From Desulfobacula sp. (GTDB taxonomy: Bacteria; Desulfobacterota; Desulfobacteria; Desulfobacterales; Desulfobacteraceae), in assembly GCF_014237455.1 (NCBI RefSeq), contig NZ_JABZFL010000053.1:1-54686 (forward strand): a stretch of 54,686 nucleotides of DNA. The letters run 5' to 3'. The notes beneath the pieces were generated by a model. That model was given only the letters and a program-made list of their open reading frames with translations. It did no database searches and was not told the DNA's origin. A program made the position numbers and the translations under genes. Below, piece by piece: positions 1 through 54,686 of this stretch (its first letter is position 1; each line of letters begins with the position of its first letter).

Positions 1-1626
1 ATTCATCCAAGATGATAATTTTGAAATTACTTTTTTTCCAGACACAACACATAAACGTTTTGATACATCACTCCAATGATCTTTTACAAATTTTCGGGCT
101 TTCTTATTTGCAGTAGCAATCCCTTTCGAACGGTCATAATTATAAAACTCTTGAGAAAAACAATCTATAGTTTGATCTTTGAGTTGGTCAGTTATTTCAT
201 CAATTTTGTCTTCAATGCTAATTGAAAGGATGGACCCCTTTTTATTTTTTATGTTGGCGACTCTTTCAATAACCGAAGTGACGATCAGATAATTCTCAAC
301 TTCTTTTTTGTTCCATATATGCAACCTCACATTTTTTTCATCAGCCTCTTCATATCTTTTTTCCACCACTTCACCCGGATAATAATCAGAATCGAGAATG
401 CAGTAGGTGGAAATTTTTTCACCGAATGAATTAGTCAACAACATAGCCGAGCCAATAGCATATGGCCACCCAGACCAACCACCGATCGGCATATTCGGTA
501 AAATATCGATGGGTATTTTGGAATTCGGGAAAACTAAATTTTGAAACTGCTTTAAAAATTTTATATCTTTTCCCTCTACGAGCAACAATTTTCCCGAAGA
601 CCACAAACGGGTTAGCTGTAAATTTTGAGCACTACCAATTTTTTCAATTATTTTTTGGACTGCAGGAAGATTTGTGGAAAATGAAGACTTCTTCTGAGAC
701 CTTTCAATAATCAGAATATTATTTGGCTTTGTTTCTGATAATATTTCTGTAGAGTGTGTCGCAATGAGGCATTGCGGATTTCGGCTTCTAATAAATCGAA
801 GTAATTTCCGTTGTAAATCTGGATGCATATACACATCAGGTTCATCAAGAATAATTGTATCGCTGTTTTTGGATCTGGTGATGAACCACATTGTTTGCAA
901 CCACATTTGCAAGCCATGTCCCATCCATCCAACTTCCGCTACAAAGTCTCCATCCCTCACCATTAACTCAATAGGTTGGTCAGGTAAATTACCCCTTCCT
1001 TCCAAACCTATAATTTGTAAACCAGGCCAACTTTCCTCTGCTAATGATTTAAATTCGTCAAAATAATCATTATAAAAAATAGCTAATTGATTTCGAAAAT
1101 GATTAGATGAAAGGTGTGATGATAGATTCGCTTTAACATAATCAGTAGATCGAATATTCTCTTCTTTCTGAAGAGGCGAGATCTGTGGTAGGACACTGAT
1201 TCTTGGTAATGAAGCCGATTTCGCCTTTATTTTACTTCCGATGATATGATTATTACTTTTCTGAATAACTGTATGGGTTTGCTTATTCGGGCCTATGTGC
1301 ACAGTCATTTTATAACCATTCGAAAAAGTAGCCAATATTTTTCCGGGCGGGTCGTGGTAACGGTGAAATATATTTTCCCAACTCATATTGAGCCCAGATA
1401 AAGATACTCCGACACCTTTATGAGCTATTGGCAAATCAATCCAGACGGGGACTTTTTTAAATACTAAATTTTTATATCGTTCCGTAATTATAGCAACAAG
1501 TCTTAAACCTTCTACAATTGTTGATTTGCCAGCATTGTTTCTCCCAACAATAATTGTTTCATGATTGACTGGTAACTCATGGTCAGCGAAACATCGATAG
1601 TTTTTGAATATAATTGACTCAAGCAT
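1..1626 (-). CDS. OLD-family ATP-dependent nuclease (AAA ATPase + TOPRIM), 3' end outside window
   Basis: Only the first 542 codons are present; the frame is open to the window edge. The N-terminus is a RecF/SMC-like ABC ATPase head: Walker A GRNNAGKST at residues 28-36, Walker B ILDEPD with D261-E262, followed by the H-loop region IATHSTEIL. A C-terminal TOPRIM domain follows, with LLLVEGKD (E351) and ILDSD (D412, D414), then a KEVENYLI motif seen in OLD-type proteins. This is the OLD/GajA architecture: ATP-controlled, metal-dependent DNA nuclease, often in phage defence. In Gabija the partner GajB (a UvrD-like helicase) is adjacent; any partner would lie left of the window, since the right-hand neighbour is an unrelated housekeeping-type gene. 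The ATG at 1626 gives the usual short beta-strand lead into Walker A. Family assignment is firm; a defence role is inferred. Confidence 0.85.
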   Translation of the reverse strand, partial: MLESIIFKNYRCFADHELPVNHETIIVGRNNAGKSTIVEGLRLVAIITERYKNLVFKKVPVWIDLPIAHKGVGVSLSGLNMSWENIFHRYHDPPGKILATFSNGYKMTVHIGPNKQTHTVIQKSNNHIIGSKIKAKSASLPRISVLPQISPLQKEENIRSTDYVKANLSSHLSSNHFRNQLAIFYNDYFDEFKSLAEESWPGLQIIGLEGRGNLPDQPIELMVRDGDFVAEVGWMGHGLQMWLQTMWFITRSKNSDTIILDEPDVYMHPDLQRKLLRFIRSRNPQCLIATHSTEILSETKPNNILIIERSQKKSSFSTNLPAVQKIIEKIGSAQNLQLTRLWSSGKLLLVEGKDIKFLKQFQNLVFPNSKIPIDILPNMPIGGWSGWPYAIGSAMLLTNSFGEKISTYCILDSDYYPGEVVEKRYEEADEKNVRLHIWNKKEVENYLIVTSVIERVANIKNKKGSILSISIEDKIDEITDQLKDQTIDCFSQEFYNYDRSKGIATANKKARKFVKDHWSDVSKRLCVVSGKKVISKLSSWMN

Positions 1627-1934
1627 ATTTATATATATTTTACCAAATTGTTGTTAGCACCAGATTTCTATAAAAATAATCACATGTTTCTTACCTTTAA
1701 AAAAGAACAAGTAATTGTGTGGTTCTGTGTATCTTGTAAATTTGAATGACATCCAACCAGATAAGCGAAAAATCTGGATTTAGAATTTTGTAGCAACATT
1801 TCTAATGCCTGTAAAGGCATTTTGACAAATCAATTTTTGTGGAAATGAGAATATGAAACTACGGGTATCCGTCCCATGTTGGAAAATGGTACTATTTTTT
1901 ACCTAAAAAACAACCCCCCATCAAGGTAGTTACA
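1627..1934. other. Intergenic stretch, no gene seen
   Basis: AT-rich spacer between the divergent OLD-type gene and the DUF503 gene. The only structure I see is a weak 6-bp hairpin (AATGCC/GGCATT, 1804-1821) followed by a short T run; it follows no plus-strand gene, so I do not call it a terminator. Confidence 0.5.
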
Positions 1935-1963
1935 TCAACATTATTTTTGTTAAAATCTATAAT
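1935..1963 (+). promoter_or_regulatory. Candidate sigma-70 promoter for the DUF503 gene
   Basis: TCAACA (1935-1940), 17-bp spacer, perfect TATAAT (1958-1963). It would give a leader of roughly 115 nt before the DUF503 ATG. Based on consensus matching only. Confidence 0.45.
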
Positions 1964-2086
1964 CTGTTTAGTTCGCTTAAAATGATCTGTTGAAAATAGA
2001 TTGAAAAAAATCAACCTTCCATTTATCATTAAAAAACATATAGATCTTGGTTGTCTGAATTTTTAACCCTATTCAAGGAAATATTC

Positions 2087-2374
2087 ATGGTGGTCGGAAC
2101 TGGCAAAATCAAATTTAAACTGTACGGTGTCAGTTCCTTGAAGGAAAAACGCAGTATCGTTAAATCAATTATCAACCGAATTAAAAACAAGTTCAATATC
2201 TCCATTGCGGAAACCGACTATAATGACAGTCATTCGTGGGCTCAAATCGGATTTTCAATCATCGGCAACGATCCAAGGGTGGTGAATTCAAAACTGGACA
2301 AGGTATTTAATTTGGCCGATGATATTGGCCTTGCACAGATTACGGACACTCAAATTGAAATTATTCATCTATAA
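2087..2374 (+). CDS. DUF503 / YlxP-like protein
   Basis: A 95-residue protein matching the DUF503 family (B. subtilis YlxP type), small alpha/beta proteins often found near nusA-infB-rbfA and linked to ribosome maturation, although the molecular role is poorly defined. Recognisable features are SLKEKRSIVKSIINRIKNKF near residue 20 and the central AETDYNDSHSWAQIGF block typical of the family. I chose the ATG at 2087 because AAGGAA sits 6 nt upstream and family members begin at this point; an upstream in-frame TTG at 2051 adds 12 unconserved residues. It stands alone here rather than beside infB, and is convergent with the next gene. Confidence 0.82.
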   Translation: MVVGTGKIKFKLYGVSSLKEKRSIVKSIINRIKNKFNISIAETDYNDSHSWAQIGFSIIGNDPRVVNSKLDKVFNLADDIGLAQITDTQIEIIHL

Positions 2375-2397
2375 ATTGTTGCCGAATGTATTAAATT

Positions 2398-2742
2398 TTA
2401 TAAGCGCTGTTTCTGGAGAGGAGGTGGAAAACCCTGTTCAGCTGCAGCCTTATACTTGCTAAAAACATAAGGTTCATAAATAGTCGGGTTATCCTGGAGT
2501 TCACCCAGCCTGGCATCTATTTCCCTTCTTTTTATATCTGTTTTCCAATTGCCCCAGTCTTCCAGGGATTCCCATTTGCTGATTACAACCACTCTGTTTG
2601 TGTTTTCAGCACAAATCAGGGTTTCTCCTGAAATATAGCCTTTTTGATGCATGGCGTTGAAACGGAGATTTTTCAGCAGTGAAAAAAAATGTTTTTCCTT
2701 GCCTTCACTAACGTTCCTTTTAATAATGACTTTTACAAGCAT
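2398..2742 (-). CDS. Antibiotic biosynthesis monooxygenase (ABM) domain protein
   Basis: 114 residues with the ferredoxin-like ABM fold: an N-terminal strand MLVKVIIKRNV, a helix KEKHFFSLLKNLRFNAM, then the characteristic GYISGETLICAENTNRVVVISKWESLEDW block. Family members include quinol monooxygenases, heme-degrading enzymes and many unassigned stress proteins; the substrate cannot be read from the sequence. The length fits a single ABM domain plus a short tail rich in Pro and Gln. It lies about 280 bp downstream of the SagB-like gene on the same strand, so co-transcription is possible but unproved. Confidence 0.75.
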   Translation of the reverse strand: MLVKVIIKRNVSEGKEKHFFSLLKNLRFNAMHQKGYISGETLICAENTNRVVVISKWESLEDWGNWKTDIKRREIDARLGELQDNPTIYEPYVFSKYKAAAEQGFPPPLQKQRL

Positions 2743-3021
2743 GATACCCCCTTCGTAAGTCTGTTTTTTGAATCAGAGTTGATTTTATCTTTCATCAACT
2801 CACACCATGTAATTTTTTGATCAAAAAAAGATATAATCTGCTGAGTAGAGATCAATTGAGATTTGAAATCGTGCTTATTCTTAATTGAAGTTGCTCTTTA
2901 GTAGTCTGCATTGAATATAGATAAAATTTAACACATGAATGAATTTAATGCAATGTAACAACCATCCTTAAGCAGGGTCAGCGCATTTAAATATTAAACG
3001 GTTCCTACAAAAATGAATTCT

Positions 3022-3753
3022 TTATCCTGCATATCCGACAGGCATGATCAGCAAAGGTTCGTGTGAGCGGGGTATCTTCATGGCCTTAATGAGCTTATTA
3101 TCATGAAAAGCTCCGACAATTCCGGCCTTGAGTCCCAGAGCTTCTGCCTGGAGAAAAAGATTTTGACCTATATGGCCCGCTTCAATCATTGCATATCGAA
3201 CCCCACGGTTTCTATATTTAACGGTCACCCGGCTATACTCTGCAGTAATAACAAGGTTAAGCGGTGCTTTGGCCATCCACATCTGGGAAAAAGCGGCCCT
3301 GGCGACACGATCTCTCAAGTCTTGTTTTGTTATCCATGACACCATATGCCTTTTGGCTTCATAGTGATAAACCCCGGCTTCCATCTGCTCCACACCGTCT
3401 TGCCCTGCAACAGCATAGACATCCATGGGATACAGTGCCCCTGCTGAAGGGCTGCCCCGCTTAAACCCGTTGGTTTCCGTAATACCCTGGGCAGACCATA
3501 ACAGCTGGGAGAATTGTTCTAAACTCAAAATCTGCGGCTTATACGACCGGACGGTCCTTCGTTGTTTGATCGCCGTCTCTACTGCGATCGTTCCTTTTGT
3601 TTTAGCGGGTGGCAGTTTCATAACATCCCCTTGATATGGCTCAATGTTTTTTGAAATTGCCTGTCTCAAAGGCCAGGATGAGGCAATACCAAAAGCAGCA
3701 ACCCAATTCAAAAAACAGGCTAAGATTTTTCTTCGTTCCTCTTTGAAATCCAT
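3022..3753 (-). CDS. SagB/ThcOx-type nitroreductase-family dehydrogenase
   Basis: A 243-residue FMN-dependent nitroreductase-fold protein of the SagB/ThcOx type. Visible motifs are RRTVRSYKPQILSLEQFSQL (FMN-binding start), GSPSAGALYPMDVYAV, and the C-terminal EAGHIGQNLFLQAEALGLKAG plus MPVGYAG. SagB proteins oxidise azolines during peptide modification, but many stand-alone homologues have unknown substrates, and no cyclodehydratase or precursor peptide is visible nearby. The N-terminus (RRKILACFLNWVAAFGIASSW) looks like a Tat or Sec signal, suggesting export. I chose the ATG at 3753 because AAGGG lies 5 nt upstream; the longer reading to 3786 overlaps the preceding terminator hairpin. Confidence 0.78.
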   Translation of the reverse strand: MDFKEERRKILACFLNWVAAFGIASSWPLRQAISKNIEPYQGDVMKLPPAKTKGTIAVETAIKQRRTVRSYKPQILSLEQFSQLLWSAQGITETNGFKRGSPSAGALYPMDVYAVAGQDGVEQMEAGVYHYEAKRHMVSWITKQDLRDRVARAAFSQMWMAKAPLNLVITAEYSRVTVKYRNRGVRYAMIEAGHIGQNLFLQAEALGLKAGIVGAFHDNKLIKAMKIPRSHEPLLIMPVGYAG

Positions 3754-3772
3754 TTTAACCCTTGCATTTATT

Positions 3773-3804
3773 AAAAAGCAGGGCACAAATTCACCCTGCT
3801 TTTT
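3773..3804 (-). terminator. Rho-independent terminator between unknown gene and SagB-like gene
   Basis: Perfect 11-bp inverted repeat (AAAAAGCAGGG, 10-nt loop, CCCTGCTTTTT), ending in T on the minus strand. It lies after the stop of the 3826-4152 gene and just before the Shine-Dalgarno of the SagB-like gene, so it could end the first transcript or attenuate the second. Confidence 0.75.
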
Positions 3805-3825
3805 AATACTTTTTTGCCTGTGTGG

Positions 3826-4152
3826 TTATCGTTCGGGCATCCTTTCTTCTATTGATCCCATGGCCTCTTCAATGGTTGACCAGTTGTTAAATTCATAACC
3901 ATAGCCTTCAATGTCAAAAAATTCGGTCATAAATTTACGAAAATACGCAGAGGCTTCATCATATTTGCCGGGATTGATTAAATAGGCCGACAAAACTTTC
4001 AGCCCTTTTTTGTCGCTGCTAATTGCCGTATCAACCAAAGTGGTAAACAGGTCTTCCGGTCTAGGGTATTTTTCAGTTGCCCCTAACCAGGCAGTTAATA
4101 CTTCCTTGTTTTTGTGTGCCGGGTACTGGCTTTCAATAAAAATAATCGGCAT
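3826..4152 (-). CDS. Small conserved-type protein of unknown function
   Basis: 108 residues, acidic, soluble, without signal peptide or membrane segment. I do not recognise a named family. The arrangement MPIIFIESQYPAHKNKEVLTAW followed by a strand-helix pattern and a C-terminal acidic helix (NWSTIEEAMGSIEERM) resembles small dimeric alpha/beta barrels of the kind that include ABM and DUF3303-type proteins, but this is a structural impression only. The ATG at 4152 has a strong Shine-Dalgarno (AGGGGG, 4 nt spacing); the upstream extension to 4185 lacks one. It precedes the SagB-like gene on the same strand, separated by a terminator hairpin. Confidence 0.65.
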   Translation of the reverse strand: MPIIFIESQYPAHKNKEVLTAWLGATEKYPRPEDLFTTLVDTAISSDKKGLKVLSAYLINPGKYDEASAYFRKFMTEFFDIEGYGYEFNNWSTIEEAMGSIEERMPER

Positions 4153-4402
4153 AATGCCCCCTTTTATATTAAATGATTCAGGCAATATATGCGGTGATAA
4201 TGAATTCTACAAACATATTGCCGCCAATGTTATTCTATTTTAAAAGTGATAATAGTCAGCAGGATATATGTCCTGCCTGATTAAAAACAAGAAGCAGGCA
4301 AGTGGAGGGGCCATATACAAACTATGAATTCTGATTACATCTCAATTGAAAATTCGATAAAAATCAGCATACAATATATCTTGGGGCAAAACAAATAGAA
4401 TT

Positions 4403-6328
4403 TTAGACCCTGTAAGCAGAACCTTGTTGAAATTGAATGTGGATGGAAGTGCCGCCTGAATTGAAACAGCCATCCGGGGTTGTGCATGCCCGGCACAGGC
4501 GAATATCGCCGGGACAGATATCATTATCATTTGGTATGACGCCGCACCGGTTTGAATCAATCCATATGTTAAAGTGATATTGTTCAGAAAAAATTTTTAT
4601 TCTCAGAAGATCAAACCCTCTGCCGCCAGCATTAAAATCATAGGGGTTTTTTGTTGAATAATCCATGGATTCCGGTGGGGTGAAATAATTTTTAAATATC
4701 AGGTGCAGGTTTTCTTTGGTAAATCCGATTCCATAATCTGTGACAATCAATTCCGGATGATGTTGTGTGTTTTTCAAAATAATATCAATTTTGCCGGCAT
4801 CCGGGGTGTATTCAACTGCATTCCGGATGACCCCAGTTGTTATAATGTCAAGAATTTCAGGCGGAATATAAACAGGAATATTTTTATCAATTCGAATGTT
4901 CAAAAGACAGTTTCGATGCTGGAATTCGGGTCGAAGCTGTTCAATGAGTTTTGTCAGATATTCATCAAAAAGGAGAGATTGAGATTGAATTTTTTTTGGA
5001 CCGAAAAGGTTTTCTATGGTGTCGTGTACCCTGTTGATAATATCAATATTTTCAGTTTCGCTTTCAATCAGGATGCTCAATTCATCTTTGCATGCATCAA
5101 GAAGCTTGTTAAGAATATGATAGGCTTTAAAATCTTTTTCTCTTAAGAGGTCTTCAACTTCATACTGTATATCCAGAATTCTGTTAAGATTTCTTTGTCC
5201 TCTTGTGAAAATTTTTTCAATCAAATGGTTTTCTAATCCTAAGGCCTTAAGTTTTTTTGACAAGAGCTTCATCGATGCGCTCAAAACTGCAACAGGGGTC
5301 TTAAGTTCATGGGCAAGATGGTTGATCACCTTGTCTTTTGCACGGTTTAATGTTTTCAGTTCTTTATAGGATTTGCGTAACTCTTCATGTATCCGGGTAT
5401 TTTCAATGGGCAGCGCAATCGTACTGGTCACCATGCTCAGCAGTTCAATATCTGTGTTATCAAATTCTCCATGGCTTTTATTGACAACGGAAATCACACC
5501 GATGGTCCGGTCTTTAAGCTTTATGGGAACGGACAGAATGTTTTTTGTGGTAAGATCGGTTTCATCATCGACCCGTCTTAAGAAAAAAGAGCATTTGGCG
5601 GCATCTGGAATTATAAGGGGTTTTCCGGTTTTGTAAACACGCCCGGAAACTCCCTGGTCTGCCTGAAACCTGATTTTCTCGAATTTTTTTTCCGATTCCA
5701 GGTTCCGGTACTGGGCAGAAAAAAAATAGAGCTGGTCTTTTGATTTATCTGCCAGCAGAATGAAGGCCCCTTCCACAGATATCAGTTTTTGTATCTCTTT
5801 ATTGATAAGAGCGATAAGATCTTCCAGTTTCTGGTATTGATGCAGTGCTTTGGAGATAGTGAACATGATCCGGTTGCTTTTAGCCATCCGTTTTTCAACG
5901 GTCATGTCCCGCAGTATCAATGCCTGTCCTACCGGTTTGTTATGTTCATCATACAAAATTGATCCATTGATTAATATATCAAGAATTCGTCCGTCTTTAG
6001 TGTATCTTTGGGTTTCAAAGTCATGAACCGATTGGTTTTTGAACAATTGTTTCATCCCCTGTTTTGCCTGATCAATCAAGTGATCGGGAATGAATTTAAT
6101 ATTTTTTCCTTTTACCTCTTTGAGGGTCCATCCGAAGACTTTTTCAAACGCCGGATTGATGTATTCAACCGTGTTGTCAAGGGTGAAGGCAAATACCGGG
6201 TCAGGCAGGAACTTTAAGAGTGTGCGGAGACGTTCTTGTGCGAGACGGGTTTTCTGGTACAATTTTATAGCTGATTTTTCTGCGTTCTGTGCATCTTGAA
6301 GAGCTGATTGTTTGTCCCTCAATTTCAT
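4403..6328 (-). CDS. PAS-GAF sensor histidine kinase with C-terminal Cys cluster
   Basis: 641 residues, no membrane segment, so cytoplasmic. Order: N-terminal coiled coil (1-35), PAS (about 36-150, FLPDPVFAFTLDNTVEYINPA), GAF (about 165-310), linker helix, HisKA with NHLAHELKTP (H340), HATPase with N box IRNAVEYTPD, G1 DYGIGF and G2 GGRGFDLLRI. Between G2 and the last strand (GGTSIHIQF) is a 30-residue insertion with five cysteines (C595, C605, C612, C615, C621; CPGDIRLCRAC in its middle), a possible metal or redox site. No response regulator is adjacent, so it is an orphan kinase. The start has AAGGTGG upstream. It is divergent from the ABC-F gene; 10-bp inverted repeats lie between them. 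Confidence 0.9.
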   Translation of the reverse strand: MKLRDKQSALQDAQNAEKSAIKLYQKTRLAQERLRTLLKFLPDPVFAFTLDNTVEYINPAFEKVFGWTLKEVKGKNIKFIPDHLIDQAKQGMKQLFKNQSVHDFETQRYTKDGRILDILINGSILYDEHNKPVGQALILRDMTVEKRMAKSNRIMFTISKALHQYQKLEDLIALINKEIQKLISVEGAFILLADKSKDQLYFFSAQYRNLESEKKFEKIRFQADQGVSGRVYKTGKPLIIPDAAKCSFFLRRVDDETDLTTKNILSVPIKLKDRTIGVISVVNKSHGEFDNTDIELLSMVTSTIALPIENTRIHEELRKSYKELKTLNRAKDKVINHLAHELKTPVAVLSASMKLLSKKLKALGLENHLIEKIFTRGQRNLNRILDIQYEVEDLLREKDFKAYHILNKLLDACKDELSILIESETENIDIINRVHDTIENLFGPKKIQSQSLLFDEYLTKLIEQLRPEFQHRNCLLNIRIDKNIPVYIPPEILDIITTGVIRNAVEYTPDAGKIDIILKNTQHHPELIVTDYGIGFTKENLHLIFKNYFTPPESMDYSTKNPYDFNAGGRGFDLLRIKIFSEQYHFNIWIDSNRCGVIPNDNDICPGDIRLCRACTTPDGCFNSGGTSIHIQFQQGSAYRV

Positions 6329-6406
6329 TTATACCACCTTGGAAAAATATAACCGTTCATTATCTGACATAATTACTTATACTCAGAATGTTATCGTGTT
6401 TTCAAC

Positions 6407-6436
6407 ATGATATCTTAAAAAGGTTAAAGATATCAT
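6407..6436. promoter_or_regulatory. Inverted repeat in divergent promoter region (candidate operator)
   Basis: Perfect 10-bp arms (ATGATATCTT / AAGATATCAT) with a 10-nt spacer, 78 bp from the kinase start and 121 bp from the ABC-F start. Position and arm spacing suit a dimeric repressor or activator site. No regulator is identified. Confidence 0.4.
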
Positions 6437-6557
6437 AAAATTTTGTTAATTTAAGGATTTCCTTTCACTTTAAAAGATGATAGGTTACAGTCGAATTTTG
6501 AACCGCGGGATCTGTTCCGGTGGTTTTTTTTATTTAATGAAAAGGAAAGCAACAACA

Positions 6558-8183
6558 ATGATTTGCGCAACCAACGTTACCCTCGCCTATGGCAAGAGGG
6601 TCTTGTTCAAAGACGTCAATATAAAGTTTACACCGGGAAATATTTACGGGCTCATCGGCGCCAACGGCGCAGGAAAGTCCACATTCTTAAAAATTCTTGC
6701 CGGGGATATCGAATCAGACACAGGGACCGTATCAGTAGGGTCCAAAGAGCGAATCGCGGTTTTAAGACAGGATCACTTTGCCTTTGACGAGGACACGGTT
6801 TTAAATACTGTGATCATGGGCCATGAAAAGTTGTACAAAATTATGGCACAGAGGGATGCGCTTTATGCCAAGCCCGATTTTTCCGAAGAGGATGGCATCA
6901 GGTCAGGTGAGCTTGAGCTCGAATTTGCAGAGATGAACGGCTATGAGGCAGAGTCTGAAGCGGCAGTTCTTTTAAACAGTCTGGGAATTAGTGAAGAGCT
7001 GCATGAGAAAAAGATGAAGGAACTCGAGGGTGGGGAAAAAGTGCGGGTACTTCTTGCCCAGGCCTTGTTTGGAAACCCGGACGTCCTGCTTCTGGACGAG
7101 CCCACCAACAACCTGGACATCAAATCCATTTCCTGGCTTGAGAGGTTCCTCTACCGGTTCAAGAACACGGTAATCGTGGTATCACATGACCGTCATTTCA
7201 TGAACCAGGTCTGTACCCATATTGCAGACATTGATTTTAGTAAAATATCTGTATACGCAGGGAATTATGATTTCTGGTACCAGGCCAGCCAGCTGAACCT
7301 GAAACAAAAACTGGCTGATAATAAGAAAGTGACTGACCGGGCCAATGAGTTGAAGTCATTTATACAGCGATTCAGTTCCAACGCTTCCAAATCCAAACAG
7401 GCAACCTCCCGCAAGAAACTCTTAGAAAAACTTACCATTGAAGACATGCCGGTATCCTCAAGGAAATACCCGTTTATCAGTTTTAAGCCGGAACGATCCT
7501 GTGGAAATGTGATCCTGGAAGTGGACAAGCTCACAAAAACCATTGATGGTGAAAAAGTGTTGAATAATGTGAGTTTTACGGTGAACGGTGCAGATAAGAT
7601 CGCTTTTATGGGCAGCAGCAGTCTGGCCAGGACCACTCTTTTCCAGATTCTGGCCGGAGAAATAGAACCGGACAGCGGTACTTTTAACTGGGGAGTCACC
7701 ATTACTCACTCCTATTTCCCCAAGGAACACAGTGACTATTTCAACGGCGACCGGAATCTTATCGAGTGGCTCATGCAATTCGCTCCCCCCAAAGAGAACG
7801 AAAACTTTGCCCGGACTTTTTTGGGGCGCATGCTCTTTTCCGGGGAGGATGCCACAAAAAAGATCAGCATGCTCTCCGGCGGGGAAAAAGTACGCTGCAT
7901 GCTTTCAAGGATGATGCTTGCCAAATCCAATGTCCTGATGCTGGATGAACCCACCAACCACCTTGATCTGGAATCCATCACGTCATTAAATAACAGCCTG
8001 CTCAAATTCCAGGAGGTGATTCTTTTTGCCTCCCATGACCATGAGTTTGTGAGTACCGTGGTAAACCGGATTATAGAGATCACACCCGGCGGAGTTATCG
8101 ATCGGCTCATGACGTTCGATGAGTATATTGAAAGCACGGAAGTTGCACAAACCCGAAAAGCCATGACCCAAAAGGCTGCTTAA
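6558..8183 (+). CDS. ABC-F ATPase, YbiT-like, with degenerate second Walker A
   Basis: 541 residues, two ABC domains and no membrane region, typical of ABC-F translation factors that act at the ribosomal E site. It tracks E. coli YbiT over the whole length (ERIAVLRQDHFAFDEDTVLNTVIMGH, LLDEPTNNLDIKSISWLERF, CTHIADIDF, FSSNASKSKQATSRKK linker). NBD1 is intact: Walker A GANGAGKST (34-42), signature LEGGEKVR. In NBD2 the Walker A reads GSSSLARTT (352-360): the P-loop glycines are lost and Lys is replaced by Arg358, while LSGGEKVR and LMLDEPTNHLD are kept. I chose the ATG at 6558 (Shine-Dalgarno AAGGAAAG) because family homology begins there; the 27 upstream codons are not conserved. Confidence 0.9.
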   Translation: MICATNVTLAYGKRVLFKDVNIKFTPGNIYGLIGANGAGKSTFLKILAGDIESDTGTVSVGSKERIAVLRQDHFAFDEDTVLNTVIMGHEKLYKIMAQRDALYAKPDFSEEDGIRSGELELEFAEMNGYEAESEAAVLLNSLGISEELHEKKMKELEGGEKVRVLLAQALFGNPDVLLLDEPTNNLDIKSISWLERFLYRFKNTVIVVSHDRHFMNQVCTHIADIDFSKISVYAGNYDFWYQASQLNLKQKLADNKKVTDRANELKSFIQRFSSNASKSKQATSRKKLLEKLTIEDMPVSSRKYPFISFKPERSCGNVILEVDKLTKTIDGEKVLNNVSFTVNGADKIAFMGSSSLARTTLFQILAGEIEPDSGTFNWGVTITHSYFPKEHSDYFNGDRNLIEWLMQFAPPKENENFARTFLGRMLFSGEDATKKISMLSGGEKVRCMLSRMMLAKSNVLMLDEPTNHLDLESITSLNNSLLKFQEVILFASHDHEFVSTVVNRIIEITPGGVIDRLMTFDEYIESTEVAQTRKAMTQKAA

Positions 8184-8212
8184 GCAACCGGGTTCAAAGA
8201 AGCATGGTGCGG

Positions 8213-8887
8213 TCAGGGTTTTTCTGCAAGCCAGATGGTGTGCCGGCTGCCTTTTCCGGATTTGCGGGCTCGTACGGTAACGGTTTGGGCTTTAAATCCG
8301 CACTGCTTCAGGCGGCGGGTGAATGCCTCGTCTGGTTTGGAAGACCAGACGGCCAGAATCCCTTTGGGGCGGAGAGCTAAAAAGGAGCTTTCCAGACCGG
8401 GTCTGCTGTAGAGGCGGTCATTGGCTGTCCGGGTAAGTCCGGCAGGTCCGTTGTCCACATCAAGAAGTATTGCATCCCATGCGGATTTTTTCCTTCTGAT
8501 GATTTTTGCCACATCTTCTTCTTTGACAGATACCCGGGGATCATCCAGCGGCACTCCTGAAAGGTGTCCCAGGTATTCCCGGTTCCATCTGACCACCGCC
8601 GGGATCAGTTCGGATACGATGATGCATGTATCCGGTCTTGATTGTTCAAGTGCGGCTGCCAGGGTATAGCCCATGCCGAGGCCTCCAATGAGAATCCTTA
8701 AGTCTGATTTTTGTTTGATTCGGCTGCATGTGAGCTGTGCCAGCGCATCTTCGGAACCGTGGACACGGCTGTTCATCAGCTCTGTTCCTGCGGTTCGGAT
8801 CGAGAATTCCGAGCCTCGCTTCATCAGTGTGACGCCTCCTTCATGTCCGGGGACGTTGGCCCTGTCAATTTCTTCCCAGGGGATCAC
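8213..8887 (-). CDS. Spermidine-synthase-like methyltransferase-fold protein
   Basis: 224 residues with a Rossmann methyltransferase core related to SpeE. Visible features are the glycine-rich loop ILIGGLGMGYTLAAALE, the acidic end of strand two (VSELIPAVVRWNREYL), and DAILLDVDNGP, which sits where SpeE has its DxxD-type acidic motif. The N-terminal beta domain of true spermidine synthases is reduced to about 50 residues, so polyamine synthesis is not certain; many bacteria carry such short SpeE-like proteins of unknown function. The start is GTG at 8887 with GAGGAG 7 nt upstream. It follows the hydrolase gene by 24 bp on the same strand. Confidence 0.75.
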   Translation of the reverse strand: MIPWEEIDRANVPGHEGGVTLMKRGSEFSIRTAGTELMNSRVHGSEDALAQLTCSRIKQKSDLRILIGGLGMGYTLAAALEQSRPDTCIIVSELIPAVVRWNREYLGHLSGVPLDDPRVSVKEEDVAKIIRRKKSAWDAILLDVDNGPAGLTRTANDRLYSRPGLESSFLALRPKGILAVWSSKPDEAFTRRLKQCGFKAQTVTVRARKSGKGSRHTIWLAEKP

Positions 8888-8911
8888 ACTCTTCTCCTCA
8901 TGTTCTATTGT

Positions 8912-9685
8912 TTATTCCTTAATCTGATGAATAAATTGGGTCATGATATGTAATACTTTTTCAGGCTGTTCAAGGTGTGGAGAGTGCCTGCAATCATCAA
9001 TCAGATAGGTTTTGGCATGTTTAACATGGCGTTTAATGGATTCCATCTGTTTTTTTGTTCCATATTGATCGTCTTTTCCCTGGATGGCAAGCATGGGGAC
9101 TTTGATTCTGCATAAGTATTTTTCAATGTTCCATTTGATAAAATTGGGGTGCAGCCAGACGTCATTCCAGCCCCGGAATGCATTATCTGTATTTTTACCA
9201 TGATATTTCTCAAGGCCTTGTTTTAAGGTATGCTGTTCATAATTTATTTTTGCCTGTTGGATACAATCCACGGTGACCTGTTCGCAAAAAACGTGGGCCG
9301 CCTCAGTGATCAACCCTTTCAGGCCTTTTGCATAGGGACTGCCGGCAAATATAGTTCCAATTGAGCCGCCGTCGGAATGACCGATCAGGATATAGTTTTC
9401 TATTTGAGTTTTTTTTATAATTTCAGGCAGTATGGTTAACGCTTCTTTGTGCATGAAATTAATTTTCCATGGGGTAGGGCACGGATCTGAACTGCCGTAT
9501 CCAAACCGTGAAAAAACCAGGGCAGGGCAACCTGTATTCCGGGATACCATCCCGGGGAAATCTTTCCACATTTCGGCACACCCTATGCCTTCATGCAAAA
9601 AGATCAGGGTCGGGCGATCTTTTTGTTTTGTCTGATACCATTGGACTTCAATTTTTCTGGAACCCAGTTTTAAAAAGACTGTCAA
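8912..9685 (-). CDS. Alpha/beta hydrolase
   Basis: 257-residue alpha/beta-hydrolase fold enzyme. Oxyanion region FLHEGIGCAEMWKDFP, nucleophile elbow GHSDGG, acid GKDDQYGT and histidine DCRHSPHLEQPEKV give a complete triad. No signal peptide, so cytoplasmic. The closest general resemblance is to esterase/C-C hydrolase-like members of the family; the substrate is unknown. The start is TTG at 9685: AAAGGAG lies 8 nt upstream, an in-frame stop lies immediately before, and the next ATG would remove the oxyanion strand. Likely co-transcribed with the SpeE-like gene. Confidence 0.85.
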   Translation of the reverse strand: MTVFLKLGSRKIEVQWYQTKQKDRPTLIFLHEGIGCAEMWKDFPGMVSRNTGCPALVFSRFGYGSSDPCPTPWKINFMHKEALTILPEIIKKTQIENYILIGHSDGGSIGTIFAGSPYAKGLKGLITEAAHVFCEQVTVDCIQQAKINYEQHTLKQGLEKYHGKNTDNAFRGWNDVWLHPNFIKWNIEKYLCRIKVPMLAIQGKDDQYGTKKQMESIKRHVKHAKTYLIDDCRHSPHLEQPEKVLHIMTQFIHQIKE

Positions 9686-9817
9686 ATGTTATGCTCCTTT
9701 CATAACAGTATTAACGCATTGTTTGGTACAAGACAAACAAAAATAACTCTTGCAACCGAACACCTGAAAATTTCCAGCTTCCCGCGTTCTTAACCGGAAT
9801 TGATTTAACCGGTAGAA

Positions 9818-9840
9818 GCCCTGGCCGTCATGGCCAGGGC
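9818..9840 (-). terminator. GC-rich hairpin after the CoA-ligase gene
   Basis: Perfect 9-bp stem GCCCTGGCC/GGCCAGGGC with a 5-nt loop, 35 bp beyond the CoA-ligase stop. The following minus-strand sequence is only weakly T-rich, so termination may be imperfect. Confidence 0.5.
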
Positions 9841-9874
9841 AGCGTAAACGGTAAGCAGGCAATTATATAAATGG

Positions 9875-11446
9875 TTAAACCAATAAAGCCTTACGATCTT
9901 CCTGGTCTTTTAATTCAAACCGTTTTACTTTTCCTGTTGCAGTTTTGGGCAAATCGTCCACAAAATAAATCCACCGGGGGAATTTATAATGGGCCAGTTC
10001 CTTTTTAACATAGGTTTTTATTTCTTTCTCAAGTCCCTCTGATGGAGAAAAGCCCTTATTTAAAACAATATAAGCACAGGGCTTTACAAGGTCTTCTTCA
10101 TTTCTGGACGGAACAACTGCGCTTTCAAGGACAGCCGGGTGACCAATGAGACAAGCCTCAACTTCAATGGGGGAAACCCAGATGCCGCCTACTTTCAACA
10201 TGTCATTTGATCGCCCTACATAAAAGAAAAACCCTTCTTCATCCACAAAAAATTTATCATCGGTATTAAACCATTCTCCCAACATGGCTTCTTTGGTTTT
10301 TTCATGTTTGTTCCAATAGTAGGGTGCTGTGCTGTCGCCTTTAATCAAAAGAGTTCCGATCTCTCCCTGAAGCACTTCATTGAAATCATTGTCCACAATC
10401 TTTGCTTCATACCCGGGCACAATCTGTCCCGTACTTCCCGGTCGGATGTCCTCCACCCGGTTGGAAACATAGATATGAGCGATTTCCGTAGACCCGATAC
10501 CATCAAGGATGTCCACATTAAATCGGTCTTTCCAGCGGTGGAAGATATCTGCGGGCAAGGCTTCGCCTGCAGACACACAAAGCCTGATCCCATTCACCTT
10601 TCCTTCTTCTGCTGCGAGCATGGCGCCGTACAGGGTGGGGACCCCAAAGAACAAGGTGGGCTGGTGAAGGGCAATGGTGTTATAGACAGATTCCGGTGTG
10701 GGGCGTTCCGGCATCAATACGGCTGTTGCACCGACACTGAAAGGAAAATAGAGCCCATTACCCAGCCCATAGGCAAAAAACAATTTTGCAGCTGAAAAAC
10801 AGACATCATCTTCCTGTATCTTTAATACCTGCTTTCCATAGGTCTCAACGCTGAACAGCATATCATGCTGTAAATGAACTGTCCCTTTGGGTTTTCCTGT
10901 TGACCCCGAACTGTACAACCAGAAACAGGCATCATCCGGGCAGGTTTCGGCCGGTTCAAGGGAATCGGACTGGTTGCTGACAAAGTCATCATATGCCATG
11001 ACATCCGACCGGGCCTGGGTGCGGTTGACCATGATGATCCGCTCCAGAAATTTCAGTTCATTTTTGATTTCTTCTATATTGAAATACAGGCTCTCGTCAA
11101 CCACCAGAACCCTTGCCCGGCTGTCATTTAAAAAATAGAGATAATCCTTTGGCCGCATCAAGGTATTCAGGCAGATGGGAATTGCACCGGCTTTGATAGA
11201 GCCGAAAAATACCACAGGATAAAGTTCCATATCCAGCATGAGCATGGCCACCCGGTCTTCCAGTCTGACCCCTTTTGACAACAGGGCATTACCAAATCGG
11301 TTGACCTCTTTGGCAAGCCTTCCATAAGTCATCTGCCGGTCTTCACACAGAACCGCGACTTTATCCTTTCTTCCTTCACGGATATTTTTGTCCACAAAAT
11401 AATCTGCAGCATTAAAGTGCTCAGATTCAAGAATGTCAAGTTTCAT
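9875..11446 (-). CDS. Benzoate-CoA ligase family acyl-CoA synthetase (AMP-forming)
   Basis: 523-residue adenylating enzyme: carboxylate + ATP + CoA to acyl-CoA + AMP + PPi. Motifs: P-loop-like YSSGSTGKPKGTVH, A5 GIGSTEIAHIYVSN, A7 WFNTDDKFFVDEEGFFFYVGRSNDMLKVGGIWVSP (in pieces), and the A10 lysine in PKTATGKVKR. The overall layout (FNAADYFVDKN start, YGLGNGLYFPFSVGAT, FFGVPTLYGAML) is that of the benzoate-CoA ligase family rather than acetyl-CoA synthetase. It is the last gene of a sigma-54-type operon with a small membrane protein and a sodium:solute symporter, so I infer uptake and activation of an aromatic or related carboxylate. Strong Shine-Dalgarno AGGAG. The exact substrate is not readable from sequence. 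Confidence 0.85.
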   Translation of the reverse strand: MKLDILESEHFNAADYFVDKNIREGRKDKVAVLCEDRQMTYGRLAKEVNRFGNALLSKGVRLEDRVAMLMLDMELYPVVFFGSIKAGAIPICLNTLMRPKDYLYFLNDSRARVLVVDESLYFNIEEIKNELKFLERIIMVNRTQARSDVMAYDDFVSNQSDSLEPAETCPDDACFWLYSSGSTGKPKGTVHLQHDMLFSVETYGKQVLKIQEDDVCFSAAKLFFAYGLGNGLYFPFSVGATAVLMPERPTPESVYNTIALHQPTLFFGVPTLYGAMLAAEEGKVNGIRLCVSAGEALPADIFHRWKDRFNVDILDGIGSTEIAHIYVSNRVEDIRPGSTGQIVPGYEAKIVDNDFNEVLQGEIGTLLIKGDSTAPYYWNKHEKTKEAMLGEWFNTDDKFFVDEEGFFFYVGRSNDMLKVGGIWVSPIEVEACLIGHPAVLESAVVPSRNEEDLVKPCAYIVLNKGFSPSEGLEKEIKTYVKKELAHYKFPRWIYFVDDLPKTATGKVKRFELKDQEDRKALLV

Positions 11447-11467
11447 AATTTATTTTCTCCTGATAAG

Positions 11468-12961
11468 TTATTTGGTCAAAATTGGGTGGAAAAATAATTT
11501 AAGGCTTTTTTCTTCGGTTTTGCCGGGTGTTGTCAGATAAGACACGACAAAGAAAACAATCCCGGAGAGAATAAACGAGGCAAGGAATCCGTTCAAGTTG
11601 AGCAGCGATTTCTGGGGAAACAGAACCATGGCTTTGCCGCCGACAAAAAAGAAGGTGACGTTTAATGTGACACCGACCAGTGTGGATAAGATAGCACCAG
11701 TCGCGGTGGCCCTTTTCCAATAATAAGCCCCCCAAAGAGCAAAAAAAGTTACCGCCACTGTACCGAAAGCAATAATGGAAAGCTCTGCCACCGGGGTATT
11801 GGGATTCCAGGCAATAAATACACAGATGGCCATGATAATGGCCACAAATACCCTGGCAATGGTAATGAGTTGTGATGATTTGGTTTCCGGCCTGAGTATC
11901 TTGACAATGTCCACTGAAAGATTTGCCGCATTTCCAAAAACAAGACCGTTCACTGTTGACATGGCAGCCGTAAATCCACCCGCTACTGCAAATGCTGCCA
12001 GCCAGTCCGGCATGGTTGCACTTGCAACAAGTCCGTAAATTTTATCGGCTTCAACCCCCTTAAGCCCCGGAACGATGATGTTGCCGGCAATGCCGATCAG
12101 AGTGGGCATGGTGATGACGACCAGGCAGATGCCGCCAAATGCGAGGAACATTGCTTTGAGTCCCCGGACGGACCGGCTTGAATAGGCATGCATAAAGGGC
12201 TGAGGGAAACAGACGCATCCCAGGCACATAGCAGCTGCCATTCCAAAAATCATGGGATAACTCCAGACTTTACCCCCTGCCCAGCCAATCTGAAACAGGT
12301 TGGGATGTTTTGCCATAACCAGTTCCATGGTCGGAACAAATCCGCCATTTTTCATCATAACAAAAAAGAAGAGAACAAACACCATGATGGAAAAAAAGAC
12401 CCCCTGGATAGCATTGACCCATGCCGCTCCTTTCATCCCGCCCATCATCAGATATAATGCAATAAAAAAGGGAACAAAGAACAACCCGGCATGAAAAGAA
12501 ATAATGCCTTCGCTCATGGCTTCCAGCATGACACCGATTCCCTGGATCTGAGCGACGATGTATGGGATGGATGCCACAAGCACCACAAGAACCAGGATAA
12601 TTCTCATGGGAGTGCCATATCTTTCACCAAACGGCGCACCCATAGTCATCCATTTTCTGGCCCTTCCCAAAAGGAATGTCTTTTTGTGCATGAAATACCA
12701 TAAAAATCCTAAAGGAACCAGGTTGGCAGTCAGGACATATAAGGACCCGAATCCCAGACGGTATCCAAAGCTTGACATTCCGAACATGGAAAAAGCACTT
12801 AAGAAGGATGCCAGAAGGCTGAAAATAAGAACAAAATAGCCAAGGCTTGACCCTGCCACAAAATAATCGTCTGCAGTTTTTGTGAACCCTTTTCGGAATG
12901 CCACATAGCTGATATAGACCGATACCAGGCAAAGGCTGGTAATAATAATAACGGCTATCAT
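11468..12961 (-). CDS. Sodium:solute symporter (SSS family)
   Basis: 497 residues with about 13 hydrophobic segments, the size and pattern of SSS transporters (Pfam SSF): DDYFVAGSSLGYFVLIFSLL at the start, GGMKGAAWVNAIQG (the family signature region) and AGGFTAAMSTVNGLVFGNAANLSVDIV in the C-terminal half. It would import an organic anion with Na+. Strong Shine-Dalgarno AAGGAGGAG. It starts directly after the stop of the 95-residue membrane partner and ends 21 bp before the CoA-ligase start, so its substrate is probably the acid the ligase activates. Confidence 0.9.
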   Translation of the reverse strand: MIAVIIITSLCLVSVYISYVAFRKGFTKTADDYFVAGSSLGYFVLIFSLLASFLSAFSMFGMSSFGYRLGFGSLYVLTANLVPLGFLWYFMHKKTFLLGRARKWMTMGAPFGERYGTPMRIILVLVVLVASIPYIVAQIQGIGVMLEAMSEGIISFHAGLFFVPFFIALYLMMGGMKGAAWVNAIQGVFFSIMVFVLFFFVMMKNGGFVPTMELVMAKHPNLFQIGWAGGKVWSYPMIFGMAAAMCLGCVCFPQPFMHAYSSRSVRGLKAMFLAFGGICLVVITMPTLIGIAGNIIVPGLKGVEADKIYGLVASATMPDWLAAFAVAGGFTAAMSTVNGLVFGNAANLSVDIVKILRPETKSSQLITIARVFVAIIMAICVFIAWNPNTPVAELSIIAFGTVAVTFFALWGAYYWKRATATGAILSTLVGVTLNVTFFFVGGKAMVLFPQKSLLNLNGFLASFILSGIVFFVVSYLTTPGKTEEKSLKLFFHPILTK

Positions 12962-12962
12962 T

Positions 12963-13250
12963 TTATATCTCCTCCTTGCTGGTTTCTTGAGTGTCTTTTA
13001 TGAGCGCATCTATGATCTCTTCAAGATCCTCATCATACAACGCCAAGTCCGTCCAAAATAGATAAATCCATTCAATTATAAAGAGGACAGCTCCAATTAC
13101 CAGCATGATGAACGCCCACGAGGGCATTCCCATAATCAATCCAACTTCACCATAACTTCCATATCCAATAGGGCACCAGCACAATACAGTGAGAATAAGA
13201 AACAAGCTTAAAAAAAGAGTGTTTTTCTTTTTGTTTACATTAGACGACAT
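12963..13250 (-). CDS. Small membrane protein, DUF3311-like symporter partner
   Basis: 95 residues with two hydrophobic helices (about 13-32 and 43-65) and an acidic C-terminal tail (LYDEDLEEIIDALIKDTQE). Small two-helix proteins of the DUF3311/DUF485 kind commonly precede SSS symporter genes, as acetate permease ActP is preceded by YjcH; function as an auxiliary subunit is presumed. It is the first gene after the sigma-54 promoter and has GGGAGAA upstream of its ATG. Family naming is tentative; the context is clear. Confidence 0.7.
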   Translation of the reverse strand: MSSNVNKKKNTLFLSLFLILTVLCWCPIGYGSYGEVGLIMGMPSWAFIMLVIGAVLFIIEWIYLFWTDLALYDEDLEEIIDALIKDTQETSKEEI

Positions 13251-13330
13251 TCACTTTCTCCCTTTGTGTTAAAGATGTTAAAAAATACAGACACATTTAC
13301 CAATGAATCTTCACTGGTTCTCAGTAAAGA

Positions 13331-13345
13331 GCAAATCCTGTGCCA
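13331..13345 (-). promoter_or_regulatory. Sigma-54 promoter for the symporter/CoA-ligase operon
   Basis: On the minus strand the site reads TGGCACAGGATTTGC, followed by T: a -24 TGGCAC and -12 TTGC with the invariant GG and GC at the right spacing, essentially the RpoN consensus. It points at the 13250 start with a leader of about 70 nt. The adjacent NtrC-family activator carries the sigma-54-contact loop GAFTGA, which supports the call. Confidence 0.88.
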
Positions 13346-13417
13346 GTTTTTTGGAAAAATTTAAAGAGGTGAAACAATCACAGGGACAATGGTTTTCAAA
13401 TATTGACGGGTTGATGA

Positions 13418-13434
13418 CCGATCGGATTTATCGG
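13418..13434. promoter_or_regulatory. Short dyad upstream of sigma-54 promoter (possible activator site)
   Basis: CCGAT and ATCGG arms with a 7-nt spacer, about 75 bp upstream of the -24 element, at a distance suited to an enhancer-binding regulator. The arms are short, so this is only a candidate. Confidence 0.25.
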
Positions 13435-13467
13435 AAAGAATCTTTCTGGGATAGCAAGTTTCTTTCA

Positions 13468-14814
13468 CTAGTCAGGGGGAGTAAGCTGGTACTTTTGAAT
13501 TTTTTTCCGTAAAGTGGGCAAAGAAATTTTAAGAATTTTAGCGGCTTTTGTTTTATTCCATCGAACGGATTGAAGGATGTTAAAAATGTGCTTGCTTTCT
13601 ATTCGTGAAAGAGAAAATGTGTTTGTATTTTTTTCCCCTGAAATTGGATCATTTGACAACAGATCTTCAATGGTATCCAAAAGGATTACAGTCCCCCTGG
13701 TTTGTATGGATGCTGAAATAATAATATTTTCAAGCTCCCTGACATTCCCTGTCCAGGGATGACGTTTCAGTCTTTCAATGCAGCCGCTTTGAAGGTTTGC
13801 TTTTTTTACACCCAGCTCTCGAGCGCTTTTCATGGTGAAATGGGCTACAAGATCATTGATATCAGATAATCTCTGCCTTAATGGAGGAAGGGTTATGGTT
13901 GCCACATTGAGTCTGTAATAGAGATCATCCCTGAATGTATTTTTGTTAACCATCTTTCCAAGGTTTTTATTAGTGGCGACAATGATTCTGCACCTGGATT
14001 TTAGAACATTCTTGCCACCAACACGCATATACTGCTTTCTTTCAAGAAATCCCAAAAGCTTTGCCTGAAGGTTTAACGGCAGTTCCCCGACCTCATCAAG
14101 GAAGATAGTACCTTCACCGGCCAATTCAATTTTACCCGGTCTTGAATTCACAGCTCCTGTAAAGGCTCCTTTTTCATGGCCGAACAGTTCACTTTCCAGA
14201 AGAGTATCAACCACAGCTGAACAGTCAAAGGTGATAAAGGGTTGATTGCAGTACGGGCCGCTCAAATGGATCCGTCTTGCAACAAGTTCTTTACCTGTGC
14301 CGGTTTCACCCGTAATCAGTACCGTGGCCCTGTTTTGGCAAAGCATGCCAATCATTTTATAAATTTCTTTCATTTCTTTACTTTTACCGACTATTTCATT
14401 TGCTTTATAAGAGATCCGGTTTTCATATTTTTCCGTTGTTTTAGTGTCTTCATAAAAACTTGCAATTGCATCGTTTACTATTTTTTCAAGCTCATCCGCA
14501 TCTAAAGGTTTATGGATATAATCATAAGCCCCTTTTTTTATGGCTTCTATGGTAGTTTCCATATCCTGGAATGCTGTGATCATAATAATTTTTGACAAAG
14601 GATAAACAGTGTGCATCTGGCTTAAGGCATCCAGACCACTGCCGTCAGGAAGTCTGATGTCAAGGATGACCACCTCAGGACACAGCTCATTAAATCGATT
14701 TAATGCCTCTTTAATTGTTGATGTCGTGTGAACGGCATGCCCTTTTTCAGACATGAACATGTCGATTGATTTACGGATCGGATATTCATCATCAACAACT
14801 AATATCTTAGCCAT
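13468..14814 (-). CDS. NtrC-family sigma-54-dependent response regulator
   Basis: 448 residues: receiver domain (D8, D9 acidic pocket, phospho-acceptor D52 in VVILDIRLPDGSG), AAA+ domain with Walker A GETGTGKE, the sigma-54 loop GHEKGAFTGA, Walker B GTIFLDEVGELP, and a C-terminal Fis-type HTH (NKTKAAKILKISLPTLRKKI). It activates RpoN-dependent promoters after phosphorylation. The ATG at 14814 overlaps the last codons of the kinase gene by 8 nt, implying translational coupling; the longer frame upstream is not receiver sequence. The sigma-54 promoter of the divergent-function symporter operon lies just downstream, so that operon is its likely target. Confidence 0.95.
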   Translation of the reverse strand: MAKILVVDDEYPIRKSIDMFMSEKGHAVHTTSTIKEALNRFNELCPEVVILDIRLPDGSGLDALSQMHTVYPLSKIIMITAFQDMETTIEAIKKGAYDYIHKPLDADELEKIVNDAIASFYEDTKTTEKYENRISYKANEIVGKSKEMKEIYKMIGMLCQNRATVLITGETGTGKELVARRIHLSGPYCNQPFITFDCSAVVDTLLESELFGHEKGAFTGAVNSRPGKIELAGEGTIFLDEVGELPLNLQAKLLGFLERKQYMRVGGKNVLKSRCRIIVATNKNLGKMVNKNTFRDDLYYRLNVATITLPPLRQRLSDINDLVAHFTMKSARELGVKKANLQSGCIERLKRHPWTGNVRELENIIISASIQTRGTVILLDTIEDLLSNDPISGEKNTNTFSLSRIESKHIFNILQSVRWNKTKAAKILKISLPTLRKKIQKYQLTPPD

Positions 14815-16336
14815 TTGTTTCTCCCATAGGAATGAGTACTTCAAATATGGTTCCTGTCTCTTCTGCATTAGATACTTTTACTATGCCACCATGGGCCTCT
14901 ACAATCCTTTTCACATTTGCAAGACCGAGACCGGTACCTTTTGTTTTTGTTGTATAAAACGGTTCAAAAATATTTACTAATACTTCTTTCGGGATACCTT
15001 TTCCATCATCTTCAACTCTGATGACAAAATAGGCTTGACCATTATTGTTTTCCTTACTTGTTGAAATTATTATTTTCCCGAAATCATCAACAGAGTCCAA
15101 TGCATTTAAAAGTAAATTGATAATCAGTTGCTCAATTTTTCCTTTATCAGCAGAAAGTTCTTTTAATCTTCGGTCAATATTGATTTTATAATCAATATTT
15201 TTTCTATAGAGTTTTATTTCTAAAAGCTCAACACAGGAATAAATAATATGGTTGATATTTGTCGGGGTACGTTGCAATGATACTGGTTTTGCAAAATTAA
15301 GAAGTTCCCGTAAAATGCTTTCAAGTCGTTTAATCTCTCTTTCTGATATTTGAAGCCGTTTTCTATCATTCCCCTTTAAGAGAATAGTTTTGTTTAAAAT
15401 TTGAAGATTCATTTTTATTGATGATAGAGGATTTCTGATTTCATGGGAAAGAGATGCCGTTAATTTGCCGATATATGCCATTCGCTCTGTTTCTCTGTTT
15501 TTTTTCTCCATCTCAACCCGCTTTGTAATATCCCTGACAATACAAAGGTTATAATTTTTACCTTTGAACAATGATGGCCTGAAATTAATTTCCGTGGGCA
15601 GGTGTTCCCTATCCTTTGTCAACCGCTGGTATTCGAATGCATCGGTTTCAATGCCCGGCTCAATATTTTTGGTGATAATGTCTCTTACCTTTTCATGGCT
15701 TTCCCGGGCAACAAAAGACATGAATGATTTTGGGATATTATCAGTTGTCCGATACCCGTGCATTCTGGAAAAAGCCGGATTCACAAAATCAATTTTTTCT
15801 TTATCCAGCACCAGATAGCCGTCACTGATATCTTCAACAAGGGTTTTGTACTTATGTTCAGATTCTTTCAATTCTGTTGTTCTTGTTGTTACATCTTGTT
15901 CAAGCCGGTTTGCATATTCTTTTAAATACTTTTCATGCGTTTTTTGAAAGTGCTTGCTGAATCGATGGATGGTGTAGGCAAGGCCCGTGTTGATGGATTC
16001 AATATTTTCGTACAACAATTGTCTTGGTGATTCTTTTACAAGGACTGGAATAATAATCTGCCGGTAAAGCTCAAATGCTTTCTGGACATCATCCAGGGGG
16101 AAGCCTGTCTCTAATCGGATTTTTGTGATTTCATTGATAAACTTATTTATGCGGGTATAATCATTGCGGGTAATCAGTTGACGGAACGCATCATATGCTT
16201 CTCCTGTGGTCATGTTCAGTTCTTCTGAGGATCTTTTGGTATAATGCTCAGACACATCATGTTTGAGCCTTTTTTCCCATTCAACCACAACCCGGCCTCT
16301 ATGTCTGCTTAGAAAATTTTCCCATTTAAAATTCAT
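14807..16336 (-). CDS. PAS sensor histidine kinase, partner of the NtrC-type regulator
   Basis: 509 residues, soluble. The N-terminus (about 1-150: NFLSRHRGRVVVEWEKRL ... LDDVQKAFELYRQIIIPVL) resembles the RsbRD-type helical sensor domain found in stress and sporulation regulators. Then a coiled coil, a PAS domain (about 165-290, VEDISDGYLVLDKEKIDFVNPAF), HisKA with SLSHEIRNPLSS (H298), and HATPase (LLLNALDSV, EDDGKGIP, TKGTGLGLANVKRIVEAHGG). The ATG at 16336 is preferred over an upstream TTG at 16378. With no membrane segment, it probably senses a cytoplasmic signal such as the imported acid or its CoA ester (inference). Confidence 0.9.
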   Translation of the reverse strand: MNFKWENFLSRHRGRVVVEWEKRLKHDVSEHYTKRSSEELNMTTGEAYDAFRQLITRNDYTRINKFINEITKIRLETGFPLDDVQKAFELYRQIIIPVLVKESPRQLLYENIESINTGLAYTIHRFSKHFQKTHEKYLKEYANRLEQDVTTRTTELKESEHKYKTLVEDISDGYLVLDKEKIDFVNPAFSRMHGYRTTDNIPKSFMSFVARESHEKVRDIITKNIEPGIETDAFEYQRLTKDREHLPTEINFRPSLFKGKNYNLCIVRDITKRVEMEKKNRETERMAYIGKLTASLSHEIRNPLSSIKMNLQILNKTILLKGNDRKRLQISEREIKRLESILRELLNFAKPVSLQRTPTNINHIIYSCVELLEIKLYRKNIDYKINIDRRLKELSADKGKIEQLIINLLLNALDSVDDFGKIIISTSKENNNGQAYFVIRVEDDGKGIPKEVLVNIFEPFYTTKTKGTGLGLANVKRIVEAHGGIVKVSNAEETGTIFEVLIPMGETNG

Positions 16337-16494
16337 TTTAACAAAAATCCTCAATACATCAAAAATATATTTGATCAAAAACCGTCAAGGGAGCCAGAGC
16401 ACCGACCCTGTTTTTGACCAAAGGAAATCTGAACTTATATGGGTTCGATCCCTATCAGATAGGATTTTTTGAAGCAAGAAAAATTTTTTAAAAT

Positions 16495-16523
16495 TTGACT
16501 TTTTGAACAATACCGGTTATTTA
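16495..16523 (+). promoter_or_regulatory. Candidate promoter of the his-era operon
   Basis: TTGACT, 17-bp spacer, TATTTA, about 44 bp upstream of the hisI ATG. Consensus match only. Confidence 0.5.
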
Positions 16524-16566
16524 GATAAGTTTTTATTATTACATTCTAAAGGAGTTGTTACACGTC

Positions 16567-16953
16567 ATGGTAAAACTTGATTTTGAACTTGATTTTAAAA
16601 AAACCAATGGATTGATTCCCGTCATTGCACAGGATTATAACACCAGTGAAGTCTTGATGCTGGCTTACATGAATGAACACGCCTTTGAAGAAACGCTGCA
16701 AAGCGGAAGAGCTACATACTATAGCCGATCAAGGCAGGTATTATGGAAAAAAGGAGAAACATCCGGTCATGTGCAGAATGTAAAGGAAATCCGGGTGGAT
16801 TGTGATAAGGATACCCTCCTTTTAAAGGTGGATCAGGTGGGTGGTGCAGCTTGTCATAAAGGATATAAGAGTTGCTTTTTTTCAAAAGTGGAAGATAATG
16901 AGTTGAAAATAGTAGAATCGAGAATTTTTGACCCCAAAGAGGTATATAAATAA
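16567..16953 (+). CDS. hisI: Phosphoribosyl-AMP cyclohydrolase
   Basis: 128 residues, the stand-alone HisI size (no HisE fusion). It opens the adenine ring of phosphoribosyl-AMP, the third step of histidine synthesis. Diagnostic motifs: [37 protein letters not shown], and the metal/active-site block [13 protein letters not shown] with [11 protein letters not shown]. The ATG at 16567 is used; an in-frame TTG directly after AAAGGAG at 16555 would add four residues and is too close to the Shine-Dalgarno. The stop overlaps the hisG start (TAATG). Confidence 0.95.
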
Positions 16954-17828
16954 TGGAAAAAATACTGAAATTAGGAATTCCCAAGGGAAGCCTTCAGAAT
17001 GCAACAATAAATCTTTTTAAACGGTCCGGGTGGAAAATTAATATAGAAGGAAGAAGTTACTTCCCCGATATAAATGATGCGTCCATTGAATGCGCCATGT
17101 GCCGTGCCCAGGAGATGTCCATCAATGTTGAAAGTGGCGTTATCGATGCCGGATTGACAGGTCTTGACTGGATTGCAGAACATGAATCCGATGTCCATGT
17201 GGTGACCGATCTTATCTATTCAAAAGTCAGTGCCCGACCTGCAAGATGGGTGATTGCCGTTGCAAAGGATTCTCCCATAAAAACCCTTGAGGATCTTGCA
17301 GGCAAAACCATTTCCACTGAGCTTGTAAAATTTACAAAACGGTTTTTCAAAGACCGGAATATTGATGTAAACATAAAATTTTCCTGGGGTGCCACAGAGG
17401 CGAAGATTGTTTCAGGCCTTGCAGATGCCATTGTGGAGATCACGGAAACCGAGAGTACGATAAGGGCTCATAGCTTAAGGGTGATCCATGAAGTCATGGA
17501 AACCAACACGCAATTGATTGCAAATAAGACAGCCTGGAAAAGTCCTGCGAAAAGAGAGAAAATAGAACAGATCGCTATGTTGCTGCAAGGGGCACTCGTT
17601 GCTGAAAAGCTGGTGGGAATAAAAATGAATGTACCTGAAAATAAAATTGCAAAGGTTGTTGCTCTTCTACCAAGCCTGAATACACCTACCATTGCACCCT
17701 TGTATCAATCCGACTGGTTTGCCGTGGAAAGCATTATCGATACAGGGCTGGTCAGGGATTTGATTCCAAAGCTGCTCAAAGTTGGTGCAGAAGGCATTAT
17801 TGAATATCCGTTAAATAAGGTGCTTTAA
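16953..17828 (+). CDS. hisG: ATP phosphoribosyltransferase, long form
   Basis: 291 residues, the long hexameric form with a C-terminal ACT-like histidine-binding domain (about 212-290, GALVAEKLVGIKMNVPENK onward), so no HisZ is needed. It catalyses the first step of histidine synthesis, ATP + PRPP to phosphoribosyl-ATP. Signature features: LGIPKGSLQNATINLFKRSGW, DAGLTGLDWIAE, and the PRPP-binding ADAIVEITETESTIRAH. The ATG overlaps the hisI stop and the gene is followed immediately by the aminotransferase ATG, consistent with one operon. Feedback inhibition by histidine is expected from the C-terminal domain. Confidence 0.96.
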   Translation: MEKILKLGIPKGSLQNATINLFKRSGWKINIEGRSYFPDINDASIECAMCRAQEMSINVESGVIDAGLTGLDWIAEHESDVHVVTDLIYSKVSARPARWVIAVAKDSPIKTLEDLAGKTISTELVKFTKRFFKDRNIDVNIKFSWGATEAKIVSGLADAIVEITETESTIRAHSLRVIHEVMETNTQLIANKTAWKSPAKREKIEQIAMLLQGALVAEKLVGIKMNVPENKIAKVVALLPSLNTPTIAPLYQSDWFAVESIIDTGLVRDLIPKLLKVGAEGIIEYPLNKVL

Positions 17829-18986
17829 ATGAAACCCGCCGACAGATGTGAAAAAATAACGCCTTTTATCGTTATGGAGATTCTTGAAAAGATCCATAAA
17901 ATGGAGGCATCCGGTATTGATGTCATCCATATGGAGATCGGAGAGCCTGACTTTAATGTGCCCGAGTGTGTCAATAAGGTCGCCATTGAAGCTTTCTCCA
18001 AAAATGAGACACACTATACCCACAGCCTGGGGGATATTCGATTGAGGGAGGCCATCAGTGAGTACCATAAAACAACCTATAACACGACCATTGATCCCGG
18101 GCAGATCCTGGTGACGTCAGGTACTTCTCCGGCCATGCTGCTGTTGTTTTCCGCCTTGGTAAATCCTGGGGATGAGGTCATTGTTTCCGATCCGCATTAT
18201 GCCTGCTATGCTAATTTCATCAATTATGTTCAAGGGGTTCCGGTGACGGTGAAGGTCCTGGAAGAGGAAGGGTTTGTCTATACCCCGGAAGCGATAAAAG
18301 AGAAGATAACATCTAAAACAAAAGCGATTTTTATTAATTCTCCTTCTAATCCAACGGGAAATGTCATTCCAAAGAAAAGAATGCAGCAGATTGTGGATAT
18401 TGCAGAAGCCAACAACCTTTATGTGATTTCAGATGAAATTTATCACGGACTTGTCTATGAAGGAAAAGAACATTCAATCTTTGAATTTACAGATAAGGCC
18501 TTTGTGTTGAACGGTTTTTCAAAACTTTTTGCCATGACCGGCCTGCGTCTTGGATATCTAATAGCACCACCTGAATTTGTTCGGGCGTTACAGATCCTTC
18601 AGCAGAATTTTTTCATTTGTGCAAATTCCGTGGCCCAGCTTGCAGGCGCAGCAGCCTTAAAAGGTGCCCAGAAAGAGACCCGGGCCATGAAAGAGACGTA
18701 CAACAAGCGACGCATCTATGTCATTGAGAGATTAAAACAAATGGGGCTTGGGATTACCATTGAACCCACAGGTGCATTCTATGTGTTTGCCAATGCAAAA
18801 CACATCTCAACCGATTCATATGCCCTTGCCTTTGATATTTTGGAAAAAGCTCATGTCGGGGTCACCCCGGGGATTGATTTTGGGGAAAACGGGGAAGGGT
18901 ACTTACGATTTTCCTATGCAAATTCCATGGAGAATCTGAAAATTGGTTTAGACCGTATGGAAGGTTATTTAAAAAACTTGTCATGA
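17829..18986 (+). CDS. Class I PLP-dependent aminotransferase
   Basis: 385 residues, fold type I aminotransferase, AspC/AAT-I gamma-like. Motifs: MEIGEPDFNVPECV, THYTHSLGDIRLREAISEY, NSPSNPTGNVIP, DEIYHGLVYEG, and PLP-lysine K232 in NGFSKLFAMTGLRLGY. It starts directly after the hisG stop. Such enzymes transaminate aspartate, aromatic or branched amino acids; the position in a his operon raises the possibility of a histidinol-phosphate aminotransferase role, but the sequence looks more like the aspartate/alanine group than HisC. Confidence 0.88.
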   Translation: MKPADRCEKITPFIVMEILEKIHKMEASGIDVIHMEIGEPDFNVPECVNKVAIEAFSKNETHYTHSLGDIRLREAISEYHKTTYNTTIDPGQILVTSGTSPAMLLLFSALVNPGDEVIVSDPHYACYANFINYVQGVPVTVKVLEEEGFVYTPEAIKEKITSKTKAIFINSPSNPTGNVIPKKRMQQIVDIAEANNLYVISDEIYHGLVYEGKEHSIFEFTDKAFVLNGFSKLFAMTGLRLGYLIAPPEFVRALQILQQNFFICANSVAQLAGAAALKGAQKETRAMKETYNKRRIYVIERLKQMGLGITIEPTGAFYVFANAKHISTDSYALAFDILEKAHVGVTPGIDFGENGEGYLRFSYANSMENLKIGLDRMEGYLKNLS

Positions 18987-19576
18987 TGATTAAAACTGTC
19001 GAATTTGTTAAAAGTGCTGTTAAGCCATCTCAGTACCCGGAGTATGATTTTTCTGAAATCGCTTTTGCGGGCCGATCCAATGTAGGCAAATCCTCTTTGA
19101 TCAATACATTGATCCAGAGAAGAAATATGGTGAAAACAAGTTCAAAACCGGGATGTACCCAGCTCATCAATTTTTTTTTAGTTAATGAAATGCTTTCTTT
19201 TGTAGATCTTCCAGGTTATGGCTATGCTAAAGTATCAAAAAAAATCAGATCTCAATGGCAGCCAATGGTTAATTTGTATCTTTCCCAGCGCCAAAATCTT
19301 TTGGGTTTGGTTTTATTGATTGATATTCGAAGAGACCCTGGAAAAGAGGAATTTGATATGGTTGACTGGCTGGAATCTCATGAAATGCCGTATTTGGTAA
19401 TTTTAACAAAATCTGATAAACTGTCAAAAACAAAACAGCAGAAAAGACTTTTATCTATCTGCTCCCAAATGAACCGGGAAAAGGACAGCGTTATTCTTTT
19501 TTCTACCAAGACAAAAAGAGGAAGAGATACGGTTTTAGGGGAAATTGAGAATTTAATAGACTGGTATAATGAATAA
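18983..19576 (+). CDS. engB: Ribosome biogenesis GTPase EngB/YsxC
   Basis: 197-residue TRAFAC GTPase needed for 50S subunit maturation. G1 GRSNVGKSSLIN, G2 region KTSSKPGCTQLINFF, G3 DLPGYGYAKV, G4 TKSDK and G5 FSTKTKRG are all present. Length is typical of the family. The ATG overlaps the aminotransferase stop (ATGATGA), and the 3' end overlaps the era start by 8 nt, so it is translated within the operon. Confidence 0.95.
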   Translation: MMIKTVEFVKSAVKPSQYPEYDFSEIAFAGRSNVGKSSLINTLIQRRNMVKTSSKPGCTQLINFFLVNEMLSFVDLPGYGYAKVSKKIRSQWQPMVNLYLSQRQNLLGLVLLIDIRRDPGKEEFDMVDWLESHEMPYLVILTKSDKLSKTKQQKRLLSICSQMNREKDSVILFSTKTKRGRDTVLGEIENLIDWYNE

Positions 19577-20465
19577 GAAAAAAGAAAATAATATCCGATC
19601 AGGATTTGTGGGAATCATCGGCGCCCCCAATGCAGGCAAATCCACCTTGCTCAACCAGGTGCTGGGTCAGAAAATTTCCATTACATCCAAAAAACCTCAG
19701 ACAACCCGGGATAGAATTCTTGGTATTGTGAACAGGCCGTCATCCCAGATTATTTTTGTTGATACACCCGGGATCCATAAAAGTACAACCCTGTTGAACA
19801 AGAGAATTGTTGGTCAGGCCATACTGGCTTTAGAAGATGTAGATGTGATCTTGTTTATGGTGGATGTAGCCGCTAGAAATTATTCAGCAGAGAAATTGAT
19901 CATATCGCAATTAAAAAAAATATCTAAAACAGTTTTCCTTGCGCTGAATAAAATTGATCTGGTTAAAAAGGCACAGATTTATACGCTTGTTGAAGAATTT
20001 CAAAAATTGCATGATTTTAAGGCAATCGTTCCGGTTTCGGCTAAAAAGGATATTCAGGTAAAAAATCTTCTCGAAGAAATCGAACAATCTTTAGCCGAAG
20101 GTCCCAGGCTGTTTCCTGAAGAAACATTTACGGATGTGTCTGAAAAATTTATGGTCAAAGAGATAATAAGGGAAAAAGTATTTCGGTTAACAGGGATGGA
20201 GATCCCTTATTCAAGCGCGGTGACTGTGGATTCCTTTGAAGTGGAAAAGAAGTTGATCGTCATCCATGCCAGCATTCATGTCATCAGGGATTCTCAAAAG
20301 GGTATCATCATCGGAAAGAAAGGTTCCATGTTATCAAAAATAGGGACCAAGGCAAGAAAAGACATTGAACAAATGACCGGCCAGAAAGTGCTGTTAAAGC
20401 TGTTTGTAAAAGTGACGAAAAACTGGGTCGACAATGGAAGAATGTTGAACGAATTCGGTTACTAA
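19569..20465 (+). CDS. era: GTPase Era
   Basis: 298 residues: N-terminal GTPase (G1 GAPNAGKSTLLN, G2 TTRD, G3 DTPGIH, G4 NKIDLV) and a C-terminal KH domain (about 210-298, HVIRDSQKGIIIGKKGSMLSKIG, ending in FVKVTKNWVDNGRMLNEFGY in two pieces). Era binds the 3' end of 16S rRNA during 30S assembly. It overlaps engB by 8 nt and is followed 4 nt later by the HNH gene. Confidence 0.97.
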   Translation: MNKKKENNIRSGFVGIIGAPNAGKSTLLNQVLGQKISITSKKPQTTRDRILGIVNRPSSQIIFVDTPGIHKSTTLLNKRIVGQAILALEDVDVILFMVDVAARNYSAEKLIISQLKKISKTVFLALNKIDLVKKAQIYTLVEEFQKLHDFKAIVPVSAKKDIQVKNLLEEIEQSLAEGPRLFPEETFTDVSEKFMVKEIIREKVFRLTGMEIPYSSAVTVDSFEVEKKLIVIHASIHVIRDSQKGIIIGKKGSMLSKIGTKARKDIEQMTGQKVLLKLFVKVTKNWVDNGRMLNEFGY

Positions 20466-20469
20466 ATCC

Positions 20470-20763
20470 ATGGATCAGTTTTTTACTTTCGCAGACGAAG
20501 CATTCTTGAAAAAAGAACGGGACAAGGCGAGAAAACTGCGATCCAGTCAATGGTGGAAGCGAAAACGCGCGTTGGGAATCTGTCATTATTGTAAAAATAA
20601 TTTTTTACCCAAAGAACTTACCATGGATCATGTCATTCCCCTGGCCAGGGGAGGCAAGTCGGAAAAGTTTAATCTTGTGACATGCTGTAAAGATTGTAAT
20701 ACGAAAAAAAAGCAGCTTATCCCTTCGGAATGGGAAGGATATATGACGTCCATAAAAAAATAA
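20470..20763 (+). CDS. HNH endonuclease-domain protein
   Basis: 97 residues, basic. HNH fold with two CxxC zinc knuckles: CHYCKNNF and CCKDCN flanking the catalytic block LTMDHVIPLARGGKSEKFNL. Proteins of this size are often annotated simply as HNH nucleases; some act in phage packaging or restriction, but this copy is embedded 4 nt after era at the end of a housekeeping operon, which suggests a cellular role, perhaps in RNA or DNA processing (speculative). It ends in a strong terminator that begins within its stop codon. Confidence 0.88.
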   Translation: MDQFFTFADEAFLKKERDKARKLRSSQWWKRKRALGICHYCKNNFLPKELTMDHVIPLARGGKSEKFNLVTCCKDCNTKKKQLIPSEWEGYMTSIKK

Positions 20764-20801
20764 ACAGCGAGGAAGCATTTTCTTGTCCGCTGTTTATTTT
20801 T
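20761..20801 (+). terminator. Rho-independent terminator of the his-era-HNH operon
   Basis: 9-bp stem TAAACAGCG/CGCTGTTTA with an 18-nt loop followed by TTTTT. The stem starts at the HNH stop codon. Confidence 0.8.
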
Positions 20802-20802
20802 G

Positions 20803-20826
20803 AAGCTTAAGATAAGCTTATTTTTT
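20803..20826 (+). terminator. Second, back-up terminator hairpin
   Basis: AAGCTTA/TAAGCTT arms with a 3-nt loop followed by ATTTTTT on the plus strand, directly after the first terminator and overlapping the stop of the convergent gene. Confidence 0.55.
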
Positions 20827-21576
20827 ATTGCAAAGCCTGTGAATGGTTTGTGCGTGCCATTCTCCCCGACCGGAGAAGGTCGGCTGGCCCAGTTCAATCA
20901 AGCGGCTGGCAACCTGATCAAATGTCGCGCCATCGGCTCTCATACTGTGGATGATATCCATGACAGTTTTACGGTTGAGAAGTTTTGGATCAGTTGAAGC
21001 AGTTTCTTCGATCTTTTTTGCTACGACTTTTTTCCTTTTTCGAATAATCGATTTTTTAGGTTCAATATTCTCAACAGGTGTTTCAACAGGTGTTTCAACA
21101 GGTGTGGTGATGTCAGGTTTCGGTTTTTGGGAGGTTACATAATGGTGTTCAAAAGTTTTTTTATTAGAGACGCTGTTTTTTTGATATATTAGTTTTTTTA
21201 CGGGAGCGATATTCAGATGATCTACAATCCTTTCAATGGCGATAGCCTGGCGTTCCAGCATGTCTACAGTTCTTTCCTGAGTATTTATCAGGTCATCCTG
21301 ATTTTTTATCAGAATTTCAAAGTGGCTGCTTAAGTTTTCAATGGCTTCTGCTAATATGGATGTTGTTGAAGTATCCTCCACTGGGAGCTGATTTCCAGCC
21401 TGATGTGGAGCAGAGGGTTTTTTCATGTGCTGGTTTCTGGTATTCTGGTATCCACCATAAGAAGGGAATCTGGGGAGACTGGTGTAATGATAGGAATTAT
21501 CATAGTTTTTACGTGTTTTTGGTGTTCGTTGTTTTTCGGTCTGGCCATTACGGAGACTTTGTAAAAAATCATTCAT
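20818..21576 (-). CDS. Unknown protein with coiled coil and recombinase-like C-terminal helices
   Basis: 252 residues, no named family recognised. Layout: basic, Tyr/Asn-rich disordered N-terminus (1-65); a helical segment 70-120 (ILAEAIENLSSHFEILIKNQ, then DLINTQERTVDMLERQAIAI) likely to form a coiled coil; a linker with a PVET/PVET/PVEN repeat and a Lys/Arg stretch IIRKRKKVVAKK; and a C-terminal 45 residues (MDIIHSMRADGATFDQVASR, then LIELGQPTFSGRGEWHAQTI). The last part has the spacing of the 'recombinase' helix-turn-helix of large serine recombinases (G-x-T/S-x4-A-x2-L ... G-x-W-x3-T-I). It has no catalytic domain, so I read it as a DNA-binding or structural protein. It converges on the HNH gene. 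Confidence 0.7.
   Translation of the reverse strand: MNDFLQSLRNGQTEKQRTPKTRKNYDNSYHYTSLPRFPSYGGYQNTRNQHMKKPSAPHQAGNQLPVEDTSTTSILAEAIENLSSHFEILIKNQDDLINTQERTVDMLERQAIAIERIVDHLNIAPVKKLIYQKNSVSNKKTFEHHYVTSQKPKPDITTPVETPVETPVENIEPKKSIIRKRKKVVAKKIEETASTDPKLLNRKTVMDIIHSMRADGATFDQVASRLIELGQPTFSGRGEWHAQTIHRLCNKK
21071..21106. repeat. Three 12-bp tandem repeats inside the unknown gene
   Basis: Three direct copies of TCAACAGGTGTT (last copy ends in G), encoding the PVET/PVET/PVEN linker on the minus strand. In-frame unit length, so copy-number change would keep the reading frame. Confidence 0.85.
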
Positions 21577-21806
21577 TTGGTTTGTATCCTCCTCGAACTA
21601 TATTAAAATGCCAAAAATGGTAACACCAAATCCGGCTAAAACTGATCAAATCTTTCAACCTATTAATTTTTAAAGAAGGTTCAAAATTTCTTTAATGTCA
21701 GCATAATATTACTGTCAAATTTATCCTTTTTTTCCAGACTTTTGTCAAGCTTTTTTTACGATTTTTCAAATGGCGATAACGATGCGCCTTTTCGCTGTTT
21801 AATTGT
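21577..21806. other. Intergenic stretch between the unknown gene and queF promoter
   Basis: AT-rich spacer between divergent genes with no gene-like open frame. It should hold the minus-strand promoter of the 20818-21576 gene, but I see no confident -35/-10 pair. I looked for a preQ1 riboswitch here and found none. Confidence 0.4.
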
Positions 21807-21859
21807 TTGAAACATAATTTTTTTTATGATAAAATTTATTATTTATTAAATTTTATCAT
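21807..21859 (+). promoter_or_regulatory. queF promoter with overlapping 13-bp inverted repeat
   Basis: TTGAAA (21807-21812), 17-bp spacer, TAAAAT (21830-21835). A perfect 13-bp inverted repeat (ATGATAAAATTTA at 21826-21838 and TAAATTTTATCAT at 21847-21859, 8-nt spacer) covers the -10 and the expected start of transcription. It could be a repressor operator or, as RNA, a 5' hairpin just before the Shine-Dalgarno AAGGA. Confidence 0.55.
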
Positions 21860-21878
21860 TTGTAAGGACAATTGAAAT

Positions 21879-22283
21879 ATGATTGAAAATAAAACGTATA
21901 AGACCAATTACCGAATCGAAAATCCAAGCATTGTAAAAACTGATTTTTTGCAACCGATAGAATACGCATATAAATCCAAACGAAGTATTGATATCATCAT
22001 AAAGCAGCCTGAATATACGTCGGTATGTCCAATGACAGGGCTGCCGGATAATGGTTGCATCACGATAAAGTATCAACCTGATGAGACCATTGTTGAACTG
22101 AAGTCGTTAAAATATTATTTGTTACAATTTAGAAATGTCGGCATGTTTTATGAACATGTGGTCAACAAGATCCTTGATGATCTGGTTCAGGTTTTAAAAC
22201 CTTTGAGAATGGAAGTCACCGGTGAGTTTACACCCAGAGGAGGAATCAGCTCCATAGCAACGGCCGCCTATAAAAAAGAATAA
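21879..22283 (+). CDS. queF: NADPH-dependent 7-cyano-7-deazaguanine (preQ0) reductase
   Basis: 134 residues, the short unimodular QueF of the tunnelling fold. It reduces preQ0 to preQ1 in queuosine tRNA modification. The thioimide-forming cysteine is C50 in [10 protein letters not shown] (with D57), and the QueF motif region is [14 protein letters not shown]; the C-terminus [11 protein letters not shown] is also diagnostic. It is alone on its strand. Two dihydrouridine synthase genes nearby make the neighbourhood rich in tRNA modification. Confidence 0.95.
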
Positions 22284-22287
22284 AAGC

Positions 22288-23253
22288 CTATGCCATACTG
22301 GTTTCAAATTCTTTAATGAGGGCCAGCACTTGATTATTTGAATTGATGCGGGATATATTTTTTCTGAAAGCAGAACTTCCAGGCATTCCTTTTACAAACC
22401 ATGAAAGCCTGCCGCGAAGCATTTTGCAGGCAGGTTTTTCTCCAAAATAGTCCACATACATCTCGGTCAACCGCTCCATTGTTCTGAATATATCGTAATT
22501 CGAAGGGGTTTTATAAGATCCGGTAGAAAGAAAATTATCAATCTGGGACAGAATAAATGGATTTTTCATGGCAGCGCGTCCAACCATGACAGCATCACAA
22601 CCGGTCTGTGCGATCATTTTTTGGGCATCTTCAACAGTGTTAATGTCACCATTGCCAATAACAGGAATAGACAATTGCTGCTTTAATTCTTTAATTAAGT
22701 CCCAGTTCGCCTTGCCTTTAAATCCCTGATTTGCGGTTCTGGGATGCATGACGATGGCATCCACGCCTGAGTTCTGTGCGATTTGTGCGATTTTAAATGC
22801 CTGTTGTCCTGAAAAATCCCAGCCAGATCGTAATTTTATGGTCAGCGGCAGATCAATTGCCTTTCGGACGGCGGTTAAGATTCTTTCGCTTAGTTCGGCT
22901 TCTTTCATCAATGCAACCCCGGCCCCCTGTTTTACGACCTTTTTCACACTGCATCCAAAGTTAATATCGATAATACTGGCAACTTTCAGGTCCTGTATAA
23001 CTTTTGCACCTTTTGCCATGGAATCGGGATCAGAACCGAACAATTGGACAGACAGGGGCTGTTCTTCTTTTTTAGAAGATAAAAGAGCCAGGGTTTTTTC
23101 AGAATTATAAAAAATCCCTTTGGCGCTGACCATTTCGGAACAGACAACAGCACAACCGCATTCTTTCACAAGAAGTCGGAATGGCAGGTTGGTAATTCCT
23201 GCAAGGGGAGCTAAAAAGGTTTTTCCGTTTATAAAAAGGTTTTTAATTTTCAT
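22288..23253 (-). CDS. dusB: tRNA-dihydrouridine synthase, DusB-like
   Basis: 321 residues, FMN TIM-barrel plus C-terminal helical domain. Motifs: LAPLAGITNLPFRLL, VQLFGSDPDSM, DINFGCSVKKVVKQGAGVALM (catalytic Cys region), IKLRSGWDFSG, VMHPRTANQGFKGKANW and IPVIGNGDI plus MVGRAAMKNPFI. It reduces uridine in the tRNA D-loop. The canonical NxGCP motif reads NFGCSVKK here, keeping the catalytic Cys. The start overlaps the DUF1848 stop (ATGA), so it is translationally coupled. Assignment to DusB rather than another Dus class is by resemblance only. Confidence 0.9.
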   Translation of the reverse strand: MKIKNLFINGKTFLAPLAGITNLPFRLLVKECGCAVVCSEMVSAKGIFYNSEKTLALLSSKKEEQPLSVQLFGSDPDSMAKGAKVIQDLKVASIIDINFGCSVKKVVKQGAGVALMKEAELSERILTAVRKAIDLPLTIKLRSGWDFSGQQAFKIAQIAQNSGVDAIVMHPRTANQGFKGKANWDLIKELKQQLSIPVIGNGDINTVEDAQKMIAQTGCDAVMVGRAAMKNPFILSQIDNFLSTGSYKTPSNYDIFRTMERLTEMYVDYFGEKPACKMLRGRLSWFVKGMPGSSAFRKNISRINSNNQVLALIKEFETSMA

Positions 23254-24170
23254 TGAATTTTAGTTTTTTTAATGAAGGTATCAATTTTAGGGTTTGCATA
23301 GCAATAAAGACAATTATGGAAACATGGATGTTCTTCATACGATCCGATATCAATGGATTTAGTGCAGTTACACCCCTGTTTTGAGCGTTGGCCGTAGTCT
23401 CTTTTGATTTCAGGGTGACCCTTAAAGAGTGTTTTTAACAAATTGCCGTCTACGCATGAATTTTGACGAATCCTTGTGTCGGTATCAAGATTTGCGAACA
23501 ATTCTTTTTCGCAGCACAGAGAAAGCGTTATGCCGGTTGCTGCCAAATGTTTTTCCATTCGATGAATCACGGCTGTTTTTTTATCCATTGACGGATCAGT
23601 AAAAAAAACAGATCGATGATTTTTTTGACATAAAAATTTAAGCCTTCTCCGGATCTTGGTGTAATTGTCAAAAAAACTTGTGACACATTTTTTAATTCCA
23701 AGTTTTGAGGCTTGTCCTGCAATTATGGAAAAATCCGAAAGATTGTTTTTTGCCGATCCGTTGTCACCTGTTTCGTAAAAACAAATGGGGTCAAATCGCC
23801 AGGATATTTTTTCAGGCCCAAAGAGGGAGGCAAGTTCGTTTAATTGTTCAAGTCTTTTCCTTAAGGGTGGCAGATTAGGCTCAAGTAGAGAGGACTCAGA
23901 GTTTATTGTAAAATTGAAATAGAGATTGAAGCCAAGTTCATTCAGTTTTTCACCTGCTTTAGCTTTGATAAATGCATCATAGTTTTTTGACCAGAATACA
24001 ATTGAATGAATTGAATCCCTGGATACTTCGACTTTTTTAATGGTTTTGTTATACGGGTTTATTACATTGAAAAACCCGAGTTTGATACGGTCCATGAACC
24101 AGTCCAGGTAGAAGGCGGGAATATCCGTTCTTCTTGAGGCAGATAAGATCTTATCCGGATTCCGGTTCAT
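23250..24170 (-). CDS. DUF1848 family protein with C-terminal Fe-S-type cysteine cluster
   Basis: 306 residues of the DUF1848 family: start ILSASRRTDIPAFYLDWFM, HSIVFWSKNYDAFI, the middle WRFDPICFYE block, and a C-terminal cluster CNCTKSIDIGSYEEHPCFHN ending CLYCYANP. The CLYCYA element resembles radical-SAM and photoproduct-lyase cysteine motifs, but lies at the C-terminus. The family is unassigned biochemically; a redox or radical role on nucleic acid is speculation. It overlaps the upstream gene by 20 nt and dusB by 4 nt, forming a three-gene operon that links it to tRNA modification by context. Confidence 0.85.
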   Translation of the reverse strand: MNRNPDKILSASRRTDIPAFYLDWFMDRIKLGFFNVINPYNKTIKKVEVSRDSIHSIVFWSKNYDAFIKAKAGEKLNELGFNLYFNFTINSESSLLEPNLPPLRKRLEQLNELASLFGPEKISWRFDPICFYETGDNGSAKNNLSDFSIIAGQASKLGIKKCVTSFFDNYTKIRRRLKFLCQKNHRSVFFTDPSMDKKTAVIHRMEKHLAATGITLSLCCEKELFANLDTDTRIRQNSCVDGNLLKTLFKGHPEIKRDYGQRSKQGCNCTKSIDIGSYEEHPCFHNCLYCYANPKIDTFIKKTKIQ

Positions 24171-24522
24171 GATTCTTTTTTAAGTCGGAAAAAGAGATGA
24201 TCTTGGCGTGTTCCTTTTTTTCGGAGCCAATATTTTTTTTGGTTTTCTGATCGGAAGGAATGTCTGGCTTTGATAACGGCAGATCTTCAACAGGGCTTTC
24301 AACCTTTTCTATTTTCATTTTTTTGCCACTCATATGAAATTCCTGGCCATTAATATAGTCATCTTTTAAAGTCCATGTGACAATCTGTAAAGGGATTTGG
24401 AGCATTAGCAGTTTGATATGATACCAGTCTTTTTTTGCATCCGGCAGGATACCTTCCACCCTTGCAAAAGAGATGGGTGTATCTTCAAGATATATTAAGA
24501 CAACTTCATTAACAGCGGCCAT
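24151..24522 (-). CDS. Small conserved-type protein of unknown function
   Basis: 123 residues. N-terminal 70 residues are beta-rich (NEVVLIYLEDTPISFARVEG, then HIKLLMLQIPLQIVTWTLKD); the C-terminal half is charged and probably disordered with many Lys, Glu and Ser. No family recognised. I chose the ATG at 24522, with GAGGGGG just upstream, over an upstream TTG. It is the first gene of the operon with the DUF1848 protein and dusB, overlapping the former by 20 nt. Confidence 0.65.
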   Translation of the reverse strand: MAAVNEVVLIYLEDTPISFARVEGILPDAKKDWYHIKLLMLQIPLQIVTWTLKDDYINGQEFHMSGKKMKIEKVESPVEDLPLSKPDIPSDQKTKKNIGSEKKEHAKIISFSDLKKNHEPESG

Positions 24523-24607
24523 AGCCCCCTCATCCGTTTTTATTTTTCTTGTCAATTGGCTTCATATAACATAATCTTTTCATTACTACAAAGAATGGAA
24601 TGAAAAG

Positions 24608-26017
24608 ATGACCCCTGTTGATGAAAAAAAATGGAAAATTTTTTTCCTTGTTGCAACCTCAATTTTTATGTCAACCCTGGATTCCAGTATTGTCAATGTT
24701 GCACTCCCTTATATGATGCAGGATTTGCAAACAGATATGCAAACCATTCAGTGGGTGGTCTTAATTTACCTTATGACTATTTCCTCTTTGCTTTTAACCT
24801 TTGGCAGGCTTTCTGATATTAAAGGCAGGAGATCTGTGTATGTCCTGGGGTTTGCCATATTTGTGGCGGGTTCTCTATTATGTGCTATGGCCCGAACGCC
24901 TCAATTTTTAATCGTTTCCAGGAGTGTACAAGGGTGTGGAGCTTCTATGCTGATGGCCTGTTCACCAGCCCTGATTGTAGATGTTTTCCCTGTCCAGGAG
25001 CGGGGAAAAGCACTTGGGATGATCGGGGCCGTGGTTGCTGCCGGACTCACGACCGGACCGGTCGTTGGCGGACTTATTCTTGAATATCTTTCCTGGCGGT
25101 TCATTTTTTATATCAATATTCCCATTGGGATTGCTGCTGCCATAGGGGGAATGTTTATTTTAAAAAGCGTTCATACGGCCCGGGGAAGTTATGAGCCCAT
25201 GGATAAAACAGGAAGTGTTTTATTGATCATTATGATATCAAGCCTGATTATTTTTTTAACACAATTGTCCAAGTGGGGGATCGCTTCAATTCTATCCCTC
25301 TCATTTGCAGGTCTTTGCATTCTGGCAAGTATCGGTTTTGTGACAAATGAGGCAAGATCAGACTATCCCTTGTTTGATATGGAACTTTTGAAAATAAAAT
25401 TATTTTTATTTCCAGTGATTTCTTCGGCTATTTTATTTGCGGCTCTTTTTGTTATTGTTTTTATGATGCCGTTTTACCTGACATATCCCTGTGGTTTTTC
25501 CGCATCAAAAACAGGGTTGATCATGATTGTCCTTTTTTTGTTCCTTTTATTTGTAAGTCCCGTGTCAGGAATGCTGTATGATACGTTTGGTTCAAGGCGT
25601 TTATGTATGATGGGTATGAGTGTCTTGGCAGTGTCTTTGATTTCATTAATGCATGTTCATCCGTCCATGGGTGTTTTATCAATCCTGTGGCGGATTGCCC
25701 TTGCCGGAATCGGAACAGCGCTTTATGTGTCTCCCAATAATACGGCCATTATGAGTTGCGTGCCGTTGTCAAGACGCGGAATCGCCTCCGGGGCTGTTGC
25801 TACAGCCAGGAACCTTGGGATGGTGGTCGGAGTTGCGCTGGCCGGATTGATTTTTACAAGTTCTTTTTCAATGCTTACAAATGGTTCAAGCCTTGAAAAT
25901 TATCTGGCATCAATGGAACCTTTTTTTATGATCAGTTTTAAGCGAACAATGCTGATGGGTGCTATTCTTTCAATTTTTGGAATAGGGGTAACCTTTGCCA
26001 GGGGCAAAGACCACTGA
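24608..26017 (+). CDS. MFS multidrug exporter, DHA2 (EmrB/QacA) type
   Basis: 469 residues with about 14 transmembrane segments, as in drug:H+ antiporter family 2. Motifs: LDSSIVNVALPYMMQDLQT (motif D1), GRLSDIKGRR (motif A), QGCGASMLMACSPALI (motif B) and AAGLTTGPVVGGLILEYLSWRF (motif C plus), FINIPIG-like FYINIPIG. It would export a toxic compound using the proton gradient. No EmrA-like fusion protein is nearby. It is followed by an alpha/beta hydrolase 31 bp downstream. AAAAGA upstream is a weak Shine-Dalgarno. Confidence 0.9.
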   Translation: MTPVDEKKWKIFFLVATSIFMSTLDSSIVNVALPYMMQDLQTDMQTIQWVVLIYLMTISSLLLTFGRLSDIKGRRSVYVLGFAIFVAGSLLCAMARTPQFLIVSRSVQGCGASMLMACSPALIVDVFPVQERGKALGMIGAVVAAGLTTGPVVGGLILEYLSWRFIFYINIPIGIAAAIGGMFILKSVHTARGSYEPMDKTGSVLLIIMISSLIIFLTQLSKWGIASILSLSFAGLCILASIGFVTNEARSDYPLFDMELLKIKLFLFPVISSAILFAALFVIVFMMPFYLTYPCGFSASKTGLIMIVLFLFLLFVSPVSGMLYDTFGSRRLCMMGMSVLAVSLISLMHVHPSMGVLSILWRIALAGIGTALYVSPNNTAIMSCVPLSRRGIASGAVATARNLGMVVGVALAGLIFTSSFSMLTNGSSLENYLASMEPFFMISFKRTMLMGAILSIFGIGVTFARGKDH

Positions 26018-26048
26018 ATAAAGAATGATTTCGTCAGGAGGAGGGTGT

Positions 26049-26843
26049 ATGGTACAATTGAATACGAAAAATTTCTCAGTTTTGGATCAGCCTCAAGTTT
26101 TAAGGCATCTTTTCCATCCACGATTTGAAGACAGCTTAAGGCAGACAGGAAACAACCGGGATGACATAATGATCCAGGTTGACGAAGATGTTCAGGTGGG
26201 GGCATCATTTCATTTTGTAAAGAACGATGCCCCCTTGATACTTTTTTTTCATGGCAATGGGGAAATTGTTTCGGATTATGACGATTTCGGATGTCTGTAT
26301 AATGATATGGGGATCAATTTTTTTGTGGTGGATTACCGGGGATACGGAAGATCAACAGGTACTGCATCTGTCACATCAATGATGACGGATTGCCTTAGGG
26401 TTTTTGATTTTGTCCTGGCGTATATGTCAAACATGAAATTGACCGGTCCTCTCTGTGTCATGGGAAGATCTTTGGGCAGTGCTTCTGTAATTGAACTTTG
26501 TGCCACAAGAGCAAATGATTTTAAATGTCTGATTATTGAAAGTGGATTTGCCTGGGCGGCACCATTGCTGCAAAAGCTTGGTATTAATCCTCAGATCATC
26601 GGCTTTAAGGAAGAACAGGGTTTTGAAAATATTGATAAAATCAAGACGTTTTCAAAACCCTGTCTGGTGATTCATGCTCAATTTGACCACATCATCCCAT
26701 TTTCAGATGGTCAGGCTCTCTTTGATGCATGTGCGTCAAGCGATAAAACACTTTTGGAGATCAAGGGGGCAAATCATAATGATATTTTTATGAGAGGAAT
26801 GGGCCAATACCTGGAACATATTAAAAAGATCTGCCTTCAATAG
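26049..26843 (+). CDS. Alpha/beta hydrolase
   Basis: 264 residues. Oxyanion and strand region LILFFHGNGEIVSDYDDF, the YRGYGRSTGT loop, nucleophile elbow GRSLGSAS, acid HAQFDHIIPF and histidine GANHNDIF give a complete hydrolase core of the BEM46/ABHD13-like group. No signal peptide. I start at the ATG at 26049, which has AGGAGGAGG upstream, rather than the ATG at 26025, which has none. Probably co-transcribed with the MFS gene; substrate unknown. Confidence 0.85.
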   Translation: MVQLNTKNFSVLDQPQVLRHLFHPRFEDSLRQTGNNRDDIMIQVDEDVQVGASFHFVKNDAPLILFFHGNGEIVSDYDDFGCLYNDMGINFFVVDYRGYGRSTGTASVTSMMTDCLRVFDFVLAYMSNMKLTGPLCVMGRSLGSASVIELCATRANDFKCLIIESGFAWAAPLLQKLGINPQIIGFKEEQGFENIDKIKTFSKPCLVIHAQFDHIIPFSDGQALFDACASSDKTLLEIKGANHNDIFMRGMGQYLEHIKKICLQ

Positions 26844-26846
26844 ACC

Positions 26847-27368
26847 CTATTTTTTCTCAAAAGGAATGATAAAAACCGGAACCCGGGATCGTTTCAATAC
26901 CTTTCTGACCATATTGTTTCCCATGGCATCTGCCAGGAGTCCCTGCTGTTTGCATCCCATAACAATCAAGTCGCAGCCTTCCTCTTTAACAGTTGATGTG
27001 ATTTCATCAGCAATGGAACGACCTTCAGCTACCAGAATTTTTGAAATCAGGGAATTGTTCTCAGATTCGTCTTTGTTTTGTTCGGCGCCTTCAAAAAAAC
27101 CGGCAATGGCCTGACGGATTCTCAGGGCATCAATATTTTTTCCTATCAGAATGTCTTTTGCCTCGTTTCGATGCTTGGATTTTAAGTTTTGATATAATTG
27201 TTCACCAAAGGCCATGCGGACTTGATTTTCAGAATGCTCTTCCATCACATGAAGAACGATGATATTGGCATTATGGAAGGTGGCTAAAGTTGCAGCATGC
27301 TCAAAAACCTGCCTCATATCAGCAGAAAGATCAGATGCAAAAAGGATATTTTTTGTCGGTTGAATCAT
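26847..27368 (-). CDS. Universal stress protein (UspA family)
   Basis: 173-residue single-domain Usp. The N-terminal strand NILFASDLSADMRQVFEHA and the C-terminal nucleotide-binding pattern MGCKQQGLLADAMGNNMVRKVLKRSRVPVFII mark the family; the motif GxxG-(9)-G-S/T is only partly kept (GCKQQG-LLADAMG-N), so ATP binding is uncertain. An insertion of about 25 residues (IDALRIRQAIAGFFEGAEQ followed by an acidic stretch) is common in the longer Usp proteins of sulfate reducers. Convergent with the hydrolase gene, 3 bp apart. Confidence 0.88.
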   Translation of the reverse strand: MIQPTKNILFASDLSADMRQVFEHAATLATFHNANIIVLHVMEEHSENQVRMAFGEQLYQNLKSKHRNEAKDILIGKNIDALRIRQAIAGFFEGAEQNKDESENNSLISKILVAEGRSIADEITSTVKEEGCDLIVMGCKQQGLLADAMGNNMVRKVLKRSRVPVFIIPFEKK

Positions 27369-27431
27369 TTTCAGTACCCCCGTATTTTTATTTAAGGAAC
27401 GGTTATTTTAGTGTTTTATTACCTATATTAA

Positions 27432-27716
27432 TTAATTGAGCCTGTAATCAGCTCTTTTTTTTAATTCTTTGCCACATTTAAAGAAGGGAAGTTTTTTAGG
27501 ATCAATCTGAACAATTTCTCCTGTTTTCGGATTCCTGCCGGTATAGGATTTATATTCTTTCAGATGAAAGGACCATAGTCCCCTCAGTTCAACTCGATTC
27601 CCATTTGTCAGGGCATTTGCCATCTCAAAAAAAAATAAATTCACAACGTCAGTTGCTTCATTTTGACTCAGAGAACATCTGTTTTTCAGTGTTTCAATCA
27701 ATTTAAGCTTATTCAC
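27432..27716 (-). CDS. HU/IHF-family DNA-binding protein
   Basis: 94-residue nucleoid protein that bends DNA as a dimer. The family hairpin arm contains GRNPKTGEIVQIDPKKLPFF, with the intercalating proline in GRNPKTG; it ends FKCGKELKKR as in IHF subunits. The expected GFGxF turn is altered to GLWSF. Start is GTG at 27716 with GGAGAG 5 nt upstream. It is a single gene between a Usp and a Dus gene. Confidence 0.92.
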   Translation of the reverse strand: MNKLKLIETLKNRCSLSQNEATDVVNLFFFEMANALTNGNRVELRGLWSFHLKEYKSYTGRNPKTGEIVQIDPKKLPFFKCGKELKKRADYRLN

Positions 27717-27806
27717 TTATTCTCTCCATATTATTAATATACACCCCGAATTATTCTCTATATATAATAAAAAAATTAATGATAATTCAATAGGTAAAAT
27801 TTCTAT

Positions 27807-28769
27807 CTATTTATTAAATTCAAGTTCGGCTTTGAAAAACCGTTTTACCATATCCTGGTATTTAGCAATAGAGGTGGTTTTCAGTATGTTTTTAAGCGGT
27901 TTTTTGCTTTGTTTGAAAGACGGGCCAAGATAGCTCCAGAATCCTTTCATTCGTCCGGTTAAATGAGCTGGGCCGGAGAATATTTTTTCGTAGCTGTCAA
28001 AAAGATCATCATGAAAATCTTTTAATCGTGCAGTTTGATTTTTTTTTACGATAATTCTTTTTATATCCTCTGCAAGGAATGGATTGGAAAGAATGCCCCG
28101 GCCAATCATGAATCGTCTGGTATGGGGGAATTTTTTTTGGACAGCATGGAATGAATTTAAATTCGTTATATCACCGTTATAAGTGAGCGAGTGCCGGGTG
28201 TAAAGAAGTGCTTTCGCAAAGGCATCATGATCTGATGTCCCCTCATACATCTGTAGCCCGGTTCTGGGGTGAAGAATGATTTCATCTAAGGGATATTTAT
28301 CCAAAACAGGCAAGACTTTGAAAATTTCATCTTTTGATCTTCTGCCCAACCGGAGCTTTATAGAAAGTGTATTTGAAATTTTGGACAGCACGGTATCCAG
28401 GAAAGCATCAATTTCCTCAGGATACATTAAAAGCCCTGACCCTCTCTTTTTTTTTGCAATTTTTGAATGGGGGCAGCCCAGGTTCCAGTTTATTTTTTTC
28501 AATCCCATTTCATAAAGATGATCTGCAAGAAATATGAAGTCTTTGGCGACATTTCCAAGGATTTGAGGGACCACAAAAAGGGTTTTATTATTTTCAGGAT
28601 CCACATCTTTTATCCTGGAGGGTTTTAGTCGCATTTGGCCCATGGTTGAAATAAACGGGGCCACAGCCTCATCTACGCCTGAGAAATGATCTGAAAATAC
28701 ATTTCGATAAGTAACATCGGTAAACCCCTGAATAGGGGCAAGTATTATTGTGGTATCGTCTTTTTCCAT
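27807..28769 (-). CDS. tRNA-dihydrouridine synthase family protein
   Basis: 320 residues, second Dus paralogue in the window. FMN-barrel motifs: LAPIQGFTDVTYRNVF, INWNLGCPHSKIAKKKRGSGLLMYP with the catalytic Cys, LSIKLRLGRRS, ILHPRTGLQMYEG, LTYNGDI and MIGRGILSNPFLAEDI. It belongs to a different branch from the DusB-like protein, closer in style to DusC-like sequences. It is divergent from the acyl-CoA synthetase. The Shine-Dalgarno before the ATG is weak. Confidence 0.88.
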   Translation of the reverse strand: MEKDDTTIILAPIQGFTDVTYRNVFSDHFSGVDEAVAPFISTMGQMRLKPSRIKDVDPENNKTLFVVPQILGNVAKDFIFLADHLYEMGLKKINWNLGCPHSKIAKKKRGSGLLMYPEEIDAFLDTVLSKISNTLSIKLRLGRRSKDEIFKVLPVLDKYPLDEIILHPRTGLQMYEGTSDHDAFAKALLYTRHSLTYNGDITNLNSFHAVQKKFPHTRRFMIGRGILSNPFLAEDIKRIIVKKNQTARLKDFHDDLFDSYEKIFSGPAHLTGRMKGFWSYLGPSFKQSKKPLKNILKTTSIAKYQDMVKRFFKAELEFNK

Positions 28770-28825
28770 ACAGAGGTGTTCGGTTTAAATAATTTATTAA
28801 ATCTACAAAAAATTAGAAAAAAAAA

Positions 28826-28855
28826 TTGACAAATATAATTATGATCAATTATACA
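28826..28855 (+). promoter_or_regulatory. Promoter of the acyl-CoA synthetase gene
   Basis: Perfect TTGACA (28826-28831), 18-bp spacer, TATACA (28850-28855), 65 bp before the ATG. Confidence 0.65.
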
Positions 28856-28920
28856 ATCCATAGTTTTGGTCTTAATTTATATATAACATTAAAATAGATT
28901 GCAAGGAGTGTTTTAAGGGA

Positions 28921-30687
28921 ATGAAAGAGTTTTTCAAAGAGGTTATCCGGATAAATATGATGGAAGAAGCCCTGGACAAGGAAGAGCGTGCCCAAAAACT
29001 GTTTGCCCGGTTAAATGTCATGGAACCGCCTGAATATTTTAATTGGGCCGCTGATATATTTGAAGATCTTCATGTCAAGGAGACTCCTGAAAAAGAAGCC
29101 TTGATCTGGACAGATATCGATACTTTGGAGACCAAAACTTATTCTTACAGAACCTTATCACAAAGGGCAAATCAACTGATAAATTTCTTTTTAAAATCAG
29201 GGATTGAAAAAGGGGATAATTTTTATATGATGAGTCCTGTCTTGCCTGAAAGCTGGTTTGCGGGACTTGCCTGCATTAAGGCGGGAATGGTCAATATCCC
29301 AACAGCGACTACAATGAGTCAAAGAGAGTTGGAATTCAGGTTTGAAACTTATTTTCCCAAGGCTATCGTGGCAGATGAAGATTCTGCATGCCTGATTGAT
29401 AAAGCGCTTGAAGAAATAGATATTGAACCGACACTCAAACTGGTTTTGGGACAAAAAGAGGGCTGGATATCATTTGAAACAATTGAAAATGAATCCCTTG
29501 AAGCTAAGGCTGCAAAGACAAGATCTGATGATATTCTTTTCTGCTTTTTCACTTCCGGGACAACCGGTCTTCCTAAAAGGGTCGGACACACAGCAGTATC
29601 GTATCCTGTGGGACATTTGTCAACCACAGTGATGATTGGTATAAAACCTGATGATGTTCATCATAACCTGAGTGCACCCGGATGGGCAAAATGGGCATGG
29701 TCCAGCTTTTTTGCCCCCTTTAATGTCGGTGCCACAACAACCGGGTTTAAATTTTCATTCCTGGATGGAGAACAATATCTTGATGCTGTTTCACGGCATG
29801 GAGTGACAACGTTTTGTGCGCCTCCAACCGCCTGGAGAATGTTTGTGAATATGAATCTTGACTCTTTTAACCTGTCCTGTTTAAAGCAATCTATCAGTGC
29901 CGGAGAACCCTTGAATCCCGATGTGATTGAAAAATGGAAAAATCATACTGATACAGAGATAAGGGACTTTTACGGTCAGACTGAATCCACAGCCATGATT
30001 GGAAACCCTCCCTGGATGAAAGGTAAAATGCGATCCGGATCTTTTGGGTATCCTTCTTTCATGTATGATGTGGCTTTGGCCGATAATGAAGGCAATGAGA
30101 TCACTGAAGCGGACCAGGCGGGCCATATTGTGGTTAAACTCGATAAATGGCGGGCTATTGGGCTCTTTTCAGAATATATTGGCAGTCCTGAAAAAATGAG
30201 TTCTGTTTTCGTGGATAATTATTATTATACCGGCGACCGGGCATCTTTTGATGAAGACGGGTATTGGTGGTTTGTGGGCAGGGCAGATGATGTGATTAAA
30301 TCCTCGGATTACAGGATTGGTCCTTTTGAAGTTGAAAGTGCCCTTGTGGAATATCCTGCCGTAGCAGAAGCGGCAGTCATCGGTGCGCCTGATCCAAATC
30401 GATATCAGCTTGTTAAAGCCTATGTGATTTTAAATCCAAGTTATCAGGCTTCGAGGGAACTGGCGCTGAAACTTTTTAAACATACCATCACCATTTTACC
30501 AAAATTTAAAATCCCAAGAATCATAGAGTTTGTTTCTGAAGTTCCAAAGACCATCAGCGGCAAAATCAGGCGAATTGAATTAAGACAAATTGAGATTGCC
30601 AAACAAGGGAAGGCGGTTGACGAAGAAATTAAGGAATATTTTTACTGGGATTTTCCGGAACTGAATTTAAAAAAGAAATTTACATAA
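28921..30687 (+). CDS. AMP-forming acyl-CoA synthetase (MACS-like)
   Basis: 588 residues of the ANL superfamily, resembling medium-chain acyl-CoA synthetases: FNWAADIFEDLHVKETPEKE near the start, P-loop FFTSGTTGLPKRVGHT, GAPGWAKWAWSSFFAPF-like gating region (SAPGWAKWAWSSF), A5 DFYGQTESTAMIGN, A7 YYTGDRASFDEDGYWWFVGR, DDVIKSSDYRIGPFEVE, and A10 lysine PKTISGKIRR. It converts an acid, ATP and CoA to acyl-CoA. The substrate is not determined. It is convergent with the CoA-transferase-GNAT gene and overlaps it by 8 bp at the 3' ends. Confidence 0.87.
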   Translation: MKEFFKEVIRINMMEEALDKEERAQKLFARLNVMEPPEYFNWAADIFEDLHVKETPEKEALIWTDIDTLETKTYSYRTLSQRANQLINFFLKSGIEKGDNFYMMSPVLPESWFAGLACIKAGMVNIPTATTMSQRELEFRFETYFPKAIVADEDSACLIDKALEEIDIEPTLKLVLGQKEGWISFETIENESLEAKAAKTRSDDILFCFFTSGTTGLPKRVGHTAVSYPVGHLSTTVMIGIKPDDVHHNLSAPGWAKWAWSSFFAPFNVGATTTGFKFSFLDGEQYLDAVSRHGVTTFCAPPTAWRMFVNMNLDSFNLSCLKQSISAGEPLNPDVIEKWKNHTDTEIRDFYGQTESTAMIGNPPWMKGKMRSGSFGYPSFMYDVALADNEGNEITEADQAGHIVVKLDKWRAIGLFSEYIGSPEKMSSVFVDNYYYTGDRASFDEDGYWWFVGRADDVIKSSDYRIGPFEVESALVEYPAVAEAAVIGAPDPNRYQLVKAYVILNPSYQASRELALKLFKHTITILPKFKIPRIIEFVSEVPKTISGKIRRIELRQIEIAKQGKAVDEEIKEYFYWDFPELNLKKKFT

Positions 30688-32536
30688 AAGACATTTCAAC
30701 TTCCACTTCACCGCTACCGCTCCGTAAGAATTTTGCTGATGGATATTTTTTTTGGAATACATTGATCATTTTGCGGTTTTCAGCCAGAACCGTTGCTATA
30801 AATTGTTTGTAATTGTTCTCCTTTGCAATAGTTTCAAGGATTTTAAGAAGATATGATCCAATTCCCATTCCATGGAGCCTTTCCTTAACAAGAAATGCCA
30901 CTTCAGCGGAATCAGCATCTGCTTCAGCATAAGATCCAATCGCCACAATCTGTTTTCGTTTGCCCAACTGCATCAGTCCGATGATGGTCATGTTTCTTCG
31001 ATAATCCACCAGGGCCCATTGTTTTTGAAGCATATCCCTTGAAAAAATTTTTCGTTTGTTAAAAAATCTGTAATAAATAGAGTCTTCCTGCAAAGAATAG
31101 TAAAAATGCCTGGATTCAAACTCATCAGACGGTAAAAGGGGCCTGAAATCAACATTTTTTCCATTGGCCAGTTTTACTGAATGGTGGTATTGATCCAGGA
31201 ATAGAAGATCCTGAGTCGTTGGCGGGAGCTGATCCGGAAAAATGTAACGCCTTTTTTTTGCTTCTTCTATCAGGTTTTTCCTGAATTTCGGGTGAGCAAT
31301 CCGGGCAAGTTCCATAACCCGTTGATAGATGCTTTTCCTTCGCATCTCAGCAATGCCGTACTCAGTCACAATAATATCAATATCTCCCCTGGTGGTTGCC
31401 ACACCGGCACCTTCACTTAAGTGAGTGACAATTCTTGAAACCTCACCATTTTGGGCAGTGGATGGAATGATAATAATGGAAAAACCACCCTTTGACATGG
31501 CTGAACCCCGGATAAAATCAACCTGATCACCAATGCCGCTGTAAAAAAGATATCCCTTTGAATCTGTACAGACCTGGCCTGTCAGATCCACCTCAAGAGC
31601 AGAACTGATGGAAATAAAATTATCATTTTTTGCAATCACATTGGGGTCATTTACAAATTCTGAAGATTTAAAATAAAAAATGGGATTGTTGTCAACATAA
31701 TCATACAACTTTTTGGATCCCATGCACAGGGATGCAACAACCTTGTCCGGAAGGTATGATTTTTTTTTGTTGGTGATGACTTTTTTTTCAAATAAAGGCA
31801 AAAGTCCGTCCGTGATAACCTGTGTGTGGATACCCAGATCTTTTTTATCGGAAAGATAGGGGATGACAGCATCGGGCAGATGTCCGAATCCAATTTGCAG
31901 TGTAGCCCCGTCATCCACAAGCATATTGACATAATGGCCGATTCTTTCAACGATTTTCTGATTTTTCATTTCAGGAAGGGATTCCAGTATGGGCTCTTTA
32001 TGCTCTACAAGATAATCAATCTCATCAACATGGATAATACTGTCCCCCCAGGTTCTGGGCATTTCAGGATTGACCTGGGCGATGACAATATCTGCATTTT
32101 TCATCCCGGAAAGGGTGATGTCAACCGAGATCCCTAAACTACAGTAACCATGATCATCCGGCGGGCTGATCTGTATCAGGGCGACATCAAGGCCGATTTC
32201 GTGGTTTTCAAAAATGGTAGGGATCTGTGACAGATAAACTGGAATATAATCTATCTTTCCTTCAAAAGCAGCCTGCCGCATTAAAACAGAAATGAAAAAC
32301 AGTTTTATAGAGAATCTTGAAAGAAAATTTTTATCATTGACATATTTGGCAAGGGTGGTTGAAAGCATTTGGTAGATAACAATATCCTGAATGGATAAAT
32401 CTTCTACCATGGCTTTTATTAATCTTTGGGGCTCACCGCATCCAGTGCCGATAAAGACCCTTGATCCGTTTTTTATTTTTTTAACGCTCTCCTGCGTTGT
32501 AATCAGTTTGTCAGGGCAAACATTCCTAAGATTCAT
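30680..32536 (-). CDS. Acetyl-CoA hydrolase/CoA-transferase family protein fused to GNAT domain
   Basis: 618 residues. Residues about 1-440 are the two-part acetyl-CoA hydrolase/4-hydroxybutyrate CoA-transferase fold (SRVFIGTGCGEPQRLIKAMV, LQIGFGHLPDAVIPYLSDKK, LDL-TGQVCTDS, GGSMSKGGFSIII-like core, VVTEYGIAEMR). Residues about 460-618 are a GNAT acetyltransferase (AEVAFLVKERLHGMGIGSYL with the acetyl-CoA P-loop GMGIGS). At the position of the catalytic Glu of CoA-transferases (xHTExxxDG) this protein has Gln239 (GIHTQVITDG), whereas the neighbouring paralogue keeps Glu. This argues against classical ping-pong CoA transfer; it may bind CoA esters as a sensor or hydrolase and acetylate a protein, by analogy with fused acyl-CoA-synthetase/GNAT lysine acetyltransferases (inference). 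Confidence 0.85.
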   Translation of the reverse strand: MNLRNVCPDKLITTQESVKKIKNGSRVFIGTGCGEPQRLIKAMVEDLSIQDIVIYQMLSTTLAKYVNDKNFLSRFSIKLFFISVLMRQAAFEGKIDYIPVYLSQIPTIFENHEIGLDVALIQISPPDDHGYCSLGISVDITLSGMKNADIVIAQVNPEMPRTWGDSIIHVDEIDYLVEHKEPILESLPEMKNQKIVERIGHYVNMLVDDGATLQIGFGHLPDAVIPYLSDKKDLGIHTQVITDGLLPLFEKKVITNKKKSYLPDKVVASLCMGSKKLYDYVDNNPIFYFKSSEFVNDPNVIAKNDNFISISSALEVDLTGQVCTDSKGYLFYSGIGDQVDFIRGSAMSKGGFSIIIIPSTAQNGEVSRIVTHLSEGAGVATTRGDIDIIVTEYGIAEMRRKSIYQRVMELARIAHPKFRKNLIEEAKKRRYIFPDQLPPTTQDLLFLDQYHHSVKLANGKNVDFRPLLPSDEFESRHFYYSLQEDSIYYRFFNKRKIFSRDMLQKQWALVDYRRNMTIIGLMQLGKRKQIVAIGSYAEADADSAEVAFLVKERLHGMGIGSYLLKILETIAKENNYKQFIATVLAENRKMINVFQKKYPSAKFLRSGSGEVEVEMSFM

Positions 32537-32625
32537 TCAATTTCTCCTGCCGTGCCTGTGAAGGTGATTGAGTGCACTAATTATTAAATAATTTTAAACC
32601 AAAGTACAGGGAAAACAAGAGAGTT

Positions 32626-32655
32626 ATTTTTATTTTTAACATTTTTATTTTTAAC
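32626..32655. repeat. Two tandem 15-bp AT-rich repeats
   Basis: Two perfect, adjacent copies of ATTTTTATTTTTAAC in the spacer between the two CoA-transferase-family genes, followed by a third partial copy. Function unknown. Confidence 0.7.
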
Positions 32656-32684
32656 ATTCTGTTTTGGCAAGAGTTCTTAGGAAG

Positions 32685-34097
32685 TTATAGTTTAATTTTG
32701 CCGGTATACATGATGACACCCGGTGGTATCTTATCCAGTGAAAATCCTTTTGGCTTTGTAATTCTTGAATTATTATAAATTGTTTTTAAAAGGTCATCCC
32801 TGAAATCAGGATGTGAAATGCTCGCTATGGCAAGTGCTTTGAATCCGGTGGGCAGATCTCGTAAATCCGCAATGCCGTATTCGGTTACAATAACGACACC
32901 GTCATAGGCAGAAGCAGTCAGTGTGATGCCGGAGGGGTGAGCAGGGACAATTTTCGATGTTCCATTTCTTGCGCAGCTTCTCATGGCGATAATGGGAGTA
33001 CCGTATTTTTTATGGCTTAGTGCCCTTACAAAATCAGGCTGCCCGCCAACACCACCGTAATAGGTTGAGGGGTTAATATAATCTGCCCATACATTGCCTG
33101 TCAAATCCACACCGATGGCAGTATTGACTGAAAGGAAAGGGGCGCAGGCCTGGAGTTTTTGAGCTGAATTTGTATATATACAGGGCCTCATCTGAACCTG
33201 GGAGCGCATATGAACAAAATCATAAAGTTTTTTTGATCCCATAACCAGGCTTGTGGTACTGTATCCGGTATTAATCTTTTTTCTTTTGTTGTTAATGATC
33301 CCTTTTTCCTGAAGATGCATCAAACCATCCCCGTATAGCTCGGTCTGTACGCCAAGGTCTTTATAGCCAGCTGAACTGATAACGCCAATAACTGCATCGG
33401 GAATTTTCCCTATTCCCACCTGTAAGGTCATTCCATCATCGAGGAAATATTCGGTGATGAGTTCTCCTATCCTCCTTTCTTCATTGGAGAGATTGTCAAA
33501 ATCAGGAGCATCAAACGCATAGACAGGCTTAATGCCATCTTCAATAATGTAATCAATATCCTGCTCTGAAATGACACTTTGTCCCTGTGTGAAGGGCATG
33601 GAAGGGTCAAGCTCGGCAATAACAATCGTGGCGGTCTCAAGAGCTGAGTGGATGGCATCAACAGAAAGACCAAGGCTGTATTCACCGGTCATTTTATTTT
33701 GGCGTACTTTCATTATAACGACATCTATTTCGTAAGCACACCCTTTGCCGATCAGGCGGTCCATCGTTCCCAGAGTGCAGGGAAGATAGTATGCCCTTCC
33801 AGCATTGGCAGCATCCCTGACGGCACCTCCGGAGAAAATGGAGTAGGCTTTTACCCGGTCTTGCAGGCCGTCTTCGACATAGGGGACATTCCCTTGTAAA
33901 AGGATATGGATCATTTTCATAAAAGGAAGCTTGGGGCTTTCTTCCTTGATGGCTTCGGTCAGTGCTTCAATACTGGCAGTGGGGGTTGCAGCGTTTGAGC
34001 TGATATAGCAATTTATGTTGTCCCTGTTTCCAAAATGATTAACAAGGATTTTGCCGATATCTTTAAGTTTTATTTTAACCGGGTCTTTTTCCATATC
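32685..34097 (-). CDS. Acetyl-CoA hydrolase / 4-hydroxybutyrate CoA-transferase family protein
   Basis: 470 residues, CoA-transferase family I-like. The catalytic glutamate is E253 in DLGVQTELYGDG; other family marks are MTLQVGIGKIPDAVIG, TGNVWADYINPSTYYGGVGG, RNGTSKIVPAHPSG and VVIVTEYGIADLRDLPTG. It moves CoA between acyl groups and acetate or hydrolyses acetyl-CoA. I start at the ATG at 34097 (AAGGTAGAG upstream); the longer frame to 34187 adds a hydrophobic stretch that overlaps a plus-strand gene remnant and is not conserved family sequence. It lies 148 bp upstream of the GNAT fusion and may be in the same transcript. Confidence 0.86.
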   Translation of the reverse strand, partial: DMEKDPVKIKLKDIGKILVNHFGNRDNINCYISSNAATPTASIEALTEAIKEESPKLPFMKMIHILLQGNVPYVEDGLQDRVKAYSIFSGGAVRDAANAGRAYYLPCTLGTMDRLIGKGCAYEIDVVIMKVRQNKMTGEYSLGLSVDAIHSALETATIVIAELDPSMPFTQGQSVISEQDIDYIIEDGIKPVYAFDAPDFDNLSNEERRIGELITEYFLDDGMTLQVGIGKIPDAVIGVISSAGYKDLGVQTELYGDGLMHLQEKGIINNKRKKINTGYSTTSLVMGSKKLYDFVHMRSQVQMRPCIYTNSAQKLQACAPFLSVNTAIGVDLTGNVWADYINPSTYYGGVGGQPDFVRALSHKKYGTPIIAMRSCARNGTSKIVPAHPSGITLTASAYDGVVIVTEYGIADLRDLPTGFKALAIASISHPDFRDDLLKTIYNNSRITKPKGFSLDKIPPGVIMYTGKIKL

Positions 34098-34187
34098 TCT
34101 ACCTTGGAGTTGAATGGGTATGGTTGATTCGATTGCAAATGTGTCAATGGTAAAGACGATTATACTAAGGGAAAGCAAACAGAGCAA

Positions 34188-34281
34188 GGGTCATTTTTTG
34201 TTCTTTATTATTCAAAGGGTGGAAATACTAAAAAGCTTGCCCATGCTGTGCTTGAAGGTGTTAACAGTGTCGAGGATGTTC
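34188..34281 (+). pseudogene. Flavodoxin-like gene remnant (N-terminal fragment)
   Basis: In the plus frame starting at 34191 the sequence reads SFFVLYYSKGGNTKKLAHAV followed by LEGVNSVEDV, a typical flavodoxin/WrbA first strand, FMN-phosphate loop (SKGGNT) and first helix. No start codon or Shine-Dalgarno precedes it in frame, and homology ceases where it runs into the antisense of cutA. It is the leftover of a truncated flavodoxin gene, not a functional one. Confidence 0.65.
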
Positions 34282-34293
34282 AGGGGTTTTTGA

Positions 34294-34608
34294 CTAAGCA
34301 GGCGTATTCTCATCAATCCAGTCAAGGTATTCAGCTGATCCGTCCATAATGGGAATCTGAACAATTTGAGGGACTTCATAGCTGTGATGCTGTTTGATGA
34401 ATTGCTCGACCGATTCATACAGCCTTGTTCTTGTTTTGATAAACAGCCTGATTTCAGGATCAGTATGGATGTCGCCCTTCCAGGTATAGTAACTGGTTAT
34501 AGAGGAGAGCTGAACACAGGCCGCCAGTTTTTCATTAATGAGTTTTGAAGCGAGGGTGTTTGCTTCCTCGTTGTTGGGACAGGTTGTCAGGATAATGCAG
34601 TATGTCAT
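34294..34608 (-). CDS. cutA: Divalent cation tolerance protein CutA
   Basis: 104-residue trimeric CutA1 protein. Characteristic sequence: ILTTCPNNEEANTLASKLIN, AACVQLSSITSYYTWKGDI, EIRLFIKTRTRLYESVEQFI, and the end HSYEVPQIVQIPIMDGSAEYLDWI. Linked to copper and other divalent-cation tolerance, though the mechanism is not settled. It starts 6 bp after the lysA stop, so it is the last gene of an lrp-lysA-cutA unit. Confidence 0.95.
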   Translation of the reverse strand: MTYCIILTTCPNNEEANTLASKLINEKLAACVQLSSITSYYTWKGDIHTDPEIRLFIKTRTRLYESVEQFIKQHHSYEVPQIVQIPIMDGSAEYLDWIDENTPA

Positions 34609-34614
34609 GGTTTT

Positions 34615-35885
34615 TTATATCTCCTCAAAAGTTAACGTATCGGGTTCAAAAGAGAGGGTTGAAAAATAATTTTCCATGGTTTCAGCACTTCTGATCAGCT
34701 CAACACTTGAATCCTCTCTCAACAGCAACTCCTTTGGTCTTAGGTGGCCGTTATAATTAAATCCCATGGCGTGCCCGTGGGCCCCGGTGTCGTGGATAAC
34801 CAGAATATCACCTTCAACCGTGGCAGGCAGTTCTCTTTGAACGGCAAATTTGTCTATATTTTCGCATAATGCACCCATCACATCGGCTTTTTTCAAAAGG
34901 AGAGAATCCTCTTTTCCGTGAATATGGATGTGGTGGTAGGCGTCATACATGCCCGGTCGCATAAGTGCTGACATGGATGCATCCACACCAACATATTTTC
35001 TATAGGTATTTTTATGGTTGATTACAGATGTGACCAGCACCCCATGAGGGCCGGTGATATATCGACCGCTTTCCATGTATAGTTTGGGTGCCCATCCATT
35101 GATTCCTTTAAATTTTTTGAAAAGCCGGGCAGTTTCACTGGCCATGGAATCAAGGTCAAACGGTTTCGCATCCGGGGCGTAAGGAATGCCCAGTCCGCCG
35201 CCAATATTGATAAATTCAAAGGTAATATCAAGTTTTTCACAGATTCGTTCAACTATATCCAGCAGCATTCGGGTGGTTTCAACCATATATTCGTAATTCA
35301 GTTCATTGGATGCCAGCATGGTGTGAATACCGAATCTTTTAACCCCAAGTTTTATGGACTGGCTGTAAGCATCGATGATTTGATCATGGCTGACACCATA
35401 TTTTGATTCCACGGGATTTCCAATGATTTTATTGCCTTTTCGCAGGGGGCCGGGGTTGTACCTGAAACAGATAAGGTCAGGAATGTCCGGTACTTTTGAA
35501 ATCAAGGAAATGTCATCCAGATTCAGGATACACCCCCCCCATTTTCCAGTGCGGTTTCAAACTGGGAGATGCTGGTGTTATTTGAAGTAAACATGATATC
35601 TTCCTTGAAACTGCCGATCTGCCTGGACAAATGGATCTCCGGTGTGGAACTGCAGTCAAATCCAAATCCCATTTCCTGCATGATTTTCATGATGGAGGGG
35701 TTTGGCAGTGCTTTGACTGCAAAAAATTCTTTGAATCCCTCAATGTTTTCAAAGGCAGTGTTCAGTTTGCGGCATGTCTCTTTTATCCCTTTTTCATCGT
35801 AAATATGGAAAGGTGTTCCAAATGTATCCACAATTTGCGGTAGAAGGCGAGAAAGTCTTTTTTTGTATGAATTTGACATCGGCAC
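34615..35885 (-). CDS. lysA: Diaminopimelate decarboxylase, frameshifted at a G8 tract
   Basis: Last step of lysine synthesis: meso-DAP to lysine + CO2, PLP-dependent. The N-terminal part (35885-35523) holds the PLP lysine in FFAVKALPNPSI (K58) and ends prematurely in NGGGVS. The C-terminal part (from 35505) carries the GGGLGIPY phosphate loop, YMESGRYITG, and DTGAHGHAMGFNYNGHLRP. The two frames differ by one base at eight consecutive G (35533-35540, minus strand). One more G, or two fewer, restores NGG(G)CILNLDDISLISKVPD without a stop. It may be a sequencing or assembly error, a slippage-based phase switch, or a real mutation. Start GTG 35885 or ATG 35879; no strong Shine-Dalgarno. Confidence 0.85.
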
Positions 35886-35899
35886 GGGGGATAAATTCC

Positions 35900-36361
35900 T
35901 TATTCAAAAGTTTCGGGCAACATTATTTTTGCACTTTCTTTATAGGTGGAAAGGGCGATAAATGTTTTGGTATCTTTTACAACATCAAGGGTTGCTATTT
36001 GGGTTCTTAAAATGGTTTCAAGCTCTATATTGTCTGCTACGCGCAGCTTGACCATGAGACAGTCTTCTCCGGCCAGGTAGTGCACCTCCTGGATTTGATC
36101 TATTTTTGAAAGCAGTTCGCCGGTTTCAATGAGTCTGGCCTGTGCCGTCACCTTGATTTGGATAAAAGCAATCATTGAACAATTAAACATGTCGGGATTG
36201 AGACGAACTTCATACCCCTCAATCACCCCCCGTGCTTCTAACTTTTTAATTCGTTCCAGCACTGCAGATGGAGCCATCCCGATAGTCCTGGCGACTTCTA
36301 CATTGGGCACCCGCGCTTTTTTTTGCAAAATTTTCAGGATTTGAAGATCAGTACCGTCCAT
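35900..36361 (-). CDS. Lrp/AsnC-family transcriptional regulator
   Basis: 153 residues. N-terminal winged HTH (DLQILKILQKKARVPNVEVA, TIGMAPSAVLERIKKLEARG) and C-terminal RAM ligand domain (FIQIKVTAQARLIETGELLS, VHYLAGEDCLMVKLRV). Such regulators respond to amino acids; the immediate downstream gene is lysA (14 bp), so control of lysine synthesis in response to lysine or a related amino acid is a reasonable inference. The promoter upstream overlaps an inverted repeat, consistent with autoregulation. Confidence 0.93.
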   Translation of the reverse strand: MDGTDLQILKILQKKARVPNVEVARTIGMAPSAVLERIKKLEARGVIEGYEVRLNPDMFNCSMIAFIQIKVTAQARLIETGELLSKIDQIQEVHYLAGEDCLMVKLRVADNIELETILRTQIATLDVVKDTKTFIALSTYKESAKIMLPETFE

Positions 36362-36397
36362 TTTTCACCTTATTTTTTTAAATCATAATAATTGAGT

Positions 36398-36432
36398 ATA
36401 ATATTCTTATAATTATTTTTTGTCAAGAATAT
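36398..36432 (-). promoter_or_regulatory. Promoter and overlapping inverted repeat of the lrp-lysA-cutA unit
   Basis: Minus strand TTGACA (36426-36421), 17-bp spacer, TATTAT (36403-36398), near consensus. An 8-bp inverted repeat (ATATTCTT at 36401-36408, AAGAATAT at 36425-36432, 16-nt spacer) covers both hexamers; AT-rich dyads of this kind are used by Lrp-type proteins. Confidence 0.65.
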
Positions 36433-36595
36433 AATTTTTATTATTATATATTTTTACGAACAATATTCATTTTATGTTAAGATGGCACACGGTTTTGGTT
36501 TTCATAGCTTCTTAATGACCTTATCCTTGATATTCTGAATGCGGATTACAAGCCCTGTTTGATTTTAAAAAAAAGATATGATTTCCAAAAAACTA

Positions 36596-36622
36596 TTGAC
36601 ATTTTTTTTTAAATCATATAAA
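36596..36622 (+). promoter_or_regulatory. Promoter of the tRNA-Lys/tRNA-Glu transcript
   Basis: Perfect TTGACA at 36596-36601 and TATAAA at 36617-36622 with a 15-bp spacer (or TAAATA with 17 bp), ending 26 bp before the first tRNA. Confidence 0.5.
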
Positions 36623-36648
36623 TATTTTCTGTTTTTTTGATTGGCCTT

Positions 36649-36724
36649 GGGCCGTTAACTCAGTTGGCAGAGTATCTGCCTTTTAAGCAGAGAGTCGCTG
36701 GTTCGAGCCCAGCACGGCCCACCA
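36649..36724 (+). tRNA. tRNA-Lys (anticodon TTT)
   Basis: Acceptor GGGCCGT/ACGGCCC, anticodon loop CTTTTAA giving TTT, T-arm GGTTCGAGCC, and an encoded CCA at 36722-36724. Full cloverleaf. Confidence 0.97.
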
Positions 36725-36743
36725 CCAAAAAAAAAGACATTGC

Positions 36744-36821
36744 GTCCCCATCGTCTAGCCCGGTCCAGGACACCGGCCTTTCACGCCGGCGACAGGGGTT
36801 CGAATCCCCTTGGGGACGCCA
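36744..36821 (+). tRNA. tRNA-Glu (anticodon TTC)
   Basis: Acceptor GTCCCCA/TGGGGAC, anticodon stem CCGGC/GCCGG with loop CTTTCAC giving TTC, T-arm GGGGTTCGAATCCCC and encoded CCA at 36819-36821. 19 bp after tRNA-Lys, probably the same transcript. Confidence 0.97.
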
Positions 36822-36832
36822 ACAAGAATATC

Positions 36833-36871
36833 AAGGCTTTCAGTGTTTGCTGAGAGCTTTTTTATTTTTTT
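36833..36871 (+). terminator. Terminator of the tRNA transcript
   Basis: 11-bp stem with two G-U pairs (36833-36843 / 36850-36860), 6-nt loop, followed by a T-rich tract. Confidence 0.8.
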
Positions 36872-37130
36872 AAACCGTTTTTCATTTCAAATTCGAATTT
36901 TTTGTACAATTGTAATTGAGTCATAACCCATACAGTGATTCATCTGTATATACTCAATTTTTCGATATTGGAGCATCCCACCTAAAAAAGGCATCAAGTA
37001 ACATCCTCAGAAAAACCTTGGATAATTTCAGGGGATGATGCTTTCACGGGCGCGGGTATTGGTACACATAAAAAACAAAAGGACCCGGTTAAAGATCCCA
37101 AAAGATAATTTTCAATTTGATCATTAATTC
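36872..37130. other. Intergenic stretch after the tRNA genes
   Basis: No gene recognised. A short open stretch of about 25 codons ending near 37108 (GDDAFTGAGIGTHKKQKDPV) may be a degraded gene end, but has no recognisable family or start signals. Confidence 0.35.
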
Positions 37131-37160
37131 TTTACAAAATCAATGCTTCGCTTATATTAT
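37131..37160 (+). promoter_or_regulatory. Candidate promoter of the SEC-C gene
   Basis: TTTACA, 18-bp spacer, TATTAT, 38 bp before the ATG at 37198. Confidence 0.5.
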
Positions 37161-37197
37161 AGATATTGTAAATTTTATTAAAATAGGAGCATTTTTT

Positions 37198-37401
37198 ATG
37201 GGTTGGTTCAGTCAGCTTTTTAGTAATAATGGACAGGTACCCCCTGCAATATTACCGCGGAAAAATGATCTCTGCTGGTGTGGTAGTGGATCAAAATATA
37301 AGAAATGTCATCTTGCAAAGGACAAGCTTTATTTCAAGGAACATCCTATTCTTAAAAAAAAGGGGGTTACTAAAAAATCATGTGGTCCAGTTTTCGGCTG
37401 A
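37198..37401 (+). CDS. Small SEC-C zinc-motif protein
   Basis: 67 residues carrying a SEC-C motif, CWCGSGSKYKKCH, the metal-binding hairpin found at the C-terminus of SecA and in many small unrelated proteins. The rest is short and basic, so it may bind a protein partner or nucleic acid; no function can be assigned. ATG at 37198 with AGGAG 9 nt upstream; an upstream in-frame ATG at 37117 lacks a Shine-Dalgarno and overlaps the promoter. Confidence 0.8.
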   Translation: MGWFSQLFSNNGQVPPAILPRKNDLCWCGSGSKYKKCHLAKDKLYFKEHPILKKKGVTKKSCGPVFG

Positions 37402-37443
37402 GGGAAATAATGATAAAAATCCTGTGCGGGTTTTAAAGATATT

Positions 37444-37539
37444 ATGATTTCAAGTTTTGGTAAATTCCAGGCAAATGAAAAAGCACCGTGGAAGGGAAGA
37501 AATCCTGCTACCGGGGAGGATATTGATGAGCAAAAATAA
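37444..37539 (+). pseudogene. HU/IHF C-terminal fragment
   Basis: A 31-codon frame (SSFGKFQANEKAPWKG followed by RNPATGEDI) that reproduces the DNA-binding arm of HU/IHF proteins (FGxF ... GRNPxTGE). The N-terminal dimerisation half is absent and a stop lies 10 codons upstream. It overlaps the start of the following gene by 14 nt. Either a remnant or a micro-ORF; no Shine-Dalgarno is obvious. Confidence 0.6.
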
Positions 37540-37870
37540 ACATCTTTACGTGTTATGGACCAATGACAACCCTATTACTGCTGAAAAAATGGTTTTCATG
37601 TATACCATTAATTCCCTTCTCAAAGGTTGGTGGGAAAAAGTCACTCTAATAGTTTGGGGAGCGCCTACCAAATTGGTAAGTGAAAATATCGATATTCAAA
37701 AAAAAGTTGGAGAAGCTTTGGAAGCTGGTGTTCATGTTACCGCCTGTAGAGCTTGTGCTGATCAATTAGGAGTAACTGATAATCTGGAAAAACTTGGAAT
37801 TGAAGTAATATATTGGGGAGTTCCGCTTACAGAAATTTTAGTAAATGATGAAAAGCTTTTGACAATATAA
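37526..37870 (+). CDS. DsrE-like family protein
   Basis: 114 residues. HLYVLWTNDNPITAEKMVFM, the strand LIVWGAPTKLVSENIDIQKK and GVHVTACRACADQLGVTDNL match small DsrE/DsrF-like proteins, with cysteines in CRAC where sulfur-relay members carry their active Cys. A role in sulfur transfer or thiol signalling is plausible for a sulfate reducer but not shown. ATG at 37526 with GGGGAGG 6-7 nt upstream; longer frames upstream overlap the HU fragment. Confidence 0.8.
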   Translation: MSKNKHLYVLWTNDNPITAEKMVFMYTINSLLKGWWEKVTLIVWGAPTKLVSENIDIQKKVGEALEAGVHVTACRACADQLGVTDNLEKLGIEVIYWGVPLTEILVNDEKLLTI

Positions 37871-37879
37871 TCTTGAACA

Positions 37880-38122
37880 ATGACCGCTGTTAAAATCCCA
37901 TACGATCAATTATCACCAGAAGCTTTACATAGCGTTATCGAAGAATTTGTCACCCGGGACGGCACTGACTATGGAGAAGTTGAAACCCCCTTGGATACAA
38001 AAATATCTCAGGTGCTCGGTCAGCTTAAATCCGGGAAAGCTGTTATTGTTTTTGACCAGAAATCTGAAACCTGTACTATTTTAAAAAGGAATGACCCTGT
38101 ATTGGAGGAGCTTGAAGAGTAA
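37880..38122 (+). CDS. UPF0270 (YheU-like) protein
   Basis: 80 residues matching the UPF0270 family: IPYDQLSPEALHSVIEEFVT, RDGTDYGEVETPLDTKISQV, then LKSGKAVIVFDQKSET. The family is widespread in proteobacteria, structurally known as a small alpha/beta protein, and functionally unassigned. It follows the DsrE-like gene by 9 bp and is probably co-transcribed. Confidence 0.88.
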   Translation: MTAVKIPYDQLSPEALHSVIEEFVTRDGTDYGEVETPLDTKISQVLGQLKSGKAVIVFDQKSETCTILKRNDPVLEELEE

Positions 38123-38201
38123 TCATTTTTTCATACTCTAAAAGTTGTATTTTTGAATATATTGAGAATGGAAATGAAAAATAAAATTGGATGGTGATTT
38201 G

Positions 38202-38609
38202 ATGAGAGTATTATTTTGGTATTGTGATAAATTTGCCTGGAAACCAACAATAAAGACGCTTGAGAATGTTCAAAACTCAGAACCAGAAGAGCATGAAAAA
38301 GCTGTGGTTGCCTTCATACATGTTGAACCTAAAGATGTTGAAAATGGCAGTTCTTCTGAAACCAAACTGGTAAAAAATGCTAAATGGCTTGCCCGCAAAT
38401 GGGATGTAAAAAAAATCCTGCTCCATTCATTTACACATTTGGCTGAAGAAAAAGCCGATCCAGATAAGGCAAAACATCTTTTGGACCAAGTTCAGGATAG
38501 ACTTGTAAAGGCAGAATATGAAGCATCTCAAACGGCCTATGGGTATTTTAATGATTTGGTTATAGAAGCTAAAGGGCATCCACTTGCCAGAATTTTTAAG
38601 GAATTTTGA
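38202..38609 (+). CDS. Freestanding threonyl-tRNA synthetase editing-domain protein
   Basis: 135 residues resembling the archaeal ThrRS N-terminal editing domain (tRNA-Thr_ED, a D-aminoacyl-tRNA deacylase-like fold) as a stand-alone protein: start MRVLFWYCDKFAWKP, AVVAFIHVEPKDVENG, KKILLHSFTHLAEEKADPDK, and the C-terminal YGYFNDLVIEAKGHPLARIF, matching the archaeal GYYKAFKISCKGHPLA pattern. In archaea this domain removes serine from Ser-tRNA(Thr). Bacterial ThrRS has its own unrelated N2 editing domain, so this would be an extra trans-editing factor, or a re-purposed fold. ATG at 38202 with GGTG upstream; an upstream TTG adds five residues. Confidence 0.8.
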   Translation: MRVLFWYCDKFAWKPTIKTLENVQNSEPEEHEKAVVAFIHVEPKDVENGSSSETKLVKNAKWLARKWDVKKILLHSFTHLAEEKADPDKAKHLLDQVQDRLVKAEYEASQTAYGYFNDLVIEAKGHPLARIFKEF

Positions 38610-38668
38610 TGCAGAATAGACCGGATTGGCAATCAAAAATTTGATCCATTTGATTTTAGAAAATTTGA

Positions 38669-38806
38669 ATAATTGAAATTTTGGACGGATACAAACTCTA
38701 CAAAAGGTTTTTTTATGATGATGAAATGGCCCAATTATTTAACAGCAAAAGGGCACCTTTTGAACCAATCGTAGGTTGGCTAATGGAGCGAATGAAAAAG
38801 GCATAA
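38669..38806 (+). pseudogene. Possible 3' end of a lost gene
   Basis: A 45-codon open stretch (LDGYKLYKRFFYDDEMAQLF, ending PFEPIVGWLMERMKKA) with protein-like composition but no ATG start or Shine-Dalgarno and a stop just before it. I do not recognise the family. Best read as a remnant. Confidence 0.35.
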
Positions 38807-38859
38807 GCATGGTATCCAGCGGATAATCCGCTGATGCCTGTCGTTTTCCTCCTAAATGA

Positions 38860-38877
38860 ATACGCAATCTTGCGTAT
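38860..38877. promoter_or_regulatory. Inverted repeat upstream of the Fic gene (candidate operator)
   Basis: ATACGCA/TGCGTAT, 7-bp perfect arms with a 4-nt spacer, 69 bp before the Fic ATG. Fits autoregulation through the protein's own C-terminal winged helix. Confidence 0.45.
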
Positions 38878-38946
38878 CATGAATGATTGACAAAAGATGT
38901 TTCGTCTTGTAATATGCCTTTAAATGAGACACTAAAGAGAAATAAC

Positions 38947-40038
38947 ATGCCAAAACCCTTTATTTCAGAAAAATTGCCGCTTGAAAATATTAACTGGGAA
39001 AACCTGGTCACCAATATTGTCAAAGCAAATTCCGCAGTGGCAAAATTTGATGGTCTGCTTGAAAGCATTCCAAACCCTTTATTATTTTTAAATCCACTTA
39101 TGATCCAAGAGGCAGTGTTGTCATCAAAAATTGAAGGAACACAGGCATCTCTGAATGAAGTTTTAGCGTTTGAGGCAGCTCCAAAAAGAAAACAGGACAA
39201 TATTAACGACATTGAGGAAGTTATCAATTACAGGAATGCCCTGCTGTTTGCCACAAAGGAACTTGAAAACAGACCCGTCTGTTTAAACTTTATTAAAGAC
39301 ATGCACAAGATACTTTTACAAGGAGTAAGGGGTCAAAACAAAGCAAGAGGTGAATTTAGGAGAATTCAAAATTGGATTGGAAAATCAAATTCAACAATTG
39401 AAACAGCAAGCTATGTTCCGCCAGAACCGCATCTTCTCTTAGATTTTTTATCTAATTGGGAAAAATATTGCCATTATAATGAAAAAGATAAACTTGTACA
39501 ATTGGCTATAATCCATGCTCAATTTGAAATCATTCACCCTTTTTTAGATGGAAACGGAAGAATTGGCAGAATTCTTATCCCTCTATTCTTGTTTGAACAA
39601 AAAATTCTTAAGTATCCGGCATTGTATGTGAGTGAATTTTTTGAAGAAAACAGACAAAATTATTATGATAATCTAAGAGCAGTATCAGACAAAAAAGCAT
39701 GGCATGAATGGATTAATTATTTTCTTGAGGCAATTACCAGTCAAGCCATTAACAATACAAAACGAGCTAAAAGTATCATTCAGCTGTATGAAGAAATGAA
39801 GCATATTATTCAAGATGTAACCAAATCACGAAATTCTTTGAAAGTTCAGGATTTTCTTTTTTCAAAATTAATATTTGAAACACCAAATTTTACAGAATCA
39901 ACAGAATTGTCAAAACCACATGCAGCCAGGGTGATAAAAAACTTGCTCGAAAATAAAATAATAGATACTGTCACACCCGCCCAAGGCAGGCGTCCAGCAA
40001 TGTATTCATTTAAGCCATTAATGGAGATCGTTAAATAA
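38947..40038 (+). CDS. Class II Fic-domain AMPylase with C-terminal winged helix
   Basis: 363 residues. The Fic motif HPFLDGNGRIGR (H197) is complete, so AMP transfer to target hydroxyls is expected. The N-terminal inhibitory motif SSKIEG (S59, E63, G64) matches the class II pattern (S/T)xxxE(G/N), so the enzyme is auto-inhibited in cis and needs no separate antitoxin. The last 80 residues (SRNSLKVQDFLFSKLIFETP and SKPHAARVIKNLLENKIIDT) form the winged-helix DNA-binding domain common in this SoFic-like group. Start ATG 38947 with AAAGAGAAA upstream; earlier starts lack Shine-Dalgarno sites. It sits alone between two intergenic regions. Confidence 0.93.
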   Translation: MPKPFISEKLPLENINWENLVTNIVKANSAVAKFDGLLESIPNPLLFLNPLMIQEAVLSSKIEGTQASLNEVLAFEAAPKRKQDNINDIEEVINYRNALLFATKELENRPVCLNFIKDMHKILLQGVRGQNKARGEFRRIQNWIGKSNSTIETASYVPPEPHLLLDFLSNWEKYCHYNEKDKLVQLAIIHAQFEIIHPFLDGNGRIGRILIPLFLFEQKILKYPALYVSEFFEENRQNYYDNLRAVSDKKAWHEWINYFLEAITSQAINNTKRAKSIIQLYEEMKHIIQDVTKSRNSLKVQDFLFSKLIFETPNFTESTELSKPHAARVIKNLLENKIIDTVTPAQGRRPAMYSFKPLMEIVK

Positions 40039-40086
40039 TTAAACGAACTAGCAGGACCACTGGACTCACTCAATGATCTGCTCCCG

Positions 40087-40115
40087 GCACCATGAACATA
40101 CAGGTGCGTTTTTTT
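40087..40115 (+). terminator. Terminator after the Fic gene
   Basis: Short GC-rich stem GCACC/GGTGC (40087-40091 / 40103-40107) with an 11-nt loop followed by GTTTTTTT. Confidence 0.7.
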
Positions 40116-40227
40116 ATGGTAATCTGTGACTATTAAATTTCAACTCACCGGTTATTTTCTTTGACACACAGTTACCTAAAAGGATATTCTTATTCAAACA
40201 AAATCAAAGATGAAAAAGGAAATTTAC

Positions 40228-40491
40228 ATGAAAAAACTTCTAAAATTTATGATTCTGACAACCTTACTGTTATCTTTCACTCTCATTGGATGCAGCAAAT
40301 TGAGCAAAGAGAATTATGACAAGATTAAGGTCGGAATGGATTATCAACAGGTGATTGAAATTATCGGTGAACCGGATAAATGTGATGCTGCGGTTGGCAC
40401 AAAAAGCTGTATGTGGGGAAGTGAAACAAAGAATATAAGTATAAAATTTGTTGTTGATAAGGTTATACTTCCTTCTATGAAGGGACTTTAA
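40228..40491 (+). CDS. Small BamE/SmpA-like lipoprotein
   Basis: 87 residues. Signal peptide MKKLLKFMILTTLLLSFTLI with lipobox LIGC, so a lipid-anchored protein. The mature part, YDKIKVGMDYQQVIEIIGEP followed by a Cys-containing segment and a final strand, has the SmpA/OmlA (BamE-like) helix-helix-sheet start 'IxxGMxxxxVxxLxGxP'. Such small lipoproteins (DUF3862 kind) often have unknown roles. ATG at 40228 has AAAAGGAAA upstream; a first ATG at 40210 adds six residues. Confidence 0.82.
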   Translation: MKKLLKFMILTTLLLSFTLIGCSKLSKENYDKIKVGMDYQQVIEIIGEPDKCDAAVGTKSCMWGSETKNISIKFVVDKVILPSMKGL

Positions 40492-40503
40492 AAGGAAAAT
40501 GTT

Positions 40504-40968
40504 ATGAAGATGCAAAAAATGTTGTTTTTAGTATCCTTTATGTTCTTGCTTGTTTCGTCAGCCACTGTTGCTATAGCTGGAGATTTCAGTTGGATGAGGG
40601 ATCTTAATATCCAAGCTGAAGCTGATCCGGAAGGATTCAAAGCAAGGCTTAGAGCTCGTTTTAAAGTAGGTGATACAGAAATAAAAGCTGTACTCAGAGA
40701 TGTAACGAATCCTGCGGATGCTTACATGGTTTTCCGTTATGGGGAGATGGCATCAAAGTCAACAAATCAAGTTATGGAAAAATACAGAGAAAAAAAGAAG
40801 AAAGGTTGGGGTGTACTTGCCAAAAACCTGGGCATCAAACCCGGATCACAGGAATTCCATACTTTAAAGCGGAATCATGACATGCCTGATGTTTCTAAAA
40901 ATAACAAAATAAAACTTAAAGATAAAGGTAAAGGTAAAAGCAAGAAAAAGAACAAAGGCAAGAGTTGA
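40504..40968 (+). CDS. Secreted Lys-rich protein of unknown function
   Basis: 154 residues with a Sec signal peptide (residues 1-25, cleavage after TVAIAG or AIA). The mature protein has a central segment GDTEIKAVLRDVTNPADAYM, EKKKKGWGVLAKNLGIKPGS and a tail of about 30 residues almost wholly Lys, Gly, Asp and Ser. The GWGxLAKxLGIKPGSxEFH block recurs in hypothetical secreted proteins of anaerobic Gram-negatives as I recall them; no function known. It follows the lipoprotein gene by 12 bp. Confidence 0.75.
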   Translation: MKMQKMLFLVSFMFLLVSSATVAIAGDFSWMRDLNIQAEADPEGFKARLRARFKVGDTEIKAVLRDVTNPADAYMVFRYGEMASKSTNQVMEKYREKKKKGWGVLAKNLGIKPGSQEFHTLKRNHDMPDVSKNNKIKLKDKGKGKSKKKNKGKS

Positions 40969-41299
40969 TAACCTATCCTGCAATTTTTTTGAGATTACAC
41001 TTAATAAAGTACCAATATATAGATCACATTTCCCGAATCACCGGATATTTTTTTTTGAAAAATTCGGTTACTCTCCAACTTGACGTAACAAAATTATAAT
41101 TGACCTTTCAAAGAAGTTGAATTATTTTTTGAAAATTTATTTGCGTTACATCACAATATCTATTATTGTAATTTTTATTTAAATCGTGGCCAAATATTAA
41201 ACGCATTCTGGTTGCTGTATGGTTTGGGAAACGTGCGGAATATGGCAAGTATTCCACCACCTTGGGTCTAATCCCGTTTCGATATAAAAGGGAATTCAC
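40969..41299. other. Intergenic stretch upstream of the PAS-LuxR gene
   Basis: 331 bp, AT-rich, no gene. It contains a dyad GGAATA/TATTCC (41237-41242 / 41250-41255, 7-nt spacer) 45-63 bp before the PAS-LuxR start, which could be a regulator site; arms are short. Confidence 0.35.
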
Positions 41300-42235
41300 A
41301 TGGCTGAAAAATCGACTTATAAAGAATTAGAAAAAAGGATTCAGGAATTAGAGCAATCAGAATCTGATCGCAGGAAGGCGGAGAATATACTGAAATATAG
41401 TCAGTTTCAATTAGAAGCTATTTTTAATAATCTTGATTCATTAATTTACATTACCGATATGGACTCATATGAGATCCTTTTCATGAACGATCACATGAAA
41501 AAACTTTATGGAAAGGATCTAATCGGTAAATTATGCTGGAAATCACTTCACAAAAACCAAATTGGTCCCTGTAAATTCTGCTCAAATGATAAATTAGTAA
41601 ATGCAGATGGAAATCCGACGGGACCCTATGTATGGGAAATTCACAATCAAATATTAGACAAATGGTATGAGCTGCACGATCAAGCAATTCCCTGGACAGG
41701 CGGACGACTTGTACGTATGGAAATTGCAATAGATATTACTCACCGAAAAAAAATGGAAGAAAAGCTAAAAAATTGGAATGTCGATCTTGAAGAAAAAATA
41801 AAAGAAAGGACTTCCTCTCTTGAAGATGTAAATACAGCTTTACGGGTGCTGTTGAATAAAAGAGAAGAGGATAAAAATCAAATCGGTGAAAATATATATT
41901 CTAATTTTAAGTCACTTATACAGCCCCTCCTAAATCAATTGAGAACCCATCTTACAAAGAATGTTCAAGAAGACATGCTTGATATCCTGGAATCCGGTAT
42001 TAAGGAGATGACCACCCCTTTTTCAAAAAAATTGTCAGGTCCAATGATGGGTTTGACACCTACAGAAATTCAGGTAGCCCACCTTGTTAAAGATGGGAAA
42101 ACAAACAAAGAAATATCACAACTTCTCAATAAATCCATACGGGCAGTATCCTCACATCGAAATAATATCAGACAAAAATTTGAATTGAAAAATAAAAAAA
42201 TAAATTTGAGGACTTATTTGTCATCCCTTAATTAA
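41300..42235 (+). CDS. PAS-LuxR-type transcriptional regulator
   Basis: 311 residues. N-terminal coiled coil (YKELEKRIQELEQSESDRRK), PAS domain (about 45-150: AIFNNLDSLIYITDMDSYEI, then CWKSLHKNQIGPCKFC with three cysteines in the loop), a second coiled coil, and a C-terminal LuxR HTH (LTPTEIQVAHLVKDGKTNKE, ISQLLNKSIRAVSSHRNNIR). It lacks a receiver domain, so it probably senses a ligand or redox state directly through the PAS domain. The Cys-rich PAS loop is common in Desulfobacterales PAS proteins. Strong AAGGGAA upstream of the ATG. Target unknown; the secreted rhodanese-like gene is downstream. Confidence 0.87.
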   Translation: MAEKSTYKELEKRIQELEQSESDRRKAENILKYSQFQLEAIFNNLDSLIYITDMDSYEILFMNDHMKKLYGKDLIGKLCWKSLHKNQIGPCKFCSNDKLVNADGNPTGPYVWEIHNQILDKWYELHDQAIPWTGGRLVRMEIAIDITHRKKMEEKLKNWNVDLEEKIKERTSSLEDVNTALRVLLNKREEDKNQIGENIYSNFKSLIQPLLNQLRTHLTKNVQEDMLDILESGIKEMTTPFSKKLSGPMMGLTPTEIQVAHLVKDGKTNKEISQLLNKSIRAVSSHRNNIRQKFELKNKKINLRTYLSSLN

Positions 42236-42333
42236 TGACAGTTTTTACCTGATAAAATCATGTCTATTTTTTAGCTTTTTAATTTGTTGACCTGTAGTTT
42301 GTTCCAAGTAAAATTAAAAAAACAGGAACACTA

Positions 42334-42477
42334 CTGAAAAGCTACTCCATAACACCCACTATCCTTGTAATAGATGATGAACCATCTGTCTTGAAGCTGA
42401 TGAAACACACTCTGTCAAAAAAAGGATATACGATTGATACAGCTGTGAATGGTGAAGAAGATATCCGAAAATTGTAA
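42334..42477 (+). pseudogene. Truncated response-regulator receiver domain
   Basis: The frame reads TILVIDDEPSVLKLMKHTLS followed by KKGYTIDTAVNGEEDIRKL and a stop: the first 45 residues of a CheY-like domain. The phospho-acceptor aspartate and the rest are missing, and there is no ATG/GTG start with Shine-Dalgarno. A remnant. Confidence 0.75.
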
Positions 42478-42513
42478 TTTAAGCTAAAGGAGGTGAAATA
42501 AGGACATAATTCT

Positions 42514-42529
42514 ATGGTCATACCTAATT
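42514..42529 (+). repeat. Left copy of a 16-bp inverted repeat flanking the selenoprotein gene
   Basis: ATGGTCATACCTAATT; its inverted partner lies at 43389-43404 with one mismatch (T/C). See that entry. Confidence 0.5.
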
Positions 42530-42587
42530 TTTGAGGAATGGAAATTATTCAAAAAACAAAAACATTAAAAGAAAAAGGAGGTTAACG

Positions 42588-43364
42588 ATGCATAAAAAAA
42601 TATTAATTCTTATTCTTTCATTATTTTTTATAATTGGATCATCTACATTCGGATTTGCGGCGAAGGTGCCTGCTCCTGAAAAAGGGGGGGACGGATTCAA
42701 GGCAGTAAGCATGAAAGAAGCAAAAAAACTTCATGAAGACGGCGTGACAGTGGTTGCATGTCACAGCCATACGACTGATTTCATGAAAGGGCATCCTTCC
42801 GGTACAATACACATAACGTGCATGGTCCCAAAGGATCACAAACGCACTGATATGCCGTTAAACAAAGTTGACTTTGATATTGCACAGCTTCCAAAAGATA
42901 AAAGTACTCCCATTATGACCTATTGTGCGTCAGGCACATGATGGAAATCCTATCACGCCGCCAGGTTGGCGGTTGAGAATGGTTACACAAATGTATATTG
43001 GATGAGAGACGGTATCAAGACATGGAAAAAAGCAGGGTACTCCACTGAAGGCAGGTTAAAACTTCTTAATGATTTAATCGATGTAAATAAAATTGATTTT
43101 GGCGCATTACTTATAACTGAAAAAGATGCAGGAAAGTTAAAAAATTGCACTTTTGTTGATTTCCGTGATAAATCAAAATATGAAAAAAATCATATTAAAG
43201 GTGCTAACTATGTTGATTACAGCGATATGTTTTCTAAACCTATGATGGAGGAATTAAACAAAAGCAATAGTCTGATTGTCATCCATGATGTCCAAGCAAT
43301 TGCAGGTGCCATCGCTGTCACCTTGAAGCTTATGGACTATCCAGATGTATATATTCTCAAATAA
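42588..43364 (+). CDS. Secreted double-rhodanese selenoprotein (in-frame TGA read as Sec)
   Basis: Read through TGA at 42939-42941, the frame gives a 258-residue protein. Residues 1-24 are a Sec signal peptide (HKKILILILSLFFIIGSSTF), so it acts outside the cytoplasm. Domain 1 (about 35-150) is rhodanese-like with active loop YCASGT-U118-WKSYHAARLAVENGY; C113 is the rhodanese cysteine and Sec118 replaces the second Cys of the CxxxxC-WKS group. Domain 2 (about 160-258: FVDFRDKSKYEKNHIKGANY) is a second rhodanese fold whose active Cys is replaced by Asp (IHDVQAIAG), so probably structural. Reading resumes in perfect homology directly after TGA, and a SECIS-type hairpin follows. Start ATG 42588 with AGGAGG 7 nt upstream. 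The alternative, a nonsense pseudogene, is less likely. Confidence 0.85.
42939..42973 (+). promoter_or_regulatory. Bacterial SECIS element with Sec UGA
   Basis: UGA at 42939-42941, then 15 nt, then a 6-bp stem (42957-42962 / 42968-42973; CCGCC/GGCGG plus a closing G-U) with a 5-nt loop AGGUU. The loop starts 21 nt after the UGA, within the 16-37 nt range reported for bacterial SECIS elements, and has G in the expected first positions. Confidence 0.75.
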
Positions 43365-43388
43365 ATATTAGGGAAAAATGCATTATAT

Positions 43389-43404
43389 AATTAGGTATGG
43401 CCAT
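43389..43404 (-). repeat. Right copy of the inverted repeat flanking the selenoprotein gene
   Basis: AATTAGGTATGGCCAT on the plus strand, the reverse complement of 42514-42529 with one mismatch, about 25 bp past the stop codon. Confidence 0.5.
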
Positions 43405-43475
43405 TTTCCCATGAATAGTTAGAACCATCAATGCATAAAACAGCAATTATTTACAGGGTCAAAAAAGAGGACTGT

Positions 43476-44483
43476 TTATTCCTTGACAACACTCCATGGT
43501 TCCAACAAACTTACTGTTTGTTTAGTTGCATCAAGTCTGAATCTTTTGCCCAGGGGCAGTGTAAAACAGGGTTGGGTGTGACAACAATCAAATTCTCCAA
43601 GAATCGGTATGTCTATTTCCCCTGCAATTTCCATTAGAATGTCATGGGGCAATTTACCTGTTTTCTGGTCATCGTATTGTTCATGCTTACCCAAAATTAT
43701 TCCGCCGATATTTTTAAAATAATGGTGAGCTTTTAACAGGGAGAACAACCGTTCCACATAGGCGGCTGTTTTTGTTGTATCTTCAATAAATAAAATGGTG
43801 TTTTTATCTACAGGAGGCATATAGTCGGTACCCAAGATTGTACTCATTGCATTCAATGTTCCGCCCAGGATCCTGCCTTCTACCTGCCCTTTATTTATAG
43901 TTAACCATTTATTTTTGTTACGGGTCTTCTCTTTTGTCTTTTCCTCCCAGTTCATAAAATCATCAGTCCAGTAATCCGGCATTTTGTAGGGATGGGGCAG
44001 AGAATGATTTTTTAAGAGAATATCCTCAAAATAGGTCCAGGTCATGTTCAGAAAAGGGGAAAATTCTCCAAAAGAATGGATCACAGATGGGCCGTAAAAT
44101 GTAGTGATGCCAGTTTTTGCGTAAAGTGCCAGCAAAATAGATGTGACATCAGAATGGCCGATGATGATCTTGGGATGTTGTTTAAATGCATCATAATCAA
44201 TATGGGGCAGCAATGCATTTGAATTGATTCCGCCAATGGTGGAAATGATGCAGTCTACATTGGGATTGGAAATCAGTTCATTCAGTTCATCTGCTCTTTG
44301 CTTGGCATTGCCTGACCGGTATCCATCCTTTATGCCGGTCAGGTTTCCCGGCATAAGATGAAATCCTTTATTTTTAAGGAATGTTTTCGCACGTTCAAAT
44401 CGTTTCGGGGCTGTAAATGTACCAGGAGAAGAGGGTGAAAAAAACGCTATGGTATCCCCTTTTTTAAGTGGCTCAAACAGCAT
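43476..44483 (-). CDS. S66-family LD-carboxypeptidase / MccF-like peptidase
   Basis: 335-residue serine peptidase of family S66. Features: GDTIAFFSPSSPG at the start, GYRSGNAKQRADELNELISN, STIGGINSNALLPHIDYDAF, the nucleophile region IIGHSDVTSILLALYAKTG (Ser in GHSD), GRILGGTLNAMSTILGTDYM with the family LGGN-like loop and FIEDTTKTAAYVERLFSLL carrying the catalytic Glu. LdcA recycles murein tetrapeptides; MccF relatives cleave microcin-type nucleotides. Insertions around residue 190-220 (Lys-rich) point to the MccF-like branch, but the role is not decided. No signal peptide: cytoplasmic. Convergent with the selenoprotein gene. Confidence 0.88.
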   Translation of the reverse strand: MLFEPLKKGDTIAFFSPSSPGTFTAPKRFERAKTFLKNKGFHLMPGNLTGIKDGYRSGNAKQRADELNELISNPNVDCIISTIGGINSNALLPHIDYDAFKQHPKIIIGHSDVTSILLALYAKTGITTFYGPSVIHSFGEFSPFLNMTWTYFEDILLKNHSLPHPYKMPDYWTDDFMNWEEKTKEKTRNKNKWLTINKGQVEGRILGGTLNAMSTILGTDYMPPVDKNTILFIEDTTKTAAYVERLFSLLKAHHYFKNIGGIILGKHEQYDDQKTGKLPHDILMEIAGEIDIPILGEFDCCHTQPCFTLPLGKRFRLDATKQTVSLLEPWSVVKE

Positions 44484-44696
44484 GCTTATTCCTTAATCCC
44501 GTTAATATCCTCATTAATAATCACTGCCCGGCTTAAGGCGGTCTCATTTTATCCCTATTCTTGACAACTTCAATGTAATGAAAGTAAATATACTAAGTCA
44601 ATATGTGTTTTCAATATGTTAATTAAAAGGAGCAACCCCCATTGGCACTCACCAAAACAACAATCATTGAAAAAATTAATCAAACCTGAGGAATGT

Positions 44697-45452
44697 ATGA
44701 TGAAAAAATATTTAAATGTAATCTTATTCGTTATTATCATTTTAGGTTTTAATAGCCCTTGTTTAGCAAATCCATTGTCAAACATCATGTCATTGTTTCA
44801 ACGAGACTTGGTAATTGATGTGCTCTATAAAAATCATAGAAACCTTATTCAAGGTAGTGATGTCTATTTAGCAGAAGATCTAAAAGGTCAAAAGGTCTTA
44901 ATAGGGAAGGTAAGAAAAGTATCCTTGGTTGAGTCTCAAATGTCCAAAGTTGAAATTATTATTGATAAAAAATATAAAGAAAAAATATATGAGACCACAC
45001 CATTTGTTTTGGTGAGCAATCTTTTTTCAAAAAATTCAAATGCACACATTGTTGCTGTTTCCTCTTTAGAAGCATCGGATAAAACACCTTTAAAATCAGG
45101 ATCTTTAGTGAAAGGGATTACCTTTTTAGAATACAAAATTGCTACCGCTGAAGAAGAGTTAAAAAAGGTAATGGGGAGTATTAAAAAACAAAATAATGAG
45201 ATTGTGAGTCAACTTGAAGAATATTTAGATACTTTTAACACTGAAGCATTTCATAAAAAGATAGATGAGCTTGTTAATCAAATTTCACAATTTTCAGCAG
45301 AACAAAAAGAAACTTTTAAAAAAGAAGTTTTACCAGCGCTCAGAAATATGTTTGACTCGATAATGGAACAACTTGAAGAGCAAAAGAATATGGAAAAATC
45401 AGAGGATTTAGAAAAACGATTAAAGGAAATAGAAGATATGGTTGAGGTCTAA
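44697..45452 (+). CDS. MlaD/MCE-domain periplasmic protein
   Basis: 251 residues. N-terminal hydrophobic segment (KKYLNVILFVIIILGFNSPC) ending in a possible signal cleavage (CLANP). An MCE/MlaD-type barrel follows (VIDVLYKNHRNLIQGSDVYL, VLIGKVRKVSLVESQMSKVE, ETTPFVLVSN, PLKSGSLVKGITFLEYK), then a long coiled coil rich in Lys, Glu and Gln (about 155-251). MCE proteins form hexameric rings carrying lipids between membranes. No MlaE permease or MlaF ATPase is adjacent; the next ABC genes are of the ABC-2 type, so pairing with a distant transporter is likely. ATG at 44697 or 44700, GAGGAA upstream. Confidence 0.78.
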   Translation: MMKKYLNVILFVIIILGFNSPCLANPLSNIMSLFQRDLVIDVLYKNHRNLIQGSDVYLAEDLKGQKVLIGKVRKVSLVESQMSKVEIIIDKKYKEKIYETTPFVLVSNLFSKNSNAHIVAVSSLEASDKTPLKSGSLVKGITFLEYKIATAEEELKKVMGSIKKQNNEIVSQLEEYLDTFNTEAFHKKIDELVNQISQFSAEQKETFKKEVLPALRNMFDSIMEQLEEQKNMEKSEDLEKRLKEIEDMVEV

Positions 45453-45527
45453 TTGCTGATCATACATTAAATAATAATTTTTGGCTTCTATATTACAAGG
45501 AAAAGGAGCGAGCAGGTTTAAAAATCA

Positions 45528-46265
45528 ATGTCAACTGTATCAAACATTATTGAAGTCAGGCAGTTAAAGAAAAAATATAATGGCAACACTGCGGTGGATG
45601 GTATTTCTCTTACTATCGCCAAAGGCAGTTGTTTTGGCCTTTTAGGTCCGAATGGAGCCGGGAAAACCACTATCGTGGAAATGATGGAGAATATCATTGC
45701 ACAGGATTCCGGTGATATTTTTTACAAAGGTGGTGAAAGAGACAAAGCCTTTAACCAGGAAGTTGGCATCCAGTTCCAGCACACAGAGCTTCTGGCATTT
45801 TTAACCGTGGAAGAAACCTTAAGGACATTTGCCGCTTTTTATCATAACCATTTACCGGTTGAGGACATTATTGCCTTGTGCATGCTTGAAAACATTAAAA
45901 AGAGTCTGAATAATAAAATTTCAGGCGGCCAGCGGCAAAGGCTGTTGCTGGGGCTTGCCCTTTTAAATGATCCGGAACTCATATTTTTAGATGAGCCGTC
46001 CACCGGTCTTGATCCCCAGGCAAGAAAACATATTTGGGAAATCATCCACGATATGAATAAAAAAGGAAGGACCATTATTTTGACCACCCATTATATGGAA
46101 GAGGCTGAAAGCTTATGTGATACGATTGCCATTATGGATAAAGGGCGTATCATTGAACAGGGGTCTCCTGAGAACCTGGTGGACAAACATTGTAAAGATA
46201 TGGACAGCCCCCGGAACCTGGAGTCTGTTTTTTTAAAATTAACCGGTAAGCGCTTAAGAGAATAG
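45528..46265 (+). CDS. ABC-2 type exporter, ATP-binding subunit
   Basis: 245 residues, single ABC domain. Walker A GPNGAGKTT, Q-loop VGIQFQHTELL, signature ISGGQRQRLLLGLALL, Walker B LIFLDEPSTGLDPQ, H-loop LTTHYMEEAE. The DrrA/CcmA-like tail (IIEQGSPENLVDKH) indicates the ABC-2 exporter group of drug, polysaccharide or lipid transporters. It pairs with the permease gene 4 bp downstream. Confidence 0.95.
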   Translation: MSTVSNIIEVRQLKKKYNGNTAVDGISLTIAKGSCFGLLGPNGAGKTTIVEMMENIIAQDSGDIFYKGGERDKAFNQEVGIQFQHTELLAFLTVEETLRTFAAFYHNHLPVEDIIALCMLENIKKSLNNKISGGQRQRLLLGLALLNDPELIFLDEPSTGLDPQARKHIWEIIHDMNKKGRTIILTTHYMEEAESLCDTIAIMDKGRIIEQGSPENLVDKHCKDMDSPRNLESVFLKLTGKRLRE

Positions 46266-46269
46266 TATC

Positions 46270-47322
46270 ATGAGTTTCAAAAGGATGTGGGCACTGTTTG
46301 TGGCCAGGAACTTCGAGTTTATAAGAGATCGGGCAGGATTTGGCTGGAATATTCTTTTTCCGTTTTTAATTGTTGCAGGGTTTGGTGTAATTTTCAGTTC
46401 CGATTCAAGATCTGAATTCAAACTGGGTGTTTTCCCGGTAAAACAAGATTCGATGACAGTCAATGAGCTTAAGATTCCTGAGAAACTTAAAACCTATGAC
46501 CACATCAAGATTGTCCCTTTTGAAACCCATGATGAGGCCATGGATAAGCTCCTGCACCACAAGATAGATATTTTGTTAGAAAATAAAGGTCCGAAACTCA
46601 GGTACTGGATCAACAATTCGTCTCCCAAGGGATATGTGTTGGAAAAAGTGGTCAAGGAATCCATTATACCCGAAGAGATGTTTGCATCCAGGGTAATTAA
46701 ACAGCAAATCAAAGGTGCGCAGGTACGATATATAGACTGGCTCTTTCCGGGTATTCTTGGGATGAATATCATGTTTTCTTCCCTTTTCGGGGTGGGGTAT
46801 GTCATTGTCAGATACAGGAGAAGCGGTGTGTTAAAACGGCTTAAGGCAACCCCTGTTACGGCATTTGAATATCTGACCGCCCAATTGGTATCCCGGGTTT
46901 TGATTTTGCTGGCAACATCATCTCTGGTCTGGTTTGGATGTGATTTATTTTTTTCTTTTCAGATGCAGGGATCTTATTTTGATGCATTTGTGATTTTTCT
47001 GGCAGGAAGCATCTGTCTTGTCTCCCTTGGATTGATCATCGCATGCCGGGGGACGAATGAAGAATTAACCAACGGGGCTATTAATTTTATTTGCTGGCCC
47101 ATGATGTTCTTGTCTGAAGTATGGTTTTCCATAGAAGGGGCATCGGCCTGGGTTAAAAGCATTGCAAACGCGCTCCCGTTAACTCATTTTCTATCGGCAG
47201 TCAGAAAAATTATCAATGATGGTGCCACGCTTTCCGAGGTCTCCTCTGAGATTACCATACTCCTTGTGATGAGCCTTGCTTTCCTGTGTATCGGTTCTTT
47301 GTTATTTTCCTGGACAAAATAA
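46270..47322 (+). CDS. ABC-2 type exporter, permease subunit
   Basis: 350 residues. An N-terminal helix (FGWNILFPFLIVAGFGVIFS) is followed by a periplasmic domain of about 130 residues and five C-terminal helices (VDYLFPGILGMNIMFSSLFG-like, VRYRRSGVLKRLKATPVTAF, ... ICWPMMFLSEVWFSIEGASA, LLVMSLAFLCIGSLLFSW). This is the ABC2_membrane layout of DrrB/YadH-like and YhhJ-like permeases. Substrate unknown. Last gene of the two-gene operon; der starts 98 bp later. Confidence 0.93.
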   Translation: MSFKRMWALFVARNFEFIRDRAGFGWNILFPFLIVAGFGVIFSSDSRSEFKLGVFPVKQDSMTVNELKIPEKLKTYDHIKIVPFETHDEAMDKLLHHKIDILLENKGPKLRYWINNSSPKGYVLEKVVKESIIPEEMFASRVIKQQIKGAQVRYIDWLFPGILGMNIMFSSLFGVGYVIVRYRRSGVLKRLKATPVTAFEYLTAQLVSRVLILLATSSLVWFGCDLFFSFQMQGSYFDAFVIFLAGSICLVSLGLIIACRGTNEELTNGAINFICWPMMFLSEVWFSIEGASAWVKSIANALPLTHFLSAVRKIINDGATLSEVSSEITILLVMSLAFLCIGSLLFSWTK

Positions 47323-47419
47323 AGACAATTTAAATGGGATTCATCATACCTATTTATAAATAATTCAATATATTGTATAAGACAAAAAAAGTTTTCGTTT
47401 AATTTTTGGAGGTTAAAAC

Positions 47420-48868
47420 ATGAAACCGGTTGTGGCCCTTCTGGGCAGACCCAATGTGGGCAAATCCACATTGTTTAACAGGATTATACGCTCAAGACAG
47501 GCGCTTGTGGATGATTTTCCGGGTGTGACAAGGGATAGGCACTATGCGGATGCACTATGGGATGATATTGAGTTTACCGTGATCGATACGGGCGGGTTTT
47601 TAAGTTCGGATGATGATTATTTTGCCTCCCAGATTAAAGAGCAGTTGACAGCTGCAGCTGACCAGGCTGATGTCCTCATATTCATCATGGATGGCCGGGC
47701 AGGATTGTCACCCTATGACCGGGAGCTGGCTGATTTTTTACGAAGGATGTCCAAACCGGTGTTTTATCTGATCAATAAAATAGAAAGCACCAAACAGTAT
47801 GATGAGCTTTCAGAGTTTTATTCATTGGGCATTGATCATTTTTATAAGATTTCAGCAGAACACGGTATTGGTGTGGGTGATTTTTTAGATGACCTTATGG
47901 AAGCGCTGCCGGAATATGAGCAGGAAGACGACGACGATGACTCCCTGATTAAAATTGCCATTGTCGGCCGGCCCAATGTAGGAAAATCTTCCCTTGCCAA
48001 CAGGCTGTTTGGCGAACAGCGGGTAGTGGTCGATGAAAAGGCTGGTACCACAAGAGATGCCATAGAACTCAGTGTTGAGCATAGAGGCAGGCAGTTTGTC
48101 CTTGTGGATACGGCAGGTATTCGACGTAAGGGCAAGGTCACCCAGAAAATTGAAAAATTTTCAATCCTGAAGGCATTGAAAAGTCTTGATGAGTGTGATG
48201 TGGCGTTAATTTTGATTGATTCAGATGAAGGGATTACGGATCAGGATATTACCATTGCGGGATATGCTGAAGACAGGGGATGCGGCGCCCTGTTTCTGTT
48301 AAACAAGTGGGACCTTCTGGACAAGGAACGAAAAAATATAAAAAAATATATGAAGGATTTAAGGTATAAGGCAAAATTTTTATCCTATGCGCCTGCCATA
48401 ACGATTTCAGCCCTGACAGGACAACGCTGCCATAGGATCCTGGATGAAGTCGTCAAAATCTACAAGGAATATTGCCACAGGATCAATACCGGTGTGCTGA
48501 ATCGGATTATTGAGGATGCTGTTTACAGGGAAGAGCCTTCATTGCATAAAGGGAAAAGATTAAAATTTTTCTACTCCACACAGGTAGCGGCAAAACCACC
48601 GTGCTTTGTTTGTTTTGTCAATTTTTCAAAAGCAGTTCATTTTTCCTATAAGCGATATCTGATCAATCAGTTGAGGCAGATGATTCCTTTGGAAAAAACG
48701 CCCATTAAACTCTATTTCAGGGAAAAGACAGGGAAAATAGCATTTTCAGGTAACACAAGAGAGGACCAAAGAATTTTTAAGAAAAAGAAAAGACAGATGA
48801 CCAAAAAACAAAAGTTGCGAAAAGAACAGAGTCAAAGAAAAAGAAAAAGGGACATGGACAACGCTTAA
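47420..48868 (+). CDS. der: Ribosome-associated GTPase Der
   Basis: 482 residues, the double-GTPase needed for 50S assembly. G1 motifs GRPNVGKSTLFN (first domain) and GRPNVGKSSLAN (second), G3 DTGGF and DTAGIR, G4 NKIE and NKWDLL, KH-like C-terminal domain (KRLKFFYSTQVAAKPPCFVC). In the first domain G4 reads NKIE, instead of NKID/NKAD, a mild change. An acidic linker (EQEDDDDD) joins the two GTPases and a Lys/Arg-rich tail extends the end. Shine-Dalgarno GGAGG. rarA follows 5 bp after the stop. Confidence 0.97.
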   Translation: MKPVVALLGRPNVGKSTLFNRIIRSRQALVDDFPGVTRDRHYADALWDDIEFTVIDTGGFLSSDDDYFASQIKEQLTAAADQADVLIFIMDGRAGLSPYDRELADFLRRMSKPVFYLINKIESTKQYDELSEFYSLGIDHFYKISAEHGIGVGDFLDDLMEALPEYEQEDDDDDSLIKIAIVGRPNVGKSSLANRLFGEQRVVVDEKAGTTRDAIELSVEHRGRQFVLVDTAGIRRKGKVTQKIEKFSILKALKSLDECDVALILIDSDEGITDQDITIAGYAEDRGCGALFLLNKWDLLDKERKNIKKYMKDLRYKAKFLSYAPAITISALTGQRCHRILDEVVKIYKEYCHRINTGVLNRIIEDAVYREEPSLHKGKRLKFFYSTQVAAKPPCFVCFVNFSKAVHFSYKRYLINQLRQMIPLEKTPIKLYFREKTGKIAFSGNTREDQRIFKKKKRQMTKKQKLRKEQSQRKRKRDMDNA

Positions 48869-48873
48869 ACAGA

Positions 48874-50205
48874 ATGAATCTTTTTGAATCTCATAAACCC
48901 CTGGATAAATCCTTATCCCGTCCTCTGGCTGACAGAATGCGCCCCAGAACCCTTGATGAGCTTGTGGGTCAGGAGCACCTGACAGCCAAAGGAAGCCTTC
49001 TTCAAAAGGCCATTGAAGATGACAGGGTATTTTCCATCCTTCTCTGGGGGCCGCCCGGATGCGGCAAGACAACTTTGGCAGGAATTATTGCCAATGAAAC
49101 AAAATCTGAATTTGTAAAAATATCTGCTGTTCTATCCGGGGTTAAAGACATCCGGCAGATTATCGAACAGGCCAAAAGAAACCGGGCGTTGTATCAAAAA
49201 CGAACCATTCTTTTTGTGGACGAAATTCACAGGTTCAACAAAGCCCAGCAGGACGCCTTTCTCCATCATGTGGAAAAAGGGTTGATTATTCTTGTGGGGG
49301 CTACCACGGAAAATCCTTCCTTTGAAGTCATTCCCGCCCTGGTATCCCGATGCAGGGTATTTACCCTTAAAGCCCTTGAAAAAGAAAGCATCTTAATTAT
49401 TTTAAAACGGGCATTAACAGATCCGGAAAACGGTCTGGATCTTAAGAAAGACAGGCTGTCTCATGATGCATTGGAGCACATAGCAAGGGTGTCTGACGGC
49501 GATGCCCGGATTGCCCTGATCAATCTTGAGACGGCAATGCTTCATTTCGTTCAAAAAAAACAGATTGATGTTCAGGATATTGAGACTGCCATCGAAAAAA
49601 AATCATTGTTATACGATAAGGCGGGAGAGGAACATTTTAATCTGATCTCTGCATTTATCAAGAGCATGCGGGGCAGTGATCCGGATGCAGCGATTTACTG
49701 GCTTGAACGGATGCTCATGGCAGGAGATGACCCGTATTACATGCTCAGAAGAATGATCCGGTTTGCTACAGAAGATATTGGGATGGCTGATCCGGGAGCG
49801 CTGACCATGGCCTTGAATGCCAGTGAATCCTTTCGGATTTTAGGCCACCCGGAAGGGGACGACGTACTCTTTCAGGCAGCCATCTATCTTGCAACCGCTC
49901 TCAAGAGCAATGCAGTCTATACAGCGCATAAACAGGTAAAAAAGATAATTCGAAAGATCGGTTATTCACCGGTTCCGCTTCATATCAGGAATGCCCCGAC
50001 AAAGTTGATGAAAGATTTGAATTACGGCAAAGGGTACAAGTATGCCCATGATTATAAGGATGCCTATATTCCCCAGTCCTATCTGCCGGACGACCTTGGA
50101 GAGCAGCGGTTTTATTTTCCAATGGATCGGGGATATGAGAAAACTGTAAAACTAAGGCTCGAAGCCTGGATCAAATTAAAAAAGAAAACAGATAAACAGT
50201 TCTGA
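48874..50205 (+). CDS. rarA: Replication-associated recombination ATPase RarA/MgsA
   Basis: 443 residues, AAA+ clamp-loader-like ATPase acting at stalled replication forks. Walker A GPPGCGKTTLA, DEIHRFNKAQQDAFLHHVEKG (Walker B plus family signature), sensor 1 ATTENPSFEVIPALVSR, C-terminal helical tetramerisation domain (NLISAFIKSMRGSDPDAAIYWLERML, in two pieces) and YAHDYKDAYIPQSYLPDDL. It starts 5 bp after der; both are probably translated from one transcript. Convergent with the large protease gene. Confidence 0.96.
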   Translation: MNLFESHKPLDKSLSRPLADRMRPRTLDELVGQEHLTAKGSLLQKAIEDDRVFSILLWGPPGCGKTTLAGIIANETKSEFVKISAVLSGVKDIRQIIEQAKRNRALYQKRTILFVDEIHRFNKAQQDAFLHHVEKGLIILVGATTENPSFEVIPALVSRCRVFTLKALEKESILIILKRALTDPENGLDLKKDRLSHDALEHIARVSDGDARIALINLETAMLHFVQKKQIDVQDIETAIEKKSLLYDKAGEEHFNLISAFIKSMRGSDPDAAIYWLERMLMAGDDPYYMLRRMIRFATEDIGMADPGALTMALNASESFRILGHPEGDDVLFQAAIYLATALKSNAVYTAHKQVKKIIRKIGYSPVPLHIRNAPTKLMKDLNYGKGYKYAHDYKDAYIPQSYLPDDLGEQRFYFPMDRGYEKTVKLRLEAWIKLKKKTDKQF

Positions 50206-50234
50206 TGCGTATTGGCCGGAGGCTTTCCAATGAA

Positions 50235-53200
50235 TCAGTTAAGGGGCTGCCTGAAATGCATGATTCTGCCAAGGGCCAGATCGTACTCGTTCCAGTCATC
50301 GAGATACGAGCTTAAGGCCTCCCTGTAATGGTGGGATGCTTTTTCCCTGTTTTGATCTCCTTCTGCCCACAGGCCCAGTGCCGTGTGCAGGGTAATTAGT
50401 TTTTCAGGTTTTTTCCCGGCAAGTTTAATCAGCTTACCCTCTTTTATTTTTGAAACAAGGTGTTTGCTGATAATGCTGTACCAGGGGTTATGGATTTCGT
50501 TTGAAAATTTAGTTAGGTGATCCATTGATTCCTGTCGGTTTCCCATGATATTCAGAATTTCTCCTTTTAATAATCCCAGACTGAGACTTAAGGCGGACTC
50601 CCGGGTGGGTTGCTTAAAATAGGCATCAATGAAGTCAAGTGCCTTTTGCCATTCACTGTTTACGGCATGGTAAAAAGCGATTCTTCCAACAATGGTCCTG
50701 TTTTCCGGTGCTATTTCAAGAAGTTTGATATAACTTTGGATTTTTTTTTCATGGCTCAATTTGTTCGACTCAAATTCGTTAATCAATGCTGCCATCATTG
50801 CCCTGCGTTCGGCTGCCTGCTTTTTGTGTTCTCTGGCTTTCTGCCGGAATACTTCAACATCCTTTTTGTGCAATTGTTTATCTTCCAGATATGTCGCATG
50901 TTCTTCCTGGATGCGATTCAGCCTTGAAAAAGAAAGAAAATAAACCCAATTATTGATACCGGCACTTAGAATAGATTGTTTAAACATTTTTTGGGCAGTG
51001 CCTAATTCATTATTTTTTTCTGAAATAAGCCCTTCAACAAACAGTCTCCAGCTTTTTTCGGCCCGGGTTTCATACTCAATAAATCCGGGGCGCATTCTTT
51101 TTTTATCTTTTAATACTTTTGCAAGATAGCCTAAAAATTCATCTCCTTCATACCAGTCCATAGTAAAAAAGCCTTTTGTAATGCCATTGGTTCTTTCACG
51201 GGTTTTTATCCAGTTGATGATATAGAGCATCAGCCGGGAGGTTGTGTTTTCCTGTTCGATCAAGGAAATGGTTTTAAAAAAATGCCTGCTCTTATCAAAA
51301 TCCCCGGTACAAAACTTCAGCATTCCTGCTGAAAACAGCAGGACAGGGTCTTTGCTTGTTTTAAGCATGGTTTCACAGAGATCGGCAGCTTCCTTGAATT
51401 TATTTTCATTTGCAAGGCTGGTAATCTGTTCAAGTTTGGATGTCAAAGAAAAATCAAGAACCCCATCCCAATGAGGTTGACCTGTTTTAATCGATTCAAT
51501 AAACCTTGCCGGTCTTGAAATGGGCAGTATGAGTCCAAAATCTGATAAAGGCGCGGTAAGTTTAAAATATTCACTTATCTGATCTGTCACCACTCCGGAT
51601 GCAATACCGATGACACGGCCTTTGTCATTGATAGCAGGTCCCCCACTGTTGCCTTTATAAATCGAGGAGTCCACCTGGATAATTTCTCTGGATGTCCTTC
51701 TGACATGTCCCCTGGTAATACTTGTATTAATATGGTCACCCTGGGTACGGCTTCCTAAGGGGAATCCTAAGATTACCACAGGTGAGAGACGCTGGATATC
51801 ATCGGAAGCAATTGTCGTTTCAAGGGGTAAAGGTTTCAGGTTGGAAGGCAGTGCATCTATTTTTAAAACCGCAAAATCGTTTTTAAATGGAGACTTTATT
51901 ATTTCGCCGGTTTTCACAGAAGACCTTGGAACCCCGGCGATTCTTAAGTTGCCTTCGCCACCAGTGCTGTATGCGGATGAAAGATAATAAGAATCCGATA
52001 ATTCCCTGCTGTCTCTTAATGCCGGCAAACGGTTAAACGCTTTTTCTCCTTCAAACCACAAAAACATTCTGTAATCAAATTTAACGGGTTTTTTAAAAAT
52101 GGCATACCGGTTATGAACCTGGAAAAGAGAGATGTCATCAAGCCATGGACAGGCGACGTGACGATTGGTTAAAAGATATCCGTTGCTGTCCACCAGAAAG
52201 GCCGTGCCTTCCACCTTGTTTTTATATATAATTTTCTGGGTGTCAGACAGCCAGTATTCCACCAGAAGAAATGCAACAGAACTGGCATAGGATTCAACAA
52301 AATTAGAAACTACCACTTCTTTTTTGTTTTTATCAAAAGTGACATACAGCCATGAGAAGGCGCCAAAGGCAATGATCCCCATAATAATTAAAATCAAAAG
52401 GATCACCACCTTTTTAAACCACCGTAATTCTTTGAGCAGCCTGGGCTTTTTTTTATAGGGTGATAGTTTTCGGTTTGAATAAGGCAGCCGGTCTAAAATG
52501 TGTGATAACGCAGATACTACTTTGCCCATGGTTTGAGGCCGCAGGTCCGGGTCGTCCGACAGCATGATTTTGATCAGAACGGCAAGTTCAGGATCTAGAC
52601 CTTTTAGTTCATCAACCTTTGAGGAGAAGTCTTTCAGGTTGTGGTCTGCGGTTAAAAGTTCAATAAATATTTTCCCAAGAGACCAGATACCGCTTTTAAA
52701 ATCAATGGCTCCCTGGTTGATAATATCAGGGTGACATTCAAGCAATTTTTGCAGCATGGGACCGTGGTGGGTTGCCCTTGCACTCAGAAACCTGGAAAGC
52801 TTATAGTTGATTTTTACATGGAGATTTTTTGTTTTTTCTTTTGGGATCAGGATATCATCAAGAATCAGGTAGGGCATAAAATGATCAGCTTTATTTAACA
52901 TATCAAGTACGGATGCGATATTGTGAAAAAGGGTGATTATCCTGCGCTGGTCATTCAATTGTCCGGACATAAAGATAGAGCCCCAATCAGACGCATCGAC
53001 CCATTCGCTGACCCTGTACCAGAGCCCGTCACTGCTTTTTTTAACGGTATAATGCTGGACAAAGTGCTCGGACGGCAGTTTGTTGAGTTCTTTGAGCTCT
53101 TTTTCGAGCCGTTTGGCAACACGGTCATCCACGCCTGATTCTTTCGCGAATAATCTGATGGAAACCGGCGTTTTACCATGGCCTTTTACAGCTTTGCAGA

Positions 53201-53345
53201 CAAGAGAGGAATGGCCCTCATGGATAATGGCCAAAATCCTGTAATCATCAATAAATTTTATTCCGTCTACAATGTGGCCGCCGCAGGCCGGGCACGTTGT
53301 AATCTTTTGAGAGATAATTTGTCCGCATGATTTGCATTGTTTCAT
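50235..53345 (-). CDS. Zinc-ribbon / pseudokinase / membrane / trypsin-like protease / TPR fusion
   Basis: 1036 residues. N-terminal zinc ribbon (CKSCGQ ... CPACGG, 4-21); a protein-kinase-like domain (about 30-290) with no HRD or DFG catalytic motifs, where the subdomain VII position reads KLSRF, so a pseudokinase; a transmembrane helix (about 311-335, VVILLILIIMGIIAFGAFSW); a periplasmic trypsin-like domain with triad H396 (LLTNRHVAC), D490 (FKNDFAVLKID) and S567 (YKGNSGGPA); then TPR-like helices (about 650-1036). The protease resembles HtrA-type serine proteases without a PDZ domain. The layout suggests a membrane protein that senses inside and cuts or binds outside, possibly a quality-control or signalling protease. 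Single-gene unit; the divergent neighbour is the thiamine riboswitch gene. Confidence 0.88.
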   Translation of the reverse strand: MKQCKSCGQIISQKITTCPACGGHIVDGIKFIDDYRILAIIHEGHSSLVCKAVKGHGKTPVSIRLFAKESGVDDRVAKRLEKELKELNKLPSEHFVQHYTVKKSSDGLWYRVSEWVDASDWGSIFMSGQLNDQRRIITLFHNIASVLDMLNKADHFMPYLILDDILIPKEKTKNLHVKINYKLSRFLSARATHHGPMLQKLLECHPDIINQGAIDFKSGIWSLGKIFIELLTADHNLKDFSSKVDELKGLDPELAVLIKIMLSDDPDLRPQTMGKVVSALSHILDRLPYSNRKLSPYKKKPRLLKELRWFKKVVILLILIIMGIIAFGAFSWLYVTFDKNKKEVVVSNFVESYASSVAFLLVEYWLSDTQKIIYKNKVEGTAFLVDSNGYLLTNRHVACPWLDDISLFQVHNRYAIFKKPVKFDYRMFLWFEGEKAFNRLPALRDSRELSDSYYLSSAYSTGGEGNLRIAGVPRSSVKTGEIIKSPFKNDFAVLKIDALPSNLKPLPLETTIASDDIQRLSPVVILGFPLGSRTQGDHINTSITRGHVRRTSREIIQVDSSIYKGNSGGPAINDKGRVIGIASGVVTDQISEYFKLTAPLSDFGLILPISRPARFIESIKTGQPHWDGVLDFSLTSKLEQITSLANENKFKEAADLCETMLKTSKDPVLLFSAGMLKFCTGDFDKSRHFFKTISLIEQENTTSRLMLYIINWIKTRERTNGITKGFFTMDWYEGDEFLGYLAKVLKDKKRMRPGFIEYETRAEKSWRLFVEGLISEKNNELGTAQKMFKQSILSAGINNWVYFLSFSRLNRIQEEHATYLEDKQLHKKDVEVFRQKAREHKKQAAERRAMMAALINEFESNKLSHEKKIQSYIKLLEIAPENRTIVGRIAFYHAVNSEWQKALDFIDAYFKQPTRESALSLSLGLLKGEILNIMGNRQESMDHLTKFSNEIHNPWYSIISKHLVSKIKEGKLIKLAGKKPEKLITLHTALGLWAEGDQNREKASHHYREALSSYLDDWNEYDLALGRIMHFRQPLN

Positions 53346-53516
53346 AATCGGGACTCTTTATCGATTCTTTAAGTTTGCATGAAGGTTAATTGCAAACTTG
53401 AGTTAGTCATCATAAGATGAGGCCTTTTCCTTTTATAATAAGGTGGTTAGCAAGGATAGTCAAGAAAAAGGCAGGGGTAGAAAGAGCCAAATGTCTGTCG
53501 GGATCAAATCTATTTC

Positions 53517-53545
53517 TTGACAGTCTGTGAGAATCGTTTTATTCA
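53517..53545 (+). promoter_or_regulatory. Promoter of the thiamine-binding protein gene
   Basis: Perfect TTGACA, 17-bp spacer, TATTCA. It would start transcription a few bases before P1 of the riboswitch. Confidence 0.6.
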
Positions 53546-53561
53546 GTATTAAAGAAAAAAT

Positions 53562-53650
53562 ATTTGTGCGGGAGCATGATTGTCATGCTGAGAGGGGTTT
53601 GCCCGACCGTTCATAACCTGATCCGGATAATGCCGGCGGAGGGAACGAAT
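53562..53650 (+). promoter_or_regulatory. TPP riboswitch (THI element)
   Basis: P1 pairs ATTTGT (53562-53567) with ACGAAT (53645-53650). Inside are the conserved CTGAGA (53588-53593) and ACCTGAT-CCGGATAATGCCGGCG-GAGGGAA segments of the TPP aptamer, with the GCATG/CATGC stem preceding CTGAGA. An intrinsic terminator follows, so TPP binding most likely switches transcription off. Confidence 0.93.
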
Positions 53651-53658
53651 CTATTATT

Positions 53659-53705
53659 AACCATTCTCTGATGATCAGATGTTTTTTTCAGAGGATGGTT
53701 TTTTT
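53659..53705 (+). terminator. Riboswitch expression-platform terminator
   Basis: 13-bp stem with one U-G pair (53659-53671 / 53688-53700), 16-nt loop, followed by TTTTTATTTT. It lies between the TPP aptamer and the Shine-Dalgarno GGAGAG. Confidence 0.88.
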
Positions 53706-53718
53706 ATTTTGGAGAGAA

Positions 53719-54686
53719 ATGATGAAACAAAAGATTTTTTTGATTATAGTATGCTTAGTACTGATCAGCCTTTTTGCCTGCTCAAAAGAAGAGCAAAACC
53801 AGGATGAAGCACAACCGATAATAACTGAGAGTCAAACGGTAACTATTATGACCCATGACAGTTTTAGTGTCAGTAAAGAGGTCGTCTCAAGGTTTGAAGC
53901 CAGGCTTCATGCAAAAATTATCATCCTGAAATCCGGAGACGCGGGAGAAGCGCTTAACAAGGCGATTTTGTCAAAAAACAATCCCCTTGCAGATATCTTT
54001 TACGGGGTAGATAATACATTTTTAAGCAGGGCTTTGAAAGCAGATATGTTTGTTGCTTACGCCCCTTTGCACTTGGATGCGGTTGACCAGGCGCTGAAAC
54101 TGGACCCTGAAAACAGGCTCGTTCCAGTGGATTTTGGAGATGTCTGTTTGAATTATGATATCAAATGGTTTAAGGAGAATAATAAAGTGCCTCCTGCCAT
54201 GCTGGAAGATTTAATAAAACCTGCATATAAAGGATTAACCGTTGTTGAAAATCCTGCAACATCTTCTCCGGGACTGGCGTTTTTACTGGCAACCATCAGC
54301 CGGTTTGGCCAGGACGGGTATATTGATTACTGGCAAAAACTTAAAGCCAATGAGGTTCTTGTGACCAATGGCTGGAAAGAAGCTTATTGGGGAAAATTCA
54401 CCGCAGCATCCAAAGGGGATAAACCCATTGTCGTCAGTTATGCATCAAGCCCGTCTGCTGAAGTCTTTTTTTCTGAAACAAAGTTAAATCAAGCCCCCAC
54501 CGGCGTAGTGATTGAAAACGGATCTGCATTCAGGCAGATTGAGTTTGCAGGGATTTTAAAAGGGACTTCCAACATGGAGCTTGCAAAAAAAACCATGGAC
54601 TTTATCCTGTCAAAAGATTTTCAGGAAGATATCCCCTTGCAGATGTTTGTTTTCCCGGCAAACAAAAATGTCGAACTGCCGGATGT
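53719..54686 (+). CDS. thiB: Thiamine ABC transporter substrate-binding lipoprotein (partial)
   Basis: First 322 codons; open to the window edge. Signal peptide with lipobox LFAC at about residue 20, so a lipid-anchored binding protein. Mature sequence resembles TbpA/ThiB: VTIMTHDSFSVSKEVVSRFE, ADIFYGVDNTFLSRALKADM, VPVDFGDVCLNYDIKWFKEN, PGLAFLLATISRFGQDGYID, YWGKFTAASKGDKPIVVSYA. It binds thiamine or a derivative for the ThiPQ permease, which would lie right of the window. TPP riboswitch plus terminator upstream. Start ATG 53719 or 53722, both in frame after GGAGAGAA. Confidence 0.9.
   Translation, partial: MMKQKIFLIIVCLVLISLFACSKEEQNQDEAQPIITESQTVTIMTHDSFSVSKEVVSRFEARLHAKIIILKSGDAGEALNKAILSKNNPLADIFYGVDNTFLSRALKADMFVAYAPLHLDAVDQALKLDPENRLVPVDFGDVCLNYDIKWFKENNKVPPAMLEDLIKPAYKGLTVVENPATSSPGLAFLLATISRFGQDGYIDYWQKLKANEVLVTNGWKEAYWGKFTAASKGDKPIVVSYASSPSAEVFFSETKLNQAPTGVVIENGSAFRQIEFAGILKGTSNMELAKKTMDFILSKDFQEDIPLQMFVFPANKNVELPD

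Follow-up and report, generated by a model that had tools for sequence, protein, structure and literature searches.

The contig of Desulfobacula sp. analyzed here (NZ_JABZFL010000053.1), whose full 54,686 nucleotides are referred to as the window, contains two adjacent open reading frames, 42588-42941 and 42966-43364, the first of which ends in TGA. This locus raises the question of whether the TGA terminates a gene or is decoded as selenocysteine (Sec) within one longer rhodanese-like protein, and what such a protein might do. The sequence-only reading had proposed a secreted selenoprotein, and its claims were followed up here by searches of relatives, profile matches, and analysis of the RNA hairpin.

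Organization of the gene

The two frames very probably constitute one working selenoprotein gene with tandem rhodanese domains (42588-43364, forward strand), in which UGA is decoded as Sec. The gene starts with an ATG at 42588, ends with a TAA at 43362-43364, and encodes 258 residues counting Sec118. An AGGAGG ribosome-binding site, read directly, lies 6 nt 5′ of the ATG at 42576-42581 (+). The coordinates of the gene claimed to be split by TGA were confirmed, and the start of the second frame at 42966 turned out to be merely an internal TTG. An annotation that reads the TGA as a stop halves the gene and conceals the protein.

The protein scored 75.8 bits with the Rhodanese profile (PF00581; cut-off, 22.2), which matched it in two stretches. 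The active-site loop lies in the first rhodanese domain (residues 43-149, 42714-43034, +). This loop opens with Cys113 (42924-42926, +), a Cys in every one of the 23 close members, and its sixth residue is the in-frame TGA of codon 118 (42939-42941, +), giving C-A-S-G-T-U in the context YCASGT-TGA-WKSYHAA. The motif C58-H-S-H61 (42759-42770, +) in the same domain was also invariant in all 23 close members. In the sister group f30, however, all six sequences have Ala in place of C58, so that C58 would be dispensable for any chemistry common to both groups. The second rhodanese-like domain covers approximately residues 178-258 (43119-43361, +), as indicated by the second PF00581 stretch and a match to NF045521 at residues 178-255. 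By inspection, it contained no Cys at the presumed loop position, and this domain may have a structural role.

TGA is conserved at codon 118 in close relatives

In a collection that holds a single genome for each species, a scan found 27 loci, of which 22 spanned codon 118, four were fragments ending short of it, and one was distant (L054). All 22 spanning loci had TGA at codon 118 and no further internal stop; they carried names of Desulfobacterales, Desulfobacteraceae, or other deltaproteobacteria, and the cultured carriers include Desulfocicer vacuolatum DSM 3385 and Desulfobacter latus AcRS2. Relatives of the gene are thus present in numerous sulfate reducers from marine settings. A further search, at E 1e-30, covered 389 genomes belonging to the class, a set that overlaps the collection as well as the 395- and 291-genome sets used below. 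This search gave 30 matches in 29 genomes. A single internal stop, TGA, was observed in 28 of the 30, the window's own gene included, and the other two were C-terminal fragments lying past the TGA.

Compared with the window sequence, dN/dS ranged from 0.04 to 0.21 in the part preceding the TGA (computable in 17 of 22 comparisons, the signal peptide excluded and the rest saturated) and from 0.04 to 0.15 after it (14 of 22 computable, the rest saturated). The low values 3′ of the TGA therefore indicated that the part past it is translated in the same frame. A stop other than TGA in relatives, or decay elsewhere in the gene, had been named as evidence against the selenoprotein; neither TAA nor TAG occurred at codon 118 in any relative, and no decay was observed, as judged from the lack of other internal stops and from purifying selection. 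Homologues had been expected to carry Cys in some cases and TGA in others, and this was borne out, with TGA in close relatives and Cys in distant ones. Within the close family, no Cys ortholog was found in the overlapping sets of 389, 395, and 291 genomes, so that the Cys/Sec exchange rests on relatives that are approximately 25-46% identical over the aligned parts.

A conserved hairpin follows the TGA

A candidate SECIS hairpin is located at 42957-42973 (+), 21 nt past the UGA, exactly where it had been predicted with the loop AGGUU. Five pairs, all G/C, join 42958-42962 with 42968-42972, and an extra G-U pair is formed at 42957/42973. According to the rules in a 2026 review (PMC13188914), a bacterial SECIS element should have 3-9 nt in its loop and 4-16 bp in its stem, lie 16-37 nt away from the UGA, carry a G within the first two positions of the loop, and fold with a minimum free energy of at most −7.5 kcal/mol; the review also gives a loop pattern, N1-G-G/U-N-N2. 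The hairpin of the window showed a loop of 5 nt, a stem of 5 bp, G at the second loop place, and a spacing of 21 nt, and the ends of AGGUU can pair as in that pattern. All 33 aligned sequences had G as the second loop base, with core energies of −9.2 to −13.5 kcal/mol. The claimed fit to bacterial SECIS rules was thus obtained for every published rule.

Stem pairing was retained in 160 of 160 cells over 32 distinct rows. Three of the five stem pairs were invariant, and two showed compensated changes from C-G to U-A, one in L042, L062, and L084, and the other in L046. As many compensated pairs arose in only 3 of 500 shuffles, and none of the 500 matched the covariation score; a measure counting further pair types was not above the shuffles (500/500). 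Synonymous codon entropy was 0.41 bits for the seven hairpin codons versus 1.41 bits for 60 other conserved degenerate codons. None of 100,000 permutations gave hairpin codons of such low entropy, a frequency that is not a strict probability since the rows are related. The lowest-entropy 12-codon windows of the gene started at codons 118-120. The single-sequence fold of the 60-nt hairpin region in the window was unremarkable (z −1.49; 13 of 200 shuffles folded at least as well), and that of the sister L077 was stronger (z −3.39).

The host genome encodes the selenocysteine machinery

The presence of selA, selB, selC, and selD had been set as a check on the selenoprotein claim, and all four were detected in the host genome over the cut-offs: selA with 596.9, selB with 346.1, tRNA-Sec with 76.5, and selD with 370.6 bits. 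In 14 control genomes, the cut-offs were passed by tRNA-Sec in five, SelB in two, SelA in one, and SelD in two; the tRNA-Sec cut-off is therefore not very strict. Among the carriers, selB was over the cut-off in 25 of 30 genomes, and the other five were 77-89% complete. The tRNA-Sec was over the cut-off in 23 of 31 genomes (the 30 carriers plus G773), and two carriers, G323 and G328, had neither selB nor tRNA-Sec over the cut-off. The host selD is itself a selenoprotein gene; it has a single TGA, within KASG-U-AAKIDPG, and a hairpin after it (L026, position 1528).

A sister subfamily with TGA and distant relatives with Cys

A sister subfamily, consisting of the six f30 sequences and L084 (L075-L079, L082, and L084), was 40-45% identical to the main group and had TGA at the same place and the same hairpin. 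The starts of the sister genes were preceded by an AAAGGA-type site. The genome of L084 lies outside the class. When both TGA subfamilies were searched in 291 genomes of the order, 24 of 25 matches contained TGA, and the 25th was a fragment. Down to the 1e-14 limit of this search, these genomes yielded no matches beyond the TGA group, and hence no closely related Cys ortholog.

The sequence-only reading had placed the TGA at the second Cys of the rhodanese loop. Outside the TGA family, the 25 distinct domain rows agreed with this placement, 21 of them having Cys at both positions 113 and 118. Two rows (L085 and L086) had Ser/Gly, both chalcogens being lost, and two (L126 and L127) had Cys/Ser. 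The co-presence and twofold co-loss of Cys113 and Cys118 in these relatives suggests that the two residues form a working pair.

A full-length Cys-bearing relative, L116, was found in a Sulfurimonas MAG. Like the window protein, this 306-aa protein has a signal-like N-terminus and two Rhodanese stretches; unlike it, L116 has Cys in place of Sec in the loop YCMGVNCWKSY, is only approximately 25% identical, and comes from a genome in which tRNA-Sec had no match over the cut-off. The distant L054, from the same Sulfurimonas genome, also has Cys at the 118 position; in it, a rhodanese is joined to a longer protein. L054/L117 and L118 represent a Campylobacterota-type fusion in which a signal-bearing CxxxxC rhodanese domain is followed by a longer C-terminal part. 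This part reads like a chemotaxis receptor (frames of 740 and 744 residues).

The main group is probably exported

The window protein is probably exported. Residues 1-25 (42588-42662, +) form a probable signal peptide by hydropathy and inspection, with KK, a hydrophobic core, and FAA-K. The 12-residue hydropathy maximum at the N-terminus was 2.48-3.68 in 23 of 23 close members. In contrast, it was 0.17-1.29 in the seven members of the sister subfamily, which showed no hydrophobic stretch. The suggestion of a secreted protein was thus supported, by hydropathy, for the close members. The sister subfamily is without a signal sequence, so that the wider family need not share one location.

Genomic neighborhood and distribution

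A PAS-LuxR regulator gene (41300-42235) adjoins the selenoprotein gene and had been pointed out as its neighbor. It is indeed next door but was not conserved beside the relatives: when predicted neighbors within flanks of a few bases to as much as 5 kb were clustered, no family occurred in more than two of 23 loci. Genomic context thus gives no function, and we gave no weight to the PAS-LuxR link, which was dropped. Between these two genes, 42352-42474 (+) holds a 41-codon remnant of a response-regulator receiver, which scored 26.3 bits, just below the Pfam cut-off.

The distribution was patchy, as 4 of 24 same-genus genomes, among those listed, carried the gene; together with the lack of fixed neighbors, this may reflect lateral movement. 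Three stretches of viral contigs matched a pattern, and none of them encoded a relative.

Other features were observed in the window. A gene for a PLP-dependent decarboxylase of the Orn/DAP/Arg type (34615-35885, −) is split into two frames just past a run of eight G, by an assembly indel, gene decay, or a variable tract. A stand-alone archaea-type editing domain of threonyl-tRNA synthetase (PF08915, 131.6 bits) is encoded at 38187-38609 (+) in this bacterial genome, and a TPP riboswitch (71.7 bits) is located at 53558-53661 (+).

Comparison with known rhodanese families

At an E-value limit of 1, the window protein matched fourteen NCBIfam models, none of which reached its own cut-off. All 23 members matched the same leading families, the cut-offs being compared for the first member. 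The model that best matched the first rhodanese domain was TsoB (NF045694), with residues 36-155 aligned to model positions 42-158 at 50.1 bits, and the UxxxxU motif of TsoB has the same spacing as CxxxxU in the window protein. However, the TsoB cut-off of 805 was missed, the model has 572 positions and by name a DsbD-like part, and the loop of the window protein opens with Cys. The LYCAU rhodanese-related (seleno)protein (NF041203, CxU) is likewise a rhodanese selenoprotein with Cys before Sec, but scored 38.5 against a cut-off of 115 bits and has Sec two places past the Cys rather than five; its model of 126 positions corresponds to one domain. The PQQ-dependent catabolism-associated CXXCW motif protein (TIGR03865) shares a rhodanese-type domain, matched at 104-154, but scored 48.3 against 128.05 bits and is by name a Cys family with no Sec stated. 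Among solved structures, a profile search gave seven distinct sequences, the best being 6mxv (55.8 bits), and no tight relative.

Of the 119 prokaryotic selenoprotein families and subfamilies tabulated in 2026, five are rhodanese forms (1-5), with the motifs UxxS, UxxG, CxU, UxxG, and UxxxxU (PMC13188914). Forms 1, 2, and 4 have Sec in a rhodanese fold as here, but their listed motif opens with Sec. CxxxxU is not among these five forms, and the string was absent from the available review text (PMC13188914). A "Sulfurtransferase homologous to a rhodanese-like protein" is listed in 24 organisms (PMC5029168); in the available part of that source it appears by name only, with no sequence or motif, and may overlap with the window family. 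A rhodanese-like selenoprotein is also mentioned, in the available part of PMC8318568, for a Desulfobacula-related sediment genome. Given such unspecific entries, the family may already be counted under a general name. In the article text that was searched, no paper was found naming a CxxxxU rhodanese or its exported form. The form had been thought possibly undescribed. Within that scope, this held for the subfamily but not for the kind, since rhodanese selenoproteins with other motifs, one of them UxxxxU, are already listed. What appears to be new is a CxxxxU tandem-rhodanese selenoprotein subfamily, whose main group is apparently exported.

Discussion

Decoding of codon 118 as Sec is strongly supported by the shared TGA, the hairpin, and the host machinery. 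We are fairly confident that the window encodes a selenoprotein which is probably exported and would work as an oxidoreductase through Cys113 and Sec118. We infer that the protein is probably an extracytoplasmic sulfane-sulfur or disulfide oxidoreductase. We propose that SelB and tRNA-Sec would decode UGA 118 with the hairpin at 42957-42973 as SECIS, producing a protein with two rhodanese domains, the first of which would be active. Cys113, which by its loop position we take to be the usual rhodanese nucleophile, would accept a sulfane sulfur from polysulfide, thiosulfate, or a thiol persulfide, or would attack a disulfide. Sec118, the last residue of the six-residue loop, would attack next, thereby releasing sulfide or a thiol. 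A transient Cys113-Sec118 bond would be left, to be reopened by an outside reductant, such that the protein would act not as a plain sulfurtransferase but as a persulfide/disulfide oxidoreductase. TsoB, a selenoprotein described as rhodanese/DsbD fusion-like, has UxxxxU, and this motif hints at a thiol-disulfide-type electron supply.

Alternatively, the protein could be a plain sulfurtransferase in which Sec118 merely tunes Cys113, by lowering its pKa or shielding it from over-oxidation, with no bond between the two residues. We regard this as rather unlikely. Ordinary rhodaneses have Arg or another residue at loop position six, which is consistent with such a role, as are L126 and L127, where Cys113 is kept with Ser at 118. 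Nevertheless, most distant rows (21 of 25) have Cys/Cys and two have lost both together, and Sec is a costly residue found mostly in redox centers, according to the available text of PMC13188914.

An exported protein might also bind reduced selenium or pass it on, with Cys113 or Sec118 carrying a perselenide, and thereby serve in selenite handling or in the supply of selenium. Rhodanese is reportedly able to carry selenium (Ogasawara 2001), and the host genome makes selenoproteins. However, no selenium-metabolism gene was common to the neighborhoods of the relatives. Moreover, Cys-only relatives exist, one of them in a genome (G773) with no tRNA-Sec over the cut-off, which argues for a thiol or sulfur role of the fold. 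We therefore consider a role in selenium chemistry improbable.

Reading of the UGA as another residue, by near-cognate read-through or a reassigned code, is very improbable and was rejected: UGA read-through is known in general, but this analysis gave no support for it here, and the sel genes, a suitably spaced SECIS-like hairpin, and the Cys of relatives at this position speak against it. A pseudogene or sequencing error, with a real stop and a single-domain product ending at residue 117, was likewise rejected as practically refuted, as only the ordinary hairpin energy of the window would favor it, against a TGA shared by all 22 spanning loci of the collection and by 28 of the 30 matches from whole genomes, purifying selection after the TGA, frozen synonymous codons, and compensated pairs.

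For the preferred Cys113-Sec118 oxidoreductase, we tentatively suggest a wider role, as one possibility that we hold with less than even confidence. In this unnamed Desulfobacterota branch of Sec-rhodaneses, which would comprise an exported form and a cytoplasmic sister, the Cys113-Sec118 pair may convert the sulfurtransferase fold to a selenium-dependent persulfide/polysulfide or disulfide reductase that takes part in the sulfur traffic of sulfate reducers beyond their inner membrane. If this is right, sulfate reducers would spend costly Sec outside the cytoplasm, at the site of polysulfide and disulfide chemistry. The occurrence of CxxxxC, CxxxxU, and UxxxxU in one fold would then provide a natural series for testing what Sec adds to rhodanese chemistry, and the cultured carriers make the family experimentally accessible.
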